Positions 1-64,000 of a DNA stretch of 64,000 nt are shown piece after piece. The notes under the pieces were generated by a model. The model was not told the origin of the DNA, made no database searches, and was given only the letters and a program-made list of their open reading frames with translations. Position 1 is the stretch's first letter. Every line of letters starts with the position of its first letter. The position numbers and the translations under genes were made by a program. Origin of the DNA: Terriglobia bacterium (GTDB taxonomy: Bacteria; Acidobacteriota; Terriglobia; Terriglobales; Acidobacteriaceae); assembly GCA_020073165.1 (NCBI GenBank), contig JAIQFP010000003.1:124001-188000 (forward strand). Direction: 5' to 3'.

Positions 1-1079
1 GGAGTCTGGTGCCCAGCAGCGATAGCATCAGCAGCGCCCTGCGCCAGGCGATCGAGACTTGCGGCATTCCCGACGCGATACTTTTGGACAACGGCCTCGA
101 TTTCAGCAGCATCCACAGGATCTCTTTCTCGCCCGAAGCGCAGGGTGTGCTCGTCAGACTCGGCATCCGGGCCGTCACTTCTCTGCCCTACAACGCTCGC
201 GCGAAAAACATTGAGCGGTTCTTCGGGACGCTGCATGCCCGCTTCGATTTGCTCTTTCCAACCTACTGCGGGAATTCACCCTCACACCGCCCGCAGGAGT
301 GCGAGGCGCTGCTGCGAGAACACCAGAGGTTGAGCAAGGCAGGGCAGTCCCATCTCAGCAGGCTGCCGAACGCGACTGAGTTCATCGAGCTCGCCAAGCA
401 GTGGATTTTTACTGAGTACAACAACCGCCCGCACTCTGGACAGGAGATGCAAGGCAAGAGCCCCAATGCTGTCTGGTCGGCAGTTGAGCATCGGCGCGTG
501 CCTGACAATCCGCATCTTCTCGACGTGTTGATGTGGCAGAGACAAAAAAGAAAAGTAACCTCCGGCGGCTGCGTCCAGCTCTACAACCAGCGATATGAGC
601 CGGTGGACGAGTACGACAAAGACGGAAAGGTCATCCTCCCCAGCGCCGCCAATCTCTTCATGGAGATCGACAGAGATGTGATGGTGGCCTGCGATCCCTC
701 CAACCTGGGAGACGCGATCGCGCTCGATCTAGATGGGCAAGTGATCGGCCGGTTGCAAGCGCAAAAGCTCATTGCCAGAGGGCCGGTGGCGCGCGAGGAA
801 GTCAAAGCAGGAATGCGAAAGCAACGGCGTTTCGCGCGCGTTGTGAAGGACTATGTCAGCTTCCTTTCCGAAGGACACACCACCGAACTTGATCACCTGC
901 GCGGGCGCGCAGGCGTTTCAACCCTGAAACGGCTCCCCGCCGCGCCGGAAGTGATGCCCAGAGCGCGGGCGGTGAATGATGATCTTTGCGTAGAGGAGAT
1001 CGTAGAAAGGTTTCTGAAAAGGCGCGAGGCCCCTTACATCGAGGACATCGTCTCCAACTTTATGAAAGAAGGCGAGTAG
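1..1079 (+). CDS. Mu-type DDE transposase, C-terminal part (5' truncated by window edge)
   Basis: This is the C-terminal part of a transposase of the rve/MuA superfamily, which cuts the transposon ends and joins them to target DNA. The frame is open back to base 1, so the gene starts outside the window. Counting from a GTG at base 9, the second catalytic Asp lies in LLDNG (residue 27) and the catalytic Glu in NIERFFG (residue 69). The first Asp is upstream. Residues about 190-260 fit the Mu-C beta-barrel, and the charged tail probably contacts the ATPase. The stop is one base before the ATG of the MuB-like gene. The N-terminal DNA-binding part cannot be seen. Family assignment is firm, subtype is not. 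Confidence 0.8.
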   Translation, partial: SLVPSSDSISSALRQAIETCGIPDAILLDNGLDFSSIHRISFSPEAQGVLVRLGIRAVTSLPYNARAKNIERFFGTLHARFDLLFPTYCGNSPSHRPQECEALLREHQRLSKAGQSHLSRLPNATEFIELAKQWIFTEYNNRPHSGQEMQGKSPNAVWSAVEHRRVPDNPHLLDVLMWQRQKRKVTSGGCVQLYNQRYEPVDEYDKDGKVILPSAANLFMEIDRDVMVACDPSNLGDAIALDLDGQVIGRLQAQKLIARGPVAREEVKAGMRKQRRFARVVKDYVSFLSEGHTTELDHLRGRAGVSTLKRLPAAPEVMPRARAVNDDLCVEEIVERFLKRREAPYIEDIVSNFMKEGE

Positions 1080-1080
1080 C

Positions 1081-2073
1081 ATGGCTCTCTCTGCAGCCGC
1101 GCGCAAGAAGCTGTTGGAAGTAGATCTTCCGGCATCGCAGTCGGTTCGGGCCGAGCTGCTCGATTACCTGCGTCGGACCGGGCTCGAAGTCCGCGACTTT
1201 GCCAGCCGCATCGGCTATGCCACGGTAACCCTGGGATTTTTCCTGCAGGGCAGCTATCAATCGGTTGCCGGCAGCGACCGCGCCATCCGCAGCGCCATTC
1301 TCGAATTCATCCGCACCCATCCGATCGGCGGTGACGTCGAAGTCGAAGCCGGAAGGGTTTACGAGACGGGCAACTTCAAAATTCTGAGACGCCACTTCTA
1401 TGAGTGCCTCGACAGGGGTTTGGCGGTGTACTGTTACGGACCTGCCGGCAGCCAGAAAACGTATCTTTTGACATCGATGGTGTCGGAGCTGAACCGCGCC
1501 GAAGTGGCGAAGAACGGCACCGCGCGCCGCGCCTTCATGGTATATGTGCGCGATGGCATCCGGCCGAACGACTTGCTCAAACGCATTGCCGAGGCAGCCG
1601 GCACTCTCAGCGTGGGCAGCACAGACCGCATCCTCCGAAATCTGCGGTTTGACTTCCGCGGCCGGCGTGTTCTGATCGTCTTCGACGAAGCCCAGCACAT
1701 GGACAACCACTGCCTAGAGGTCGTGCGCGAACTGCTCGATTCCCCGCCGCACGCGGGCCTGCTCTTCGCCGGCAGCCACAACCTGAAAACCATCTTCCAG
1801 CAATTCGACCTGGAGCAGTGGCGGTCCCGGATTCACGCATCCCGGTCATTGCCGGGGATCTCGGACGAGGAAGCGCGGACGATCGTTACCGGCGAGATCG
1901 GGAGTGGATTCCCGGCGAAAAAGATCGCTGGACTGATCGAAGCCGCGCGCGTGGAAGACCCGCGCCAGGGCAGGAACTACACGTACATCTCCGCCCGCAA
2001 ATTGTTCTGGTCGCTGCGCGACCTCAAAGCTGCGATTGCGAAGAAAAATCGCGGGCAGGAGGCGGCCGCGTGA
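1081..2073 (+). CDS. MuB/TniB-like AAA+ ATPase, transposition target selector
   Basis: This 330-residue AAA+ ATPase resembles phage Mu B and Tn7-type TniB/TnsC proteins, which coat target DNA, deliver it to the transposase and confer target immunity. A small helical, HTH-like region occupies residues about 20-80. Walker A is GPAGSQKT (near residue 120) and Walker B is VLIVFDEAQ (near residue 200). A sensor-like GSH follows ('LLFAGSHN'). A Lys/Arg-rich C-terminus fits DNA contact. The gene lies one base after the transposase stop, and its own stop overlaps the GTG of the next gene, so translation is probably coupled. MuB and TniB/TnsC cannot be told apart by eye. Confidence 0.8.
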   Translation: MALSAAARKKLLEVDLPASQSVRAELLDYLRRTGLEVRDFASRIGYATVTLGFFLQGSYQSVAGSDRAIRSAILEFIRTHPIGGDVEVEAGRVYETGNFKILRRHFYECLDRGLAVYCYGPAGSQKTYLLTSMVSELNRAEVAKNGTARRAFMVYVRDGIRPNDLLKRIAEAAGTLSVGSTDRILRNLRFDFRGRRVLIVFDEAQHMDNHCLEVVRELLDSPPHAGLLFAGSHNLKTIFQQFDLEQWRSRIHASRSLPGISDEEARTIVTGEIGSGFPAKKIAGLIEAARVEDPRQGRNYTYISARKLFWSLRDLKAAIAKKNRGQEAAA

Positions 2074-2612
2074 AGCCGACTGAGGTCATGATCCACGAGC
2101 GGTATATTCCGATGACGCTCGACGCCAGGACGCGCCGGCTGGGCGCGGTTTGGGAGATGGGGGAGTTTTTCCAGCGCCGCTGCGCTGGCCGCCGGCCGGT
2201 ATTCATCACCGCGCACGGCAAGCGGATCTTCAACATGGACAATCTCGCCGCACATCTAGGCCGAAAACTCGGGGTGTCCCGTTCGACCGTATGGCGTTGG
2301 CTGAGGGTCTATCGGCGGTGGGGCGCCACTGGTCTCGATCGCCAGCCACGTTCAGACCGCGGCAGGTCGCGGTACTTTCTCCGCCACCATCCGGAACTCG
2401 CCACCATCACGATGGCCATGCGAGCCGAGGGGTTGACGATGCGCGGCACGCATCTGGCGCTGATGGCGCTGTGCGCGAAGATACGGGAAAAGGCATGTTG
2501 CTACACGACCGTGCGCGCCTTTGTGCAGCACATGGAGTTTGCTGTTGCGCGGCGGACGAACACGCAGCAGAATCGCCGCCGCCGACCCGGGGAGGGAAAA
2601 GAGCTTGGCTAA
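2070..2612 (+). CDS. Helix-turn-helix protein resembling a transposase N-terminal DNA-binding domain
   Basis: This is a 180-residue protein with a clear helix-turn-helix (LGVSRSTVWRWLRVYRRWG). It is followed by a Leu-Asp-Arg stretch of the kind that usually precedes the DDE domain in transposases. No DDE residues follow, so it is a free-standing DNA-binding protein. I chose the GTG at 2070 because it overlaps the preceding TGA (GTGA) and is preceded by GCAGGAGGC at good spacing; the longer open frame to 1818 lies inside the ATPase gene. It may bind the element's end repeats or act as a TniQ-like adaptor, but this is inference; there is no TniQ zinc finger. Confidence 0.6.
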   Translation: MKPTEVMIHERYIPMTLDARTRRLGAVWEMGEFFQRRCAGRRPVFITAHGKRIFNMDNLAAHLGRKLGVSRSTVWRWLRVYRRWGATGLDRQPRSDRGRSRYFLRHHPELATITMAMRAEGLTMRGTHLALMALCAKIREKACCYTTVRAFVQHMEFAVARRTNTQQNRRRRPGEGKELG

Positions 2613-3177
2613 ATTAAAGCTGATTCGGACGCCCGCTCGCCAGCCTGCAGTCTCCGATTCCACAAGAGACTGGTACAGGCCACCTGTACAACGCGCTTGT
2701 ACAGCAATGGCTGTACAGGGCAAGCGCGTTGTGGAGGGGAGAATCGCCGCGACAGGCGAGCAGGTTCGGTCACTGATGGAAATGCTGGATCTCACCCAGA
2801 AGAACCTGGCGGCCGCCATCGGCGTCAAACAGCAGGCAGTGTCCCTCTGGCTTTCAGGGAAAACCGAGCCCGACACGTTTTGTCTGCTGAATCTCGCGCT
2901 GATCTCCGCCAAGCACTCCTCGAAGAAACAGGCGCAGAGCACGAAACCGGCGCTGGATGCCGCGAAGGAGCTACGCGCCTTGGCACGCACGTTCTTTGAG
3001 AAGAGTGGGATCGAGGCGAGCGCTTTGGTTGATCTGGCCTGTTTTCTGGGATTCGCCATGCCGGGCGTGAGTGCCTCCTGTAGTGAGCAGTCCGTTGACT
3101 CCGAGCGGTCTGTTGACTCAGGGACGGGCGAAATCGAAACGGATCGCTCGAACTCAACAAACTCGAAACACAAATGA
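2605..3177 (+). CDS. XRE-family helix-turn-helix regulator of the transposon
   Basis: This 190-residue protein has a Cro/CI-type HTH at about residues 57-95 (LTQKNLAAAIGVKQQAVSLWLSG), so it probably represses or tunes the transposition operon. The C-terminal third is helical and then Ser/Glu-rich and probably disordered. I prefer the TTG at 2605. It overlaps the previous stop, has GGGAGGGAAA just upstream, and avoids a long overlap with the HTH gene; an ATG at 2707 would give a shorter protein. The stop TGA shares bases with the ATG of the next gene (ATGA). No target is known. Confidence 0.6.
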   Translation: MAKLKLIRTPARQPAVSDSTRDWYRPPVQRACTAMAVQGKRVVEGRIAATGEQVRSLMEMLDLTQKNLAAAIGVKQQAVSLWLSGKTEPDTFCLLNLALISAKHSSKKQAQSTKPALDAAKELRALARTFFEKSGIEASALVDLACFLGFAMPGVSASCSEQSVDSERSVDSGTGEIETDRSNSTNSKHK

Positions 3178-3776
3178 ATATCGCCGAGTCCATATCGACG
3201 GGGCAGATTCAAAAACTGCAAGTGCTCTGGGGTCAGTACTTCCGGCTCTGCACGCTGGATTTCGCGGGTATCGAGTCGCGCGAAGCCAGGCTGCGCTGGG
3301 CCGGGGAGTTGCTCGGGCATCCCGTCTCGTCTTTCAAGGAACTCTCCCGCCAGGAGGCCAACGTCGCCATAGACGCACTGCAGAGAGTTGTGGAACGGCG
3401 CCCTGAAAACTCCATTTCACGGCAGGACGGCGCGGATCGCGGCCTGCAGGGCCGGCGCCGTCGTCCGCGCGGCCCGCGGCATTTCGTAATGGCCAGCAAG
3501 GAAGATCAGCAGCGCATACAGTCTGCGATCGCGCGGCTCGGGTGGACTCAGGAACGATTCGAGAAGTGGCTCGCGTCGCGGACTTCGCCACTGCGCGGCA
3601 GGACGGCGATCCACAGCCTGGCGGACGCCAACCAGGTTTGGTGGGCACTGAAAGGAATGTTGAAAAGGGCCGGCAAGTGGGATGCCTCTCCTGCCGGAAC
3701 TTCGAGCGAAACCGGAATTGCGCGGGGAGCGGAGACCGTGATCTCCTCGCGCCAGGAGGGACGTCATGCTCAGTGA
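3174..3776 (+). CDS. GemA/Gp16-like regulatory protein of Mu-type elements
   Basis: This 200-residue protein has two parts. Residues about 8-75 read like the start of GemA/Gp16 proteins (IQKLQVLWGQY, then conserved Ala/Leu helices). Residues about 110-165 carry the family's LGW...TSPL.G...I.SLADAN..WWALKGM pattern. GemA of phage Mu is an early protein that affects host gene expression and DNA topology; its role in transposons is unclear. The linker at residues 85-105 is very Arg/Gly-rich, unlike the flanks. The gene overlaps the XRE gene by 4 bp and is the last gene of the element. Recognition is by eye and moderately sure. Confidence 0.5.
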   Translation: MNIAESISTGQIQKLQVLWGQYFRLCTLDFAGIESREARLRWAGELLGHPVSSFKELSRQEANVAIDALQRVVERRPENSISRQDGADRGLQGRRRRPRGPRHFVMASKEDQQRIQSAIARLGWTQERFEKWLASRTSPLRGRTAIHSLADANQVWWALKGMLKRAGKWDASPAGTSSETGIARGAETVISSRQEGRHAQ

Positions 3777-3924
3777 TGATGTCAGACCGGAACAGAAGAA
3801 CGATCCACTGCTCGGCGGAAGCGGCTGCTGGAATCGTTCCTTTCGCGCCCCGTCACGGGCTCCCGTGGCAATGTCCGATAACATGCGGACCGCATAAGTG
3901 TTGCCCTGTTTTTGGGGGCACTTT

Positions 3925-4045
3925 GCGCTGCTGTTGGATTGCTGTTGGATTGGGGGCTTGGTCGGGCGCTGCCGTTGGATTACTTAAGTGGAATCAGTGA
4001 GATGGAGACGGGGTGGGGCCGCCTGGAGCGCGTTGCTGTTGGATT
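3925..4045 (+). repeat. Direct repeats at the transposon right end (putative transposase-binding sites)
   Basis: The motif GCGCTGCTGTTGGATT occurs at 3925-3940. Near copies lie at 3966-3981 (one change) and 4030-4045 (one change). A core-only copy, GCTGTTGGATT, at 3941-3951 directly abuts the first. All are in the same orientation at uneven spacing, as in the end-binding site arrays of Mu and Tn7-like elements. The stretch 3777-4274 holds no credible gene; apart from these repeats I see only a T-run after the last copy (4050-4055). Confidence 0.6.
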
Positions 4046-4274
4046 CGTGTTTTTTCCCGACTGCCATCATTATGTTTCAATGACTTAGCGGCCTTCGCGT
4101 GGTTTTCCTGACACCGAGTGTGTTGTCATCTACGCGTGCGATCCACTGCCGGGAACTACCCGTAAGACGCTGAGTCCCTTACTACTTCCCGCCTTTTCCC
4201 GCCAAACCTCACCGCTTCCCACCACCTGACACTCAATTCGTGGAACCACACGGTGCCAGCCCGCCGCCGGCCAG

Positions 4275-5492
4275 CTATTCGTAGCGCAGGCCCTGAATCG
4301 GGTCGAGTTGGGAAGCCTTCCGCGCCGGATAGTAGCCAAACAGAACTCCTACGCCAGCCGAGAACAGTCCGCCGATGGCAAAGATCTCCAGGGTGAGTTT
4401 GGTGGGAAACTGGAACAGGCTCTCGACTGCGTACGAAGAACCGATCCCCGCCAGCACTCCGAAAATCCCACCCAGGATGCTGAGCGCAATCGCCTCACTC
4501 AGAAATTGCTTCTGGACATCCCATTCGGTGGCTCCCACCGCCAGCCGGACGCCGATTTCACGCGTCCGCTGGGTGACCGAGACCAGCATGATGTTCATGA
4601 TCCCGATCCCGCCCACTAATAAAGACAATGATGCAACACTGGCCAGCAATATGGTCATGATCTGGCTGGTGGCGAGCTGGGCCTGCACAACGTCTTCCGG
4701 CCGGCGGACGTTGAAGTCGTCGTCCTCGGCGGTGGTAAGGTGATGGCGCTCTCGCAGAAGACTGGTGATTTGCCGGGTGGCTTCCGGCATCGCATCCCGC
4801 GAGATTGCTGAGAAGAAGATGTCGTCGAGCCAGAATGTTCCCGTAATTCTCTTCTGCACCGTGGTAAACGGCAGCACGATGAAGTCATCCTGGTCTTGTC
4901 CGGTAGCCGAGAAGCCTTTGCGTTGCAGAACCCCAACCACTTTGCAGGGCAGACTCCGCACCCGCACCGTCTTGCCGACTGGATCCTCGATCCCGAAAAG
5001 GTTCTCCACAACGGTCTGCCCGAGCACGCACACCGGAACGTCGGATTCCACATCGGCAGCAGTGAAGAATGAGCCCGAGCGCACCTCCCACCTGCGAATC
5101 TGCAGGAACTCGGTCGTGACCCCGCGGTACATGGTCGCCCAGTTCTCGCCTCCGTACACCACCTGGATGTGGCCATCCACGTTCGGCGACATGCGCTGAA
5201 TCAGCGGAACCTGCTGCACAATCGCCTCGGCGTCGCTCAACACCAGCGACCGGGTGCCGCGCGATCCGGCGCGCATGCCGCCACGGATGCGGCTGCCCGC
5301 CTCTACCCAGATGAAGTTGTCGCCCAGACTTTGAAGCTGGTCCTCAATGCGGCTGCTTCCCGCATTGCCGATCGCCACCACACAGATGAACGCGCCGACG
5401 CCCACTGCGATGCCCAGAATGGTGAGCCCACTGCGAATCCAGTTACGCTGCAAGGTTACGAAGGCTTGGTGAAGGACAGTCTTCAGGTTCAT
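4275..5492 (-). CDS. MacB-type ABC transporter permease (FtsX-like), no adjacent ATPase
   Basis: This 405-residue inner-membrane protein has MacB permease topology. One helix lies at about residues 20-45 (LTILGIAVGVGAF), followed by a large periplasmic MacB_PCD domain to about residue 270. Three helices follow, including the typical GGIGIMNIMLVSV and TREIGVRLAVGA segments, and the end is ARKASQLDPIQGLRYE. Such permeases work as dimers with a separate ATPase and a periplasmic adaptor in export or mechanotransmission. Neither partner is next to it. I chose the ATG at 5492, which gives the usual family length; an upstream in-frame start at 5552 adds 20 atypical residues. No clear ribosome site is visible. 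Confidence 0.85.
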   Translation of the reverse strand: MNLKTVLHQAFVTLQRNWIRSGLTILGIAVGVGAFICVVAIGNAGSSRIEDQLQSLGDNFIWVEAGSRIRGGMRAGSRGTRSLVLSDAEAIVQQVPLIQRMSPNVDGHIQVVYGGENWATMYRGVTTEFLQIRRWEVRSGSFFTAADVESDVPVCVLGQTVVENLFGIEDPVGKTVRVRSLPCKVVGVLQRKGFSATGQDQDDFIVLPFTTVQKRITGTFWLDDIFFSAISRDAMPEATRQITSLLRERHHLTTAEDDDFNVRRPEDVVQAQLATSQIMTILLASVASLSLLVGGIGIMNIMLVSVTQRTREIGVRLAVGATEWDVQKQFLSEAIALSILGGIFGVLAGIGSSYAVESLFQFPTKLTLEIFAIGGLFSAGVGVLFGYYPARKASQLDPIQGLRYE

Positions 5493-5660
5493 TGCGATGA
5501 CAACGCTTCGGGGCGAGCTATGTCCGCCTGCAGGGATGAGACGGACCAACACATGAACTTAATACCTGTCGAGTTTCGGGGTCAACCATTCACGGCTGGG
5601 CGCAGTTCAAGAGCAAGAATCAGATGGATTCCACGCCCCAAGACCGGGTAGTGTAATCAG

Positions 5661-6385
5661 ATGCACGCGCCCGGGTCGACCGAGTCCATTCAGGACCGAG
5701 TGCAAGCCCTGGATTGGGACGCCATCGGCGAGAGTTTGTGGCGCGATGGATACGCCCGCACTCCCCCCTTATTGCGGTCTGAGGAATGCAGGGAACTCGT
5801 CGAAACCTACGACCACAGCCCACCTTTCCGCAGCCACATAGTCATGGCACGATTCGGGTTCGGGCGGGGCGAGTACAAGTACTTCAAGTATCCGCTTCCC
5901 AACCTGGTGCAGGACTTACGAGAACAGTTCTATCTCAGGCTGGCGCCTTGGCGAACCGCTGGGTTGCGGAAGTTGGAGGAGAGGTATTTCCTGAGAAACA
6001 CACTGATTTTCTCGAGCTTTGTTGGGCCGCCGGTCAGGACAAGCCCACGCCACTCATCCTGAAATATCAGGCCGGTGATTTCAACTGCCTGCATCAGGAC
6101 CTCTATGGTGCAGTCGCGTTTCCTTTCCAACTCACCTTTTTCCTGAGCCAGTGGGAGGCTGACTACTCTGGAGGTGAGTTCGCACTGGTAGAGCAACGAC
6201 CGCGCATGCAATCGCGCGTCATGGTCATAACCGCACAGCAAGGTCAGGCCGTCATCTTTCCCACCCGTTACCGTGCCGTTCGCGGCTCGCGCGGGTTCTA
6301 CCGAGCTAACCTGAAACATGGGGTCAGCCCGCTTCGCTCGGGGAAGCGCTTCACGTTGGGCATCATCTTTCACGACGCGCAGTAG
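5661..6385 (+). pseudogene. 2OG-Fe(II) oxygenase, interrupted by a frameshift near 5949
   Basis: The first frame (5661-5948) encodes the N-terminal half and the second (5948-6385) the catalytic half. Together they give an Fe(II)/2-oxoglutarate dioxygenase of about 240 residues. The double-stranded beta-helix signature is in the second frame: HQDLYG supplies the HxD pair, FSGGEFAL-like GGEF follows, and HGVSPLRSG with LGIIFHDA supplies the distal His and the Arg. The reading frame breaks in LAP/ANRW, where one base appears to be missing between CCT (5946-5948) and TGG. There is no slippery heptamer, so programmed frameshifting is unlikely. It is either a recent pseudogene or a sequence error. 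The substrate is unknown. Confidence 0.7.
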
Positions 6386-6403
6386 GGCCGACACCAAGAT
6401 CTT

Positions 6404-6486
6404 TAACCGCAGAGAGGGCAAAGAAAAGCCACAGCGGGCACGGAGACTCGGCTTGTGGTTTTTCTCCGCGACCTCGGCGTCCTCAA
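6404..6486. repeat. Degenerate purine/CAGAG-rich intergenic repeat
   Basis: Between the oxygenase and the hydrogenase genes, the sequence after TTTAACCGCAGAGAG is a run of loosely related CAGAG/GGGCA units. It is followed by a partly complementary pyrimidine-rich half (TTTCTCCGCGACCTCGGCG). The pattern looks like the CAGAGG-type intergenic repeats seen in several bacterial phyla. No open frame is plausible here. Function unknown; it could form an imperfect hairpin. Confidence 0.35.
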
Positions 6487-6532
6487 GCACTTTCGGGTTC
6501 CTGTCCCGCCAAGCCATTTACTCACAAGTATG

Positions 6533-6548
6533 GGTGAGCTATGTCACA
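6533..6548. promoter_or_regulatory. CRP/FNR-family-like palindrome upstream of the hydrogenase operon
   Basis: The sequence GGTGA-GCTATG-TCACA matches the CRP consensus TGTGA-N6-TCACA in nine of ten half-site bases. It lies 109 bp before the chosen start of the hydrogenase small subunit. Control of an uptake hydrogenase by a CRP/FNR-type regulator would be reasonable, but no clear -35/-10 pair could be assigned next to it and the regulator is not in the window. Confidence 0.4.
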
Positions 6549-6656
6549 CCGTTCTTGGGCAGACCGGGTGTATGAATGCACAAATCCGGAAAGTCAGGGA
6601 CCCAGGCGACCCCAGTTTACGGCCCACACAATTCAGTGATCCCGGGAGGTGGAGGC

Positions 6657-7769
6657 ATGCTGCAAGGTCAGTCATTCACAGGCGCCCTCCAAAGTCGCGG
6701 TGTTGACCGCCGACGCTTCATCAAATTCTGCAGTGCAATGGTAGCGACACTTGCGCTTCCGCCGCGCTATGTGGCTCAAGTTGCGTCCGCCCTGGAAAAG
6801 GCGAAGAAACCGGTGCTGGTCTGGCTGCAATTCCAGGACTGCGCCGGAAACTCCGAGTCCATGCTGCGCTCCAGCCATCCCACAGTGGCCGAGGCGGTGC
6901 TGGACTTGCTTTCCTGGGAGTATCACGAGTTGGTGATGGCGGGCGCCGGCCACCAGGCCGAAGCTGCCCTGGAGCGCGTGGTGCGCGAGGAAAAGGGCAA
7001 GTTCATCGCCGTGGTGGAAGGCGCGATTCCGCTGGCCGATGGCGGGGTCTACTGCACGGTCGCAGGCAAGACCGCGTTGGAGATCGCCCGCCACGTCTGC
7101 AGCAATGCGGCAGCGACTATCGCCGCCGGGGCTTGTGCCTGGGATGGCGGACTGGTACGTGCCAATCCTAATCCGACGGGCGCCGTCGGAATCGAGGAAG
7201 CTGTTCCGCAGGCCAAGGTCATCAACCTCGGCGGATGCCCGCAGAATCCTGCCAACACCGCAGCCGTCCTCGTGCACTATCTGACCTTCGGTGAACTGCC
7301 CGCCGTCGACCAGTACAACCGGCCGCTGTTTGCCTACGGGCGCATCATTCATGACCAGTGTGAGCGCCGCGCCCACTATGACGCCGGACGCTTTACCCAG
7401 GAATGGGGCGACGAGGGCCATCGCAAGGGTTGGTGCCTGTACAAGATGGGCTGCAAGGGACCGCAGGCCACCTTTAATTGCCCCTCGGCTCGCTGGAACG
7501 ACGGCACCAGTTGGCCGGTGAAGGCCGGACATGGCTGCCTGGGTTGCGCATCGCATCGCTTCTGGGATACTCGCTCTCCCTTCTACGAGCGCCTACCCGA
7601 CGTTCCCGGGTTCGGCGTGGATGTAACTGCAGGTCAAATCGGCCTGGGGGTGACTGCTGCTGTGGCAGCCGGAACCGTTGTCCACGGCATCGCCAGCGCC
7701 GTGCGCGATCGCATGCGGACGCGAGCCGCAATTCAACCATCCCCCGCAAAGCCAAAGGCAAAGGAATAA
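6657..7769 (+). CDS. hyaA: [NiFe]-hydrogenase small subunit, Tat-exported and membrane-anchored (group 1)
   Basis: This is the electron-transfer subunit of an uptake hydrogenase (370 aa), carrying three Fe-S clusters from the active site towards cytochrome b. I chose the ATG at 6657 for its strong GGGAGGTGGAGG site; it places the Tat motif RRRFIKF at residues 18-24. Distal and medial cluster ligands are in place (DQCERRAH, GWCLYKMGC, FNCPSARW, GHGCLGC). Near the C-terminus a hydrophobic helix (GLGVTAAVAAGTVVHGIA) forms the anchor. In the proximal cluster motif, C62-A-G-N65 replaces the usual CxxC, so one ligand position is Asn. The two extra cysteines of O2-tolerant (group 1d) enzymes are also absent. 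The large subunit follows after 16 bp. Confidence 0.93.
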   Translation: MLQGQSFTGALQSRGVDRRRFIKFCSAMVATLALPPRYVAQVASALEKAKKPVLVWLQFQDCAGNSESMLRSSHPTVAEAVLDLLSWEYHELVMAGAGHQAEAALERVVREEKGKFIAVVEGAIPLADGGVYCTVAGKTALEIARHVCSNAAATIAAGACAWDGGLVRANPNPTGAVGIEEAVPQAKVINLGGCPQNPANTAAVLVHYLTFGELPAVDQYNRPLFAYGRIIHDQCERRAHYDAGRFTQEWGDEGHRKGWCLYKMGCKGPQATFNCPSARWNDGTSWPVKAGHGCLGCASHRFWDTRSPFYERLPDVPGFGVDVTAGQIGLGVTAAVAAGTVVHGIASAVRDRMRTRAAIQPSPAKPKAKE

Positions 7770-7785
7770 GGAATAGGAGGAGCTT

Positions 7786-9498
7786 ATGGCACGGATCGTA
7801 GTCGACCCGGTTACCCGAATTGAAGGCCACCTGCGCATCGAGGCCCAGGTGGACGGTGGCGCGGTCTCCGATGCCTGGAGCTCCGGAACCATGTTCCGCG
7901 GCATCGAACTGATTCTGCGTGGACGCGATCCGCGTGAAGCTTGGATCTGGGCGCAGCGCATCTGCGGAGTCTGCACCACCGTCCACGCCCTCACCTCAGT
8001 GCGCGCGGTCGAAGATGCCTTAGGGGTCGAGGTCCCGGAGAATGCCCGCATCATCCGCAACATCATCGCGGGAACGCAACACGTCCAGGACCACGTGATC
8101 CACTTCTATCACCTGCATGCGCTCGACTGGGTAGACGTCACCCTCGCCCTGAAGGCCGATCCCGGCAAGACGTCGCAACTGGCCGAATCGATCTCCGACT
8201 GGCCGAAATCCAGCAAGAACTATTTCAAGGCCATCCAGGATCGCCTGAAGGCGCTGGTGGCGAGCAAGCAGTTGAGCCTGTTCAGCAGCGGATATTGGGG
8301 ACATCCTGCGTATCACCTGCCTCCCGAAGCCAACCTGCTGGCGGTGGCGCATTATCTCGAAGCCCTGGAGTTCCAGCGGGAGTTCATCCGCATCCACGCC
8401 GTGCTGGGTGGCAAGAACCCGCATTTGCAGACCTACCTGGTCGGGGGAATGTCCACCGCGATGGATCCCAACGAACCGCAGGCCACGATCAATCCTGAGC
8501 GCATCACCTTCTTGAGCGAACTCGCCAGCAAGGCCCAGGAGTTTGTAGACAAGGTTTACATCCCCGATGTGCTGGCGGTCGCCAGCTTCTACCCTGACTG
8601 GTTCGGACGCGGCGAGAACCTGGGGAACTTCCTGTCCTACGGCTGCTTTCCGCAGGGCAGCATCAAAGATCCAACACGCCTCTTCCTGCCTCGCGGCATC
8701 ATCATGAATCGTGACTTGTCCAAGGTGCACCCGTTCGATCCCGCGAACGTCACTGAGTACGTCACGCATTCCTGGTACAACTACTCCGACGGTGACCAGA
8801 AGGCAAAACATCCCTTCGAAGGCGAGACCAATCCCAAGTACACCGGGCCCAAGCCTCCGTTTGAGCACCTGGAGGTTGAACAGAAATATTCCTGGCTGAA
8901 GTCGCCACGCTACCAGGACCAGCCCATGGAAGTCGGCCCGCTGTCGCGCATGCTGGTGGCATATGCCTCCGGTCACCAGGAGGTCAAGGATCTGGTCAAC
9001 GCCGCGCTGGGCAAGCTGAATGCTCAGCCCACCGCTTTGTTCTCGACCCTGGGCCGGATTGCTGCCCGTGCCATTGAGGCGCAGCTCCTGGCTCGCCACG
9101 TCAGCAAGTGGGTAGACGAGTTAGGCGCAAACCTCGCCCACGGCGACCTCCGCATTCACAACGGCGAGAAGTGGGATCCCGATACCTGGCCTCGCGAGGC
9201 GAAGGGCTTCGGCTTCCACGAGGCGCCGCGTGGGGCGCTGGCCCACTGGGTGCAGATCGAGGACAAGAAAATCAAGAATTACCAGTGCGTAGTCCCCACC
9301 ACCTGGAATGCAGGGCCGCGTGACGCCAATGGAAAACGAGGCGCCTACGAGACTTCACTGCTGAAGACTCCCATCGCCGACCCTGAGCGTCCCGTGGAAA
9401 TCCTGCGCACCATCCACTCCTTCGATCCCTGCCTGGCTTGTGCCGTGCACGTGGTGGATGCCCAGGGACGCAAATACCGCGTCCTGAAGGCAAGCTGA
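7786..9498 (+). CDS. hyaB: [NiFe]-hydrogenase large subunit
   Basis: This is the catalytic subunit (570 aa) that holds the Ni-Fe(CN)2CO centre and splits H2. The four nickel ligands are Cys60 and Cys63 (RICGVC) and Cys549 and Cys552 (DPCLAC). After His555 comes a 15-residue tail, the extension normally removed by the maturation protease (here HyaD) once nickel is inserted. The N-terminal IEGHLR motif and the RGRDPREAW context are typical of group 1 uptake enzymes. A strong AGGAGG precedes the ATG. The protein has no signal and is expected to ride with the Tat-tagged small subunit. The subgroup (1d/1f-like) cannot be fixed by eye. Confidence 0.96.
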   Translation: MARIVVDPVTRIEGHLRIEAQVDGGAVSDAWSSGTMFRGIELILRGRDPREAWIWAQRICGVCTTVHALTSVRAVEDALGVEVPENARIIRNIIAGTQHVQDHVIHFYHLHALDWVDVTLALKADPGKTSQLAESISDWPKSSKNYFKAIQDRLKALVASKQLSLFSSGYWGHPAYHLPPEANLLAVAHYLEALEFQREFIRIHAVLGGKNPHLQTYLVGGMSTAMDPNEPQATINPERITFLSELASKAQEFVDKVYIPDVLAVASFYPDWFGRGENLGNFLSYGCFPQGSIKDPTRLFLPRGIIMNRDLSKVHPFDPANVTEYVTHSWYNYSDGDQKAKHPFEGETNPKYTGPKPPFEHLEVEQKYSWLKSPRYQDQPMEVGPLSRMLVAYASGHQEVKDLVNAALGKLNAQPTALFSTLGRIAARAIEAQLLARHVSKWVDELGANLAHGDLRIHNGEKWDPDTWPREAKGFGFHEAPRGALAHWVQIEDKKIKNYQCVVPTTWNAGPRDANGKRGAYETSLLKTPIADPERPVEILRTIHSFDPCLACAVHVVDAQGRKYRVLKAS

Positions 9499-9512
9499 GA
9501 AAGGAGCATCCG

Positions 9513-10250
9513 ATGAGCGAGCTACGGCAGTACTCATGGTCCGAGGCGCACAGCCCCGATTCGACCTTTGCTCCGGTCCGCGTCTACGTGTGGGAACTCC
9601 CGGTGCGCGTCTCGCACTGGTTCATCTTCCTGCCGGTCGTGGTGCTCTCGTTCACCGGCTACTACATGCACAACCCGTTCATCGTGGGGAAGGGCAGTAC
9701 AACTTTCATGATGGGTACCGTGCGCTTCATTCACTTGGTGGCCGGATTCGTGTTCATCGCGGCGTTCTTGCTGCGCCTGTACTGGTTTTTCGTGGGCAAC
9801 AACTGGTCCAACTGGCGGGCCTTCGTTCCATTGCACCGCCGGCAGTGGCGAGGCATGGGCGGCATGGTGGCCTACTACAGCTTCCTGCGCAAAGATCTGC
9901 TTCACCATGTGGGACACAATGCCCTGGCCGCGGTTACCTACCTCGTCATGTTCGTGTTGATGTTCATCGAGATCCTTACCGGCTTGGCGCTCTATAGCCA
10001 GGTTCGTTCCAGCACGGTGCTGAATGCCATCATCGGCTGGCTGCCCCGGCTGATCGACATCCAGAACCTGCGGCTGATTCACTTCTGCATCATGTTCAGC
10101 TTTTTCATCTTCGTCATCCACCACGTGTACAGCGCGGTGCTGGTCTCCTGGGAAGAGCGCAACGGCCTGATCGAGAGCATCTTTACGGGGTACAAGTTCG
10201 TCCCCAGCGACGAACTGGAAGAGGATGCAACCTCGCGGAGCCGGAGATGA
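9513..10250 (+). CDS. hyaC: Hydrogenase b-type cytochrome subunit
   Basis: This 245-residue integral membrane protein belongs to the Ni/Fe-hydrogenase cytochrome b family. It accepts electrons from the small subunit and reduces quinone. Four or five helices are visible, with candidate haem-ligating histidines in RVSHWFIF, RFIHLVAGF and near the end in RLIHFCIMF and FVIHHVYSA. The C-terminal ESIFTGYKF stretch is typical. The ATG at 9513 follows GAAAGGAG; longer in-frame starts would overlap the large-subunit gene. Its TGA overlaps the ATG of hyaD (ATGA), which indicates translational coupling. Confidence 0.92.
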   Translation: MSELRQYSWSEAHSPDSTFAPVRVYVWELPVRVSHWFIFLPVVVLSFTGYYMHNPFIVGKGSTTFMMGTVRFIHLVAGFVFIAAFLLRLYWFFVGNNWSNWRAFVPLHRRQWRGMGGMVAYYSFLRKDLLHHVGHNALAAVTYLVMFVLMFIEILTGLALYSQVRSSTVLNAIIGWLPRLIDIQNLRLIHFCIMFSFFIFVIHHVYSAVLVSWEERNGLIESIFTGYKFVPSDELEEDATSRSRR

Positions 10251-10744
10251 GCGCCCCGCGAGCCGCCAGCACCGTCGTCCTGGGGTTGGGCAACGTGATT
10301 CATTCCGACGACGGCGCCGGTGTCCACGCCGTGCAGCGGCTCAAGGAAACACCTGACCTCCCCCAAGACATCGACTTGATTGAAGGCGGTACCCTCGGCT
10401 TGTCGCTGCTTCCCTATTTGTGGGATGCCGTGCGGATCGTGGTGCTGGACGCGGTAGACGTAGGCCAGCCTCCCGGCACCATAGTCCGCCTGAGCGGGGA
10501 CGAGATTCGAAGCTTGCGCGGCAGCGTCAGCGTGCACTTGGTGGGTCTCGCAGACCTGCTTGGAGCCCTGCAACTCGTGGCCAACCCAACCCAGGAAATC
10601 ACCTTGCTGGGAGTGCAACCGGCCTCCACCGAATGGGGAACGGAGCTGTCTCAGGAAGTGCAAGCTGCCATTCCTCAGCTAGTTAGGGCTGCCCGCGAGC
10701 TATTGTGTCGGTGGTCACAGCCTTTGGAGCAAGCGGCAGGCTAG
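10247..10744 (+). CDS. hyaD: Hydrogenase maturation endopeptidase
   Basis: This 165-residue protease belongs to the HyaD/HybD (HupD) family and clips the C-terminal tail from the nickel-loaded large subunit. The GLGN motif is near the N-terminus (residues 13-16), followed by a DDGAG acidic pair. A second conserved acidic region, VLDAVD, lies at about residue 66, and the later VHLVGLADLL supplies the usual His. Nickel-sensing Asp/Glu and His positions are therefore present. The gene overlaps hyaC by 4 bp and closes the structural operon before hypC. Confidence 0.92.
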   Translation: MSAPRAASTVVLGLGNVIHSDDGAGVHAVQRLKETPDLPQDIDLIEGGTLGLSLLPYLWDAVRIVVLDAVDVGQPPGTIVRLSGDEIRSLRGSVSVHLVGLADLLGALQLVANPTQEITLLGVQPASTEWGTELSQEVQAAIPQLVRAARELLCRWSQPLEQAAG

Positions 10745-10816
10745 ACTTTGATAGGGTTTTGGCTGGCGTAGGCTCGGGCCCTGCGCCGATGCGCTTGGAA
10801 AAAGGGGAGAAGTCAG

Positions 10817-11092
10817 ATGTGCCTTGCGATTCCGGGCAAGATCCTCGACACTCATGACCATGACGGGACGCGCGCCGGCCGGGTGCAGTTTGGTGGGATT
10901 GTGCGGCAGGTCTGCCTGGATTTTGTTCCCGAGGCGGTGGTAGGAGACTACGTCATGGTTCATGTCGGCTTCGCCATCAGCCGAGTGGACACCGAAGAAG
11001 CCGAGCGCACCTACAAATTGTTGGAAGAGATGGGCGCGCTGGAAGACGAACTGCCAAAGCTTGACGAAACCCCGAGCCCTTCTCCGCACTAG
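10817..11092 (+). CDS. hypC: Hydrogenase assembly chaperone HypC
   Basis: This 91-residue chaperone begins MCLAIPGKI. Cys2 is the invariant residue that, with HypD, carries the Fe(CN)2CO unit and then contacts the hydrogenase large subunit. The OB-like core (GRVQFGGIVRQVCLDF, VGDYVMVHVGFAIS) and a C-terminal helix follow. An AAGGGGAGA site precedes the ATG. The gene sits 72 bp after hyaD, and its stop is 3 bp from the stop of the convergent PhoU-like gene, so the hyp cluster is split here. Confidence 0.95.
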   Translation: MCLAIPGKILDTHDHDGTRAGRVQFGGIVRQVCLDFVPEAVVGDYVMVHVGFAISRVDTEEAERTYKLLEEMGALEDELPKLDETPSPSPH

Positions 11093-11095
11093 CGG

Positions 11096-11812
11096 CTAGC
11101 CTTTGTCCTTATTCCGTCGCATCCGCTCCAAATACACCTGCTCCACCGGCCGATCATATTCCCGCAGAATGTGACGCACACTCCGGCCGCTGACCAGGTG
11201 GCAAATCTCTTCCGCCAGATTCTTGGCGTGATCTCCAGCCCGTTCCAGTCCCTGGCTGACAAATACCAGATGGAAACTCTCTTGTCGGGGCTCGTTACGC
11301 GGATTCTCAATGTGCCGGACAAAAACCATGTTGCGCAGCCGGTCCAGTTCGGCATCTGCCTTCAGGACTTCAATCGCACGCCTCACGTCCCGCGACGAAA
11401 AAGCTTCGGCTACGTAGCTGAGCATTCCCGCAACGATCGCTGCCATGCGCGACAGGTCCTGGCGATCCTGCTCCTGCAGTCGGGGGGCGACGGTTTCCAG
11501 GCGGTTGGCCACATTCAGCAGCAGATCGCCAATGCGCTCCAATTCGATGATGGACTTGAGGCAGGCCAGCAGTTCGCGAGCTTCGGTCTCCGATACGCCG
11601 GCAATGGCGGCAGTCACTTGCTCGTTAATCTGGCGGTCGAGCGTGTCCAGCTCTTCCTCGTACTTGCGGACCTGCTCGCGCCAAGCGCCGGGTCCCGACG
11701 TGATTCCATCAGCCACGGCCCGTGCCGCCAACCGGGCGGCCTCGCAGCCTTGCAAAGTAAGTTCCGCCAGCCGGGAGGACTCCGGAAATTCGATGGGATT
11801 GGGATCACTCAT
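11096..11812 (-). CDS. phoU: PhoU-domain protein
   Basis: This is a 238-residue, all-helical protein with two PhoU repeats (roughly 20-110 and 125-215). It contains the acidic metal-binding type patterns ELERIGDLLLNVA and LERAGDHAKNLAEEI. PhoU links phosphate transporter status to the PhoR/PhoB system, and related PhoU-domain proteins regulate other transporters. No pst, pho or phosphate-permease gene is next to it; it is paired head-to-tail with a nickel/cobalt transporter inside a hydrogenase locus. GAGGTAG precedes the ATG. The family call is firm; a role in phosphate control is assumed only from the family. Confidence 0.85.
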   Translation of the reverse strand: MSDPNPIEFPESSRLAELTLQGCEAARLAARAVADGITSGPGAWREQVRKYEEELDTLDRQINEQVTAAIAGVSETEARELLACLKSIIELERIGDLLLNVANRLETVAPRLQEQDRQDLSRMAAIVAGMLSYVAEAFSSRDVRRAIEVLKADAELDRLRNMVFVRHIENPRNEPRQESFHLVFVSQGLERAGDHAKNLAEEICHLVSGRSVRHILREYDRPVEQVYLERMRRNKDKG

Positions 11813-11840
11813 GGGACTACCTCAGTCAGCCGCATTCCGA

Positions 11841-12539
11841 TCAGGAGTGCAGGCGTTCGGAAAGAGTAATCAGTCCGGCCACGACGCAGAACACGGCCAC
11901 ACAGGCGGTCGTAAGACGAAAGATGAGTTGCTGTCGGCGAGGATTGCCGCTTTCCTCGTTGGCGCGCCCCAGGAACCCTCCAGCCACGAAGCCGTATGCG
12001 GTCATCGAGGCCACGATCCCAAGCGTGAACGCCGTGATGCGGAGCATGGACACGGCGAATGTCTGGGCCAGTGCCACGGGCACAATCAGCAGCAGGCTGC
12101 GAGCCCCACCCATGGCGAACAACCCTCCCAGCAGGAAGGCCAGCCGCCCGTGCTGGTGCTGGTGCTCGACCGGACTGCCGAAATGCGCGTGAACATGGCG
12201 GTGTTCTCCCGGTCCGTGGTGATGCCCGTGAGAGTGAATCGAGAGGCGCCCTGTGATCAGTCCCAAACCCAGGACCAGTCCGGTCACAATCAGGAGCGTT
12301 GCAGCTACCAGGTCAAATCCGCGTTCCCAGCGGACAGGCAAGGCCATGCGGCCGAAGTGCGCCAGCATGGCGGCCGCGCCAATCACTGCCGCATGTCCGC
12401 CGGCAAAGCGCACGGAGAAGAATGCCACCCGCCGGAAGCTGTTGCCCGCGATGGCGCCGAAGGCGGTGATGGCCGCCAGATGGTCGGGCCCCAGCCCGTG
12501 CAGCACCCCGGCTCCAAAGATCATCGCCAGTAGCAGCAT
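11841..12539 (-). CDS. Nickel/cobalt transporter, NicO/RcnA-UreH type with His-rich loop
   Basis: This 232-residue membrane protein has about six helices. The first contains HGLGPDHLAAI, the conserved metal-motif helix of NicO/UreH-type transporters. A cytoplasmic or periplasmic loop at about residues 100-130 is extremely His-rich (HSHGHHHGPGEHRHVHAH) and probably binds Ni(II) or Co(II). The ATG at 12539 is preceded by GAGGAAGGA; the longer open frame adds 23 polar residues and is less likely. Its place between hypC and hypD suggests that it feeds nickel to hydrogenase maturation, which fits the absence of a His-rich stretch in HypB. Import versus efflux cannot be decided from the sequence. 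Confidence 0.8.
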   Translation of the reverse strand: MLLLAMIFGAGVLHGLGPDHLAAITAFGAIAGNSFRRVAFFSVRFAGGHAAVIGAAAMLAHFGRMALPVRWERGFDLVAATLLIVTGLVLGLGLITGRLSIHSHGHHHGPGEHRHVHAHFGSPVEHQHQHGRLAFLLGGLFAMGGARSLLLIVPVALAQTFAVSMLRITAFTLGIVASMTAYGFVAGGFLGRANEESGNPRRQQLIFRLTTACVAVFCVVAGLITLSERLHS

Positions 12540-12735
12540 ACGTGGGGGATCCTTCCTCGCTGACGCAATTCTACTATCGCTGGAGGCAACGATCGTGCCT
12601 GGAGTCACGGGCCCCTGTGACGTGCATCACCGATAGGATGTTTGCCAGGAACTAGAGTGTCTCTAGGTGCGCCCCGTCCCCGAAAAACCGCCTACTTCGC
12701 GGTGGGCGCCTTGGTCGCAGCCTAGGGATATCGTC

Positions 12736-13833
12736 ATGAAATATATCGACGAATATCGTGACGAGCGCGTGGCCCGCGCCCTGGCCAGCGAGATTGCCCA
12801 GCGCACCACCCGCCCCTGGGTGCTGATGGAAATCTGTGGCGGCCAGACCCACACCATCATGCGCTATGGTCTCGACGAACTCCTGCCCCGGGGGCTCGAA
12901 CTCGTGCATGGCCCGGGATGCCCGGTGTGCGTCACCCCGCTAGAGACCATCGACAAGGCCATCGAACTCGCATCACGCCCCGATGTGATCCTGGTTTCCT
13001 ACGGCGACATGCTGCGTGTCCCCGGCTCGCGTTCCGACCTGTTTCGTGCCCGGGCACTGGGCGGCGATGTTCGCATCGCCTATTCGCCGACCGAGGCAGT
13101 GAAGATCGCCCGTGTCCATCCCGATCGCAAGGTGGTGTTCCTCGCCATTGGTTTTGAGACCACCGCTCCCGCCAACGCCATGGCAGCGTGGCAGGCCCGG
13201 CGCGAAGGCCTCACGAACTTCTCCATGTTGGTTTCGCACGTGCTCGTGCCGCCAGCCATCCGCGCGCTCATGGTTTCCACCGAAAACCGTGTCCAGGGCT
13301 TTATCGCGCCGGGGCATGTCTGCACCGTGATGGGATGTGGGGAGTACGAAGCTCTGGTGCGTGATTTCCGCGTGCCCATTGTGGTCGGCGGCTTCGAACC
13401 TGTGGACTTGCTGGAAGCCGTGCTCATGCTCGTCAAACAAATGGAAGCGGGGGAAGCGAAACTGGAGAACCAGTACGTGCGCTCGGTGAGCTACCAGGGA
13501 AATCTCCCGGCCCAGCAAGTCATGAAACAAGTCTTCGAGATTGCCGATCAGAAGTGGCGCGGCATCGGCATGATCCCACACAGTGGTCTGCGCCTGCGCG
13601 AAGAATACGCCGCCCACGACGCGGACCGGGTCTTTGATCTGGCCGCGCTGAGCGCGGACGAACCCGCGGAATGCATCAGCGCCCAGGTGCTGCAAGGCCG
13701 CAAGCGCCCGCCCGACTGCACCGCGTTCGGAATGCGCTGCACTCCGGAAAATCCGCTGGGTGCGCCGATGGTTTCGTCAGAAGGCGCATGCGCCGCCTAC
13801 TACCGTTATCGCCGCCATGCGGTCACGGGTTAG
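12736..13833 (+). CDS. hypD: Hydrogenase maturation protein HypD
   Basis: This 365-residue [4Fe-4S] protein builds the Fe(CN)2CO moiety together with HypC and HypE. Conserved motifs include [35 protein letters not shown] and the C-terminal [19 protein letters not shown] with cluster cysteines. I chose the ATG at 12736 (MKYIDEYRD), which matches the family start and has TAGGGA nearby. An upstream in-frame extension to 12667 is unlikely. It begins the second hyp block (hypDEABF), all on the plus strand. Confidence 0.95.
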
Positions 13834-13843
13834 GAGACAGGCA

Positions 13844-14899
13844 ATGCCGGTTAAGACGATTGCCGAACTGAGTTGCCCGACGCCGCTTCCGGCCCGGGAC
13901 AAGGTTCTGCTTGGCCATGGCAGCGGCGGCAAGCTCAGCGCAGAACTGATCCGCGATGTCTTCCTCCCTGCCCTACAAAATCCAGTGCTGGCGCAATTGA
14001 ACGATCAGGCGGTCGTGAATATCAACGGACTGCGCCTGGCGCTGACGACGGACTCCTTCGTGGTCAAGCCCCTGTTCTTTCCCGGTGGCGATATCGGCTC
14101 CCTCGCGGTGCACGGAACCATCAACGACCTGGCTGTAGGCGGAGCTACGCCTCTTTTTCTCAGTGCCGCCTTCATCCTGGAAGAGGGCCTGTCCATGGAC
14201 GAATTGCAGCGCGTGGTGAATTCCATGCAGCGAGCCGCGGCGCAGGCCGGGGTGCAGGTCGTCGCAGGAGATACCAAAGTTGTCGAGAAGGGCAAAGGCG
14301 ACGGGCTATTCATCAACACCACGGGCCTTGGCGTGGTAGCGGACGGCCTCGATCTCTCCGCCGATCACGCCCGGCCGGGAGACAAGGTCCTGCTCAGCGG
14401 ATCCATCGGCGACCACGGCATCGCCATCCTGGCGCAGCGCGAGGGGTTGGAGTTTGAAACCACCATTGAGAGCGACAGCGCCGCGCTGCACACACTAGTC
14501 GCCGACATGCTGCGGGTCACGAGCGAAATCCGCTGCATGCGCGATCCCACTCGCGGAGGGCTGTCCAGTGCGCTGAATGAAATTGCCGCTCAGTCGCGCG
14601 TGAGCATTGAGCTGGAAGAACGCGCCATTCCGGTACGCGAGGAAGTGAAAGGCGCGTGCGAGCTGCTGGGCCTCGATCCGCTGTATGTGGCGAATGAAGG
14701 CAAGCTGATCGCCATTGTGGCGCCGGGTGTTGCAGACGAGTTGCTGCGAACCATGCGTGGTCACCCGCTGGGACGGGAGTCGCAGATTATCGGAACCGTG
14801 AAGGGCGACAATCCCGGCCTGGTCACCATGCGCACCGCTCTTGGCACCACGCGCATTGTGGACATGCTGGCCGGCGACCAACTGCCCAGGATTTGCTGA
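13844..14899 (+). CDS. hypE: Hydrogenase maturation protein HypE
   Basis: This 351-residue protein is of the PurM/AIR-synthase-like family. It dehydrates a carbamoyl group, placed by HypF on its C-terminal Cys, to cyanide for the active-site iron. GHGSGGKLS lies near the N-terminus, followed by the ATP-binding segments (TDSFVVKP, GTINDLAVGGA, GDTKVVEKGKGDG). The chain ends PRIC, with the essential terminal Cys. The ATG at 13844 follows TAGGAGACAGGC; the spacing to hypD is 10 bp. Nothing is missing. Confidence 0.95.
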   Translation: MPVKTIAELSCPTPLPARDKVLLGHGSGGKLSAELIRDVFLPALQNPVLAQLNDQAVVNINGLRLALTTDSFVVKPLFFPGGDIGSLAVHGTINDLAVGGATPLFLSAAFILEEGLSMDELQRVVNSMQRAAAQAGVQVVAGDTKVVEKGKGDGLFINTTGLGVVADGLDLSADHARPGDKVLLSGSIGDHGIAILAQREGLEFETTIESDSAALHTLVADMLRVTSEIRCMRDPTRGGLSSALNEIAAQSRVSIELEERAIPVREEVKGACELLGLDPLYVANEGKLIAIVAPGVADELLRTMRGHPLGRESQIIGTVKGDNPGLVTMRTALGTTRIVDMLAGDQLPRIC

Positions 14900-14906
14900 G
14901 GAACCG

Positions 14907-15287
14907 ATGCATGAAATGGGAATTGCCTGCGAGGTGTTAGCCGCCGTTCGCAGCGAAGCGAAAAGGCATCCCGGCAAGGCTCCACGGAAGATCGGCCTGC
15001 GCATTGGCGAACTGGCGGCGGTTGATCCGGACGCTCTGCGCTTCTGTTTCGAGGCCATCACCCGCGACACCGATATGGAGTCGCTGGAATTGGAGATTGA
15101 AATCTGTCCGTTTCGTTTTCGGTGTCTAGCCTGTGGGCATGAGTTTGTTGTGCAGAACTACGACAGCCAATGTCCGCAATGCGCCGACATGAAAACCGAG
15201 TGCATCGGCGGACAAGAACTGGACCTGGCGTATCTGGAGGTGGAGGACCATGAACCGAGTGCCGTTGGAACAAAAAGTACTCAGTGA
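14907..15287 (+). CDS. hypA: Hydrogenase nickel-incorporation protein HypA
   Basis: This 126-residue metallochaperone delivers nickel with HypB. It starts MHEMG, and His2 and Glu3 are the family's nickel site. The zinc domain is CLAC (about residue 73) and CPQC (about residue 92). The hydrophobic core motif IGLRIGELAAVDPDALRFCF is typical. I chose the ATG at 14907, which gives the exact family N-terminus 7 bp after hypE. Its 3' end overlaps the start of hypB by 38 bp in another frame. Confidence 0.94.
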   Translation: MHEMGIACEVLAAVRSEAKRHPGKAPRKIGLRIGELAAVDPDALRFCFEAITRDTDMESLELEIEICPFRFRCLACGHEFVVQNYDSQCPQCADMKTECIGGQELDLAYLEVEDHEPSAVGTKSTQ

Positions 15288-15930
15288 AAACGACCGCATT
15301 GCGGCCGAATTGCGGGCCCACTTTCAGGCGCACGGCACTCTCTGCCTCAACCTGATCAGCTCCCCCGGTTCCGGCAAAACCAGCCTGCTCGAGTGCACTC
15401 TGGAAAGCATGCCCCGCGACCGGCGCGTGGCTGTGCTCACCGGCGACATCCAGACGGACAACGACGCGGCTCGCCTCAAGCGCTTCGGCTTCCCGGTGAA
15501 GCAGATCACCACCGGCGGCACCTGTCATCTGGATGCGCGCATGATCGAACGCCACCTCGCGGGCTGGTCTCTCCCGAGCATTGATCTCCTGTTCATCGAG
15601 AACGTTGGCAACCTGGTGTGCCCGTCCAGCTACGACCTGGGCGAGGCGGCCAAAGTCGTCGTTCTGAGCGTCACCGAGGGTGAGGACAAGCCGCTCAAGT
15701 ATCCGTCCATCTTCCTCAAGTCGGAATTGCTGGTGCTGAACAAAATCGATCTGCTGCCCTACGTCCCGTTCGACATGAATGCCGCCGTAGAGAACGCGCG
15801 CCGCGTGCATCCTGGGATAGAGATCCTGAAAGTGTCGTGCCTCACCGGCAAGGGCCTGCACGACTGGCTCACCTGGCTGGATCATCGCCGGCGGGCGATC
15901 AAGCCGGTGGAAACCGAGGCCCTGACCTAG
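15250..15930 (+). CDS. hypB: Hydrogenase nickel-incorporation GTPase HypB
   Basis: This 226-residue SIMIBI-class GTPase powers nickel insertion into the large subunit. The P-loop is SSPGSGKTS, and the GDIQTDNDA, TGGTCHLDA, ENVGNLVCP and NKIDLLP motifs follow in order. The N-terminus is short and carries neither the CxxCGC nickel site nor a His-rich stretch, so nickel storage must lie elsewhere; the nearby His-rich transporter is a candidate. The ATG follows TGGAGGTGGAGG within hypA. It overlaps hypA by 38 bp and is followed by hypF after 7 bp. Confidence 0.95.
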   Translation: MNRVPLEQKVLSENDRIAAELRAHFQAHGTLCLNLISSPGSGKTSLLECTLESMPRDRRVAVLTGDIQTDNDAARLKRFGFPVKQITTGGTCHLDARMIERHLAGWSLPSIDLLFIENVGNLVCPSSYDLGEAAKVVVLSVTEGEDKPLKYPSIFLKSELLVLNKIDLLPYVPFDMNAAVENARRVHPGIEILKVSCLTGKGLHDWLTWLDHRRRAIKPVETEALT

Positions 15931-15937
15931 GTACAGC

Positions 15938-18232
15938 ATGGAAGTTCGACGTCAGATCGAAGTTTCAGGCATCGTGCAGGGCGTCGGCTTTCGCCCCTAC
16001 GTGTACCGCCTCGCCATGGGGAACCACCTCGCCGGGGCCATTCGCAATACCCCTGCGGGCGTTTCCATCGAGATCGAGGGCCCTGCCGAAACTGTCGAAG
16101 ACTTCGTGGTGCGGCTTCCGCGTGAAGCGCCGCCGCTGGCACGTATCACCAGCGTGGCCGTGCGCGAAGTACCCTGCAACGGCGATCGCGAATTCCTCAT
16201 TCTCGGCAGTCGCAGCGGAGAGCAAGTCCGCACCCTGATCTCTCCCGATGTGGCCATCTGTCCCGACTGCCTCCGCGAGCTGTTCGACCCGTCCGACCGC
16301 CGCTACCACTACCCGTTCATCAACTGCACCAACTGCGGTCCGCGCTTCACCATAACGCGTGATATCCCCTACGACCGGCCGCGCACTTCCATGTCGGTGT
16401 TCCCCATGTGTTCCACGTGCCAGGCGGAATACGACGACCCGCTGAATCGCCGCTTCCACGCCCAGCCCAACGCATGCTGGCAGTGCGGTCCGCAGGTCGA
16501 ACTCTGGGACAGGAGCGGGAGGCGAATCGAGTGCCGCGATGCGATTGCGGAGGCAGCTGCGGGTCTGCATGCCGGCCTGGTAGTAGCGGTCAAAGGCCTC
16601 GGCGGATTTCATTTGGCCGCGGACGCGACCAATCCTGCCGCCGTCGCCCTGCTTCGCGAACGCAAACGGCGAGTAGAAAAGCCGTTCGCCATCATGGTTC
16701 CGAGCGTCGCGGCAGCACAGGAAATTTGCCAACTGGACGATGCTGCCCGCGTGGCCTTGGAGTCCGTGCAGCGCCCCGTTGTGCTCCTTCCCTGGACAAA
16801 GCCCAGCCCGATTGCCGACCAGGTCGCGCTTTTCAACCGCTACCTGGGAATCTTCCTGCCGTACACGCCCCTGCATCACCTCCTGCTGGGGGAAGGCGGC
16901 TTCGCGGCTCTGGTCATGACCAGCGGCAACCTGAGCGAGGAGCCGATCGCGATCGAGAACAAGGAAGCGATCGCCCGCCTGCATGGACTCGCCGACTATT
17001 TCCTCGTACACAATCGGGACATTCTCCTGCGCTGCGATGACTCCGTGGTCAGGATCTCGGGTGGAAAGACCCGCCAGTTGCGCCGCTCCCGTGGCTTCGT
17101 TCCGGTACCGGTCTTTTTGAAAGAAGAACAACCGCCGGTGCTCGCGGTCGGCGGCGAACTGAAGAACACCATCTGCCTCACCAAAGGCAAGCATGCCTTC
17201 CTCAGCCAGCACGTTGGAGATCTGGAGAATGTCGAGAGCTACAATTTTTTCGCTGAGGCTGTTGCGCATCTCGAGAAAGTTCTTGAGATTCATCCGCAAA
17301 CCATCGCCTACGACCTCCATCCCGACTATTTTTCGACCCGGTGGGCACTGGAGCAAAAGGGAATGCAGATGGTCGGCGTGCAGCATCACCACGCTCACAT
17401 CGCGAGCTGCATGGCGGAGAATCATCTCGAAGGACGCGTTCTCGGCTTTGCCCTGGACGGTACCGGCTACGGCACCGACGGCCGCATCTGGGGCGGGGAA
17501 GTGCTGATCGCCGGCTATGAAAACTCCGAGCGCGCCGCGCATCTGGAATACGTTCCGCTCCCTGGTGGCGCCGCTGCCATCCGCGAGCCTTGGCGCATGG
17601 CGGTCAGTTACCTGGCGCATCACTTCGGGCACGATTTCCTCGGCCTGCCGGTTCCCTTCGTGCGTCAACTCGACCGGCAGAAGACGGAGCTGCTACTCCA
17701 GATCATCGACCACAAGGTGAACTCGCCCCTGACCTCCAGTTGCGGCCGTTTGTTCGATGCGGTGGCCGCGTTGGTCAGAATACGCCAGCAGGTCAACTAT
17801 GAGGCACAGGCAGCGATTGAACTGGAAATGGCGATTACACCGGCAGACGACAAAACAGCCTACCCGCTAGCGCTGATTCCCGAAGGCGCGCACTGGATCA
17901 TCGGTACGCGTCCGCTGTTCGAAGCCTTGCTTGCCGACCTGAGCCGGAACGTCCCCGAGGGGACCATCAGCCGGCGCTTCCACAGCGGCCTGGTGGAGGG
18001 ATTCGCGCAGATTGCAGACCTCCTGCGGAAGCAGTCAGGCCTCAACCGCGTCTGCCTGAGTGGAGGCAGCTTCCAGAACGTTTATTTGTCGGAGCGTCTC
18101 GAGTCGCGTTTGACGGCCGCCGGATTCGAGGTCTTCACCCACAGCGAGGTTCCTGCCGGGGACGGCGGTTTGAGTCTTGGTCAAGCGCTGGTTGCCGCGC
18201 ACCTAGCAGGGTGGCAAGGAAACCGAAGTTAG
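15938..18232 (+). CDS. hypF: Carbamoyltransferase HypF
   Basis: This 764-residue enzyme makes thiocarbamate on HypE from carbamoyl phosphate and ATP, the source of the cyanide ligands. Domains in order are an acylphosphatase domain (residues 5-90, GIVQGVGFRPYVYRLA), two zinc-finger pairs (CPDC/CTNC and CSTC/CWQC, residues about 108-190), a YrdC-like domain (about 200-380, KGLGGFHLAADA) and a Kae1/TobZ-like C-terminal domain (VQHHHAHIASC, FALDGTGYGTDG). Length and motifs are those of intact HypF. It is the last gene of the locus; a short inverted repeat follows. Confidence 0.95.
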   Translation: MEVRRQIEVSGIVQGVGFRPYVYRLAMGNHLAGAIRNTPAGVSIEIEGPAETVEDFVVRLPREAPPLARITSVAVREVPCNGDREFLILGSRSGEQVRTLISPDVAICPDCLRELFDPSDRRYHYPFINCTNCGPRFTITRDIPYDRPRTSMSVFPMCSTCQAEYDDPLNRRFHAQPNACWQCGPQVELWDRSGRRIECRDAIAEAAAGLHAGLVVAVKGLGGFHLAADATNPAAVALLRERKRRVEKPFAIMVPSVAAAQEICQLDDAARVALESVQRPVVLLPWTKPSPIADQVALFNRYLGIFLPYTPLHHLLLGEGGFAALVMTSGNLSEEPIAIENKEAIARLHGLADYFLVHNRDILLRCDDSVVRISGGKTRQLRRSRGFVPVPVFLKEEQPPVLAVGGELKNTICLTKGKHAFLSQHVGDLENVESYNFFAEAVAHLEKVLEIHPQTIAYDLHPDYFSTRWALEQKGMQMVGVQHHHAHIASCMAENHLEGRVLGFALDGTGYGTDGRIWGGEVLIAGYENSERAAHLEYVPLPGGAAAIREPWRMAVSYLAHHFGHDFLGLPVPFVRQLDRQKTELLLQIIDHKVNSPLTSSCGRLFDAVAALVRIRQQVNYEAQAAIELEMAITPADDKTAYPLALIPEGAHWIIGTRPLFEALLADLSRNVPEGTISRRFHSGLVEGFAQIADLLRKQSGLNRVCLSGGSFQNVYLSERLESRLTAAGFEVFTHSEVPAGDGGLSLGQALVAAHLAGWQGNRS

Positions 18233-18257
18233 TTACCATCGTCCGTCCAACCGGACA

Positions 18258-18279
18258 GGTAACCGCCTCGCCGGTTACC
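18258..18279. repeat. Inverted repeat after hypF
   Basis: GGTAACCG and its exact complement CGGTTACC are separated by six bases. The hairpin lies 26 bp after the hypF stop and 74 bp before the next start. No T-run follows, so it is a weak terminator candidate; an operator is equally possible. Confidence 0.4.
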
Positions 18280-18352
18280 CGGCCAAAAGCCGCGCCCGGC
18301 TTGCCGTTCTGTAACTTGTCCGCGTCTCTCCCCGCAAACTACCCTCTTATCT

Positions 18353-19690
18353 ATGTCGCCGTTGTCTCTCTTGTTCTCCTCCAACGAGGAGACATCGCGC
18401 CCTCTGGCCCAAGCTCTCCACGAGCTCGAGTTCGAAGTCGAGCACTGCCGCGAGATCTTTGCTGCCGTTGAGCGCCTCACCAGCCGCAGTTTTGAAGTGA
18501 TCGTTGCCGACTGGGACGATGGCGTGGAGGCCAGCTTCCTAATCAAGACCTCACGCGAGTTGAAGTCCAACACCGCCGCTTTCAGAGTGGCCGTCGTAAA
18601 CCACGCAGAAGCCGCCTCCGCGGCCCATCTGATCGGCGCTGATCTGGCAATCCTTAAGCCCATCACCCCCGACAAGGTCAAGTATGCCCTGCTGACCTGC
18701 GATGAATTCCTGCGTTGCCTGAGGACTTGGCTGCCTAAGTTCAAAGACACGCCCCGGCCCACAGCCCATGCCGCGAAGAAAGAGTCCCAGCCGGCAGGGA
18801 TGTATGTGCAGGACTCCAGCACGAATGAGCCGGTGAGCCTGGCCGAAGACCTCGGTTTTTCCCCACCGCGCGCTTCGCGTCGTTCCGGCTGGGGCATGGT
18901 GATGTGGCCGTACCAGTCGAGATCGGCGAAGACCCGGCCGAAGACCCAGAGCGCCCGCCGGGCGTCCCTGCTAGCCATCGCTTGTGGAGTCGCGGCTTTC
19001 TCGGTTGGCTATGCGGTTAGTGATGGTCCGCGGATCGAGGCCAACTCCATGACCAAGCTCTGTGAGCGCGCCCTGGAAAAAACCCAGGACTGGCTGCGTC
19101 CGGCGAATACCGACGAAACTGCTGCTCAGGAAATCGCCCAGACTACGAGCCCTGCGGCGTTTGGTTCGAAGGCCGGTCCGCGTACTCGCATTCGCGTGAC
19201 ACCGGTAGCCTCTCATCCCAGCACCGATCAGAGTACGATGCCGCGCCAGGAGTCCGTGCGGCTAGAAACCGAACAGGCGCCGGAAGCAACACAGGCCCCT
19301 GCGGCGACCACCAACATTCCCGATAGTTTGAGGACTCCGGTGCAGATCGCCAGCATTCGCGCGGTGAATGCGACATTCGGCCCAAGCCTCTTGAGCGCAT
19401 TGGAGCCCGTAAACCTGCCTGAAGATCTTTCCCAAAAGCTGCTGCTGCAGAAGGTGCAGCCCAGCTATCCCGAGCAGGCGTTGCGGGCTGGGTTGCAAGG
19501 GCCGGTGGTTTTACAAGCCTGGATCGCGAAAGACGGAACCGTTCGGGACCTAAAACTGGTTCGCGGCTACCTCGTGCTCGGCCAGGCGGCCTACCAGGCG
19601 GTGAAGCAGTGGCGCTACAAGCCCTATTTCCTGAATGGTCGAGCAGTGGAAGCCCAGACCTTCATTACCGTCGACTTCAAACTGCCTTAA
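18353..19690 (+). CDS. TonB-family energy transducer with receiver-like N-terminal domain
   Basis: This is a 445-residue fusion. Residues 1-120 look like a response-regulator receiver fold: alternating beta strands and helices, an acidic VADWDDG where the phospho-Asp sits, and LKPI near the end. A basic linker leads to one hydrophobic helix (about residues 203-221, LLAIACGVAAFSVGYAV). A Pro/Ala/Thr-rich periplasmic spacer follows. The last 80 residues are a TonB C-terminal domain (VQPSYPEQALRAGLQGPVVL, YQAVKQWRYKPY). TonB proteins energise outer-membrane receptors. A cytoplasmic receiver suggests that energy coupling could be switched by a signal, but that is inference. No exbB or exbD is adjacent. 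Confidence 0.8.
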   Translation: MSPLSLLFSSNEETSRPLAQALHELEFEVEHCREIFAAVERLTSRSFEVIVADWDDGVEASFLIKTSRELKSNTAAFRVAVVNHAEAASAAHLIGADLAILKPITPDKVKYALLTCDEFLRCLRTWLPKFKDTPRPTAHAAKKESQPAGMYVQDSSTNEPVSLAEDLGFSPPRASRRSGWGMVMWPYQSRSAKTRPKTQSARRASLLAIACGVAAFSVGYAVSDGPRIEANSMTKLCERALEKTQDWLRPANTDETAAQEIAQTTSPAAFGSKAGPRTRIRVTPVASHPSTDQSTMPRQESVRLETEQAPEATQAPAATTNIPDSLRTPVQIASIRAVNATFGPSLLSALEPVNLPEDLSQKLLLQKVQPSYPEQALRAGLQGPVVLQAWIAKDGTVRDLKLVRGYLVLGQAAYQAVKQWRYKPYFLNGRAVEAQTFITVDFKLP

Positions 19691-19803
19691 GTCTACTAGA
19701 ATCACGCCGTTCACCCGCAATTTCCCCGCCTTTCTCCCGAGGGACCCGTCGGGTTCCCGCTGAGTCAACCAGTTCACAACTTTTTACATTGTTTTACCCT
19801 TGA

Positions 19804-19832
19804 TTGACACATGCCCTGTCCCGTTGAACTAT
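19804..19832 (+). promoter_or_regulatory. Candidate sigma-70 promoter for the sensor kinase gene
   Basis: A perfect -35 hexamer TTGACA (19804-19809) is followed after 17 bp by AACTAT (19827-19832), which keeps the key A and T of the -10. It lies 46 bp before the kinase ATG. The -10 is weak, so confidence is limited. Confidence 0.4.
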
Positions 19833-19877
19833 GTTTCGTATCGGCTGATCCGGGCAGACTCGGGTCAAGAGACCACC

Positions 19878-21557
19878 ATGAAAGTCAAGCGGCGTCTGAA
19901 CGAACGTAAGCGGCTGATGCTGACCCTGGAGCTCGCCGTAGTGCTGCCTGCCGCGGTCCTGGTCATCCTCAGCGCCCTGCACCTCAAGTCCATCCAGCGC
20001 GATCGTGCCGTTGAGGCCGCCATCCAGCGCGATTTCACCCAGGTGCTGGCTATCTCCGAGAAGCAAATGAACCAGAAGGCATTCGACCTGGCTGACGACG
20101 TCCGTAATGAAATTCCTGGCCCAGGCGAGGCATGCTCTGAGACCCTCGACCGCATTCTCGCTTCGCATCCCTACGCTGCACACGTATTTGTATTCGACCC
20201 CAAGAAGGGGCTGGTGTTCCGCTCCCAGCCTAATCGGCTGGAGGATGAGGATTTTCGCAAGGAAGCCGACTCCCTCTCCAAGATGCACGAGGGCTGGTTG
20301 AGCATGGAGTACAAGGACATCAGCAAAGAGATCGCCAGCATGGAGAAGAAGGGGTGGTTCTACTATTCCTTCTACAATTGGGCACCGCGAGGCGACAAGC
20401 ACATCTACCAAGCGGCGCTCATTTTCCGCCAGAAAGATGAAGCGGGAAACCAGACGGCCCTCGGCGGCATGGTCTTTGACGCCGAATACCTGCGCGATCG
20501 GTTTTTCCCCGAGATGCTGGAAACGGTCATGAGCCGTAATTTTTCAGAATCGCAGAGCGACAAGAATCACGCGGTGATGATGGTGCACGCCCGGAACGAA
20601 TCGACTCCGCTGTTCGCCTCCGAGGGATGGGACGGTGGCACGCCCGAGGTGGAACGCAACATGGAAACCGTGTTTCGTGGGTTGACCCTGGCTATCAAGC
20701 TGCGCGGAACCACGCTCGAGGCGATCGGGCAACACTTTGTGCGTACGAGCTTCCTGATTCTGGGAGTTCTTTCTCTCCTGCTGGCAGGTGGCATCTTCCT
20801 CACCTATCGCAATGTCAGCAAGGAAATGGCCCTGGCGCGGCTTAAGTCCGATTTCGTTTCCAACGTCTCCCACGAACTGCGCACGCCACTCTCGCTAATC
20901 CGGCTTTATGCGGAAACCCTGGAAATGGGACGCCTCACGAGCCCGGAAAAATACCAGGAGTACTACCAGATCATCCGCAAAGAGAGTGAACGGCTGACTG
21001 CATTGATCAACAACATCCTTGATTTTTCGCGGATCGAAGCTGGCCGCAAGGAATACGAGTTTCGTGAGACTGACTTGCGCGAACTGGTGCACAACACGCT
21101 CGAGTCTTACCGCTACCAGATCGAGCAGCACGGTTTCACCTTTGAGGAGAAGATCGATCCCGTGCCGCCGCTGCGGGTGGACCGCGAAGCCATGGCCCGC
21201 TCGCTGCTCAACCTGGTCAACAACGCGCTCAAGTACTCGCAGGACCGGAAATACATCGGCGTGAACCTGTATCGGGATAACGGATCAGTCAAGTTGGAAG
21301 TGGTGGACCACGGCATCGGCATTCCCGCGCAGGAGCAGCACAAGATTTTTGAGAAGTTTTATCGGGTGGGTGATCCCCTGGTGCATAACACCAAGGGCAG
21401 CGGGCTGGGACTGGCGCTGGTGCGCCACATCGTACAAGCGCATGGTGGCCAGGTCTCGGTCGACAGTTCGCCGGGTCGCGGCAGCAAATTCACCATCGCT
21501 CTTCCGGTACGAACCGCAGAGCAGAATCACCAGGTTGTATCAGCAACAACCACGTAG
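19878..21557 (+). CDS. Membrane sensor histidine kinase
   Basis: This 559-residue kinase has a helix at about 16-36 and a periplasmic sensing region of about 250 residues with no recognised fold. A second helix lies at about 288-310 (FLILGVLSLLLAGGIFL), followed by a HisKA domain with the phospho-acceptor in SNVSHELRTP. The HATPase domain carries NNALKYS (N box), DHGIGIP (G1) and GSGLGLALV (G2). I chose the ATG at 19878; longer frames lack a ribosome site and would run into the putative promoter. Its stop codon lies inside an interspersed repeat. The OmpR-type regulator 81 bp downstream is the obvious partner. Confidence 0.88.
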   Translation: MKVKRRLNERKRLMLTLELAVVLPAAVLVILSALHLKSIQRDRAVEAAIQRDFTQVLAISEKQMNQKAFDLADDVRNEIPGPGEACSETLDRILASHPYAAHVFVFDPKKGLVFRSQPNRLEDEDFRKEADSLSKMHEGWLSMEYKDISKEIASMEKKGWFYYSFYNWAPRGDKHIYQAALIFRQKDEAGNQTALGGMVFDAEYLRDRFFPEMLETVMSRNFSESQSDKNHAVMMVHARNESTPLFASEGWDGGTPEVERNMETVFRGLTLAIKLRGTTLEAIGQHFVRTSFLILGVLSLLLAGGIFLTYRNVSKEMALARLKSDFVSNVSHELRTPLSLIRLYAETLEMGRLTSPEKYQEYYQIIRKESERLTALINNILDFSRIEAGRKEYEFRETDLRELVHNTLESYRYQIEQHGFTFEEKIDPVPPLRVDREAMARSLLNLVNNALKYSQDRKYIGVNLYRDNGSVKLEVVDHGIGIPAQEQHKIFEKFYRVGDPLVHNTKGSGLGLALVRHIVQAHGGQVSVDSSPGRGSKFTIALPVRTAEQNHQVVSATTT

Positions 21558-21597
21558 GGACGGCCGCTTCGGCCGTTCACCGAGCGAAGCGAGGTTA
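21552..21597 (+). repeat. Interspersed intergenic repeat A, copy 1
   Basis: The copy starts ACGTAGGGAC, contains the hairpin CGGCCGCTTCGGCCG and ends AGCGAAGCGAGGTTAC. A close copy is at 29854-29901. The TAG at 21555-21557 in this repeat is the stop codon of the sensor kinase gene. REP-like in size and structure. Confidence 0.65.
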
Positions 21598-21638
21598 CAA
21601 GGTATCACGTTCTAGAACGAGTTGGGGAGACGGCAAGC

Positions 21639-22319
21639 ATGGCCAAGATTCTCATCGTCGAGGACGAACCCAACATGGTCGCCGGGTTGCGCGACAACTT
21701 CGAATACGAAGGCTACGAGGTCATCACTGCCCCCGACGGCGTAGCCGGCCTGGAACGCGCCCTCGCCGATTCCCCCGACCTCGTAGTCCTCGACGTCATG
21801 ATGCCCCGCATGAGCGGCCTGGACGTCTGCAAGCAGCTCAAGGCCAAGCGGCCGTCCGTCCCCGTCATCATGCTCACTGCCCGCGGCCAGGAGGTGGACA
21901 AGGTGGTCGGCCTGGAGTTGGGCGCCGATGACTATGTCACCAAGCCGTTTTCCATCCGCGAGCTGTTGGCGCGGGTGAAGGCTGTTCTGCGCCGCGCACG
22001 CCCGGTCCCCAAAGAACAGGAACGCGTCTCCTTCGGAGACGTCGAGGTCAACCTGCGTAGCTGCCAGGTGTCGAAAAGCGGCAAAGCGCTGGATTTTTCC
22101 TCGAAAGAGTTCGAATTGCTCAAGTATTTCCTCTGTCACCCAGGGGAGACTCTGAGCCGCGATCGCCTCCTCGAAGATGTCTGGGGCTACGATCGCTTTC
22201 CGACCACGCGTACCGTGGATGCCCACATTGTCCGCTTGCGGCAGAAGCTTGAGCCCAAGCCCGATGAACCGCGTTTCATCCTGACCGTGCACGGCACGGG
22301 ATACAAGTTCGTTTCTTAG
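21639..22319 (+). CDS. OmpR/PhoB-family response regulator
   Basis: This 226-residue two-domain regulator has a receiver at residues 1-120 with the acidic pocket (IVEDEPN), the phospho-acceptor Asp in LVVLDVMMP and the Lys in TKPFS. A winged-helix DNA-binding domain occupies 130-226 (LDFSSKEFELLKYFL, TVDAHIVRLRQKLE). GGGGAGACGGC precedes the ATG. It follows the sensor kinase and precedes a SpoIIE-type phosphatase by 17 bp, so kinase, regulator and phosphatase probably belong to one signalling unit. The genes it controls are unknown. Confidence 0.92.
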   Translation: MAKILIVEDEPNMVAGLRDNFEYEGYEVITAPDGVAGLERALADSPDLVVLDVMMPRMSGLDVCKQLKAKRPSVPVIMLTARGQEVDKVVGLELGADDYVTKPFSIRELLARVKAVLRRARPVPKEQERVSFGDVEVNLRSCQVSKSGKALDFSSKEFELLKYFLCHPGETLSRDRLLEDVWGYDRFPTTRTVDAHIVRLRQKLEPKPDEPRFILTVHGTGYKFVS

Positions 22320-22336
22320 CTGAGCAGGAGAGGGAA

Positions 22337-23224
22337 GTGGAGAACGCTGTACAAAATCGCAGCTCCCGGCAGCGGATAGCTTCTGTTCATCGAGCGGAGG
22401 TCTCCCGGCGCCCAGTCGAGTCCGTCGCTTTGGCGGAGGTGGCGCGGCGCCATGGGCTCGAGGACCAACTTGCCCAGGTGCGCCGCGAGCACGACGAACT
22501 GCGCCGCGTGCTGTTCGAGGCCGCCCAGGTACAGAGAAAGCTCTGCGGCCCACGCCTGCTGCGCCGCGAGTCGTTTGAAATCGCCACCGAAATCTTCCCG
22601 GTGCGGCACGTTTCTGGAGATTTCATCAGCCTGTTCGACGCTCAAGGCGACCTGGTGTTTGCCATCGGCGATATCGCCGGCAAAGGCCTGCCCGCCGGCA
22701 TGTGGTTCACCCATCTGATCAGCATGCTCCGTCTGCAATTCGGGTCCCACGGCGACCCCGCGGCCACTTTGGCCGCCGTCAATCGTGATCTTTTGCGGAC
22801 TGGCACGGAGTTGCCGCTGACCACTATGTTTCTGGCGCGGCTCAACTCGAAGACCGGCGAGATCACCTATTGCAACGCCGGCCATCCGCCGGCCCTGCTG
22901 CTGCGGGCCAACGGGCGATTGGAGGGTCTGCGCAATGGCGGGCCGCTGCTGGGTGCCTTGATGGGCGCTTCCTTTGTTAATGGGAAGACTACGCTGAAGC
23001 CAGGGGACACGCTGCTGGGCTATTCGGACGGGATCACGGAATGCCGCAATGCCACCGGCAGCGATTTTGGCGCGGAACGGTTGCTGTCTGCTGCACAAGC
23101 CGCTCGCGACTCGGGCGCCACTGCCACGTTGTTTTCCGTGCTGGGGGCGGCCGAGGATTTTGCCGGCGGCTACGCCCGTGAGGACGACCTTGCTTTGATC
23201 GTGGTGCATCGGGACTCGGACTGA
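22337..23224 (+). CDS. PP2C-type (SpoIIE/RsbU) serine phosphatase
   Basis: This 295-residue protein has an N-terminal coiled-coil-like helix (about 35-70, heavy in Leu/Arg/Glu) and then a SpoIIE domain (about 80-295). Metal-binding motifs include VSGDFISLF, FAIGDIAGKGLPAGM, YCNAGHPPALLL, LLGYSDGITE and the final DDLALIVVH. In the family such enzymes dephosphorylate anti-anti-sigma factors in partner-switching cascades. The start is the GTG at 22337 with CAGGAGAGGGA just upstream. An ECF sigma gene begins immediately after its stop, but no STAS or RsbW-like protein is visible, so the substrate is unknown. Confidence 0.88.
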   Translation: MENAVQNRSSRQRIASVHRAEVSRRPVESVALAEVARRHGLEDQLAQVRREHDELRRVLFEAAQVQRKLCGPRLLRRESFEIATEIFPVRHVSGDFISLFDAQGDLVFAIGDIAGKGLPAGMWFTHLISMLRLQFGSHGDPAATLAAVNRDLLRTGTELPLTTMFLARLNSKTGEITYCNAGHPPALLLRANGRLEGLRNGGPLLGALMGASFVNGKTTLKPGDTLLGYSDGITECRNATGSDFGAERLLSAAQAARDSGATATLFSVLGAAEDFAGGYAREDDLALIVVHRDSD

Positions 23225-23905
23225 ATGGGAACGACTGTGTCAGACATGAGCAAAATTCCGCGGACGCCAGCGTATCTGAACCGCCCCTTGGTTCCGTCCG
23301 GCCGGGCGGCAGCGGCGGCCCGTTCGGCTCGCATCGACGACACCGTCCTCATTCGCCAGGCCCAGCAAGGCAATGCCGCTGCTTTCGAAGAACTGGTGCG
23401 CCAATACGACCGGGCCGTCCTGCGGCTCGCGGTCCATCTCACCGGATCGCAGGAAGACGGGCAGGATATCTACCAGGAAGCGTTCTTGCGCGCCTACATC
23501 AACCTGGCTCGGTTTCGCTTCGAGTGTTCCTTCTACACCTGGATTTATCGCATCGTGACCAACCTTTGTCTCGATCACCTGCGCAAGAAGTCGTCCCGCA
23601 CCCGCGATCTTACGACCACCGTTTCTCCCGATGGCGAGGAAGAGGAAGTGCTCGACCGTATGCCCGATCAACGCCCGGCCGCCAGCCCGGAGCGCAATTT
23701 TGTCGGTCGTGAACTGCGGAGATGCATCCAGCGCGCCATGGGCAAACTCTCTCCCCGTGAGCGCATGGTGTTCGAGCTCAAGCACTATCATGGGATGAGG
23801 CTGCGCACCGTCGCTGGTATTCTGAACACCACCGAAGGCACCATCAAGAACACGCTGTTCCGTGCCACCCACAAACTGCGCACCCAACTCGCCGACGTTC
23901 GCTGA
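23225..23905 (+). CDS. RNA polymerase sigma factor, ECF type
   Basis: This 226-residue sigma-70 family member has region 2 at about 45-115 (FEELVRQYDRAVLRLA, DIYQEAFLRAYINLARF, FYTWIYRIVTNLCLDHLR). An acidic linker follows, then region 4 at about 160-220 (LSPRERMVFELKHYHGM, TEGTIKNTLFRATHKLR). Regions 1 and 3 are lacking, as in ECF factors. The ATG begins right after the TGA of the phosphatase; a second in-frame ATG 21 bp later is possible. No zinc-finger anti-sigma gene follows. The next gene encodes an exported protein instead. Confidence 0.88.
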   Translation: MGTTVSDMSKIPRTPAYLNRPLVPSGRAAAAARSARIDDTVLIRQAQQGNAAAFEELVRQYDRAVLRLAVHLTGSQEDGQDIYQEAFLRAYINLARFRFECSFYTWIYRIVTNLCLDHLRKKSSRTRDLTTTVSPDGEEEEVLDRMPDQRPAASPERNFVGRELRRCIQRAMGKLSPRERMVFELKHYHGMRLRTVAGILNTTEGTIKNTLFRATHKLRTQLADVR

Positions 23906-24014
23906 CTTCTCCTGGAGAAGAGTTCTGTGCACGAGAGTCAAAGGAAGATAGAATCTCCTTTCTCGTCATCTGTGCATCCAGATCCAAGCCGTTGCGCAGT
24001 GGGAAAGTTGCCTT

Positions 24015-24848
24015 ATGCTGTACCTCCGGACCATGGCGCGGAAATCCGCAACAGCGTGGCTCGTCCAAACCTTGGTTGTGGCTACGCTTCCGTGGTCCGC
24101 CTTGCTGGGCGAAGGTGCGACGATGGCGGAAGGTCCCCGTCCCGCTACTCTCACTGCTGACAACATCGTGCAACAACTGGTGGCCGCCAATGCCAGGCGT
24201 GCCTTGGCTTTGCGTGGCTATCGGCAATCCCGCTCCTACAGCGTGAACTATCATGGGTTCCCCGGCGGCCGCAGCGCCGCCATGAAGGTGGAAGCCTCCT
24301 TCACCGCCCCCGACCAGAAGGACTTCAACGTGATTTCGGAAAGTGGCTCCAAGTTCCTGCTAAATCACGTGCTCCTGAAGCTGCTCGACAGCGAGAAAGA
24401 GGCCTGGAGCGGGCAAGGTGGCAAGCAGATGGAACTTACCCCCGACAACTATGAGTTTACGTTCGTGGAGATGGACCACAGGCCCGAAGGCGATGCCTAC
24501 GTCTTGCAGGTCAAGCCCAGGATCAACAATAAGTATCTGTACAAGGGGCGAATATGGGTTGACGCGCACGACTTTGCCGTCACCCGGCTCGCCGGCGAGC
24601 CTGCCAGGAACCCATCGTTCTGGATTAGCCACACCCAGATTGATCTCCATTACGCCAAGTTCGGAGACTTCTGGCTGCCTTTACACAACGACTCAGTCAC
24701 CCACGTGCGCTTCGGCGGCGATGCGGTGTTGAGCATCGACTACACCGACTACCAGATCAACAACGCCAAACAGGTTCAAAATGCTCGTCCTTCCGGCCAC
24801 GTTCCCACGCTGCCACCCGCCAATGCCGTTTCCGGCGACCCACATTAA
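24015..24848 (+). CDS. Exported LolA-like protein, function unknown
   Basis: This is a 277-residue protein with an N-terminal signal segment (about residues 12-38, TAWLVQTLVVATLPWSALLG). The rest is predicted mostly beta: alternating hydrophobic strands such as YEFTFVEMD, DAYVLQVKPR and KGRIWVDAHDFAVTRLAGEP. This pattern (a Tyr-rich N-terminal helix, then a curved sheet) resembles outer-membrane lipoprotein-sorting, LolA/MucB-type domains. MucB-like proteins regulate sigma factors in some bacteria, and the gene follows a sigma factor gene; the link is only suggestive. Confident as a real secreted protein, weak on function. Confidence 0.65.
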   Translation: MLYLRTMARKSATAWLVQTLVVATLPWSALLGEGATMAEGPRPATLTADNIVQQLVAANARRALALRGYRQSRSYSVNYHGFPGGRSAAMKVEASFTAPDQKDFNVISESGSKFLLNHVLLKLLDSEKEAWSGQGGKQMELTPDNYEFTFVEMDHRPEGDAYVLQVKPRINNKYLYKGRIWVDAHDFAVTRLAGEPARNPSFWISHTQIDLHYAKFGDFWLPLHNDSVTHVRFGGDAVLSIDYTDYQINNAKQVQNARPSGHVPTLPPANAVSGDPH

Positions 24849-24917
24849 CCCGCCACGCCGAGTTATCACCGACAGCGGCGAGGCGCGGGCGTAAACTGTT
24901 TTGCGGCGGAGGTGGGT

Positions 24918-25964
24918 ATGCGTCGAGCCTTTCGCGGGTTCGCCATCGCCTCGGCGGTGTTGATGACACTGGTGGCAGTCGCGACTTACTCCCATCAAGG
25001 ACAGTTCGGTCCAGACGCTTGGCTGTTGTGGCTTTATCCCCCACTGTGTTATCTCGTGCTCGCGATCGGATCGGGGTCGGCCAGACACGTCAGCGAGTGG
25101 GCGCGGCCTTGGTGGCTCAGCTTGTTGTTTGTAGCTTCACTCTCGCCGGCTGGCGCGCTTGCTCTGGGTAGCAACCCACCTTACAGCCGGTTCCTGCTTG
25201 TGGGTGTGATTCTCTATCTGGTGTTGACCGCATTCTTTCTACGGCGACTCCGCCCGGGAGGGATGGTATCCCCTGCGGGTACGTCCCGAATCCTCCTGCC
25301 GCTACTATTTTGCGTTGGCGCCGGCCTGGTTGTTTCCAGCCTGTTCCTCGCGATCACCTTCCACGACTCGGGGATCATCGCCGGCGGTTGGAGCGTTCTC
25401 CTGCGGCGGGCGCGGTGGGTCACAGACTACGCGAGCGTGGGGCGGAGCGCCTTTCTCGGCCCGACGGTCCCGTGGCTGCAGCCGATTTTCGCTCCCGTGG
25501 GATACGCCTTCTATCTACTTAGCCTGGCGGGTTCGGTGGCGCTGCTTGGAGTAATGGTAAAGTCCAAGTTCTCATTCGAACACATGCATTCGCAGCCGTT
25601 GTTCGCGGGCCTGGCAGCGCTCATCACGTTGACGAGTCTTTGGCTTTACAACGATATTTTCTGGGGATGGCGTTTTGACCTGAGCGAGGTCACTTGGGGC
25701 GCCGCCGCGGGGGCGCTTTGCTGGCTGGTTACGTTGTTGTTCGGAGCCGTCTTCGTGTGGCACGTCGCGCACGGTAGCCATGACCCCTGGCTCCTCGGCG
25801 CGCTGCTCATCTTTCAGTTGCCACTCGTGACCTTTAACCTCACGATGATGCCGGTGTACTTTACCGCTGACAGTGTCGCGCCCTTTCCCGGACTCGGATT
25901 GCTGATGGTCGGACTGCAGATTGAAACTTGGGTAGCCGTGGATGTGTTGGCTCGCACTGCTTAA
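24918..25964 (+). CDS. Polytopic membrane protein of unknown function
   Basis: This 348-residue protein has about nine to ten hydrophobic segments spread over its whole length (for example FAIASAVLMTLVAVA, WLLWLYPPLCYLVLAI, LLFCVGAGLVVSSLFLAI, PLVTFNLTMMPVYF). I recognise no family motif. Charged residues are few and lie in short loops. I chose the ATG at 24918 because GGAGG lies six bases before it; a GTG two codons upstream overlaps that site. It stands alone between the exported LolA-like protein and the protease homologue, on the same strand as both. Confidence 0.7.
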   Translation: MRRAFRGFAIASAVLMTLVAVATYSHQGQFGPDAWLLWLYPPLCYLVLAIGSGSARHVSEWARPWWLSLLFVASLSPAGALALGSNPPYSRFLLVGVILYLVLTAFFLRRLRPGGMVSPAGTSRILLPLLFCVGAGLVVSSLFLAITFHDSGIIAGGWSVLLRRARWVTDYASVGRSAFLGPTVPWLQPIFAPVGYAFYLLSLAGSVALLGVMVKSKFSFEHMHSQPLFAGLAALITLTSLWLYNDIFWGWRFDLSEVTWGAAAGALCWLVTLLFGAVFVWHVAHGSHDPWLLGALLIFQLPLVTFNLTMMPVYFTADSVAPFPGLGLLMVGLQIETWVAVDVLARTA

Positions 25965-26160
25965 CGACGGCTTGCAGCCCTTGGAGGATGCCTAACGGAC
26001 ACAGGTCCGCACCAACTAAGTCCTTTCCTGTGAATATATACAAGCCAGCCGTGTCCCTCCGGACGAGATTCGATCTGCAGGCCTGCCACCCGTACTAGCC
26101 TGGTTACCGAAGAGCCTTATTTTGCCGAAACAGAGCGCGAGCAAGCGGCATCAAACGGGA

Positions 26161-26166
26161 TATAAT
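26161..26166 (+). promoter_or_regulatory. Candidate -10 element (TATAAT) before the protease-homologue gene
   Basis: A perfect TATAAT lies 51 bp before the ATG at 26217. No good -35 is found 16-18 bp upstream, so this is only a candidate. Confidence 0.3.
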
Positions 26167-26216
26167 GATTGCAACTTCCTGAGGAAGTGAACTCCCTTCC
26201 GAGAAGACCATATCCG

Positions 26217-27434
26217 ATGTCAATGAAGATTAAGGCCGCAATTCTGGTTTGTTCTGCCGCCGTTTTGGTGTTTATGGTGGTGGGTGGATTGGACGGCGTT
26301 CGCGCCTCCAGCAACGAAGGTGCATACCGCCAACTCCAGGTTTACAGCGAGGTTCTGTCGCGGGTGCGCAGCGAGTACGTGGAAGAGCCCAACATCCCCG
26401 CGGTAACTGACGGCGCTCTGCACGGGCTGCTGGAGTCGCTCGATCCCAACTCCAGCTACCTGAGCCCGGCCGAGTATAAGGACTACAAGTCCCACAAGAC
26501 GGAAGCCAAAGGCGACATCGGAGCCGCCATCTCGAAGCGCTTCGGCTACGCCGCCGTAGTTTCGGTCGTCCCCGGCGGGCCGGCGGATAAAGCCGGCCTT
26601 CAGGCCACCGACATCCTGGAGGCCATCGAAGGCAAGAGCTCGCGTGAGCTGTCACTCGCTGAGATTCGCAACATGATTTCCGGCCAGCCCGGCTCCAACG
26701 TCACTGTCGAAGTGGTTCGCTCCCGTCGCGCCGAACCCCAGAAGATGGTGATCACCCGGGACATCGTCAGTATTCCTCCCGTGACCGACAAAGTCATGGA
26801 AGACGGCATTGGTTACATCCAGGCGGACGCCTTCACCAAGGGCAAGTCCCAGGAAATTGCCGGCAAGATCAAAGCTCTGCAGAAGGCAGGCGCCAAGAAG
26901 CTGATTCTTGACCTGCGCAATTGCGCCTTGGGCGAGGAATCCGAAGGCATCGCCACTGCGAACCTCTTCCTCAATCACGGAACCATCACCTACCTGCAGG
27001 GACAGAAGTACCCCCGCGAGGCCTTTAACGCTGATCCTGCCAAAGACATTACCAACTTGCCGGTAGCAGTGCTGGTGAATAAGGGAACAGCAGGCCCCGC
27101 CGAGGTTGTGGCGGCTGCCGTTCTGGAAAACGCTCGCGGTGACGTAGTGGGTGACAAGACTTTCGGTGACGGCTCCGTCCAGAAAACCATTGAGATGCCT
27201 GACGGTTCGGCCCTTATTCTGTCGGTTGCCAAGTACTACACGCCCAGCGGCAAAGCCATCCAGGACACAGCCATTACGCCGAATATTCTGGTGGCGGATG
27301 TGGACGATGACGGCGCACTCCCCGATGAGGATCAGGAGACCGCTCCTCCGGACGACACCAAGAAGCAGGTGGCTCCGCAGCAAGACGAGCAGCTGCAAAA
27401 AGCCATCCAGGTGCTTAGGAGCCACGCCAGCTAG
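26217..27434 (+). CDS. S41 C-terminal-processing protease homologue lacking the catalytic dyad
   Basis: This 405-residue exported protein follows the CtpA/Prc domain order: a signal/anchor helix (about 5-24), a helical cap, a PDZ domain (about 95-175, VVPGGPADKAGLQATDILEAI) and an S41 core (about 180-370, ending TFGDGSVQKTIEMPDGSALILSVAKYYTPSGKAI). In active enzymes the nucleophile is the middle Ser of SASAS, and the general-base Lys lies 25 residues later in TFGKG. Here these positions are Gly293 (GTAGPAEV) and Asp318 (TFGDG). The usual DLRxNxGG is also altered (DLRNCALGEE). It is therefore probably a pseudo-protease with a binding or scaffolding role. The ATG at 26217 was chosen over a TTG at 26169. 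A terminator follows. Confidence 0.85.
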   Translation: MSMKIKAAILVCSAAVLVFMVVGGLDGVRASSNEGAYRQLQVYSEVLSRVRSEYVEEPNIPAVTDGALHGLLESLDPNSSYLSPAEYKDYKSHKTEAKGDIGAAISKRFGYAAVVSVVPGGPADKAGLQATDILEAIEGKSSRELSLAEIRNMISGQPGSNVTVEVVRSRRAEPQKMVITRDIVSIPPVTDKVMEDGIGYIQADAFTKGKSQEIAGKIKALQKAGAKKLILDLRNCALGEESEGIATANLFLNHGTITYLQGQKYPREAFNADPAKDITNLPVAVLVNKGTAGPAEVVAAAVLENARGDVVGDKTFGDGSVQKTIEMPDGSALILSVAKYYTPSGKAIQDTAITPNILVADVDDDGALPDEDQETAPPDDTKKQVAPQQDEQLQKAIQVLRSHAS

Positions 27435-27460
27435 TCATCAGTCGTTGGTCATCAGCCTTC
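27433..27460. repeat. Four degenerate heptads (consensus RGYCDTY)
   Basis: Four 7-bp units in exact register fit RGYCDTY. The first unit begins within the TAG stop codon of the upstream gene. One of several intergenic 7-bp-period arrays in this window. Confidence 0.55.
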
Positions 27461-27461
27461 A

Positions 27462-27490
27462 TCGCGCGCCTCAAGCGCGCGATTTTGTTT
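27462..27490 (+). terminator. Rho-independent terminator after the protease-homologue gene
   Basis: An 8-bp perfect GC-rich stem (TCGCGCGC with GCGCGCGA) has a five-base loop (CTCAA) and is followed by TTTTGTTT. It lies 28 bp after the stop codon, in the correct orientation. Confidence 0.8.
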
Positions 27491-27558
27491 GCCGCAGCAC
27501 CGGCGCCGCCCGCCACTTAGACGCATTTCCAAGTTCTGCACCTGCAGCCTCGTTGCCG

Positions 27559-27586
27559 GACTCCTGACTCGTGACTACCGACCCTC
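27559..27586. repeat. Four degenerate heptads (consensus GACYMBY)
   Basis: Four consecutive 7-bp units each begin GAC and fit GACYMBY. The array lies 33 bp before the penicillin-binding protein start. Same length (28 bp) and period as the array at 27433-27460 but a different unit sequence. Confidence 0.5.
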
Positions 27587-27618
27587 CCCAGCCCCTGCTA
27601 TCCTGAACCCACACACCG

Positions 27619-29838
27619 ATGAAAACCCTCTACCAAGACCTTCCCCCGGTCGAAGTGGCCGGACGGAAGCTGGTGGGCCGCGTCCTGTTTGGCTTGCTGG
27701 TACTGGTCTCCGCGCTGGTCGGGGCCACCGCCGGGCTGCTGCTGGTCTACTCCACGGACCTCCCGCAGGTCGAGGAACTCGAACACTACCGCCCCAGCTC
27801 CATCACCGAGCTCTATGACGACCAGGGCCGCATCATCGGCACCTTCGCCCTGCAACGCCGCGTGGTCGCCTCCTATGACGACTATCCCCAGGTCCTGCGC
27901 GATGCCCTGATTTCCATCGAAGACAAGGATTTCTACCGCCACTGGGGCGTCAATGTATGGCGCATTGCCGGCGCCGCCTATCGCGACATCGAATCCGGCG
28001 GCAGAGTGCAAGGTGCTTCCACCCTCACCATGCAGCTCGCGCGTAACCTTTTCCTGTCCCCGGATCGGTCCTTCCATCGCAAAATCCAGGAAGCGTTGCT
28101 CGCCATCCAGATCGAACGCCGCTTCACCAAACCCCAGATTTTCACTCTGTATGCCAATCAGATTTACCTTGGACACGGAGTGTATGGCTTCGAATCCGCT
28201 TCTCAGTTCTACTTCAGCAAGCCCGCAAAGCAACTCACGCTGGATGAGGCTGCGCTGCTGGCCGGCCTGCCCAAGTCGCCTAGCTACTATTCCCCGATTA
28301 ATCATCCCGACCGCGCCCTGAAGCGCCGTAACCTGGTAATCAACTCCATGCTCGAAGACGGCAAGATCACGGCGTCGCAAGCCACCGAGGCGCGCAACCG
28401 CCCCATCCAGCTCAAAGTGCAGCGCGATCCCAATTCGCTCGCCCCATACTTCGTCGAGGAGATCCGCCGTTACCTGGAAAACAAGTACGGCAGCGACCAG
28501 GTGCACGAGGGCGGCTTGCGCGTCTACACCTCACTCGACATGGACCTGCAGCGCGCTGCCAACCAGGTCTTGCTCGATGGCCTGGCTGCGTACGAGCGCC
28601 GCCACGGCTGGCGTAACCATCTGGAAAATGTTCTTACCAGAGAGGTGACATTGGCGAACTACCAGCACCCCGACTGGGACGACGAACCCGAAGCCAACGG
28701 GTACATCCACGCCCTGGTTACGACGGTGGCAGCTGTTTCCGCCAACATCAAGTTCGGGCACTACACCGCGATTCTCACGCAGGCTGACGTGGCGTGGACT
28801 CGGCAGAAGCTGCAGAGCCTCCTCAAGCCCGGCGATCTCATTTACGTGAAGGTGCTCTCGCTTGCTCCCGTAAAGGTGAGCCTGGAGCAGGACTCAGGTA
28901 CGCAGGGAGCGTTGCTCGCTCTCGACAACGCCAGCGGCGAGATCAAGGCCATGGTCGGCGGGCGGGACTTCAACGAGTCCAAATTCAACCGCGCTACTCA
29001 GGCCCTGCGTCAGGTGGGATCATCGTTCAAGCCCTATGTCTACACCGCTGCCATCGACAACGGCGCGAAGCCCGACGATACTATCCTCGACGCGCCCACT
29101 AGCTTTCCGGCCGCCTCGGGCCCCCCCTACGTCCCGCACAACTACGACGAGAAATTTGAAGGCACTATCACGCTGCGGCGCGCCCTGGCCCAATCGCGGA
29201 ACATCCCCACCCTCAAGCTGGCTGACAGTCTCGGCATCAAGACGGTGATCGACTATGCCCATCGCTTTGGCATCACTTCCAATATGCCCCCGTACTTGCC
29301 CGTAGCCCTGGGCGCCGCTGAGGTCCCATTGTTCGAGCAGACCACCGCCTTCAGCGTCTTTCCCAACGACGGAGTCCGCATCACCCCGCGCTATATCACC
29401 AAGGTCACTGACTACGAAGGCCGGGTACTCGAGGAAGATTTCCCTGACGTTAAGGACGTGATCAGCGCGCGCACCGCACGGATCATGACCTCGATGTTGC
29501 AGGACGTCGTGAAGCACGGCACCGCCATCGCCGCAGCAAGCATGAAATATCCCCTGGCAGGGAAGACCGGCACGACCAACGACTTCACCGATGCTTGGTT
29601 TATCGGTTTCTCACCGTCAATGACGACCGGGGTGTGGATCGGCTACGACGAAAAGAAGACCCTGGGCAGTAAAGAAAGTGGCGCCCGCGCCGCGCTGCCC
29701 ATTTGGATGGACTTTATGAAGATTGCCCTGGCGGGCAAAGACCCGGGCGATTTTCAGCTACCGCCGGAGCTGCCGCCCACTGGGATGCAAAAGGTAGACA
29801 CGCCCGACACCGCCCCAGCGGCTGAAGAATCCCACTGA
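27619..29838 (+). CDS. Class A penicillin-binding protein (PBP1A-type)
   Basis: This 739-residue bifunctional murein synthase polymerises glycan strands and cross-links peptides in the periplasm. There is one N-terminal anchor helix (about 23-45). The GT51 glycosyltransferase domain (about 70-245) has EDKDFYRHWG with the catalytic Glu, GASTLTMQLARNLFL and RRFTKPQIFTLYANQIYLG. The transpeptidase domain (about 300-700) has SSFK as the SxxK nucleophile motif, SRN as SxN and GKTGT as KTG. The Pro-rich tail is short. The ATG at 27619 has no strong ribosome site, but no better start exists. Confidence 0.95.
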   Translation: MKTLYQDLPPVEVAGRKLVGRVLFGLLVLVSALVGATAGLLLVYSTDLPQVEELEHYRPSSITELYDDQGRIIGTFALQRRVVASYDDYPQVLRDALISIEDKDFYRHWGVNVWRIAGAAYRDIESGGRVQGASTLTMQLARNLFLSPDRSFHRKIQEALLAIQIERRFTKPQIFTLYANQIYLGHGVYGFESASQFYFSKPAKQLTLDEAALLAGLPKSPSYYSPINHPDRALKRRNLVINSMLEDGKITASQATEARNRPIQLKVQRDPNSLAPYFVEEIRRYLENKYGSDQVHEGGLRVYTSLDMDLQRAANQVLLDGLAAYERRHGWRNHLENVLTREVTLANYQHPDWDDEPEANGYIHALVTTVAAVSANIKFGHYTAILTQADVAWTRQKLQSLLKPGDLIYVKVLSLAPVKVSLEQDSGTQGALLALDNASGEIKAMVGGRDFNESKFNRATQALRQVGSSFKPYVYTAAIDNGAKPDDTILDAPTSFPAASGPPYVPHNYDEKFEGTITLRRALAQSRNIPTLKLADSLGIKTVIDYAHRFGITSNMPPYLPVALGAAEVPLFEQTTAFSVFPNDGVRITPRYITKVTDYEGRVLEEDFPDVKDVISARTARIMTSMLQDVVKHGTAIAAASMKYPLAGKTGTTNDFTDAWFIGFSPSMTTGVWIGYDEKKTLGSKESGARAALPIWMDFMKIALAGKDPGDFQLPPELPPTGMQKVDTPDTAPAAEESH

Positions 29839-29853
29839 AGGGTGGCACGGCTC

Positions 29854-29901
29854 ACGTAGGGACAGCCGCCTCGGCTGGCCAACCTAGCGCAGCGAGGTAA
29901 C
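29854..29901 (+). repeat. Interspersed intergenic repeat A, copy 2
   Basis: The copy starts ACGTAGGGAC, has the hairpin CAGCCGCCTCGGCTG and ends AGCGCAGCGAGGTAAC, paralleling 21552-21597. The two hairpin arms differ between copies but remain complementary within each copy, which implies selection for the stem. It sits between convergent genes, 15 bp after the PBP stop. Confidence 0.65.
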
Positions 29902-29904
29902 CGG

Positions 29905-31227
29905 CTACGGCTTCCCTTCGATCGCTGCGAAGCTCTCGTCCAGAATCCGGCAAGCCTCGTTCACATCGGCCTTGGAAATATTGAGCGGCGGTGACATGCG
30001 GATGACATTCCCATAGAACCCGCCCTTGCCGATCAGCAACCCGCGCTTGCGCGCCTCTTCCATGACGGCGTTCGTACCCTTAGGCGAAGGCTGCTTGGTC
30101 TGGCGGTCTTCGACCAGTTCCAGGGCCTGCATCAGGCCCATACCGCGCACATCGCCGATCAGCGGATGCTTTGCCTGCAACTCCTCCAGCTTCTGGCGGA
30201 AATATCCACCGACCACGGCAGCATTGGTCCGCAGATCGTCTTCTTCAATCACGTCAATCACGGCCTTCGCCGTCGCACAGGTTACCGGGTTGCCGCCAAA
30301 GGTGGAAATCGTCAGGCCCTGGAACGAATCGGCGATCTCGGGCTTGGCAATCGTCAGCCCGATGGGAACGCCGTTCCCCAGGCCCTTGGCAGAAGTAATG
30401 ATGTCCGGCTCGACCTCCCAATGCTCGATGCCGAACCACTTGTGCCCGGTCCGTCCCCAGCCGGTCTGCACTTCGTCGGAGATGAAGTCGCCGCCGTACT
30501 GCTTTACGATGCTGAACGCCATCTTGAAATATTCTTTCGGCGGGGTGATGAAGCCGCCGACGCCCTGGATCGGCTCCGCCAGGAACGCCGCGATGCGTCC
30601 CGAAGTCGAGAACTGAATCACGTTCTCGATGTCCTTCACGCAAGCGACTTCGCACTCGGGATATTTCAGCCCCAGCGGACAGCGGTAGCAGTAGGGATTC
30701 ATGGCGTGCACGATGCCCACTTCCACGGTTGCCCGCCGCCATGTGCTCATGCCGGTAAGCCCGCGCGCCAGCGAAGACCGCCCACTGTAGCCATGGCGCA
30801 ACGCCACTACGTCGAGATTGCCGGTATGCATGCGGGCAATCTGCACGGCGGTTTCGTCGGCCTCTGTCCCGCTGTTGGTGAAGTAGGACTTCTTCAGCGT
30901 GCCCGGTGTGATCTGCGCCAGCTTCTCGGCCAGCGTCACCATCGGCTCATTCGGGAAGCAAGTCGAGACATGCTGCATGCGGTCAATCTGGGCCTTGGTG
31001 CGGGAGGTGACGCGCGGATTGCAGTGGCCGACGCTGATGGTGACGATGCCGCCAAAGAAGTCGAGATACTTCTTCCCCTCCACGTCCCACACGTGCTGCA
31101 TGGAGGCGTGATCCATCGGCACTGGGTCGGAGAAGTAGGTGGTGACCGAAGGAAAGATGTACTCCTTCTGCTTGCGGTTGATGTCTTCGCGGGTCAGTTT
31201 CTCGGTTGGAATCGTAGGAGCGCTCAT
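29905..31227 (-). CDS. Class III aminotransferase, alanine-glyoxylate transaminase 2-like
   Basis: This 440-residue PLP enzyme of fold type I transfers an amino group between an omega- or alpha-amino donor and a keto acid. Visible features are the phosphate-binding NSGTEADETAVQ, the cofactor-stacking region RHGYSGRSS, the acidic DEVQTGWGRTG and the Schiff-base Lys in SAKGLGNGVPIG. The Cys-rich insert (PYCYRCPLGLKYPECEVAC) is typical of AGXT2-type and related enzymes. The ATG at 31227 (MSAPTIPTEKL) matches the family start; the open frame upstream runs through a repeat. Donor specificity cannot be fixed. It stands alone on the minus strand, downstream of recQ. Confidence 0.85.
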   Translation of the reverse strand: MSAPTIPTEKLTREDINRKQKEYIFPSVTTYFSDPVPMDHASMQHVWDVEGKKYLDFFGGIVTISVGHCNPRVTSRTKAQIDRMQHVSTCFPNEPMVTLAEKLAQITPGTLKKSYFTNSGTEADETAVQIARMHTGNLDVVALRHGYSGRSSLARGLTGMSTWRRATVEVGIVHAMNPYCYRCPLGLKYPECEVACVKDIENVIQFSTSGRIAAFLAEPIQGVGGFITPPKEYFKMAFSIVKQYGGDFISDEVQTGWGRTGHKWFGIEHWEVEPDIITSAKGLGNGVPIGLTIAKPEIADSFQGLTISTFGGNPVTCATAKAVIDVIEEDDLRTNAAVVGGYFRQKLEELQAKHPLIGDVRGMGLMQALELVEDRQTKQPSPKGTNAVMEEARKRGLLIGKGGFYGNVIRMSPPLNISKADVNEACRILDESFAAIEGKP

Positions 31228-31256
31228 TGGAACCTCGAACCATAAGCATAAACCCG

Positions 31257-31281
31257 CCGTAGCGCCGGCGTCCCGCCGGCC
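31257..31281 (-). repeat. Interspersed intergenic repeat B, copy 1
   Basis: On the minus strand this 25-bp element contains GGGACGCCGGCGCTAC. The same core is at 39277-39292 and, with one change, at 45248-45263. Self-complementary GCCGGC segments allow a hairpin. Confidence 0.6.
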
Positions 31282-31394
31282 ACTGCGAAGCAGGAGGAAC
31301 GACCCTTCTAAGCCCCGCGGGATGGTGCCCTCGGATTGACGCTGCCTCAGTTTGTGCACGCCACTCAGCTTGGTGGACCGGCGAGACGCCCGTG

Positions 31395-33263
31395 CTACGC
31401 CGTCTTCTCTTGCTGCTCGCGGCGGCGGCGCGCCACCACCAGGCGGATCTCCTCAAACGTGATCTCTGGCGGAAGGGCTTCCTTCAGCGGCTTGAGCCAT
31501 TCCGTTCCCAGGCGCTCACAGGCGGCTTCGATCATGGGCAGCCGGTCTTTGTCCACCCAACTGCTCTGGAACTCTACAGCGCCTTTTTCCACGAGATCAG
31601 CGACGGTGCTGATCACGGTCCCCAGTTGCCGCCCGCGAATGGCAGCGATCTCAGCAAAGCTATGCCCCTCGCCCAGCAGGCGCAGGGTCTCCTCGGCGGG
31701 CCTGGGCCCCTTCTGCGCCACAGCCGTGGCGCGCGCGCCCTTGCGGAATCGTTCCAGTGCTTCGAGGATCTCGCGGCCATAGGTCTCCGTCTTACGCTCG
31801 CCAAATCCGCTGATGCTGCGCAGTTCGGCGAGCGAAGTCGGCTGGCGCTGGCAGACTTCTTCGAGCGAGGTGTCATACATCACGATGAACGCCGACACGC
31901 CCTGCTCCCGCGCCTTGGTTCGCCGCCACTCCCGCAAGTACTCGCGCAAATCGAGGTCGACGCCTGCGGCCTCCGCCGGTGTGGGCCGTTTGACCAGTTC
32001 GATCGGGGCTGGCTTGGCGGGATGGATCTCCAGCGGCTTCGCCAGCCACAATGATTCGCACCCACAGACGTCGCAGGCTCCGCATGACGTCCACTTCGGA
32101 GTCTCCCCGAAGTGCGTGCAAATCTGGTGATGCCGGCAGCGGCTCGACTCCGCGAAAGCCCGCACCGCGTTATAGCGCTGCCAGGCCCGGTCCTTCTCCG
32201 CTGGATCGCTGATCTGCCCGATGAAGTACGCCAGCAAACCCGCGTCACGGGGCTGCCAAAGCAGAATGCAATCCGCTGGTTGACCGTCGCGGCCGGCCCG
32301 GCCCGCTTCCTGGTAGAACTGCTCGATCGATTTCGGCAGCGAGAGGTGGATCACGGCCCTCACGTCGGCCTTATTGATCCCTAACCCGAACGCAATCGTG
32401 CCGACGAGCACCCGCACCTCGTCCGACATCCAGCGCTCCTGGTTGCGCTTGCGGGCGTCGGGCTCCATTTTTCCGTGATAGGCGACGGTGGCGATGCCGT
32501 TCTCCTCGAGAAAATCCACCGTCTCCTCGACCCGCGCAATGGTGGGCGCGTATACGATGACATTGCTCTTGGCGTGGAAGCGCAACACCCGCAGCAGCAG
32601 GTTCAACTGCGTGTGTTGTGAATCGCATTCCTGGACCATGTAGCGCAGGTTTGGACGATGAAAGCTGGCGATGTACTTGTGCGGGTTGCGAAGCTGGAGC
32701 TGTTTGAGAATGTCATGCCGGACCAGCCGCGTGGCGCTGGCGGTAAAAGCCGCAATCGGCCGATCCGGAAAATCGACTCGCAGGGTGTTCAACTGGCGGT
32801 ACTCCGGGCGAAATTCGTGTCCCCACTCGGAGATGCAATGTGCCTCGTCGATGGCGAAGAACGCGACGGGAACCGATTTCAGCCAGCCGACCGTGTCCGC
32901 GCGCGCCAGCCGCTCCGGCGAAAGGTACAGCAACCGGTACTCGCCCTGACGCGACTTGTGGATCACCCGTTGCTGCTCGTCATGGGCCAGAAAGCTGTTC
33001 AGCACAGCGGCCGGAATTCCCATCTGTGCCAGTTGCGCCGCCTGGTCCTGCATCAAGGCAATCAGGGGTGAGATCACGATCGCGGTCTTTTCCGACACCA
33101 GCGCCGGCAGTTGGTAGCACAGCGACTTGCCACCCCCGGTCGGCATGATCACGCAGGCGTCGTGGCCTGCCAGCAGGCTGCGCACAATGCGCTCCTGCAT
33201 GGGGCGGAAGGAACTGTATCCCCAGTAGCGCTGCAGCGCGCCCAGAAGGTCGTTTTCAGACAT
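31395..33263 (-). CDS. recQ: ATP-dependent DNA helicase RecQ
   Basis: This 622-residue SF2 3'-5' helicase acts in recombination and replication repair. Motif I is PTGGGKSLCYQ, motif II DEAHCISEWGH, motif III TASAT and motif VI QEAGRAGRDG. The zinc-binding region follows (CRHHQIC, CGACDVCGC), then an HRDC domain (about 425-500, AFIVMYDTSLEEVC). The tail (about 510-622) resembles the winged helix-turn-helix used by RecQ-type proteins of this kind. I chose the ATG at 33263, which gives the normal N-terminus (LLGALQRYWGYSSFRPMQ). All motifs are intact. Confidence 0.95.
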   Translation of the reverse strand: MSENDLLGALQRYWGYSSFRPMQERIVRSLLAGHDACVIMPTGGGKSLCYQLPALVSEKTAIVISPLIALMQDQAAQLAQMGIPAAVLNSFLAHDEQQRVIHKSRQGEYRLLYLSPERLARADTVGWLKSVPVAFFAIDEAHCISEWGHEFRPEYRQLNTLRVDFPDRPIAAFTASATRLVRHDILKQLQLRNPHKYIASFHRPNLRYMVQECDSQHTQLNLLLRVLRFHAKSNVIVYAPTIARVEETVDFLEENGIATVAYHGKMEPDARKRNQERWMSDEVRVLVGTIAFGLGINKADVRAVIHLSLPKSIEQFYQEAGRAGRDGQPADCILLWQPRDAGLLAYFIGQISDPAEKDRAWQRYNAVRAFAESSRCRHHQICTHFGETPKWTSCGACDVCGCESLWLAKPLEIHPAKPAPIELVKRPTPAEAAGVDLDLREYLREWRRTKAREQGVSAFIVMYDTSLEEVCQRQPTSLAELRSISGFGERKTETYGREILEALERFRKGARATAVAQKGPRPAEETLRLLGEGHSFAEIAAIRGRQLGTVISTVADLVEKGAVEFQSSWVDKDRLPMIEAACERLGTEWLKPLKEALPPEITFEEIRLVVARRRREQQEKTA

Positions 33264-33348
33264 CGTCTTGCCAGTATAGGTTTCTGATGTGGAACTGCTG
33301 TGTGACGGATGCACACTGTGTGCTTCACTCATACCAAAACGGGAAGAC

Positions 33349-33354
33349 TATAAT
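33349..33354 (+). promoter_or_regulatory. Perfect -10 element just before the PASTA-protein gene
   Basis: TATAAT ends 12 bp before the ATG at 33367, so transcription would start about six bases before the start codon. No Shine-Dalgarno-like sequence is present, which suggests a leaderless or near-leaderless message. No strong -35 is seen. Confidence 0.45.
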
Positions 33355-33366
33355 CAATCGCGCACC

Positions 33367-34128
33367 ATGAAGTCTTTTTTTCGGTTTGTCCTGCTCGCGT
33401 TGGTGTTGCTGGTTGTGGCCCTGGTCTCCGCGCTCACCGCTATGCGCTTTGCCATCCACGGACGCGAAGTTGCCGTGCCCAGTCTGGTCGGCAAGACTCC
33501 CGCGGAAGCCCGGCGCATCGTCGAGCAGAGTGGCTTGCAAGTCGCCGTGGAGCGCCAGTACTACAGCGCCAAGGTGCCGGAAGGCATGATCCTGTCGCAA
33601 CTCCCGCCCGGCGGAACTCAGGTACGCCGCGGTTATCAGGTTCGCGTGGCTGAAAGCCTCGGACCGCAGCGGGTGGACATTCCCAATGTACTGGGTCAGA
33701 GTGATCGCGCTGCCGAATTCAACATCCGCCGTCGCGGTCTGGATGTAGGAACCGTCGCCGAGATCCAAATTTCGGGAACCCCGCCAGACCAAGTTCTGTC
33801 GCAGAGTCCGCCACCCAACGCCAGCGGAGTATCGGTTCCCAAGATCAGCCTGCTGGTGACGGAGCCGGTACCGCCGCAGGCTTTCGTGATGCCGAATTTT
33901 ATCGGCCAGCCGCTCGGCAGCGTTACGCTGGCGCTGCAGGACGCCGGGTTGCACGTGGGTTCGGTCACTGCTGCGGCGCAACCCGCGAATCCCGAGGCTT
34001 TCACTACCACTCCAACGCCAGCCCCAGTCCCTCAGCCATCCCCGGCCAGCGTAATCGTCTCGCAGAATCCTGCCCCCGGGCAGAAAGTGGTCGCGGGGGC
34101 CGGGGTGGACTTCGAAGTCAGACAGTAA
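33367..34128 (+). CDS. Membrane-anchored protein with three PASTA domains
   Basis: This 253-residue protein has an N-terminal anchor helix (about 5-27, FVLLALVLLVVALVSALTAM). Three PASTA repeats follow (about 34-100, VPSLVGKTPAEARRIVEQSG; about 103-170, IPNVLGQSDRAAEFNIRRRG; about 177-250, MPNFIGQPLGSVTLALQDAG). PASTA domains bind muropeptides or beta-lactam-like ligands and usually end PrkC-type kinases or PBPs. Here no kinase or transpeptidase domain is attached. A Pro/Ala/Thr-rich insert splits the third repeat. It is convergent with rsmB. It may sense or bind peptidoglycan in the periplasm; that is inference. Confidence 0.85.
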   Translation: MKSFFRFVLLALVLLVVALVSALTAMRFAIHGREVAVPSLVGKTPAEARRIVEQSGLQVAVERQYYSAKVPEGMILSQLPPGGTQVRRGYQVRVAESLGPQRVDIPNVLGQSDRAAEFNIRRRGLDVGTVAEIQISGTPPDQVLSQSPPPNASGVSVPKISLLVTEPVPPQAFVMPNFIGQPLGSVTLALQDAGLHVGSVTAAAQPANPEAFTTTPTPAPVPQPSPASVIVSQNPAPGQKVVAGAGVDFEVRQ

Positions 34129-34152
34129 CATTCAGAGCTGCGTCCGCCGTAG

Positions 34153-35529
34153 TTATGTCCTTTGCAGGATTGCCGCGAAGAATCCCTCACCCGGGTGTAC
34201 GCCGGGAACCGTTCGCAGATACGGCCCACGGGTGAGCGAATCAAGATTTTTCCATGCCAGTTCGCCCTCGGAACTCAGCCGCTCCAATTCCTGCCGGCAT
34301 TCCAACAACCGGAACGACTGGTCCGAGGCAAGCGCTTTCGTGACCACTTCTTCGTTCTCCTCGCGCTCCAGCGAGCAGGTGGAGTAGACGAGCCTGCCGC
34401 CGGGCGCCACGTGCTGCATCGCGGACTGCAGAATCGCCACTTGGCGGCTTTGCAAGTCGGCCAGGTCGTCGGGTTTGAGCCGCCACTTAATCTCGGGGTT
34501 GCGTGCCAACGTGCCGGTTCCGGAGCAGGGAACATCGGCGAGGACACGATCAAAACGCGCACGCACTGGAAGCCGGCACACATCGGCGGCAATCACCTGC
34601 ACGGTCTGCGCAGGCACCAATTTGCGCAGCAGCCGGGCGCGATGCGGATGTAACTCCACCGCAACAACGGTCGCCTCGGGATTGCGTTGGGCCAGCATCC
34701 GCGTCTTCCCGCCCGGCGCGGCGCAGCAGTCGAGAATGCTCTTTCCCCTGCCCACCAACAGCGCCACCAGTTGCGAGGCCTCATCCTGGATGGCAATGCG
34801 GCCTTCGCGGAATGCGCGGGTATTCGGGACATCGCCGAGCAGGACCCGGCGTGCCTGCATGACCAGTTGTCCTGGGGCCAGCTTCACGCCAACCTGCTCC
34901 AGTTCGGCTTCTGCTGTCGGCTCGGACAGACGGATCGCCGTCTCCGGCACCCGCTGATCGTACCTGCAGATGCGTTGCGCGGCCTCGCCGCCGAATTGGT
35001 TCACCCAGCGCTCGACCAGCCACAGTGGATGGGCAAAACACCGAGACAGTCCCTCTGGAGGTCGCCCAGCGGCCAGCGGTTCCGCGCTGTCAGGCGGCGA
35101 GTCCGACAGAAGAGTGGAAATGTGCTCTCGTTGCTGTGCAAGCACGGGCGCCAGTTTTCGCAGCACTGCGTTTACCATCGGCACGGCCGAGCGCTTGCGG
35201 CCCCGCTTCACCAGCTCCACGCTCTCGTCCACTGCCGCATGCGCCGGCACCCGGCCGAGGAACAACAATTGATACGCCGCCAGGCGCAGCGCGATCAGGA
35301 CTTCCAGGTCGAGCTTATCGAGAGAACGGGACGAATGTTCGCCGATGCGCTCATCCAGCAACGACCGCCAGCGCAGGACGCCCATTACGAGTTCGGTCGC
35401 CAGGCCGTGATCGACCGAAGAGAGCTTCCGGAATCGTGCCGAGTGCAGCAGGTCAGACGCGTAAGCGCTCTCCTGCTCGATCTTAAGAAGGATATCGAAT
35501 GCCGCAGCACGCGCAGGAGAAACGGGCAT
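34153..35529 (-). CDS. rsmB: 16S rRNA (cytosine-967-C5)-methyltransferase RsmB
   Basis: This 458-residue enzyme has an N-terminal NusB-like RNA-binding domain (about 1-150, ending AVPMVNAVLRKLAP) and a SAM-dependent methyltransferase domain (about 230-458). The SAM loop is CCAAPGGKTRMLAQ. DVPCSGTGTLARNPEIKW carries the motif IV Cys, and YSTCSLEREENE carries the nucleophile Cys. It methylates C967 of 16S rRNA. I used the ATG at 35529; a GTG at 35547 would add six residues and neither has a clear ribosome site. It is the last gene of the aroC-def-fmt-rsmB set, separated from fmt by a heptad array. Confidence 0.92.
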   Translation of the reverse strand: MPVSPARAAAFDILLKIEQESAYASDLLHSARFRKLSSVDHGLATELVMGVLRWRSLLDERIGEHSSRSLDKLDLEVLIALRLAAYQLLFLGRVPAHAAVDESVELVKRGRKRSAVPMVNAVLRKLAPVLAQQREHISTLLSDSPPDSAEPLAAGRPPEGLSRCFAHPLWLVERWVNQFGGEAAQRICRYDQRVPETAIRLSEPTAEAELEQVGVKLAPGQLVMQARRVLLGDVPNTRAFREGRIAIQDEASQLVALLVGRGKSILDCCAAPGGKTRMLAQRNPEATVVAVELHPHRARLLRKLVPAQTVQVIAADVCRLPVRARFDRVLADVPCSGTGTLARNPEIKWRLKPDDLADLQSRQVAILQSAMQHVAPGGRLVYSTCSLEREENEEVVTKALASDQSFRLLECRQELERLSSEGELAWKNLDSLTRGPYLRTVPGVHPGEGFFAAILQRT

Positions 35530-35552
35530 GGCAATGAACGAGTTCACCCACT

Positions 35553-35580
35553 GAGAACTGAGAACCAGGAACTAAGAACT
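35553..35580. repeat. Four degenerate heptads (consensus RRGAACY)
   Basis: Four 7-bp units in exact register fit RRGAACY, for example GAGAACT and AAGAACT. They fill the gap between fmt and rsmB. Confidence 0.65.
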
Positions 35581-35584
35581 GCTC

Positions 35585-36523
35585 TTAACCCAATCTTTCT
35601 TGACTGCGCGGGTGATATCCATGCACGAAGTCCCGTGCCGGCATGCGCTTCTTGCCCTCGGGCTGCACCTCCAGAAGCGCCAGCGCCGTGCCGCCCGCGC
35701 ACCCTGCAAACAAGCGATCTGCCTCGACCAAGATCTCACCCTCCGGGAGAGAATGCTGTGACACCGCTGCGTTCCACACGTGCAGGTTCTTGCCGCGAAA
35801 ACTGGTAAACGTGCCGGGCCAGGGTTGGAATCCCCGCGAACGGTTACAGATTTCCTGCGCCGTGAGATGAAAATCCATGCGGCCATCTTCTTTCTTGAGG
35901 ATGGGGGCCAGCGTCGCTTTGGAATTGTCCTGCGGTTGCGGATGAATCGTCCCGGCTTGCAGTCCACGCAGGGTCTCGACCATCAAGTCAGCGCCGATTG
36001 CGGCCAAGTGCGGCGCCATGTCTTCCGTGGTGTCGTTGGGAGCAATGGGGGCAGCTCTTTGCAGCAGAATATCTCCCGTATCCAGGCCGGCGTCGATCCG
36101 CATGGTGGTCACGCCCGTCACCGCTTCGCCGCAAGCAATCGCCCACTGTATGGGAGCAGCGCCACGATATTTCGGTAGCAAGGACGCATGCAAGTTGATG
36201 TTTCCCAGCCGGGGCAAGTCGATCATCCATTGCGGAATGATGCGCCCATACCCGACCACTACGATCGCATCGGGACGGAGCGCGGCGAGCTGTGCCCGAA
36301 ACTCTTCGTTGGTCTTGATCTTGTCCGGTTGCACCACCGGCAATCCTAGTTCGACGGCGCGCCGCTTGACGGGAGAAGCAGTGAGTTCCAGCCCCCGTCC
36401 TTGTGGCTTATCCGGCTGCGTGACTACCAAGCGCACTGCAAATCCCGCGTCCACCAGCTTTTCCAGCGTGGGCACGGCGAAGCGCGGGGTGCCACAGAAG
36501 ACGAGATTGGGGAATTGAATCAT
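35585..36523 (-). CDS. fmt: Methionyl-tRNA formyltransferase
   Basis: This 312-residue enzyme formylates initiator Met-tRNA using 10-formyl-THF. The N-terminal Rossmann-like domain starts NLVFCGTPRFAVPTLEKL. The catalytic segment NINLHASLLPKYRGAAPIQWAI contains the Asn-His pair, followed by the Asp in DAGLDTGDIL. The C-terminal OB-like tRNA-binding domain covers about 205-312 (RGFQPWPGTF). It lies directly downstream of def, as is common. The start codon itself is part of the first unit of an octad array in the def-fmt gap. Confidence 0.95.
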   Translation of the reverse strand: MIQFPNLVFCGTPRFAVPTLEKLVDAGFAVRLVVTQPDKPQGRGLELTASPVKRRAVELGLPVVQPDKIKTNEEFRAQLAALRPDAIVVVGYGRIIPQWMIDLPRLGNINLHASLLPKYRGAAPIQWAIACGEAVTGVTTMRIDAGLDTGDILLQRAAPIAPNDTTEDMAPHLAAIGADLMVETLRGLQAGTIHPQPQDNSKATLAPILKKEDGRMDFHLTAQEICNRSRGFQPWPGTFTSFRGKNLHVWNAAVSQHSLPEGEILVEADRLFAGCAGGTALALLEVQPEGKKRMPARDFVHGYHPRSQERLG

Positions 36524-36593
36524 TGAATCACTGAGTCATTGAGTCATCGACAGCGGCGAATCGCTCAATGACTCAATCCCTCACTCACTCAAT
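36521..36593. repeat. Two arrays of degenerate octads forming a large inverted repeat
   Basis: Four 8-bp units (consensus CAYYGAVW) run from 36521 to 36552, and four complementary-type units (SVCTCAMT) run from 36562 to 36593. The arms contain a perfect 12-bp inverted repeat, TGAGTCATTGAG (36532-36543) and CTCAATGACTCA (36564-36575), with a 20-base loop. The element fills the whole def-fmt gap. Confidence 0.7.
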
Positions 36594-36595
36594 TC

Positions 36596-37105
36596 TTACC
36601 ATTCCCCTGCCTTGATCAGCTTGCGAATTTTGCGCTTCATCAGGTCGCGCTTCAGCGCGCTGATATGGCTGATGTAGAGCTTGCCGTTCAGGTGATCAAT
36701 CTCGTGCAGGAAAGCACGTGCCAGCAGGTCTTCGCCGGTTTTCTCGAACCATTTTCCGTGCACGTCCTGGGCCCGGACCGTGACCTTGTTCGGACGCGTC
36801 ACCGGCTCACGGAACTCCGGAATGCTGAGGCAGCCTTCATTCTGCGTGTGCTTGCCTTCGGCATGAAGGATCTCGGGGTTGACCAGCACCAGCTTGGCCG
36901 TAGGATCTTCCTTGAAGGTAATGTCGATGACCGCGAGCCGCTTCGAGATCCCAATCTGCGGTGCCGCCAATCCCACGCCATGCGCCGCGTACATGGACTC
37001 GAACATGTCCTCAACCAGTTTCTTCAAATCGTCATCAAACGCCGAGACCGGTTCGGCGGTTTTCTCCAGAACTGGATTCCCAAATTTTACGATCGGATAG
37101 ATCAT
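36596..37105 (-). CDS. def: Peptide deformylase
   Basis: This 169-residue Fe(II)/Zn metalloprotease removes the N-formyl group from new proteins. All three signature motifs are present: GVGLAAPQ (about 43-50), EGCLSIP with the metal Cys (about 90-96) and HEIDHLNGK with both metal His and the catalytic Glu (about 134-142). A basic C-terminal helix (KRDLMKRKIRKLIKAGEW) may contact the ribosome, as in E. coli. Gene order with fmt is classical. The ATG at 37105 has no clear ribosome site. Confidence 0.96.
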   Translation of the reverse strand: MIYPIVKFGNPVLEKTAEPVSAFDDDLKKLVEDMFESMYAAHGVGLAAPQIGISKRLAVIDITFKEDPTAKLVLVNPEILHAEGKHTQNEGCLSIPEFREPVTRPNKVTVRAQDVHGKWFEKTGEDLLARAFLHEIDHLNGKLYISHISALKRDLMKRKIRKLIKAGEW

Positions 37106-37110
37106 TGTGT

Positions 37111-37131
37111 CGTCAGTCGTCCGTCTTCAGC
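37111..37131. repeat. Three degenerate heptads (consensus CKTCMGY)
   Basis: Three 7-bp units fit CKTCMGY in the gap between aroC and def. The unit resembles the GTCATC-type units at 27433-27460. Confidence 0.45.
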
Positions 37132-37151
37132 CGCGGCTCTGCTGCCAGGGA

Positions 37152-38327
37152 TCAATACCGCTTCAGCTGTTGCAGATAGCCTTCGAAGTTGCGCAGGGTC
37201 TCTCCCATGGAATCGCCGCCGAACTTTTCCAGCACGCAACGGGCCAGGGTCAGCGCCACCATGGCTTCGCCGGCCACGCCAGCAGCCGGAACCACGCAGA
37301 CGTCTGAGCGCTCGTAGGCCGCTCTCATCGGTTCCCGGGTGGCGAAGTCCACCGACTGCAAAGGACGCCGCAAGGTGGATATCGGCTTCAGGTAAGCGCG
37401 CACTCGGATGTCTTCTCCGTTCGACACCCCGCCCTCGATGCCGCCCGCATTATTGCGGCCACGGGTAAAACCGGTGAAACCTTTCGCGGCTCCGTACCCT
37501 ATTTCATCATGCACCGTAGAACCGGGGGAAGCTGCCGCGGTGATGCCCGCCCCAATTTCCACCGCCTTTACCGCCTGCAGGGACATGACCGCGCCTGCCA
37601 GTAGTGCGTCCAGACGTTCATCCCACTGCGCGTATGTACCCAGCCCCGGCGGCACATGGTGGGCTACCACTTCGAAAACGCCACCCACTGAATCCCCCGT
37701 CTTGAGCGCTTGGTCTACCTCATCCTTCATGCGTTGCTCGGCACCCGCCTCCACACAATTCAGGAGAATCTCAGGTCGCTCGCACACTCCCCGAATCTGC
37801 TCCCAAGAAACCTCTTTCGCCCCGATGCTCGCGCCACCTACTGCCACGACGTGGCTCAGTACCTCGATCCCCAGCTCCCGCAGAAATAACTTCGCCAGAC
37901 CTCCAATCGCCACTCTTGCCGCTGATTCCCGCGCCGACGCCCGCTCCAGCACGTAACGCGCCTCCGGGAAGTTGTACTTCAAGGCACCCGCCAGATCGGC
38001 ATGCCCAGGGCGTGGCGATCCTACTCGTTTGTGTTTGGTTGGGTCTCCGGTCTCCACCGGAAGTGACTCCTGCCAGTTCTTCCAATCCTTGTTCTGCAGC
38101 AGAATGGTAATAGGCGAGCCGATCGTCATTCCCTGGCGCACGCCGGACAGGATGTGTGCGGTGTCGCGTTCGATCTTCATGCGCCCGCCACGACCATAGC
38201 CCTGCTGGCGTCGCCACAATTCGCGATCCAGGAACGCCGGGTCCACCTTCAGCCCCGCCGGCATGCCGGAGAGGAAGGCGACCAGGGCTTCGCCATGAGA
38301 CTCCCCGGCCGTGAAGTAGCGCAGCAT
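37152..38327 (-). CDS. aroC: Chorismate synthase
   Basis: This 391-residue enzyme converts EPSP to chorismate, the last shared step of aromatic amino-acid synthesis, using reduced FMN. Motifs include GESHGEALVAFLSGMPAGL (N-terminal His), RRQQGYGRGGRMKIE, SPRPGHADLAGALKY, ERASARESAARVAIGG and RGRNNAGGIEGGVSNGE. Near the C-terminus, VDFATREPMRAAYERSDVCVVPAAGVA is typical. The length is normal. It heads the minus-strand aroC-def-fmt-rsmB set; no other shikimate-pathway gene is in the window. Confidence 0.95.
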   Translation of the reverse strand: MLRYFTAGESHGEALVAFLSGMPAGLKVDPAFLDRELWRRQQGYGRGGRMKIERDTAHILSGVRQGMTIGSPITILLQNKDWKNWQESLPVETGDPTKHKRVGSPRPGHADLAGALKYNFPEARYVLERASARESAARVAIGGLAKLFLRELGIEVLSHVVAVGGASIGAKEVSWEQIRGVCERPEILLNCVEAGAEQRMKDEVDQALKTGDSVGGVFEVVAHHVPPGLGTYAQWDERLDALLAGAVMSLQAVKAVEIGAGITAAASPGSTVHDEIGYGAAKGFTGFTRGRNNAGGIEGGVSNGEDIRVRAYLKPISTLRRPLQSVDFATREPMRAAYERSDVCVVPAAGVAGEAMVALTLARCVLEKFGGDSMGETLRNFEGYLQQLKRY

Positions 38328-38524
38328 GAAATCAGGATTGTATCCGATGAGATAAGAATGTTGCGCCTGGCATTCCTGGGGCCCTGGAGGTCAACGGGTT
38401 TCGACAGTGGCGAATCGGAGGCCGAGCCTGTACAATGCTGCCACACCTTCTGGGGCTGCCACGTCGTTCGCTTGAGGCCCCGGTACTACCTCCGCCTCTC
38501 TGGCCTTGCAGAGGAGTAGTGTCT

Positions 38525-39226
38525 TTGGATCAGCGTGTATTCGCGGACGGCCAAGCCGTAAAGAACAGGATCCGTTGCCTGGTGGTGGACGATCACATTT
38601 TGGTCCGCCAGGGTGTGCGGCGCTTGCTGGAGGATGAGCCGGACTTCGAGGTCGTGGGCGAGGCGGGCAATGCCGCCGAAGCCCTGCGGAAAGTTCTCGA
38701 ACACCAGCCGGACCTGGTCGTGATGGATGTGGGCATGCCGGGTATGTCTCCCTTCGAGGCGGCACGGCTGATCCAGCGCGACTATCCTCACGCGAAAGTA
38801 TTGTTTCTCACTATGCATGAGGATGAAGAGTACGTGATGCAAGCGTTAGCAGCCGGTGTTGCCGGGTATGTGTTGAAGGATACCTCCGCCGCCGGACTCA
38901 TCAGTGCTTTGCGCGAGGTGTACCGCGGAGGCAATTATGTGAGCCCGCAAGTACTGAGCAGGCTGGTGGAGAATGTCAGTGCGGGTTCAGCGGGTACTCG
39001 CCTGGTTCCGCGCAGTGATATGCTGACGCCGCGGGAGCGGGAGGTCACCAGGATGATCGCCGAGGGCAACTCGGCGAAAGAAATCGCGCAATGCCTCGGT
39101 CTCAGTGTGAAGACAGTCGAAGCCCACAAGTTCAACCTCATGCGCAAGCTCGATATCCACAACAAAGCGCAACTGGTCACGTATGCGATCCAGAAGAGAA
39201 TCGTGAAAATGCCGGTGGACGCTTAG
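38525..39226 (+). CDS. NarL/FixJ-family response regulator
   Basis: This 233-residue regulator has a receiver domain (about 17-135) with VVDDH, the phospho-acceptor Asp in LVVMDVGMPG, a Thr in FLTMHEDEEY and LKDTSA carrying the Lys. A LuxR-type HTH occupies about 170-225 (LTPREREVTRMIAEGNSAKEIAQCLGLSVKTVEAH). The start is uncertain. I chose the TTG at 38525 because GAGGAG lies nine bases upstream; a GTG at 38519 is also possible. No sensor kinase is adjacent. A hairpin with a T-run follows. Confidence 0.88.
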   Translation: MDQRVFADGQAVKNRIRCLVVDDHILVRQGVRRLLEDEPDFEVVGEAGNAAEALRKVLEHQPDLVVMDVGMPGMSPFEAARLIQRDYPHAKVLFLTMHEDEEYVMQALAAGVAGYVLKDTSAAGLISALREVYRGGNYVSPQVLSRLVENVSAGSAGTRLVPRSDMLTPREREVTRMIAEGNSAKEIAQCLGLSVKTVEAHKFNLMRKLDIHNKAQLVTYAIQKRIVKMPVDA

Positions 39227-39245
39227 ACGGCTTGCCCGGGACGTG

Positions 39246-39298
39246 AGCGCGCCGACGCCCTTTCGACTTAGCCAACGGGACGCCGGCGCTACTTTTTC
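39246..39298 (+). terminator. Imperfect hairpin with T-run, built partly from repeat B copy 2
   Basis: AGCGCGCCGACGCCC (39246-39260) pairs imperfectly with GGGACGCCGGCGCT (39277-39290), and ACTTTTT follows. It lies 20 bp after the regulator stop. The right arm is the core of interspersed repeat B, so a repeat copy may serve as a terminator. Confidence 0.45.
39270..39294 (+). repeat. Interspersed intergenic repeat B, copy 2
   Basis: It contains the core GGGACGCCGGCGCTAC at 39277-39292, identical to copy 1 (31257-31281, opposite strand). The seven bases before the core are more divergent. Confidence 0.55.
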
Positions 39299-39342
39299 AG
39301 CGCGGTGCCGCTGCAACCTTGGGATTTCAAGACAGCCAAAGG

Positions 39343-40014
39343 CTATTTCAGCTCCAGCGGCTGCTCCAACTTAAAGCTGACCGCAGACTCTGCCGGCAGC
39401 ACTACGTCTTTGTTCCCGGTGAAGGCGGTGCCCGCAGTGCCCGCTCCGGCACCGACCAATGCGCCGATGGCGGCGCCTTTCCCGCCACCCGCCAATCCTC
39501 CAATGATCGCGCCCACTCCTGCCCCACCACCAATCATTGTGGCGGTACGCTTACCCTTTCCTTTCTCCGCGCGGCTGACCGAAGAGGTTTCGATGGAGTA
39601 GTCGGTTCCACTCACGTTGATCGAAGTCAGTTTGATCTGCAGACTCGCCGCGCCCTTAAATCGGCCCAGGGGCTTGGCGTCTACTACCGTGCCGGAAGCA
39701 TTTGCCCCTGCCGGAATCACAGTCTTACCGTCGACTTCAACAGGGCTGGCGACAGTGGCCGTGAAGGTCTGTCCCGCTTGACTGATCTTCGAGCCGAGCG
39801 CCTCGCCCAGGCGCACGGTCAGCACGGTGCCGGCTGGAATTGCGACCGGTTTCGGAGCTTCTGCTTTCGCGGCGGGCGCTTTTGCGGCGCCGGGAGCGGC
39901 GGTACTCGCTTCGTTGGACTGGCTGGTGTCACTCGAGGTTGGAGGCTTGCTGCAAGCCAGAAGGGCGACCGCCAGATACAGACCGAGGGTGAGTGCTGCT
40001 AAACGGGATCTCAT
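39343..40014 (-). CDS. Lipoprotein with glycine-zipper region
   Basis: This 223-residue lipoprotein has a signal peptide ending in the lipobox LLAC (Cys at about residue 21). An Ala/Pro/Ser/Lys-rich linker (about 25-65) follows. A beta-rich domain (about 66-150, IPAGTVLTVRLGEALGSKISQAG) is repeated in style by IPAGANASGTVVDA. Then comes a glycine-zipper stretch (about 165-200, alternating GG, GA and AIIGGLAGGG) that may insert in or lie on a membrane. GGAGGGA precedes the ATG at 40014; the longer open frame has no signal. Function unknown; envelope location is well supported. Confidence 0.8.
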   Translation of the reverse strand: MRSRLAALTLGLYLAVALLACSKPPTSSDTSQSNEASTAAPGAAKAPAAKAEAPKPVAIPAGTVLTVRLGEALGSKISQAGQTFTATVASPVEVDGKTVIPAGANASGTVVDAKPLGRFKGAASLQIKLTSINVSGTDYSIETSSVSRAEKGKGKRTATMIGGGAGVGAIIGGLAGGGKGAAIGALVGAGAGTAGTAFTGNKDVVLPAESAVSFKLEQPLELK

Positions 40015-40108
40015 AATTCCCTCCATTTCGGGGTTACTCAACAAGGCCCTGACTATGTGTAAACGCGGGTGAGAAGACTCAGAACGACATTCCGCGACGT
40101 AGTCAATT

Positions 40109-41221
40109 CTAAGACACTTTGTCCGGACGCGCCGCCGCCGCGACTGGAGCGGCATTATTGTTGTTTTCGGGCATCTCCAGCCCTGGCAAAGTCGGCGTTT
40201 CGTTGCCGGAAGCAGTTTCTTCCGCAGTTGCTGATGTGGGTGCGGCCGCAGGCTTCTTCTCCAGGAACTTTGCGGTGTTCAGCAGCGGGCGGCCCAGCGA
40301 CGAGTTGTAGCTCGTCCACGCATTCTCCAAGTCGGCTTCGCGCTCGAAGTGCGCCCGCATGCTCTCCATTTTGGAGTCGAGGTCGTCGAGATAGTGCAGC
40401 ATCAGCGCCTCGGGGAACATCGGCAGCTTGGGTGAGCCGAACTCGTATTGTCCGTGATGACTGATGATTAGGTGCTCCACCAGGGTCTTCAGCTCATCGG
40501 GAAATCCCGGCACTTGCGCGATCTTGGCGTGCAGCATTTCCAGTTCAATCACCATATGCCCCAGCAACTGTCCGCGCGTGGTGTACGAGAACGACCGGGT
40601 GTAGGTGAGTTCATGAATCTTGCCGATATCGTGCAGGAACGCCCCCGCAAGCAACAGATCCCGATTGATCTGCGGATAGTTGCGGCAGACCAGATCACAG
40701 GAGCGGAACAACGACACGACGTGATCGAGCAAACCGCCGATGTAAGCGTGATGCAGCGTTTTCGCCGCGGGGGCATTCCGGTAGGCCTCGGCAATCTCCG
40801 GGTCGGCCATGAACGCTTCAAGCAGGCCTTTGAGGTGCGGGTCCCGGAACGTGGCTACGAAGCCTGCCAATGTCTGCCACAGCTCCCCGATATCCTTGGT
40901 TGTCTGGGGTAAGTAGTCGGCGAAATCAACTTCCGCTTCAGCCAAGCGCCGCAGCTTGTGGACCGTGATCTGGAAGCGGTTCTTGTACTTGTTCAGCAAG
41001 CCCTTCACTTTGACGAAATCGTCCTGCTCAAAAGCGTCGATGGCTTCCTCGACGTTGTCCCACATCTTGGCTTCGATCTGCCCGCTGCGGTCCGCCAGGG
41101 TAAGCGCAAGGTAAGGCTCCCCCGACTTTTTGGGTTTGACCTGCTTAGAAACCACCACAAAGCTGGAGGTGATGACCTTGTTTTCGTGGTGGACGCAATC
41201 GCAGAGGAAGAAATCTTTCAT
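40109..41221 (-). CDS. OB-fold plus HD-domain protein, YhaM-like 3'-5' exoribonuclease
   Basis: This 370-residue protein has an N-terminal OB nucleic-acid-binding fold (about 15-90, FVVVSKQVKPKKSGEPYLALTLADRSGQIEAKMWD). An HD metal-dependent hydrolase domain follows (about 155-300: LHHAYIGGLLDHV, AFLHDIGKIHEL, HLIISHHGQYEFGSPK). This is the architecture of Bacillus YhaM, a 3'-5' exoribonuclease with DNase activity. The Ala/Pro/Glu-rich tail (about 320-370) is not typical and is probably disordered. It stands alone, on the same strand as the lipoprotein and the SurA-like gene. Confidence 0.85.
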   Translation of the reverse strand: MKDFFLCDCVHHENKVITSSFVVVSKQVKPKKSGEPYLALTLADRSGQIEAKMWDNVEEAIDAFEQDDFVKVKGLLNKYKNRFQITVHKLRRLAEAEVDFADYLPQTTKDIGELWQTLAGFVATFRDPHLKGLLEAFMADPEIAEAYRNAPAAKTLHHAYIGGLLDHVVSLFRSCDLVCRNYPQINRDLLLAGAFLHDIGKIHELTYTRSFSYTTRGQLLGHMVIELEMLHAKIAQVPGFPDELKTLVEHLIISHHGQYEFGSPKLPMFPEALMLHYLDDLDSKMESMRAHFEREADLENAWTSYNSSLGRPLLNTAKFLEKKPAAAPTSATAEETASGNETPTLPGLEMPENNNNAAPVAAAARPDKVS

Positions 41222-41320
41222 AGCCTGAATCGCAGCCGATCCGAATCGAGTAGCGTTGTCTCGACTCCTGGCCGCACCTCACGGGAGATTTGAGCGCCCG
41301 TCGGCCCCGCCCAGCTTAAA

Positions 41321-42409
41321 CTAGAATATGCCAAATTTCTTCTTCTTTTTCTTCAGCTCTTTTGCGCCAGCGTCCCTGGAGGCGGTCTCGATCGGTTGGG
41401 TCTGGTTGGGACTGGCGCCCGTGTCTACGTAGCCCGGTTTGATCTGGATATAGGCTTCTTCACGTAGTTTTTGCAGATATGTTCGCAGCGCGGGTACCAG
41501 CTTCTCCGAGTAGATGGCGTCCTGAATGCGTGGCAGCACCTCGCTCAACGGAGGTACGCCGGCGGCCGGGTGCTCCGTGACGTTGAGGATGACAAAACCC
41601 TGCTTGGTGCGGATCACGTCGGAAACATCTCCCGGCTTCATGGCAAAGGTCCTGTCTTCCAGCTCCTTGGCCAGAGTGCCCCGCTTGAACTCGCCCAGAT
41701 CGCCTCCCTGCGCGGCCGTCGGCCCATCGGAACTCTTCTTGGCGATCTCTTCAAAGGCCGCTCCCTTGCGGATCTGCTCCAGCAGGCTCTGCGCCTTGGC
41801 TTCGGCGGCGGCCAAGACCTGTGAGCTGTCTGCGGAATCGGCACTGCCTTTCTTCTCGGTGGAGACCAGGATCTCGCTCAGCCGAATGTGCTCGGGCTGC
41901 TCCATTTCGCTCTTGTGGTCGTCGTAGAACTTCTGTTCTTCCTCTTTGCTGATCGCCAGTTTTGATCCGACCTCTTTCCCGATGACCTGCTGCGTGATGA
42001 TCTGGTTCTTCATGTTCTGCTTGAAATCCTCGAACGAGACGCCCTGCGCTTCGGCCGCCTTCTCCAAGTCTTCCATGCTGTCCAGTTTCATCTCCTTGCG
42101 CATTTCGTCCAGACGCTTCACCACTTCGGTCTCCCCCGTGATCCCCAGGTCCTTGCCTTTTTCCAGCAACAGCTGCTGGTCAATCAGGTCGCGCAAGACG
42201 TCCTTCTCGCGTTGCGAGTAAAGTTTATCGGCATTGGCGGGGTCCTGCTGCTGCGCCTCCTGCTTTAATTGTTCCTTGCTCCGCTGAAACTCACCCCGGG
42301 TGACGATCTGGTTGTTGACGCGCGCAATAATCTCTTCGATCACCGTGTCCGCGCTGACGGGCAGAGCAACCAGACAGACGAGCAGCAAACAAACGGCTAG
42401 CTTTCGCAT
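41321..42409 (-). CDS. SurA-like periplasmic peptidyl-prolyl isomerase
   Basis: This 362-residue exported chaperone has a signal peptide (about 1-20) and a SurA N-terminal helical domain (about 25-165, ARVNNQIVTRGEFQRSK, DLIDQQLLLEKGKDLGI). One parvulin PPIase domain follows (about 180-300, IRLSEILVST, FEEIAKKSSDGPTAAQGGDLGEFKRG, KPGDVSDVIRTKQGFVILNV). The C-terminus is a Lys run (KKKKKKFG). In the family it escorts outer-membrane proteins. I chose the ATG at 42409 (MRKLAVCLLLV) because it starts a signal peptide; the longer frame does not. E. coli SurA has two parvulin repeats, this protein one. Confidence 0.85.
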   Translation of the reverse strand: MRKLAVCLLLVCLVALPVSADTVIEEIIARVNNQIVTRGEFQRSKEQLKQEAQQQDPANADKLYSQREKDVLRDLIDQQLLLEKGKDLGITGETEVVKRLDEMRKEMKLDSMEDLEKAAEAQGVSFEDFKQNMKNQIITQQVIGKEVGSKLAISKEEEQKFYDDHKSEMEQPEHIRLSEILVSTEKKGSADSADSSQVLAAAEAKAQSLLEQIRKGAAFEEIAKKSSDGPTAAQGGDLGEFKRGTLAKELEDRTFAMKPGDVSDVIRTKQGFVILNVTEHPAAGVPPLSEVLPRIQDAIYSEKLVPALRTYLQKLREEAYIQIKPGYVDTGASPNQTQPIETASRDAGAKELKKKKKKFGIF

Positions 42410-42573
42410 AGGAAGTTCCACAGGCCGCACCGCAGCCAGCGTTTCAAGGGTCTCTGGGATGGCGACCTCCAAGAATTGTACCTCTGGAAGACGGCTCCCA
42501 GCCAGCGTGCGCCTGTTATCATAATCAGTTTTCACTCCGTCCAGCCGCCTCATCGGCTCGGGAGGTGAAGGGG

Positions 42574-44364
42574 ATGAAAGTCATCGGCTACTTTCTCTTT
42601 GTACTTCTTCTGGGAGTTTGGAGTGTTCCGGCTAAGGCAGAGAAAAAGAGCAGCGCGCCAACACCCGGTTTGGCCGAACTGGAAAAAATGGCGGCCCGCT
42701 TTGCGCCTACGCCCATACGTGTGGACACATCGAAACTCTCCCTTGGGGACCAGCAGGCCCTGGTCAAGCTGATCGAAGCCAGCCGCATCCTGAATGACCT
42801 TTTTATGAAGCAGCTCTGGGGCGGCGATGTGGCCCTCTATGAGAAGCTGAAAAAAGACAACAGTCCGCTCGGCAAGGCCCGCCTGCACTACTTCTGGATC
42901 AACAAGGGGCCGTGGTCTGACATCGACGAATACAAAGCCTTCCTGCCGGGCGTTCCACCGCGCAAGCCCAAGGGCGCGAACTTCTATCCCGAAGATATGA
43001 CAAGCGAACAGTTCGAGCACTGGGTCGCGGCAATACCGGAAACAGAGCAGGAGCAAGCGAAAAGCTTCTTCACCGTGATTCGCCTGAGCGCAGGTTCTGG
43101 TGGCCAGCGCCGTGACCCTTTCGGAACCGTTCCCTACAGCCAGGAATACAAAGACGACCTTGCCCGGTCCGCAAGCCTACTCCGCGAGGCGGCAGCTCTG
43201 ACGGATAACGAATCGCTGAAGAAGTTTCTTACCCTCCGCGCTGACGCTTTTCTCTCCAACGACTATTACGAAAGCGACATGGCGTGGATGGATCTGGACG
43301 CGCCGCTCGACATTACCATTGGTCCCTATGAGACTTACAACGACGAGCTCTTCGGCTACAAGGCGGCCTACGAGTCCTATGTGAACCTGCGGGATGATGC
43401 AGAGACCGTCAAACTCTCCGCCTTTTCCCAGCACCTGCAGGAAATCGAGAACAATCTGCCCATTGATCCGCAGTACCGCAATCCCAAGCTGGGCGCAGCC
43501 GCACCCATTCGAGTGGTGGACGAGATCCTGGCCGCCGGCGACGGCGCCCACGGCGTGCAGACCGCCGCTTACAATCTCCCCAACGATGACCGAGTGGTGA
43601 ACCAGAAGGGCAGCAAGCGTGTCATGCTCAAGAATGTGCAGGAGGCCAAGTTTCGCAGCGCGCTGCTGCCCATCGCCCGCCGCGCACTGTCAAAACCGGC
43701 GATGGTGGATGTCAGCTTCGATTCATTCTTCACCCACACTGTCGCCCACGAGCTCATGCACGGCTTGGGGCCGCATCAGATCAGGGTTTCGGGGCGCGAC
43801 ACCAGTCCCCGGATCGAGTTGAAGGATCTTTACGGCGCCATCGAAGAAGCCAAAGCTGACGTTACTGGTCTGTTCGCGTTGCAGTACATGATGGACCACG
43901 CGGTCGAGATGGGTCTAAGCAAAATTCTACCGTCCGATGAAGCTGCCCAACGCCAACTCTATACCACTTATCTCGCTTCCATCTTTCGCAGCGTGCGCTT
44001 TGGGCTCGAAGACGCCCACGGCAAGGGCACAGCCATGCAGTTCAATTTCCTGATGGATAAAGGAGCTTTTGTCCAGCACGAGGATGGCACCTTCACCGCA
44101 GACATGGCCAAGATCAAACCAGCCGTTGTCGAACTCGATCACGACCTCCTCACCCTGGAGGCGGAGGGCGATTATGCCGGAGCGAAGAAGATGCTTGATG
44201 AGCTCGGCGTAGTCCGCCCGGCCCTTAAACGAGTGCTCGACAACTTGCGGGGAATTCCCACCGACATTGAACCGTTGTTTGTGACCGCCGACCAATTGGC
44301 TCCGGCGCCGAAAGCGGAGCCCGTGAAGAAGCCGAGTGGTAAGAAGAAAGGACGCCGGGACTAG
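42574..44364 (+). CDS. Exported M49-like (dipeptidyl-peptidase III-type) zinc peptidase
   Basis: This 596-residue secreted protein has a signal peptide (about 1-22). The zinc site is HELMH (His392-His396), with a Glu pair in EEAKAD (424-425) as the third-ligand region. The surrounding HELMHGLGPH and IEEAKADVTGLFALQYM resemble the DPP III/M49 family and its bacterial relatives. Classical DPP III has a hexapeptide HExxGH; some bacterial members have a pentapeptide, as here. DPP III removes dipeptides from peptide N-termini. The ATG at 42574 follows GGAGGTGAAG. The last three bases of the gene overlap the stop of the convergent phosphatase gene. Confidence 0.75.
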   Translation: MKVIGYFLFVLLLGVWSVPAKAEKKSSAPTPGLAELEKMAARFAPTPIRVDTSKLSLGDQQALVKLIEASRILNDLFMKQLWGGDVALYEKLKKDNSPLGKARLHYFWINKGPWSDIDEYKAFLPGVPPRKPKGANFYPEDMTSEQFEHWVAAIPETEQEQAKSFFTVIRLSAGSGGQRRDPFGTVPYSQEYKDDLARSASLLREAAALTDNESLKKFLTLRADAFLSNDYYESDMAWMDLDAPLDITIGPYETYNDELFGYKAAYESYVNLRDDAETVKLSAFSQHLQEIENNLPIDPQYRNPKLGAAAPIRVVDEILAAGDGAHGVQTAAYNLPNDDRVVNQKGSKRVMLKNVQEAKFRSALLPIARRALSKPAMVDVSFDSFFTHTVAHELMHGLGPHQIRVSGRDTSPRIELKDLYGAIEEAKADVTGLFALQYMMDHAVEMGLSKILPSDEAAQRQLYTTYLASIFRSVRFGLEDAHGKGTAMQFNFLMDKGAFVQHEDGTFTADMAKIKPAVVELDHDLLTLEAEGDYAGAKKMLDELGVVRPALKRVLDNLRGIPTDIEPLFVTADQLAPAPKAEPVKKPSGKKKGRRD

Positions 44365-45134
44365 GGCCTGTTTCGCGGAACCTCTGCTGCCCGCGTCAGC
44401 GCCAGGGCAGTCACGTCATCATGGGTCGGCGGGTTGCGCATGAACCGCTGCACGTCGTCCAGAATCGATACGCACAGCTGTTTTGCTGATTCTGTCTTGG
44501 CGCGCTGCAGACTGCTTTTCACTCGCGCTATGCCAAATTCATCTGCTTTGAACCTGCCCTCGACAATCCCTCGCGACACCACCAGGAGCGCCGCTCCAGG
44601 CTCGATAGCAACCATGGGCGCATCGCAGGTGGCATGGGAGAACAGCCCGAGCGGCAGCCCGGTGGCCGTCAATTCCGTCACCCCGGTGCTGTGCAACAAC
44701 AGTCCGGGGGTGTGGCCCGCGTTGAAATAGGAAACTGTGCCCAGGCTCTCGTTGTAGCACCCCGCAAACGCCGGACAGGAGCGCACGCCGCCTCCCTCCG
44801 CATGCAAAATCGTGCGGTTAAGGTGGATGCAGAGCTGAATCATGGCCTCCGCCTCGTTCACTTCTTGCCTGGCGAACAATTCCGCCGCCTCGGTGCGGAA
44901 GGTCTTTTGTGCGGCGGTGACAATCTCGCGATTGTCGTCGTGTCGTCCAGCCACGTCCAGCAAGCCGAAAAGCACACGGTTCGGGCTGACCCGGATAAAG
45001 TCATAGAAATCGCCCGCCATGCGATAGCCGTAGTAGATGGCCGCCAGTTCCGCATCCGCCAGCTCCGGGACATTGGCGTGTACTGGCTCGAGCGAGGCCG
45101 CCGCTGGTTTTTCGTTTTTAAATAGAAAGCGCAT
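44361..45134 (-). CDS. PP2C-type (SpoIIE/RsbU) serine phosphatase, stand-alone
   Basis: This 257-residue protein consists almost only of a SpoIIE phosphatase domain: MAGDFYDFIRV, LFGLLDVAGRHDD, SYFNAGHTPGLLLH, TGLPLGLFS and the final HDDVTALALTR. The metal-binding Asp in DFYDF, the Asp in LLDVAG and the Asp pair near the end are present. SpoIIE-type domains often sit behind a sensor domain; there is none here, and the chain begins with about 30 polar residues. No anti-sigma or STAS gene is adjacent. The ATG at 45134 has a weak ribosome site. Confidence 0.82.
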   Translation of the reverse strand: MRFLFKNEKPAAASLEPVHANVPELADAELAAIYYGYRMAGDFYDFIRVSPNRVLFGLLDVAGRHDDNREIVTAAQKTFRTEAAELFARQEVNEAEAMIQLCIHLNRTILHAEGGGVRSCPAFAGCYNESLGTVSYFNAGHTPGLLLHSTGVTELTATGLPLGLFSHATCDAPMVAIEPGAALLVVSRGIVEGRFKADEFGIARVKSSLQRAKTESAKQLCVSILDDVQRFMRNPPTHDDVTALALTRAAEVPRNRP

Positions 45135-45240
45135 CGGGGTAAGCGGACGGGCAGAAGTTAACACAGAAGGAATCGGGCGGCAATGGCACCTCAGAACGTA
45201 CCGCGCGAAGAGGTTTCGCAGGGCAGTTTCCGGGCGATGT

Positions 45241-45265
45241 GGCCGGTGGGCCGCCGGCGCTACTG
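45241..45265 (+). repeat. Interspersed intergenic repeat B, copy 3
   Basis: It contains GGGCCGCCGGCGCTAC (45248-45263), one base different from the core at 39277-39292. It starts GGCCGG, like copy 1, and ends one base before the stop codon of the adjacent minus-strand gene. Confidence 0.55.
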
Positions 45266-45266
45266 C

Positions 45267-46703
45267 TCACTCCCCGTAGCGGCTGATCAGATACTTGCCC
45301 ACTTCGGCTTCCAGCTGGCCGTAATCGGAGTGGATGGTGCTGCGCAGGGCTGCTTCGGTCGAACTTCCTTCCGCTAGCCTCTCCAAAATGCGCCGCAAGT
45401 CGCTCATCCCGTATGTGTCGTTAACGTATTCTGCCGCGGCCAGGGACTCATCGTAGGCCAGCACCGCTTCCATCGGCGAGAAACGCATAAAGCTTCCTTC
45501 CAAATCGTTGAAGGGAATCTCATGCTGCTCCTGGAACAGCTGCGCAAGCCGTTGCCCGTGGGAAGCAACCGATTTCGGTTCCATCAGCTGCGCAATCCCT
45601 TCGTGCAGCCACTGCGGGCAGCGTCCCCCGGAAATCTGATTGATAAAGGAGTGCGTCAACTCATGCTTGAGCACGCGGGCCAGTTCCGAGTTCACGGAAT
45701 CCACGCCTTCTACCGGGATGCGCAGCTTGCCATCATTGACCGCGCCGCTCCAGGAGGGGGCTTGCGTGACGTCGAAGAACCCCTGGTCGGTGTAGAGGAT
45801 GACCGGAATGCTGCTGCGCGGGGCGACCCCAAACTCTCGAACCAGGTCGTCGTATTCTGACTCCAGCGTCTCCACCAGCGCCCGCCGCAGCGAGTCCGGC
45901 GTCTGCTTCCCTTCGTAGCGCAAGGTGAAGTGGCTGCTTTCATTCTGGGTGAAGTCCGCTTCCGCAGCAGCCTCGCGCTCCGCCTTCGCCAGGTACTGCT
46001 GGATCACCGGGTCAGGTTTTAGCTCCAGCGAGCGTTTCCAGGTACGAATCGCATCACGATTGCGATCGGCAGCGAACTGAGCATACCCCAGGACGGCCAG
46101 CGCATCGGCCGAATCTGGCGCGCTGCGCACGGCGCGCTCGGCGTAGGGGAGCGCCTCGGCGGCATTCCCCGTGCGTACCAGCAGCGCCGCGTAGTAGTTC
46201 AGGATAGTCGCATTCTGCGAATCAAAACGCAGTGCAGCTTCAAAATAACTCCGGGCCTTGCTGAAATTGCTGTGTTCGAATTCATGCTTGCCGGCGACGA
46301 AATATCCGGTGGCAGCCGCGTTGGCATCCCCTTTTTGCTCGAGCGCGCCTAGCGCTTCGCCATCGACCTTGCCCCCCTGAACAATCTTGTCGGCGAGCCC
46401 GGCTTCGTTCTTCAGGTTATCGCTGGGCGCGAATGCTGGAACATCTTTGGAACCATTGCCTTCTGCGCCCGAAGAGGCGTACTGCGGAGGAACGCCGCCA
46501 GATTCTATGCGCTCCACTGAAGCCTTGGGAATGGCGTAGGTATCGTCACCGATGTCGTACTCGATACGGCCGGCATTTTCGCGTACCTGGTCCGCCCAGA
46601 TGGTGCGGCCGTTCTTAAGGTGGATTACCTCAGCCCGCGCGCACACCGGTACCAGGGCCAGAAACCAGACCATCGGCAATAAGAAGATGACAGATAGCCG
46701 CAT
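45267..46703 (-). CDS. Exported TPR protein with gluzincin (peptidase MA-like) domain
   Basis: This 478-residue protein has a signal peptide (about 1-24, VIFLLPMVWFLALVPVCARA), a short beta region (IHLKNGRTIWADQVRE) and three TPR motifs (about 135-240, for example AALRFDSQNATILNYYAALLVRTGN). A zinc-peptidase-like domain follows (about 255-478), with KHELTHSFI as HExxH and WLHEGIAQLMEP supplying the third-ligand Glu. This is the peptidase-MA-like architecture common in Acidobacteriota. Proteolysis has not been shown for most members. I used the ATG at 46703; a TTG at 46721 adds six residues and neither has a good ribosome site. It is divergent from the M1-like gene. Confidence 0.8.
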   Translation of the reverse strand: MRLSVIFLLPMVWFLALVPVCARAEVIHLKNGRTIWADQVRENAGRIEYDIGDDTYAIPKASVERIESGGVPPQYASSGAEGNGSKDVPAFAPSDNLKNEAGLADKIVQGGKVDGEALGALEQKGDANAAATGYFVAGKHEFEHSNFSKARSYFEAALRFDSQNATILNYYAALLVRTGNAAEALPYAERAVRSAPDSADALAVLGYAQFAADRNRDAIRTWKRSLELKPDPVIQQYLAKAEREAAAEADFTQNESSHFTLRYEGKQTPDSLRRALVETLESEYDDLVREFGVAPRSSIPVILYTDQGFFDVTQAPSWSGAVNDGKLRIPVEGVDSVNSELARVLKHELTHSFINQISGGRCPQWLHEGIAQLMEPKSVASHGQRLAQLFQEQHEIPFNDLEGSFMRFSPMEAVLAYDESLAAAEYVNDTYGMSDLRRILERLAEGSSTEAALRSTIHSDYGQLEAEVGKYLISRYGE

Positions 46704-46741
46704 TGAGGCGCATTCTAGCAACGGAGGGGATGTAAGCGTAG

Positions 46742-49336
46742 GTGACCGAAGTACTCAGGAAAAGTCGAACTGGTGCAGGGCTCATCCTTGTCCTGGCAGG
46801 CTGCGCCCTTCTGGCGGCGGGGCAGTCGGCACAGAATTCCGTGGGAGAGACCAAGGCGGCGCCGTCCGCACCAGCCCGTTCTGCCGAGACTCTGTACAAC
46901 CAGTTGCGCACCGTGGGCCTGGACTCGGCTCGGGTTTATCGCATTCGCGAGGTCTCTTTCGACCGAGCCGCCCTCCACATTAGCCTGGACGATGGAACCA
47001 TTGCCTTCACCCAGGACGTGGCCGGACGCGTGACCGGCGCCTTCTTTGAGGGAGAGGGCGAAGTTCTGTTGATTCCGCCCAACCAGGTTGAACGCGCCTC
47101 CATGGCGCTGTTTACCGGGGCTGCCATTCTGGAGGAGAGATTCCTTACTGCGTACTTCCGGTTTAATGACAACACCTTCGCCGAATTGCAGCACTCCCTT
47201 CGACCTGCCGACAACGCCCAGGAATTCGTTTCCCAGTGGAACCCGACTGCCCAGAATCTGGCAGAGGACGACGCCCTGAGGCTGCTGGTGAGCTTCAGTC
47301 GAACACTGCCAGTCGCAGGCGGTCAGGCGCAACCTCCAGATCCGCCAACCGGCCCGGCAGCCGAAGATCGCATGCTGCACGCCCGCCTTCAGGGCCGCAA
47401 GTTGGGGACTTTCGATCTTTACTATGACTCCCTGGCGCCCGAGCAAGTCAGGGCCGGTCAACTCAAAACGGTCGAGGGTGAAAGCTATTACGACGTCTGG
47501 ACCTCGGTTGCCTTGAACCGGAAGGGAGAGCAGCACGAAGACGTCAGTGGGGTCACCGGGGAAGAGGGGTTCACCGGCCCCGTGCGCATCTCGCGCTATA
47601 GCATCCGCACCCAGGTGATGCCCCCCACCCGACTGAACGTGGAAGCCTGGGTGCAACTTGACGTTCGTCAGGGCGGCCAACGGGCTGTCCTGTTCGAACT
47701 CTCTAGATTTCTCCAGATCACACAGGTGGATGCCGACGGCCATCCTGTCGAATTCATCCACAACCCAGCTCTCGAGGGTACGCAGCGCGCACGTCGCGGC
47801 AACGACATTGTCGCAGTGGTATTCCCCCGTCCGCTGCAGCCGGGACAAGAGACGGTCTTGCACTTCGTCTATGGAGGTGAAGTGCTGTCTGAAGCGGGAG
47901 GAGGCCTGCTCTACGTAGGAGCGCGCGGCACATGGTATCCCAACCTCGGGCTCGTCATGTCCAACTTCGACCTGGAATTTCATTACCCCCCAGGTTGGAC
48001 TCTGGTTGCCACCGGAACGCGTGCGGGAGTACCTGCTGGCGAGCCATCTCCCAATATGCCGGAAGGAGAACAGGTTTCCCGCTGGGTATCTGAGCGCCCC
48101 ATCCCAATTGCGGGATTCAACCTCGGCAAATACGAGCGAGCCGTCGCCCACGCCGGAGACGTCACCATTGAAACCTACGCTGCCTCCGGCGTGGAGCGCG
48201 CTTTCCCCAAAGGGCCCCCCGAGGCCGTGATTCCGGCACTGCCGACCGCTCCTGGTACCCGCGAGACACCGATCGTCATTGTTCCGCCTCCGCCTTCTCC
48301 GGCTCGCAATGCCCAGACCGTGGCTGACCGATCGGCACGCGCCATCGAGTTCTACGCCCGCCGCTTTGGCCCCTATCCCTACAGCGAGTTAGCTCTGACC
48401 CAGATGCCCGGCGGACTCAGCCAAGGGTGGCCGAGCTTGATTTTCCTTTCCAGTCTGTCCTTCCTTTCGCCGGTCGAGAGGGGTCGTTTGCACATGAGCC
48501 CGCTGGACGTCACCCTGAACCAGATCATTGTTGCCCACGAAACCGCTCACCAGTGGTGGGGCGATCTGATCACATGGAGCGGCTATCGCGACCAATGGAT
48601 CATGGAAGCCTTGGCGAATTACAGTTCCTTGATGCTGCTCGAGTCCGACGATCCATCTCAGTTTCACGCCGTCATGGAGAAATTTCGCGATGATCTCCTG
48701 CACAAGAACAACCAGGGAGTACCGCTCATGGATGCCGGCCCCGTGACGTTAAGCTCGCGGCTCTCCTGTTCGCAGTTTCCTGTCGGGTATGAGGCCATCA
48801 GTTACGGCCGCGGCACCTGGCTCCTTCACATGTTGCGCAATATGATGCGCGATGCTGAACGGAAGAGTGGTGCGAACCCAGCCGTTTCCGGAGCCGGGAC
48901 CCAGGACGAACCCTTCGTTCGTGCGCTTCACAAACTGAGAGATCAGTACCAGGGAAGGTCCCTCACCACCCGCGATCTGGTGCGCGTCTTCGAAGAGGAG
49001 TTACCGCCCTCGCTTTGGTACGACGGTCGCAAGTCGCTGGACTGGTTTTACCAGGGATGGGTGAACGGCACCGCGGTCCCGCGCTTCGATTTGCAGGGTG
49101 TGAAGTATACAGATAAAGTGGGCTCTACTACAGTCACTGGAACGATCCTCCAGAAGTTCGCTCCCAAGGATCTGGTGACCCCAGTTCCCCTCTACGCTGT
49201 GCTGTCAGGGAAATCGGTATTTCTGGGTCGCGTCTTTGCCGACGGTCCAGAAACCCAATTCCGTCTCACCGCCCCAGCCGGCACACGAAAGGTCGTGCCT
49301 GATCCCGACCACACCCTGCTTTCGCGGGCCAAGTGA
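46742..49336 (+). CDS. M1-family aminopeptidase-like lipoprotein
   Basis: This 864-residue exported protein has a probable lipobox (LAGC, Cys at about residue 20). A beta-rich N-terminal region is followed by the gluzincin site HETAHQWWGD (His599, Glu600, His603), with Glu622 in IMEALANYSS giving the HExxH-x18-E of M1 enzymes. The GxMEN exopeptidase loop expected before HExxH is replaced by MPGGLSQGWPS. Substrate binding may therefore differ, and aminopeptidase activity is uncertain. The C-terminal part (about 680-864) is helical then beta. The start is a GTG at 46742, 12 bases after GGAGGGG. It overlaps nothing and is divergent from the TPR peptidase. Confidence 0.8.
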   Translation: MTEVLRKSRTGAGLILVLAGCALLAAGQSAQNSVGETKAAPSAPARSAETLYNQLRTVGLDSARVYRIREVSFDRAALHISLDDGTIAFTQDVAGRVTGAFFEGEGEVLLIPPNQVERASMALFTGAAILEERFLTAYFRFNDNTFAELQHSLRPADNAQEFVSQWNPTAQNLAEDDALRLLVSFSRTLPVAGGQAQPPDPPTGPAAEDRMLHARLQGRKLGTFDLYYDSLAPEQVRAGQLKTVEGESYYDVWTSVALNRKGEQHEDVSGVTGEEGFTGPVRISRYSIRTQVMPPTRLNVEAWVQLDVRQGGQRAVLFELSRFLQITQVDADGHPVEFIHNPALEGTQRARRGNDIVAVVFPRPLQPGQETVLHFVYGGEVLSEAGGGLLYVGARGTWYPNLGLVMSNFDLEFHYPPGWTLVATGTRAGVPAGEPSPNMPEGEQVSRWVSERPIPIAGFNLGKYERAVAHAGDVTIETYAASGVERAFPKGPPEAVIPALPTAPGTRETPIVIVPPPPSPARNAQTVADRSARAIEFYARRFGPYPYSELALTQMPGGLSQGWPSLIFLSSLSFLSPVERGRLHMSPLDVTLNQIIVAHETAHQWWGDLITWSGYRDQWIMEALANYSSLMLLESDDPSQFHAVMEKFRDDLLHKNNQGVPLMDAGPVTLSSRLSCSQFPVGYEAISYGRGTWLLHMLRNMMRDAERKSGANPAVSGAGTQDEPFVRALHKLRDQYQGRSLTTRDLVRVFEEELPPSLWYDGRKSLDWFYQGWVNGTAVPRFDLQGVKYTDKVGSTTVTGTILQKFAPKDLVTPVPLYAVLSGKSVFLGRVFADGPETQFRLTAPAGTRKVVPDPDHTLLSRAK

Positions 49337-49569
49337 GTGATCGTTACCACTTCAGGAAACATTTCCGGCATTTTCGCTCTGCCCCTCCCAAAACGACACC
49401 TGCAAGCTTGCAGCTACCCCCACTCGAACACCGGCTCCATCATAGCCACCACAGCATCGCGAAGAATGAAGCATTTGTGTGCGGTCGGCTCGTGGACCTT
49501 CAGTCCACACCTTCACGCTGCCGGTTGGAACCCCGTGTGCAGCGAGATTCACGCGCTCGGAGGTGAGCC

Positions 49570-50016
49570 GTGGCTTGCAGCGATACCTGGGAACTTGACA
49601 CCATCGCCGAGTCGGACTCGCGACTCACCGATCCCGAAGCGGTTGGATGCCCGACTATTCTGCTCGTTGAGGACGAGGACTTCGTGCGCGAGGTTACCTG
49701 CGAGGTTCTGCAATCCGCCGGCTACCGGGTACTAAAAGCTCGGAACGCCGTCGAAGCCGCAGTCGCCTTCCGCGGGCATCGCGAACAGGTACGATTGCTC
49801 ATCACCGATGTGGTCATGCCCGGCCAGAATGGCCGCGACCTGGCACGCGAACTGCGCTCCGTCTGTCCCGGTTTAAAAATCCTCTTTGTTTCCGGATACC
49901 CCGATAATGTGATTGCCAGAGACGCAGGCGAAGAGCGGGCATCGTTCTATCTCCCAAAACCATTTTCCGCCCAGTCTCTCGTGCACGCCGTCACAGCTAT
50001 TTGGTGCAACTCATGA
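49570..50016 (+). CDS. Single-domain response regulator (receiver protein)
   Basis: This 148-residue protein has about 28 polar residues and then one receiver domain: ILLVEDEDF (acidic pocket), LLITDVVMPGQNG (phospho-Asp), FVSGYPD (Ser in the Thr/Ser position) and LPKPFSAQSL (Lys). There is no output domain. It is of the type that often forms the last domain of hybrid kinases or acts as a phosphate relay. The GTG at 49570 follows GGAGGTGAGCC. It is convergent with cheB but separated by only 18 bp, so a role near chemotaxis is possible but unproven. The gap 49337-49569 before it holds no credible gene. Confidence 0.82.
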   Translation: MACSDTWELDTIAESDSRLTDPEAVGCPTILLVEDEDFVREVTCEVLQSAGYRVLKARNAVEAAVAFRGHREQVRLLITDVVMPGQNGRDLARELRSVCPGLKILFVSGYPDNVIARDAGEERASFYLPKPFSAQSLVHAVTAIWCNS

Positions 50017-50034
50017 TCGCGTATGGACGACTGG

Positions 50035-51123
50035 CTAAGCGCGCTGCCGGTAACGGGTAGCTTGTAGAATCTGCTCTGGAATGCACGGCAGGGATACCAC
50101 GCGCTGCAACACCCCGGCTTCGGCGCAGGAACGTGGCATACCATATACCGTGCAACTGGCTTCATCCTGACCCACTGTAAGCCCACCTTGGCGCGCGATC
50201 GCCTGCATCCCCTGCAATCCGTCAGCGCCCATGCCGGTCATAATGACTCCCATGCTCAGCGCGCCGAACACCTCCGCCACCGAGGTCATCATAACGTCTA
50301 CCGAAGGAATATGGGGGGTATTGTCCGGAGTGTTTGAAAGCCGGATGGCGACCTTCGAGGACGTCCGTCGTTGCACGGTCATCTGCTGTCCGGCGGGTGC
50401 GATATAGACGGTCGAGGCCTGGACTGGTTCATCATGCACGGCCTCCCGCACCGACACCTTGCAAAGCGCATCCAGGCGACGCGCAAACGGCCCGGTGAAC
50501 CCTGCCGGCATGTGCTGCACGATCAAAATGCCCACCGGCAGGTCGGCAGGCAGCATCGGCAGGATCTGCTGTAAGGCTTTCGGTCCGCCGGTTGATGTGC
50601 CGAGCGCGACCACGCCGGGTGGCACATGATTGGTATTACAGGCACTGAGTTTGACCTCTGTGTGCGGCGGCTGGGCAATTCTCCCCATCGGCTTCCGCCG
50701 TCCGCTTTCGGCTGCAGCTTTGATTTTCTCCACCAGTTCGTCGCGGATCTTGATGATATCGAGCGACACGTAGGACAGCTGCTTGGGCACATAGTCGAAT
50801 GCGCCATTGGCCAGTGCGTCCAGCGTGGTTTCCGCCCCCTCCTGAGTCAGAGAACTCACCATGATCACCGGACGTGGCGCATCCTGCATGATGCGTTTCA
50901 GCGTCTCCAGACCGTTCAGTTTGGGCATCTCCACGTCCAGAGTGACCACGTCCGGCTGCAGCGCCACAATCTTCTCCAGGGCCTCGAGGCCGTTCTGGGC
51001 AGTCCCGCTCACCCGGAGGCCGGGGTCCGACTCGATCATCCGGACGAGCGCTGTTCGCATAAATGCACTGTCGTCGGCCACCACCACACGAACCAAGCGC
51101 GAGTTGTCATGGCTCCCGTTCAT
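50035..51123 (-). CDS. cheB: Chemotaxis protein-glutamate methylesterase CheB
   Basis: This 362-residue enzyme has a receiver domain (about 10-130; VVADDSAFMR, the phospho-Asp in VVTLDVEMPKLNG, YVPKQ with the Lys). A methylesterase domain follows (about 170-360), with the catalytic Ser in GTSTGGPKAL, His in VQHMPAGFTGPF and Asp in GMGADGLQGM. It demethylates chemoreceptors when phosphorylated. It overlaps the HDOD gene upstream by 4 bp. Its usual partner cheR is only a fragment in the neighbouring chimera, and no chemoreceptor, cheA or cheW is in the window. Confidence 0.94.
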   Translation of the reverse strand: MNGSHDNSRLVRVVVADDSAFMRTALVRMIESDPGLRVSGTAQNGLEALEKIVALQPDVVTLDVEMPKLNGLETLKRIMQDAPRPVIMVSSLTQEGAETTLDALANGAFDYVPKQLSYVSLDIIKIRDELVEKIKAAAESGRRKPMGRIAQPPHTEVKLSACNTNHVPPGVVALGTSTGGPKALQQILPMLPADLPVGILIVQHMPAGFTGPFARRLDALCKVSVREAVHDEPVQASTVYIAPAGQQMTVQRRTSSKVAIRLSNTPDNTPHIPSVDVMMTSVAEVFGALSMGVIMTGMGADGLQGMQAIARQGGLTVGQDEASCTVYGMPRSCAEAGVLQRVVSLPCIPEQILQATRYRQRA

Positions 51124-52016
51124 TTCGGCCGGTACAGCAGGCTCACCAAGCGGTGGACCTCGTCCAGGTACCCTTCCAGTTCAAAGGTGAAGCGCGCCCA
51201 GTCGAAAGTCTCCAACGTGGGACATTCCTTCAGCAGCAACGCGAACCCGGGTTGCTCGAGAAAGTTGACTTGCCGTTCCTCGATAAATCCGTGCCCCAAG
51301 CCGTTCATGCGGCAGAGCAGGTCGGAGAGCGACACCAGGGCCAGCAGTGCGCGGTGGTGGGTCGCGTTCTCCAACTGATGATGGCTGCCCACGACTTCCA
51401 CCAACTCTGGCGTCAAGCCCCATTGCTCTGCCAGCCGCCGACCACTCTCGCAGTGGGTCAGGCCCATGGTGCGTAGTTCTGCTTCGTGCAACGGGATCCG
51501 GTGTGTTCGCGCCAGTTCCATCGCCCGTCCAAACTCACCGGGTAAAATCCACAAATTCACGATAATCCCGAGATCATGCAGCAGCCCCGCGAGGTAGGCC
51601 TTGCCATGATCCGAAAACCCAATTCCCCGGGCAAAGCGGCGGCTCACCAGAGCGCATCCCAGGGAATGTTCCCAGAACACGGTGGGATCGATGCCACCTT
51701 GATCGGCGGGTGCCAGCTTTAGCACGGAGCATGACAGTGCTATGTCCCGCATGCGCTGCATGCCCAGTGCCACCACCGCGCTACGCACGCTATCAACCCG
51801 CTGCCAGCGCCCAAACAGAGGCGAATTCGCCATGTGCAGGCACTGCGCCGCCAGAGATTTGTCCTGCGAAATCAGAACCACGGCGCCTTGCACGTCCAGG
51901 CTTTCCAGCGGCTGTTCGAAGTAGCGCAACAGGGGAGCCAGAATCACCGGGATGCTGGGCATTTGCTCCAGCCCTTCCAATCTCCGCAGCAGTACTTCCT
52001 TGGGTTCTTCGCTCAT
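51120..52016 (-). CDS. HDOD-domain signalling protein
   Basis: This 298-residue protein has an HDOD domain (about 15-210: MPSIPVILAPLLRYFEQP, VVLISQDKSLAAQCLHMANSPLFG, ALGMQRMRDIALSC, YLAGLLHDLGIIVNLW). The HD pair in LLHDLG remains, but the full set of HD-phosphohydrolase metal ligands is not obvious. HDOD proteins are found in motility, cell-cycle and second-messenger contexts, often without known catalysis. It lies between the flgE-cheR chimera (7 bp upstream) and cheB (4-bp overlap), so the three are co-transcribed. Confidence 0.85.
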   Translation of the reverse strand: MSEEPKEVLLRRLEGLEQMPSIPVILAPLLRYFEQPLESLDVQGAVVLISQDKSLAAQCLHMANSPLFGRWQRVDSVRSAVVALGMQRMRDIALSCSVLKLAPADQGGIDPTVFWEHSLGCALVSRRFARGIGFSDHGKAYLAGLLHDLGIIVNLWILPGEFGRAMELARTHRIPLHEAELRTMGLTHCESGRRLAEQWGLTPELVEVVGSHHQLENATHHRALLALVSLSDLLCRMNGLGHGFIEERQVNFLEQPGFALLLKECPTLETFDWARFTFELEGYLDEVHRLVSLLYRPK

Positions 52017-52023
52017 GTCGCAC

Positions 52024-52482
52024 CTAGCGGTTCACCTGCCGCTTATCAGATTTCACGTAAGCTGTGGCGGACGGCAAGTGCACCAGACGAAAGTCCTCGC
52101 TGATGCCATACAACGACTCGGAATGCCCCAGGAACAGGTACCCATGGGCGAGCAGGTTGTTGTAAAAATGCTGGATCACCCGCCGTTTCGATAGTCCGTC
52201 GAAATAGATCAGCACGTTGATGGCGACATCGGTTGCGACCCCGGTGGGATCGACGTTGCCCTGGGTGAATAGTCCGGGCATCGAACTCACGCCCACGCCC
52301 GCACCCAGTTGCACGGGGTCCCCGGAGCCGCTTGACCCGATGGTTTGATAGAACAAGTCGCGGAACAAGGTGCGGGTGTCCTTGTACCCCACCGTGTTCA
52401 GGTTGGCCAGGTTGTTGGCAATGGCCGACAGCGCGGTGGACATAGCGGTCAGCCCGGAAAGCGGAATAGAAAAAGTTGGCAT
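52024..52482 (-). CDS. Chimeric gene: N-terminus of hook protein FlgE fused in frame to C-terminus of CheR
   Basis: Residues 1-88 are the start of a FlgE/FlgG-type hook or rod protein (SIPLSGLTAMSTALSAIANN, LNTVGYKDTR, FTQGNVDPTGVATDVAI). From residue 89 the text is the end of a CheR methyltransferase (NVLIYFDGLSKRRVIQ, LAHGYLFLGHSESL, FRLVHLP). In intact FlgE the DVAI segment continues into a glycine-rich GFF motif; in intact CheR, NVLIYF follows a Cys-Arg. Both parent genes are therefore cut, with the join at about 52218. The hook domain body and the SAM-binding part of CheR are gone, so neither function can remain. It could be a true deletion or an assembly join. The ATG overlaps the flgD stop (TAATG). 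Confidence 0.85.
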   Translation of the reverse strand: MPTFSIPLSGLTAMSTALSAIANNLANLNTVGYKDTRTLFRDLFYQTIGSSGSGDPVQLGAGVGVSSMPGLFTQGNVDPTGVATDVAINVLIYFDGLSKRRVIQHFYNNLLAHGYLFLGHSESLYGISEDFRLVHLPSATAYVKSDKRQVNR

Positions 52483-52757
52483 TAGTGCGCTCCTTGGGTG
52501 GCTTGGGTTGAATTCCCGGTCGCGGGTCCTTGCAGGCCTTCCTGCAATATCTCGCGAATCTGGATCAGTTGATCGAGCGTGTTGAACTGCACCAGTTGGC
52601 CGACGAACTGGTTGGGATCCACCGGATCGAGCGGGCTCTGGCTTTTCAACTGCGCCATCAGCAACTGCAGGAACATGTCATTGGCGTCACTGGCCGCATT
52701 GGAACTGCTTGCGGTCGCGCCCGCCGTGTTTGTAATCGCCGCCGGATTAACGTTCAT
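52482..52757 (-). CDS. flgD: Flagellar hook-capping protein FlgD, short form
   Basis: This 91-residue protein contains the FlgD N-terminal domain (about 25-72, MFLQLLMAQLKSQSPLDPVDPNQFVGQLVQFNTLDQL-type sequence) and little else. FlgD caps the growing hook and is usually about 200 residues, with a C-terminal beta domain. Here the chain ends after a short Gln/Thr-rich tail, so it is either a naturally short form or truncated. GAGGAGGACCC precedes the ATG. It lies between fliK (22 bp) and the flgE-cheR chimera (1-bp overlap). Confidence 0.85.
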   Translation of the reverse strand: MNVNPAAITNTAGATASSSNAASDANDMFLQLLMAQLKSQSPLDPVDPNQFVGQLVQFNTLDQLIQIREILQEGLQGPATGNSTQATQGAH

Positions 52758-52779
52758 GGGTCCTCCTCACTGCTGCTCT

Positions 52780-54552
52780 TCAAGCGTGTACATTCAGCCC
52801 AGTCCGGGTATCGCCGGCGAGCTTGATGTCGCCGGGATCCGCTGCAGAAACGCCGAAGCCGGGAAGTCTCGGTGCCGCCCCCCCTCTTTGCTGGAACGAG
52901 CGGGATTGGGAATCAGCCCCTGCGGAAAATCCCGTGTCAAAACCGGGGCCGTGTTCGAGAAATCGGATATTGTCCAGGTGCAGGTCGTGCTGATGGAACT
53001 TCGTCTGCAAACCAGGAATCTCGGCTGTCAGAAGCGTGCGGAGATCGCCCTTCTCACTGCCCACCGCCAGTCCGACCTGGCTGTCGCGCACCACGGTGTG
53101 GACTTCGACGTTGCCAAATGCCAGAGTACGCAACCCGATATGCATCTCTGACTGCCCCACGCGATCCACGATACGGGCGACGTTGACTGCGTCAGTTGCC
53201 GGAAGTAGATTCGGGTTTGCGTCTGCCGGTGCCAGTGGGTGGCTCTTCATGGCCGGCGAAAGTGAACCCGAATCCGCGATGCCCCGGTTGGTCAGAGACA
53301 GAGGCGGTACCGTTATAAAAACTTCTCTGTCGACGCTAACGGCCTCGCTACCGTGCGAGTTCTGCAGAGCCACTACCGGCGTCGCCATCGCCCGTTCCTT
53401 GTCGGATGGCGTCTTCACGGCGGTGTTGGCCGGGCGTGTGTCAACCTGACTTTGTCCCGGTGAGATATCCGCTTCGTGATGTTCTGACCCACCTCCGTCT
53501 GTCTGGGGTTTTTCCGAAGCTTGACCCGGTGTTGGGACGACAGTCGCGTCATGTGACGAAATCGGCAGGGGAAGGTCACGCGCGGGATGACCCACTGGAG
53601 TAGGGTTTGCGAAGGCATGCCCAACCATGACCGTCCGCAAAATGGGTTCGCCCGGCTTCTGCTCTGGCTGAATGCTGACCGGTGTGGTTTCTTCGCCGAT
53701 CATCGCATCCGCAGGGCGGTGTATGACACCCGTCTGTGGAGCCGGCGATGCACCTTGCGCTTCGACCTCGACCTGTGCAGGCATTTCCTCTGCTGCGGCT
53801 GGGCGCGGTACCGACTCGGGCCCACTCTTGTTCTCCATGGCGGGAATCGGGGACGAAACACTCTCCGTTGGTCTCGGGAGATGCGCACTTTCTTCCACCG
53901 TACTGGAGACAAAAGGTGACGCGTTTTCGGCGGTCACACAAACGCCAGCGGGTTCTGCACTCGCGGTGGATACTGCCGGTTGCGTGCATGCTGCAGGCGG
54001 TTGCGTGGATGCGGTGAGTGGTGGCAAGGGAACATCTGGGGTCGCGCTCGATTCAGGGTTTCCGAGATCGGGCCCGGACGCCGGGGCTGGCAGCGTATCC
54101 GCCGGTGCCGCCTTGAACTCGTTCGGGAGTGATACCACTTGTTCCGCCGCACCGCCTGCAGGCCCGCCCCGTTCCACGCTGACCAATGGCTGGAGGCTGG
54201 CCTCACTCGTTTCCTCCGCAGGCGCTCGCGTCGGCTCGATAGAGGGGCCTGCCATCACCGGCCCCAGCACATTGCCCACGTCAATCACCGGCACGGGCAT
54301 TACTGGAACGGTCAGGTTGAGAGCAAGAATCGCTTCCGCGTTTTTCTGCTCCTCTTCTGGATTCGGGATGTCCAAGTCCGGGTCAGCACCCAGCTTCACC
54401 GCTGTTGCGGGTGGTTGTGATTCACTTCCCACGGCGTTCAGCAGCACTTGCGCAAATGCGTTCTCGCCCTGGCTGCCTTGGTTCGCCGGATAAGCCGCGG
54501 CAATCGCCACATTGGCAAGATCGGCGTCTGCTTGAATTGGAACCGCAATCAC
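52780..54552 (-). CDS. fliK: Flagellar hook-length control protein FliK
   Basis: This 590-residue protein has the usual FliK layout. A long low-complexity region rich in Pro, Ala, Thr, Glu and Val (about 40-440) is followed by a compact C-terminal Flg_hook domain (about 460-540, MHIGLRTLAFGNVEVHTVVR, VGLAVGSEKGDLRTLLTAEIPGL, LHLDNIRFLE). FliK measures the hook and switches export specificity through FlhB. It is the first gene of the remaining flagellar fragment; no other flagellar structural gene lies upstream. The 279 bp between it and the carboxylase gene hold nothing I can identify. Confidence 0.85.
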   Translation of the reverse strand: MIAVPIQADADLANVAIAAAYPANQGSQGENAFAQVLLNAVGSESQPPATAVKLGADPDLDIPNPEEEQKNAEAILALNLTVPVMPVPVIDVGNVLGPVMAGPSIEPTRAPAEETSEASLQPLVSVERGGPAGGAAEQVVSLPNEFKAAPADTLPAPASGPDLGNPESSATPDVPLPPLTASTQPPAACTQPAVSTASAEPAGVCVTAENASPFVSSTVEESAHLPRPTESVSSPIPAMENKSGPESVPRPAAAEEMPAQVEVEAQGASPAPQTGVIHRPADAMIGEETTPVSIQPEQKPGEPILRTVMVGHAFANPTPVGHPARDLPLPISSHDATVVPTPGQASEKPQTDGGGSEHHEADISPGQSQVDTRPANTAVKTPSDKERAMATPVVALQNSHGSEAVSVDREVFITVPPLSLTNRGIADSGSLSPAMKSHPLAPADANPNLLPATDAVNVARIVDRVGQSEMHIGLRTLAFGNVEVHTVVRDSQVGLAVGSEKGDLRTLLTAEIPGLQTKFHQHDLHLDNIRFLEHGPGFDTGFSAGADSQSRSFQQRGGAAPRLPGFGVSAADPGDIKLAGDTRTGLNVHA

Positions 54553-54831
54553 AAAATATTTCTCGCGCTGAGGATGTCAGCCGTACCGGTAGGAGCATCT
54601 TGACGACCAAAGACCCAGACGCGCACCTGGGAGTCTCAACCGATTGAAGCAGAACAGAAACTCAGCATTTGCGGAGGAATGAAGACTTGGAGGATAGCGT
54701 GCGACACCGGGCGGTTGGGCAAGCCTTGCCTACGAGACTCGGCAAGGACGGCAAGCTATCGCGTGAGCGGTTCAGACACCGGAGCGCTCGCGGCCACTGC
54801 TCGGGAAATCCTGTGCCCAATAGCCAATGGG

Positions 54832-56382
54832 CTACAGCGGTATATTCCCATGCTTCTTCGCCGGGTTCTTGTCCCGCTTGGTCTCCAGCATCTCCAGCGC
54901 CTGGATCAGCTTTTTACGGGTTTCGTGGGGTTGGATGACTGCGTCCACATAGCCGCGGTCGGCCGCGACGTAGGGGTTGGCGAAGCGGTCGCGGAATTCT
55001 TCGATTTTGCGCCGGCGCATCTCTTCGCGGTTGGCCGCATGTTCCAGGTCCCGCTTGTAGACGATGTCCACCGCGCCCTCGGGGCCCATCACCGCGATTT
55101 CGGCGGTGGGCCAGGCATAGTTCACGTCGGTGCGGATGTGCTTGGACGCCATGACGCAATACGCTCCGCCGTAGGCCTTGCGCGTAATGACCGTCACCTT
55201 GGGCACCGTGGCCTCGGCAAAGGCGAATAGCAGCTTGGCGCCGTGCTTGATGATTCCTCCGTACTCCTGGTTTGTGCCGGGGAGGAATCCGGGGACATCT
55301 TCGAAGGTTACCAATGGAATATTGAAGCAGTCGCAAAAGCGCACGAAGCGCGCGCCCTTGATGGACGCATTGATGTCGAGTGTGCCAGCCAACACTGCCG
55401 GCTGGTTGGCGACGACCCCAACCGAGCGGCCGTTGAGCCGGGCGAATCCCACCACGATGTTCCTGGCATAGTGCTCCTGCACCTCGAAGAAATAGCCGTC
55501 GTCCACCACGCCGTGGATCACGTCCTTGATGTCGTAGGGAAGGTTTGATTCCGCCGGCACCACCTTGTCGAGCGCGGTGTCGGCGCGGTCCACGGGATCG
55601 GTGCAGGGCTTACGCGGCGGGTCATCCAGATTGTTGGACGGAATAAAGCTGAGCAGCTCGCGAACCATGGAGAGGCACTCGGCATCGTCGTGCGCCATGA
55701 AGTGGGCCACGCCTGAGGTCTCGTTGTGGGTCATGGCTCCGCCGAGCTGGTCTTTGGTGACTTCTTCGTGGGTGACGGTCTTGATCACATCAGGCCCGGT
55801 AATGAACATGTACGAAGTCTTATCCACCATGAGGATGAAGTCAGTAATGGCGGGCGAGTAGACGGCGCCCCCGGCGCAGGGGCCCATGATGGCAGAAATC
55901 TGCGGCACCACGCCGCTGTAAAGCGTATTGCGCAGGAAGATGTCGGCGTATCCGGCCAGCGACATCACGCCTTCCTGGATGCGAGCACCGCCGGAGTCGT
56001 TCAGTCCAATAACCGGTGCGCCCATCTTGGCGGCAAGATCCATGATCTTGACGATCTTGGCGGCGTTCGTTTCCGAGAGCGAGCCGCCGAACACGGTGAA
56101 ATCCTGGGCGAAGACGAAGACCAGGCGGCCCTCGACGCGGCCGTAGCCGGTGATAAAGCCATCCCCGTAGTACTTCTGGTCGGCCATGCCGAAGTCGGAG
56201 CAGCGGTGGGTAACCAGCTTGTCGGTCTCTTCGAAGGTGCCTTCGTCGAGCAGAAACTCGATGCGCTCACGGGCCGACATCTTGCCTTCTTTATGCTGCC
56301 GCTCCTGGCGCTGCGGCCCGCCACCCGCCTCGGCCAGATGGTCGCGCTTCTTCAACTCTTCCAGCTTCTGTTCCAAGTCCAT
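54832..56382 (-). CDS. pccB: Acyl-CoA carboxylase beta (carboxyltransferase) subunit, propionyl-CoA type
   Basis: This 516-residue crotonase-fold carboxyltransferase moves CO2 from biotin to an acyl-CoA, most likely propionyl-CoA. Features include [19 protein letters not shown], the first oxyanion hole in [13 protein letters not shown] and [15 protein letters not shown]. In the second half come [26 protein letters not shown] and [13 protein letters not shown]. The C-terminal [22 protein letters not shown] and KHGNIPL endings are characteristic of PccB. The biotin carboxylase/carrier alpha subunit is not in the window. Acetyl-CoA or methylmalonyl-CoA as substrate cannot be ruled out by eye. 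Confidence 0.9.
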
Positions 56383-56501
56383 GGCGGAAGATTATAGCGG
56401 GTGGGAAGGGCACGTGCTCCCGGCGCCAGGCTCTGGGCCTTTGGGAACGTCTCATACCGGTGCGCTTGGTTGGGCAGGATGCGTCAACAGACTACGCTAG
56501 T

Positions 56502-56529
56502 GCCTAAAGCCTAGCGCCCAGAGCCTAAC
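56502..56529. repeat. Four degenerate heptads (consensus GCCYARM)
   Basis: Four exact-register 7-bp units fit GCCYARM, for example GCCTAAA and GCCTAGC. The array ends one base before the stop codon of the adjacent minus-strand gene. Confidence 0.65.
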
Positions 56530-56530
56530 G

Positions 56531-57112
56531 TCAGTCGAGGCTGGAACCGATTGGCTCGTATCGGTATTTCTTGCCGTCCCAGAAAATGACGGATGTCATT
56601 TGATCGGCGCCTGCTTCTTCGGTGTAGATCGCGTTCAAGGTCTTCTTCTTCAGTGACAGCTTCCGCACCCCGACCTGCTTGTAGGGGAGATCAATGACGA
56701 CGAACTTATCTTTGGGGGTATTGGAACGCCACGCCTCGGGCCCGTTGCCATGAATGATGAGCAGCACCATGCTGCGGCGCGTGGGATCGTCGGTAACGAA
56801 CTCGCTCGAAAGCCTGGGATCGCCATAGCCAAAGAAGGCGAAATACGGATCGATCACCATAAAGCTGTACTCGTCCGCGTCCATCAGCGGATTGGTGCAG
56901 CGGGCGGCAATGACTAGGTCCTCGATGCCATCGCCGTTGAGATCACCCCGCGAGGCCGGCACCCCAGGCAGCAGCTTGCAGGTATTGCCAAACTGTTTCT
57001 GGACGAAATCGTTATCGATTGCCATCGAAGGCCCGGCTTGCTGCGCGACAGAAACCAGGGTCACTGCCAACAGCACCGTCAGAAGGAGAAAGACAACTCG
57101 CGTGTACGGCAT
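56531..57112 (-). CDS. Exported protein with FG-GAP/VCBS-like motif, function unknown
   Basis: This 193-residue protein has a signal peptide (about 1-23, VVFLLLTVLLAVTLVSVAQQ). One repeat-like motif, RGDLNGDGIEDLVIAARC, is of the Ca-binding FG-GAP/VCBS type (DxNxDGxxD). The remainder is a small alpha/beta domain with several Tyr/Phe and Lys-rich strands. One repeat is too little for a full propeller. It may be a secreted calcium-binding or adhesion-related protein; no partner is evident. The gap 57113-57185 before the kinase remnant holds nothing recognisable. Confidence 0.7.
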   Translation of the reverse strand: MPYTRVVFLLLTVLLAVTLVSVAQQAGPSMAIDNDFVQKQFGNTCKLLPGVPASRGDLNGDGIEDLVIAARCTNPLMDADEYSFMVIDPYFAFFGYGDPRLSSEFVTDDPTRRSMVLLIIHGNGPEAWRSNTPKDKFVVIDLPYKQVGVRKLSLKKKTLNAIYTEEAGADQMTSVIFWDGKKYRYEPIGSSLD

Positions 57113-57185
57113 AGGCCTACTTTAGACCGGATGCTTGACCACGCATAGAGGCAGGATGGGTACGTTGGTAACGTGGACCTAAGTG

Positions 57186-57615
57186 CTAAACCGCGCCTTT
57201 GTCGTAGGCAGCGGGCTCACCCCAGTGCTCCAGTTCCTTGCCGGTCGGATCGAGCCATACCAATTCGCGATTCTCCGGGATGGCCTGGCGGTACACCATG
57301 ACGTTCTGGGAAACAGAAAAGTATCCGATGTCCCGCGGGTTGTAATACTCGATCGGGAAAGTCCACGCCGTCCTGGCGGCCGACGTCATAAAGAACGCAG
57401 ATGTTGGGATGTTGCAGGCCGGAGATGGCCCCGGCCTCGCGCTCAATCCGGGCGCGGAGATCCGGGTTCGAACTGAGGTGTGCGGGAAGGACTTTGATAG
57501 CGACGGTGCGGTCCAGCCGCGTGTCGCGCGCCTGGTAGACCTCCCCCATGCCGCCCGCGCCCAAGGGCGATTGGATTTCGTAGGGACCGAGCTTTGTGCC
57601 AGGGGTCAGGGTCAC
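57186..57615 (-). pseudogene. Remnant of a serine/threonine kinase-TolB gene with internal deletion and frameshift
   Basis: From the GTG at 57615 the frame encodes the kinase N-lobe (LGPYEIQSPLGAGGMGEVYQA, VAIKVLP, HPNICVLYDVGRQDGVDF). It then loses sense. The continuation, in another frame (57186 to about 57390), reads like the propeller part of the neighbouring paralogues (GYFSVSQNVMVYRQ, RELVWLDPTGKELEHWGEPAAY). The catalytic loop, activation segment and most of the propeller are missing, so about 500 codons were deleted relative to its siblings. It overlaps the upstream kinase gene by 4 bp (GTGA), the same arrangement as the other copies. Confidence 0.8.
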
Positions 57616-60297
57616 TTCTTTAGCTCCGCGTCCCAGTTCAAAACGAAAGTCAGCGGGGCAGGACTTTCATTGACCGAGTTGGTCAAGAGAAACCGCCCCT
57701 CTCGGGTAACGTCATACCCGCTGCCCGCCGAGGAGGAACGGATGCCGGTCTGAAACAAGACTTTAGGTGCGCCCACGTTTACGGAATCCTTGTTGGCCTG
57801 CACCTCGACGCTGATCAACCTCTGCCTGGCATCGAGATAATAAAGGCGCTTGCCGTCCGCGCTCCATACCGGTTGCGTTCCCCCTTCCAGCGATACCTGG
57901 TACTTAGCGCCTCCGCTCGGAAAGTGCGTCAGGTAAACTTCAGTGCTTCCCGCTTCGCTCGATTGGTATGCCAGCCAGTCATTGGAACCCGGCATCAAGC
58001 GAGCGTTCGACTGCCAGTCTACCCGGTCGAGCACCGGGAGAGGCGTTGTGCCCCCGATCAACGGAAGTGCCTTCAGCGCGCCATAGCCGGGCGCGGCGGC
58101 GGACTCTTCCTCATACAGAAGCCATTTCCCGTCGCTCGAGACGTCGGTAGCCACGCCATCGGTCTGGGTTGCGATCACCGCCTGCTGCGGCCGAGAACCG
58201 TCCGCTGGCCTCTGATAAATCTGCATCGGGCCATCATTGGGAGTGTAGGAGAAATAGATTGTCCGGCCGTCGGCTGACCAGACGGCATTGTCGGCATTCT
58301 TGCCTCCGAACGAGAGCCGGGAGCGCGTACCCTTCGCTAGGTCCAGTACCCAGAGATCGGGATTGGGTTTCACCATCGGGACCGCTAATTTCTTGCCATC
58401 CGGTGAGAGTCGCGACTCGTTGTAAACGCCAGGTTCAGAGACTTGCGATTCAACTTTCCCGGTGCCGTCCACCCATACCTGGCGCTCCCCTCCAGTCCCG
58501 GTTCCCGGCTGGTACACCATTGCCTTGCCCTCTGCCACGGAGAACACGGAACTGGCCACCAGGTATGCCGTCTGCGGCCTGGACCGCTTCCCCGGAGAGC
58601 GTGCCGTTCGGCGGGTCAAACCTCTGCGCTACCAGCGTTCCATTCCGCCCCACCAGGAGCCAACCCGCCGCGTACTTAGGGGTAAAGTACCGGCCACGCA
58701 GCAAGACCTGGTCCTGCTTGCCGTCAACCGATGCAAAATGGACTTCATCGCGGTCGTCGCCACAGCCGCAAGGGCTATGCAGGTAAAGGAAATGCTTGCC
58801 ATCGGGCAAAAGCGATGGCCACCGGTCTGAGTCCTGGCCGTTCTTCGGTACCGGCGTGATCCTGGTCGGGGTTCCTCCCTCAGCCGAGACCCGCATGATG
58901 GCACTGTTGGAGCTGGGCGCGAACAGGATCAGGTTCGAACTCCCCCAAGTCCCGCCCCGCCCGTTCAGAGCATCGCAGATAGCGACGGGCGCCCCACCGT
59001 TTGCATCCATCCGCAACATTTTTCCGTTCGCAAAAAACCCGATGGCTTGGCCGTCGGGCGACCAGAACGGCAGGAATGCTCCCTCTGTCCCTGGCAGCTC
59101 TATCGCATCCAGCTTGTCCATCGAACGTATCCAGAGAGAGGTCTTACCTTCCCGGCTGGCGACGAATGCCATTCGCGTTCCATCCGGAGACAGGGCCGGT
59201 GGACCATTCCGGTTGAGTAGCGCAAAATGCGTACCTTCCGGCGGCAGCAAGGTCCCGCGCACCACTTGCGGCGCTTGTTGCCCGCGCCACCAAACCAAGA
59301 CCAGGGCCACGGCCAGGATCAGGGCCGTCGCGGCCAGCAGCCACTTGCCACGATCTGCTTTGCCCGCAGTCTGCCGTGACACAGTCTGCGGGTCCGTCCT
59401 TGCCATCCACGCCAGCTGCAGCTTCACGTCGTGTGCCGTCTGAAACCGGTCGTCGGGATTCTTCTCCAGGCAGTTGTGAATCGTCTGATCCAACGCCGCC
59501 GGGGTCGCCGGCTGCACCGCGCTGATCCGCTCCGGCTCTTTCTCCAGAATCGCCGTCAGCACGCTGAGTTGTGACTTCCCTTCGAACGCCCGCCGGCCCG
59601 TCACCATCTCGTACAGCACGCAGCCCAGACTGAAGATGTCGCTGCGAGCGTCCGCCTCTTGCCCCCGCAATACCTCCGGCGCCATGTACTGGAAGGTGCC
59701 CACCACAGTTCCCTTTTGCGTCAGCGCTCCCGCCGGCTTGCTCAGCACAGATAGGTTCATGGTCGGAGTAGAAGGCGTGAGCGGCCCTGCCTCTGGGGAG
59801 GCACTCGTGCCCAGGACCGCGGCCGCCGGCTTGGCCAGCCCAAAGTCCATGAGCTTCGCTCCGGACGCCGTGAGCATGATGTTTCCCGGCTTTAGATCGC
59901 GATGCAGAATCCCCGCCCGATGCGCCTTCTCCAGCGCTTCGCAGATCTGCACCCCATACCCCAGGACTTGCTTCAGCGGCAACGCCCCTTTTAGCAACCG
60001 GCAATCTAGGGTCTCACCTTCCAGATACTCCATGACGAGATAATCGGTGCCGTCCTGGCTCCCGACGTCGTAGAGATGACAGATGTTGGGATGGCTCAAC
60101 GAGGAAATCGCGCGTGCCTCGCGGTCGAAGCGCTGCTTGGCCTCGGGATTATCCGAGAGATGAGAAGGCAAGATCTTGATGGCTACCGAACGGTCGAGGC
60201 GAGTGTCGCGGGCGCGATACACCTCGCCCATGCCGCCTGCGCCCACCGCGCCGACGATTTCGTACGGCCCGAGTTTGGTGCCGGTGGCCAGACTCAT
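57612..60297 (-). pseudogene. Serine/threonine kinase with TolB-like repeats, broken by a frameshift near 58560
   Basis: The first frame from 60297 encodes a full Hanks-type kinase: GAGGMGEVY, Lys41 in VAIK, HRDLKPGN, DFGLAK and APE. A transmembrane helix (about 318-335, LLAATALILAVALVLVWW) and the first half of a WD40/TolB-like propeller follow (PPALSPDGTRMAFVA, FLPFWSPDGQAIGFF). Sense switches to the other frame near 58560, where LVASSVFSVAEGKAMVYQ continues the propeller to the stop at 57612. The total length is 3n+1, so one extra base explains it. Such receptors phosphorylate unknown targets. It may be a sequencing error or a recent null allele. ATGA overlap with the next upstream copy. 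Confidence 0.8.
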
Positions 60298-62966
60298 TTC
60301 TGCTTTAGCTCCGCCGTCCAGCTCGTGACCAACGTAATCGGTTTGGATGCAATCTGCGGCGTCTCGATCACAACGAAGCGCTGGCCATCGCCGGTGGCGT
60401 CGTAAGGACTGATGAGTCCGACGTTGCCCAGCGGATTCCTCAGACGAAACATTGGGTGCGGCGCGCCTACCTCTACCGCGTCTTTTTTGAGCTGGATTGG
60501 AACTGAGACCAAGTTATTGTCCAAAGACCAGTAAAACAGTTCTTTCCCGTCATGCCGCCATACCGGCAAGACGCCGCCGGAGCCGGAAACCTGCCATTTG
60601 CCGGCTCCGCTGCCAAACGGCATCACATACACTTCCGGCCTGCCGGATTCGGTCGAGTTGTAAGCCACCCAATGGCCGTCCGGGGAAAACCTGGCGTTGG
60701 CTGCGACAAAATTGCCTGGCACCAAAGAAATGGGCTTGCGGTCGCCCTCCAATGGAAGCACCCAGATCTGGCCGGAAGAAGCAAAATCTCCAATGCCAAA
60801 CAACAGAAACTTGCCGTCCGGCGACCAGTCCGAGGGCGCCCGGTTCAGGTTATCCCCTTCCAGCAGCAATTCTTCCTGGCCCATACCGTTGGAGGCCTTG
60901 CGATAAATATTGTTCTTGCCGCGAGTGCCGACGTAGGCGACCCAGCGCCCATCGGGTGACCACACCGGGGTCGAACTTGCCCCTGAGCCAAACGTCAGCC
61001 GAGTATTCACCTGCCGCTTGAGCTCGTTAATCCATATATCGCTATTGGCGTCACCTGCCTCCGTCGCCAGCCGAGTACTATCGGGAGAAAGCCTTACGCT
61101 GTTCAGGTTGAAGACCTTCTCGCCTGCCGTGCCCAGCTCTTTTCCCGAGCGGTCATACCACGCCGCCTGGGCGGGAATCTGGCCGCCGGCCGCGTACGCC
61201 AATAGTCCGCTGCCAGAAGCGTCAAAGCCCGCTCTCCAGATGGTCCCGTCCACGAGCACGTCTTCCGCCACCCGCTCTGCCTGCCCGCGCAATTCGCCGG
61301 TTTCAGGATCCATGGACTGCGCCATCAATGCACTGTCACGCAGGAACAGCAACCGCCCGGCGGCATACGCGGCGTTGGTATAGCCAGGTACCAACAAGCG
61401 ATTCTGCCTGCCGTCCAGAGAGGCAAAGTAGATACCATCGGCCGGATCACGTGGCCGGTTATGGGTAAGCGCCAGGTACAGGAAGTGTTTGCCGTCGGGA
61501 AGAAAATACGGCCAGCGATGGCTGTCATGCTTGGAGGTATCCAGGACGGTCACCGGCTTGGGAACCCCTCCCGAGGCGGGCACTTGCACCAGGCCGCTCT
61601 GGAATGCAGGGGCAAAAACGATCGTGCCCTGCACGTTCCAGGTGCCTCCGCGCCCTCCCGGGGCGTCGCACACGTCCGAGGGAGTGCCGCCATCGACGGA
61701 TACGGTCTTCAGCTTGCCGCCCGCGAAGAACCCCAGGGAGCGGCTATCGGTGGACCAGAAGGGAAAAATCGCGCCGTCGGTCCCGGCCAGAGCGCTACCA
61801 TGAAGCGCATTCAACTTCCTTACCCACAACACCGGCGCGCCCTGCTCCCGGGCCGCGACATAGGCCAAAGCGCTCCCGTCCGGCGCAAGCACGGCCGGAC
61901 CGGCAAAGTCTCCCGTCCATATGGGGGTGGCGCCTTCCTCAGATGGAATGGACGACCGGATCACGCCTGCGGGCCGGGTGCTGGGCCGGACGTACACGGT
62001 GGCCACTACCGCCGCCGCACACAATCCCAGCGTCGCCAGCGCCCACACCACTCGCTCGCGGTGCCTTGGCTTGCTCACCAGTGGCGGGAACGCGCCAGCC
62101 TGGGACCCGCCTGCCGCCATCCACTGCAACTCGCTCGCCAGATCACTCGCGCTTTGCCAGCGCTCCTCCGGATCCTTTGCCAAACATTTCTTGACGACCC
62201 GCTCCAGAGCCGGGGGCGTCAAGGGTTGCAATTGCGCCATCGGAGGAGGATCGGTAGTCAAGATGGATGCGATCAGACTCGCCCGGCTCTTGCCGCTAAA
62301 CGCCGGCTTCCCGGTCGCCATCTCATACAGAGCTTCGCCAAACGCAAAGATGTCGGTGCGTGAGTCCGCCTCTTTCCCTTCCAGTTGCTCCGGGGCCATG
62401 TACTGGAACGTGCCCACCAGCATGCCTTCGCTGGTCAGCTTCGCGTGCTCTATCGTCATCTCAGTCAGGGCCGAGGCCAGCGGTGAGGGACCCGACTGCT
62501 TGGCCAACCCGAAGTCCATCAGCTTGGCCCCGGATTTCGTCAGCATGATGTTCGACGGCTTCAAGTCACGATGGGTGATCCCCAGCTTGTGCGCCTTGGC
62601 CAGGGCGTCGGCAATCTGTGCTCCATAGCGGATGGTCTGATCGGTTGGCAGCGGCCCTTTCAGCAGTCGCTGCTCCAGGGTCTCGCCCTCGATGAACTCC
62701 ATGACTAGAAAATCGACGCCGTCCTGATGGCCGATGTCGTGCAAGGTGCAGATGTGGGGATGAGAGAGCTTGGAGACGGCTTTCGCCTCTCGCTCCAGGC
62801 GTTGGCGCAAATTCGGATCGGCGGATAAGTTTGAGGGCAAGACTTTGATAGCGACGGTTCGCTCCAGGCGCGTGTCGTGCGCCTGGTACACCTCGCCCAT
62901 GCCGCCCGCGCCAAGTGGCGATTGGATCTCATACGGCCCAAGCTTGGTGCCAGAGGCCAGGGTCAT
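60294..62966 (-). CDS. Membrane serine/threonine protein kinase with C-terminal TolB-like propeller
   Basis: This is the intact member of the array (890 aa). The kinase domain is residues 12-275: the Gly-rich loop GAGGMGEVY (19-27), Lys41, HRD at 132-134, DFG at 151-153 and MAPEQLEG. A transmembrane helix follows at about 305-325 (VVWALATLGLCAAAVVATVYV). The periplasmic part is a series of TolB/WD40-like blades marked by SPDG or STDS motifs (PVWSPDGRWVAYVG, SDWSPDGKFLLFG, ARFSPDGHWVAYN), ending SWTAELKQK. The domain order suggests an outside sensor driving a cytoplasmic kinase. It overlaps both neighbours by 4 bp (ATGA), so the array is probably one transcript. Confidence 0.92.
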   Translation of the reverse strand: MTLASGTKLGPYEIQSPLGAGGMGEVYQAHDTRLERTVAIKVLPSNLSADPNLRQRLEREAKAVSKLSHPHICTLHDIGHQDGVDFLVMEFIEGETLEQRLLKGPLPTDQTIRYGAQIADALAKAHKLGITHRDLKPSNIMLTKSGAKLMDFGLAKQSGPSPLASALTEMTIEHAKLTSEGMLVGTFQYMAPEQLEGKEADSRTDIFAFGEALYEMATGKPAFSGKSRASLIASILTTDPPPMAQLQPLTPPALERVVKKCLAKDPEERWQSASDLASELQWMAAGGSQAGAFPPLVSKPRHRERVVWALATLGLCAAAVVATVYVRPSTRPAGVIRSSIPSEEGATPIWTGDFAGPAVLAPDGSALAYVAAREQGAPVLWVRKLNALHGSALAGTDGAIFPFWSTDSRSLGFFAGGKLKTVSVDGGTPSDVCDAPGGRGGTWNVQGTIVFAPAFQSGLVQVPASGGVPKPVTVLDTSKHDSHRWPYFLPDGKHFLYLALTHNRPRDPADGIYFASLDGRQNRLLVPGYTNAAYAAGRLLFLRDSALMAQSMDPETGELRGQAERVAEDVLVDGTIWRAGFDASGSGLLAYAAGGQIPAQAAWYDRSGKELGTAGEKVFNLNSVRLSPDSTRLATEAGDANSDIWINELKRQVNTRLTFGSGASSTPVWSPDGRWVAYVGTRGKNNIYRKASNGMGQEELLLEGDNLNRAPSDWSPDGKFLLFGIGDFASSGQIWVLPLEGDRKPISLVPGNFVAANARFSPDGHWVAYNSTESGRPEVYVMPFGSGAGKWQVSGSGGVLPVWRHDGKELFYWSLDNNLVSVPIQLKKDAVEVGAPHPMFRLRNPLGNVGLISPYDATGDGQRFVVIETPQIASKPITLVTSWTAELKQK

Positions 62967-64000
62967 TTCTTCAACTCCGCGTCCCAGTTGATGACCAGGT
63001 TGATGGGCTCGACCGGCGGCGCCTGGTCCATGGAATTCACCAGAAAGCGTTTCCCGTCGGGCGCCACGTCGAAAGCGGCTCCCTCCAGGTTGGCCGACTG
63101 GGCTGCGAGGCGCACGCTAAACAAGGTCTTTGGGGTGCCAATGCGAGGCACCGGGCCGTTCAGGTCGACATCCGCGGCCATCACGGTTGTGTTGTCTCGT
63201 GCCAGGAAAAAAATTTCTTTTCCATCGCCCCGCCAATGTGGGTAGCGGCCGCCTTCGACCGAGACTTGCCATTTTCCCGTCTTGCCGGGAAACGGCGTGA
63301 TGTAAACCTCTCGTTTGCCGGTTACGTACTCCGCGTACACCAACCATTTTCCATTCGGAGAAAACCTGGCTTCTGTGGGGTAGGTTCCTGCCTCGCCGCC
63401 GATGAATACCTTGGGCTTGCGGTCGCCGGACATGGGTAACAGCCAAATCGATCCCACCGAGAGGTTCGGCTCGTAAATGATAAATTGACCGTCCGGCGAC
63501 CAGTCATCGGGGCGGTCCTGGGTGCTCGAATCCAGCAGCAACTCGTCGCTGCCTTCTCCGTTCGCAGCTTTTTGGTACAACTGCGGAAATTGGTTCCTGC
63601 GCGAGGACCAATAGACAATGTGGCCAGCATCCGGCGACCACACAGGCTGGCTATTGATCGAAGAATCGAAGGTCAGCCGAGTCTTGCCTCCGTGTACCAG
63701 ATCGTAGATCCAGATATCCGATGTCGCCCGAGATGGGTCGATGAGGGCCACAGCCAGCTTTTTTCCGTCGGGTGAGAGGTGTGGGGTTGAGTATCCGCCC
63801 GGATCACCCACCAGGCCCAATTGTTTTCCGGTTCGATCCACCCAGCGCAATCGTGAGACCTGCACCGCGTCTCCGATACCCGCATACGCAAGGACCCCGT
63901 TCTCGGAAACCGAAACAACCGCCCGACTATAGGGCAGGTTCGCAAGGACTCCGTCGGCCAGGGGGGATGCGTCCCCATGAAGGCTCAGGTCCTTCACATC
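62963..64000 (-). CDS. Serine/threonine kinase-TolB paralogue, C-terminal part (cut by window edge)
   Basis: The visible 345 or so residues are the TolB-like propeller of a fourth family member: blades with LSPDGKKLAVAL, PVWSPDAGHIVYW, DDWSPDGQFIIYE and ARFSPNGKWLVYAE, ending LVINWDAELKK. The tail is nearly the same as in the copy ending at 57612 (FVLNWDAELKK). The frame stays open to the last base, so the kinase half lies beyond the window. Its TGA overlaps the ATG of the next kinase (ATGA). Confidence 0.85.
   Translation of the reverse strand, partial: DVKDLSLHGDASPLADGVLANLPYSRAVVSVSENGVLAYAGIGDAVQVSRLRWVDRTGKQLGLVGDPGGYSTPHLSPDGKKLAVALIDPSRATSDIWIYDLVHGGKTRLTFDSSINSQPVWSPDAGHIVYWSSRRNQFPQLYQKAANGEGSDELLLDSSTQDRPDDWSPDGQFIIYEPNLSVGSIWLLPMSGDRKPKVFIGGEAGTYPTEARFSPNGKWLVYAEYVTGKREVYITPFPGKTGKWQVSVEGGRYPHWRGDGKEIFFLARDNTTVMAADVDLNGPVPRIGTPKTLFSVRLAAQSANLEGAAFDVAPDGKRFLVNSMDQAPPVEPINLVINWDAELKK

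Follow-up and report, generated by a model that had tools for sequence, protein, structure and literature searches.

An in-frame FlgE-CheR chimera as the probable scar of a 33.5-kb deletion in a flagellar cluster, with comparable scars in related genomes

Large deletions within flagellar gene clusters are known from Xanthomonas fuscans subsp. fuscans 4834-R, in which a single deletion of 33 kbp removed 34 genes (PMC3826837). Other flagellar genes are retained in this strain, as they are in the genome presented here, and related strains keep the cluster (PMC3826837). Partial flagellar sets across bacteria, such as that of the present genome, have been discussed as possible remnants of loss (PMC12199754). 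That paper counts genes, and its sections on partial sets describe no junctions, unlike the scar reported here; in its main text, neither "Acidobacter" nor "deletion" occurs. Lysobacter enzymogenes OH11, which is non-flagellated, likewise keeps flagellar genes without a flagellum, and its homologues of flagellar export components are reported to control twitching (PMC7277350). That case is reported as one of export parts in a new role, not as a deletion chimera. CheR, as in the present chimera, is one part of the CheR-TPR fusion proteins (PMC3447774). The terms "Acidobacteri", "lost" and "deletion" do not occur in PMC11095265, and no earlier description of in-frame flagellar deletion fusions was found in a search that took in part of the matching literature.

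The locus described here belongs to the source genome G000 (4,596,788 bases, 35 contigs, completeness 100, contamination 0.33), in which the beginning of flgE and the end of cheR form one small hybrid gene. This chimera is very probably a scar left by a single natural deletion, which took out about 33.5 kb from flgE codon 88 to a point 64 codons short of the cheR end. The genome used as a proxy for the ancestor is that of the nearest relative compared, G001, a metagenome-assembled genome of the same genus.

A sequence-only reading of the window (the whole stretch of 64,000 nucleotides that was analysed) had proposed an in-frame chimera of 88 FlgE and 64 terminal CheR codons, joined near 52218. 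All three elements hold: there is one open frame of 152 codons, both halves are found by Pfam and by alignment to G001, codon 89 (AAC) fits both genes, and the alignment places the join in four letters compatible with either of them (Table 1). On the alignment, the flgE letters run as far as ...GCCATCAAC and the cheR letters start at CAACGTGCTG. Pfam gives only Flg_bb_rod (E 3.1e-9, residues 9-34) and, at residues 88-137, the CheR end (E 6.5e-11, profile positions 143-192 of 195); each passes its curated cut-off, and Flg_bbr_C was not found. The FlgE part is without its D1 and C-terminal parts, and the CheR part is without most of the SAM-binding domain; CheR_N and the SAM-binding domain, incomplete in the chimera, are both present in the intact CheR of G001. 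CheR is complete in CheR-TPR fusion proteins, whereas the chimera keeps only its last 64 residues. The flanks agree with the same reading, as the 1-base overlap with flgD, upstream of the chimera, and the 7-bp gap between its stop and the HDOD gene are found identically in G001 around intact flgE and cheR. An open frame by itself is weak evidence, because it is expected by chance one time in three.

Table 1. Features of the chimeric locus and its neighbours (positions in the window).
Feature	Position	Strand	Basis or remark
FlgE'-CheR' chimeric ORF, 152 aa	52024..52482	-	ORF list, Pfam
flgE 5' part (rod/hook N-terminal domain)	52220..52482	-	protein identity with G001 FlgE 87/87 over the first 87 codons
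junction CAAC	52216..52219	-	fits flgE and cheR of G001
cheR 3' end and stop	52024..52215	-	matches G001 CheR at 63/64 residues, counting codon 89
flgD	52482..52757	-	open; 1-base overlap with chimera
fliK	52780..54552	-	open; Flg_hook match just under Pfam cut-off
HDOD-domain gene	51120..52016	-	retained; 90% identical to G001
cheB	50035..51123	-	retained
inversion breakpoint (~145 kb), between fliK and fliJ	54749..54832	.	

At the join, the flgE and cheR sites of G001 share 38% identity over 48 bases, a value equalled or exceeded by 8% of in-frame pairs. With G001 as proxy, the microhomology between the two ends amounts to 4 bp; at least four bases in common are expected at about 1.6% of random joins by our own arithmetic, and the overlap agrees weakly with microhomology repair. 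Judged on G001, the join has no insertion sequence or long repeat, the two genes abutting directly, and no repeat of assembler length.

A conserved family of FlgE-CheR fusions was considered and rejected: although 47 of the 61 genomes searched (G000 included) match one or other half of the chimera, no convincing second case was found among them. The only strong alignment over both halves outside G000 (49%, in G028) belongs to an intact CheR, 68% identical to the CheR of G001 over residues 4-292. A few weak alignments to other rod-type frames (about 29-38% identity) extend past the join; that in G001, the only one of these inspected, is an FlgF/G-type gene.

In G001, the cluster is continuous from flgE to cheR between the same flanks. 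Two collinear pieces were obtained by blastn, one linking window positions 42723-52219 to C93:12000-21502 of G001 (84%), the other linking 52216-54749 to C93:55015-57553 (79%), and the 33.5 kb that separates them in G001 holds most of the flagellar and chemotaxis genes. Thirty-six chosen ORFs of this block were scanned with Pfam. They comprise chemotaxis and motor genes (whole CheR, CheA, CheW, MCP, MotB, MotA, CheX, a CheY-like receiver), FlbD, flagellin, FliD, a second flagellin-type protein at the flgL place, FlgK, FlgM, FlgI, FlgH and FlgA, FlgN and a rod-binding protein (both below cut-off), two rod proteins at the flgG and flgF places (named by position), an MshEN protein, a FliN-like protein, FliM and a sigma factor, and FlhA, FlhB, FliR, FliQ, FliP, FliO, FliN and FliL. 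One scanned ORF had no Pfam match, and the body of FlgE also belongs to the block. Genes for an OprB porin and a carbonic anhydrase lie within the flagellar-chemotaxis cluster of G001 (C93:26618-28913). In other relatives, flgE and the end of cheR share a contig at distances of 22 and 32 kb (G011 and G014), and flgE and the HDOD gene are 25 kb apart on one contig in G031.

No counterpart of the block was found elsewhere in the source genome beyond short or paralogue-level matches. In DNA comparisons with G000, in which 40 of 66-92 first-look candidates were scored, C93:30801-50000 gave a single 93-base match (73%); C93:21299-31000 gave the 204-base cheR end in the window and, beyond the window, stretches on contigs C13 and C4 (64-75%) and one 46-base stretch (83%); and C93:49801-60403 gave the flgE'-fliK piece and fliJ-fliG alone. 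The C13 and C4 stretches look like MCP, CheA and CheR paralogues. FlhA (PF00771), present in 26 of the 61 genomes, G001 included, is absent from G000, and none of flhA, fliC, motA and motB was found there. The loss of the FlgE body, of the SAM-binding part of CheR and of the genes between them, as first proposed from the letters alone, corresponds to the 33.5 kb present in G001. The retained flagellar genes flgD, fliK, fliI, fliJ, flgB, flgC, fliF and fliG are open.

A separate inversion of about 145 kb has split the cluster between fliJ and fliK. The fliJ-fliG segment is inverted at C7:30372-33215 of G000, 145 kb off on the same contig, with fliJ now at C7:32779-33225. The order from flgB to flgE is continuous in G011, G014, G031 and G022 (fliJ unmatched in G014, fliK in G022). 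The two outer neighbours of the breakpoints lie together on contig C99 of G001, 5.4 kb apart and in the orientation expected before the inversion, and the inversion ends showed no inverted repeat of more than 9 bases. On C99 (8235-11003), G001 also carries three short copies (46-76 bases) of the end sequence of a gene beside the inversion breakpoint. At C7:27049-33225 of G000, flgB, flgC, fliF, fliG, fliI and fliJ are open and a fliE-like frame was named by eye, in a genome where FliC, FlhA and MotA/B were not found. Further along the window (57186-58619), serine/threonine kinase and propeller genes, named by eye, seem broken: at 57217-57615, a 132-aa kinase start appears to give way to propeller-like sequence that lies in a different frame, and the stretch 57612-58619 resembles the end of another kinase gene in a displaced position.

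Comparable scars, block deletions between the cluster ends, were found in 14 other FlhA-less genomes of the family. Relatives of the HDOD gene (E 1e-30 or better) occur in 73 of the 398 family genomes, a number that also covers a second, more distant HDOD type belonging to a different chemotaxis locus; 44 of these 73 are without FlhA, several of them being incomplete (among the scar carriers, completeness is 82% in G100, 85% in G384, 86% in G340, 78% in G361, 76% in G375 and 76% in G396). Forty-eight stretches round HDOD genes, part of all HDOD places and including G038 from outside the family, were annotated; a second G006 stretch (L108) was left out of these and viewed separately. The cluster forms a single block in the FlhA-bearing G146 and G357, opening with an OmpR-type response regulator (reg1) and closing with motA-motB-...-cheR-HDOD-cheB; it is spread over two contigs in G166, and reg1 is turned round in G070:C13. 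The scars join flgC to motB (G006), fliG to HDOD (G027), flgH to cheR (G340), reg1 to motB (G384, G325, G283, G361, G375, G396), reg1 to HDOD at FGRW or FGGV (G080, G381, G184, G315) and reg1 to HDOD at another codon (G100). Pfam was run on five of these 14 ORFs (G325, G381, G080, G006, G340) and confirmed both halves in each.

Several other loci of these genomes deserve mention. Matches to fliA (sigma-28) and flgM (anti-sigma) are retained without FlhA in L137 (G199), L132 (G268) and L139 (G353). In G016 (L110, 10009-10734), the first 141 residues of a flagellin (80% identical) stand beside HDOD, adjoined by an opposite-strand fragment of a flagellar regulator. G070 carries two flagellar gene sets, on C5/C13 and on C22 (L122, L134, L169, L170); the HDOD and MotB of the second set group with genus g7, which suggests a flagellar cluster transfer between genera.

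The reading frame is kept at every same-strand join that could be read. Seventy loci, FlhA-bearing genomes included, were scanned for a 3'-truncated cluster gene followed directly, on the same strand, by a 5'-truncated one (gap of -150 to 90 bases, each match >45 bits, >20 residues missing). All 10 joins obtained are in FlhA-less genomes and all ten are in the same frame, none in another. Outside the scan cut-off, G325, G283, G361, G375 and G381 also have single open frames, and frame breaks lie within reg1 in G384, late in HDOD in G315 and late in the downstream HDOD in G396. Counted as distinct readable same-strand joins, 7 of 7 are in frame, for which chance gives (1/3)^7 = 0.0005 by our own arithmetic. 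Five further scars (G016, G007, G199, G268, G353) are opposite-strand, decayed or not readable; for example, fliC and a regulator are joined on opposite strands in G016, and the reg1 and motB pieces of G007 are in different frames. In-frame joins may be over-represented if out-of-frame ones decay past recognition; a faster decay of the latter would bias the count, yet would imply some constraint on the in-frame ones.

An intact recognised gene (cheR, HDOD or cheB) stands downstream of the join in 13 of the 15 carriers, the exceptions being G027 and G315, although cheB itself does so in only 10 of the 15. We propose that in-frame joins are favoured because the retained downstream genes stay expressed, an idea that the family-wide in-frame pattern supports but does not prove. 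The genes cheR, HDOD and cheB lie side by side in the FlhA-less G012, G028 and G038 (with a partial HDOD match in G038), and the retention of HDOD and cheB in FlhA-less genomes suggests that they matter without a flagellum.

Some identical joins recur in separate lineages. In the HDOD tree (49 rows), the MotB tree (19 rows after removal of a short one, with weak resolution) and the response-regulator tree (20 rows), carriers of the reg1-motB and reg1-HDOD joins stand interspersed with FlhA-bearing relatives. A single origin of the recurrent joins was rejected by AU tests, which refuse one clade per join type (MotB p 0.004, others far lower); the tests included a run on 13 MotB and 22 HDOD rows, with groups set by join and trees seen beforehand. 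The scattered pattern could also arise if the cluster had been regained, or if recombination had spread short deletion alleles. Scarred loci share the flank of FlhA-bearing relatives downstream in 13 of 16 cases and upstream in 8 of 16, match order being left out, so that flank sharing is no more than mild evidence against a move to another site by transfer. Repeat-mediated deletion was likewise rejected: at the reg1-motB and reg1-HDOD joins, the sites in G146, G357 and G166 are 31-42% identical, a level attained by 2.6-35% of pairs, and have 0 to 4 bp in common. This test covered those three genomes, the motifs not being found in G251 and G070, and it leaves the recurrence of identical joins without a repeat-based explanation.

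The ratio of MotB to HDOD divergence is 1.01 among reg1-motB fusions (15 pairs), 1.03 among FlhA-bearing relatives (6) and 1.10 in mixed pairs (24); the MotB of G283 is faster (2.05 and 2.12 when paired with G357 and G070:C22, which are closely related to it). Of 20 dN/dS comparisons within fusions, 8 are saturated and the remaining 12 give 0.03-0.14. These figures are no proof of selection after fusion, because they include the time before the deletion. It is possible, though rather unlikely, that in this family the flagellum has repeatedly been lost by deletion of one block whose ends are chiefly in-frame fusions, some recurring at the same codon and on average changed as little as intact genes, and that this is a source of chimeric signalling proteins. 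If so, the FlgE-CheR join would be a very young example of such proteins, and identical joins without repeats would require an undescribed directing mechanism, short deletion alleles spread by homologous recombination, or strong selection for exact fusions.

For the FlgE-CheR join itself, the sequence-only reading had left a choice between a deletion scar and an assembly join of two loci, and the former is supported by the block of G001, its absence from G000 and the lack of an assembler-length repeat at the join. Compared with G001, the FlgE part shows 20 synonymous and 0 nonsynonymous differences over 87 codons (dS 0.36), and the CheR part 10 synonymous and 1 nonsynonymous over 64 codons (dS 0.25). 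With 87/87 FlgE and 63/64 CheR residues identical to G001, a natural deletion of recent date is much more probable than a join made in assembly. With one change in about 337 nonsynonymous sites, and if the halves have been unconstrained since, the deletion would fall within roughly the final tenth of the branch that follows the split (our own rough estimate, a Poisson upper limit), which would make it recent relative to the separation of G000 and G001. For fliK, dN/dS is 0.43 against 0.0-0.22 in the other 11 comparisons with G001; relaxed constraint is possible there, but FliK linkers usually vary fast, so nothing is drawn from this value. Under the deletion reading, a break would have been rejoined by illegitimate (microhomology) repair or slippage, leaving a 152-aa product presumably without hook or methyltransferase function. 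Translation and transcription would run through the open chimera frame into the retained HDOD gene and cheB, and in-frame joins would be favoured over both out-of-frame kinds. The cell probably cannot build a flagellum, since no flhA, fliC, motA or motB was found; motility may have ended with this deletion, with the inversion or with something earlier.

It is decidedly improbable that two ends of one operon were misjoined by the assembler and that the 33.5 kb are merely missing from the assembly or bin. Such an error would suit a genome in 35 contigs, the lack of decay in either half and the presence of a second rearrangement only 2.5 kb away. Nevertheless, the ends have 4 bp in common and, judged on G001, no exceptional wider similarity, and 4 bp would not suffice for an assembler that joins by overlaps or k-mers, which needs far more. 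The join is, moreover, collinear, same-strand and in frame, the missing block was found in no contig of an assembly whose completeness is given as 100%, and the assemblies of relatives carry comparable scars. A mixed population, with the deletion in some cells of the sampled strain and the cluster kept in others, is compatible with the deletion and, while unlikely, would fit both the undecayed halves and the finding that a single epidemic of Xanthomonas fuscans yielded strains that have the cluster and strains that lack it (PMC3826837); against this, no trace of the intact block was found in the assembly among the 40 of 66-92 first-look candidates that were scored. That a new functional FlgE-CheR protein is maintained by selection is extremely improbable. 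The single amino-acid change across both halves is explained by recency, and the domains listed above as missing speak against function, as does the lack of a convincing second case among the 61 genomes, even though the MotB part of the response regulator-MotB fusions has on average changed no more than intact MotB. A single-sequence AlphaFold model of the chimera (mean pLDDT 41, very low confidence) counts neither for nor against such a function. Because some relatives show similar in-frame block losses, the best reading of the small hybrid gene is a scar left by deletion, not a working new machine.

The locus represents an early stage of flagellum loss, with both cut genes still unchanged, within a series of parallel losses in one family. 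It leads to a testable claim, namely that deletions within operons are filtered for frame because the downstream HDOD gene and cheB are still needed without a flagellum; and, if the recurrent response-regulator fusions are functional, losing one machine can create new regulators. In Xanthomonas fuscans 4834-R, a complete ISXfu2 stands at the site and motility was assayed (PMC3826837); in G000, the ends are directly joined into one frame and have 4 bp in common. A chimera like this is what a large deletion ordinarily produces, and deletions of this kind are known from Xanthomonas fuscans; what is unusual in G000 is that the join is direct and in frame, without an insertion sequence, and that it is one of a series.
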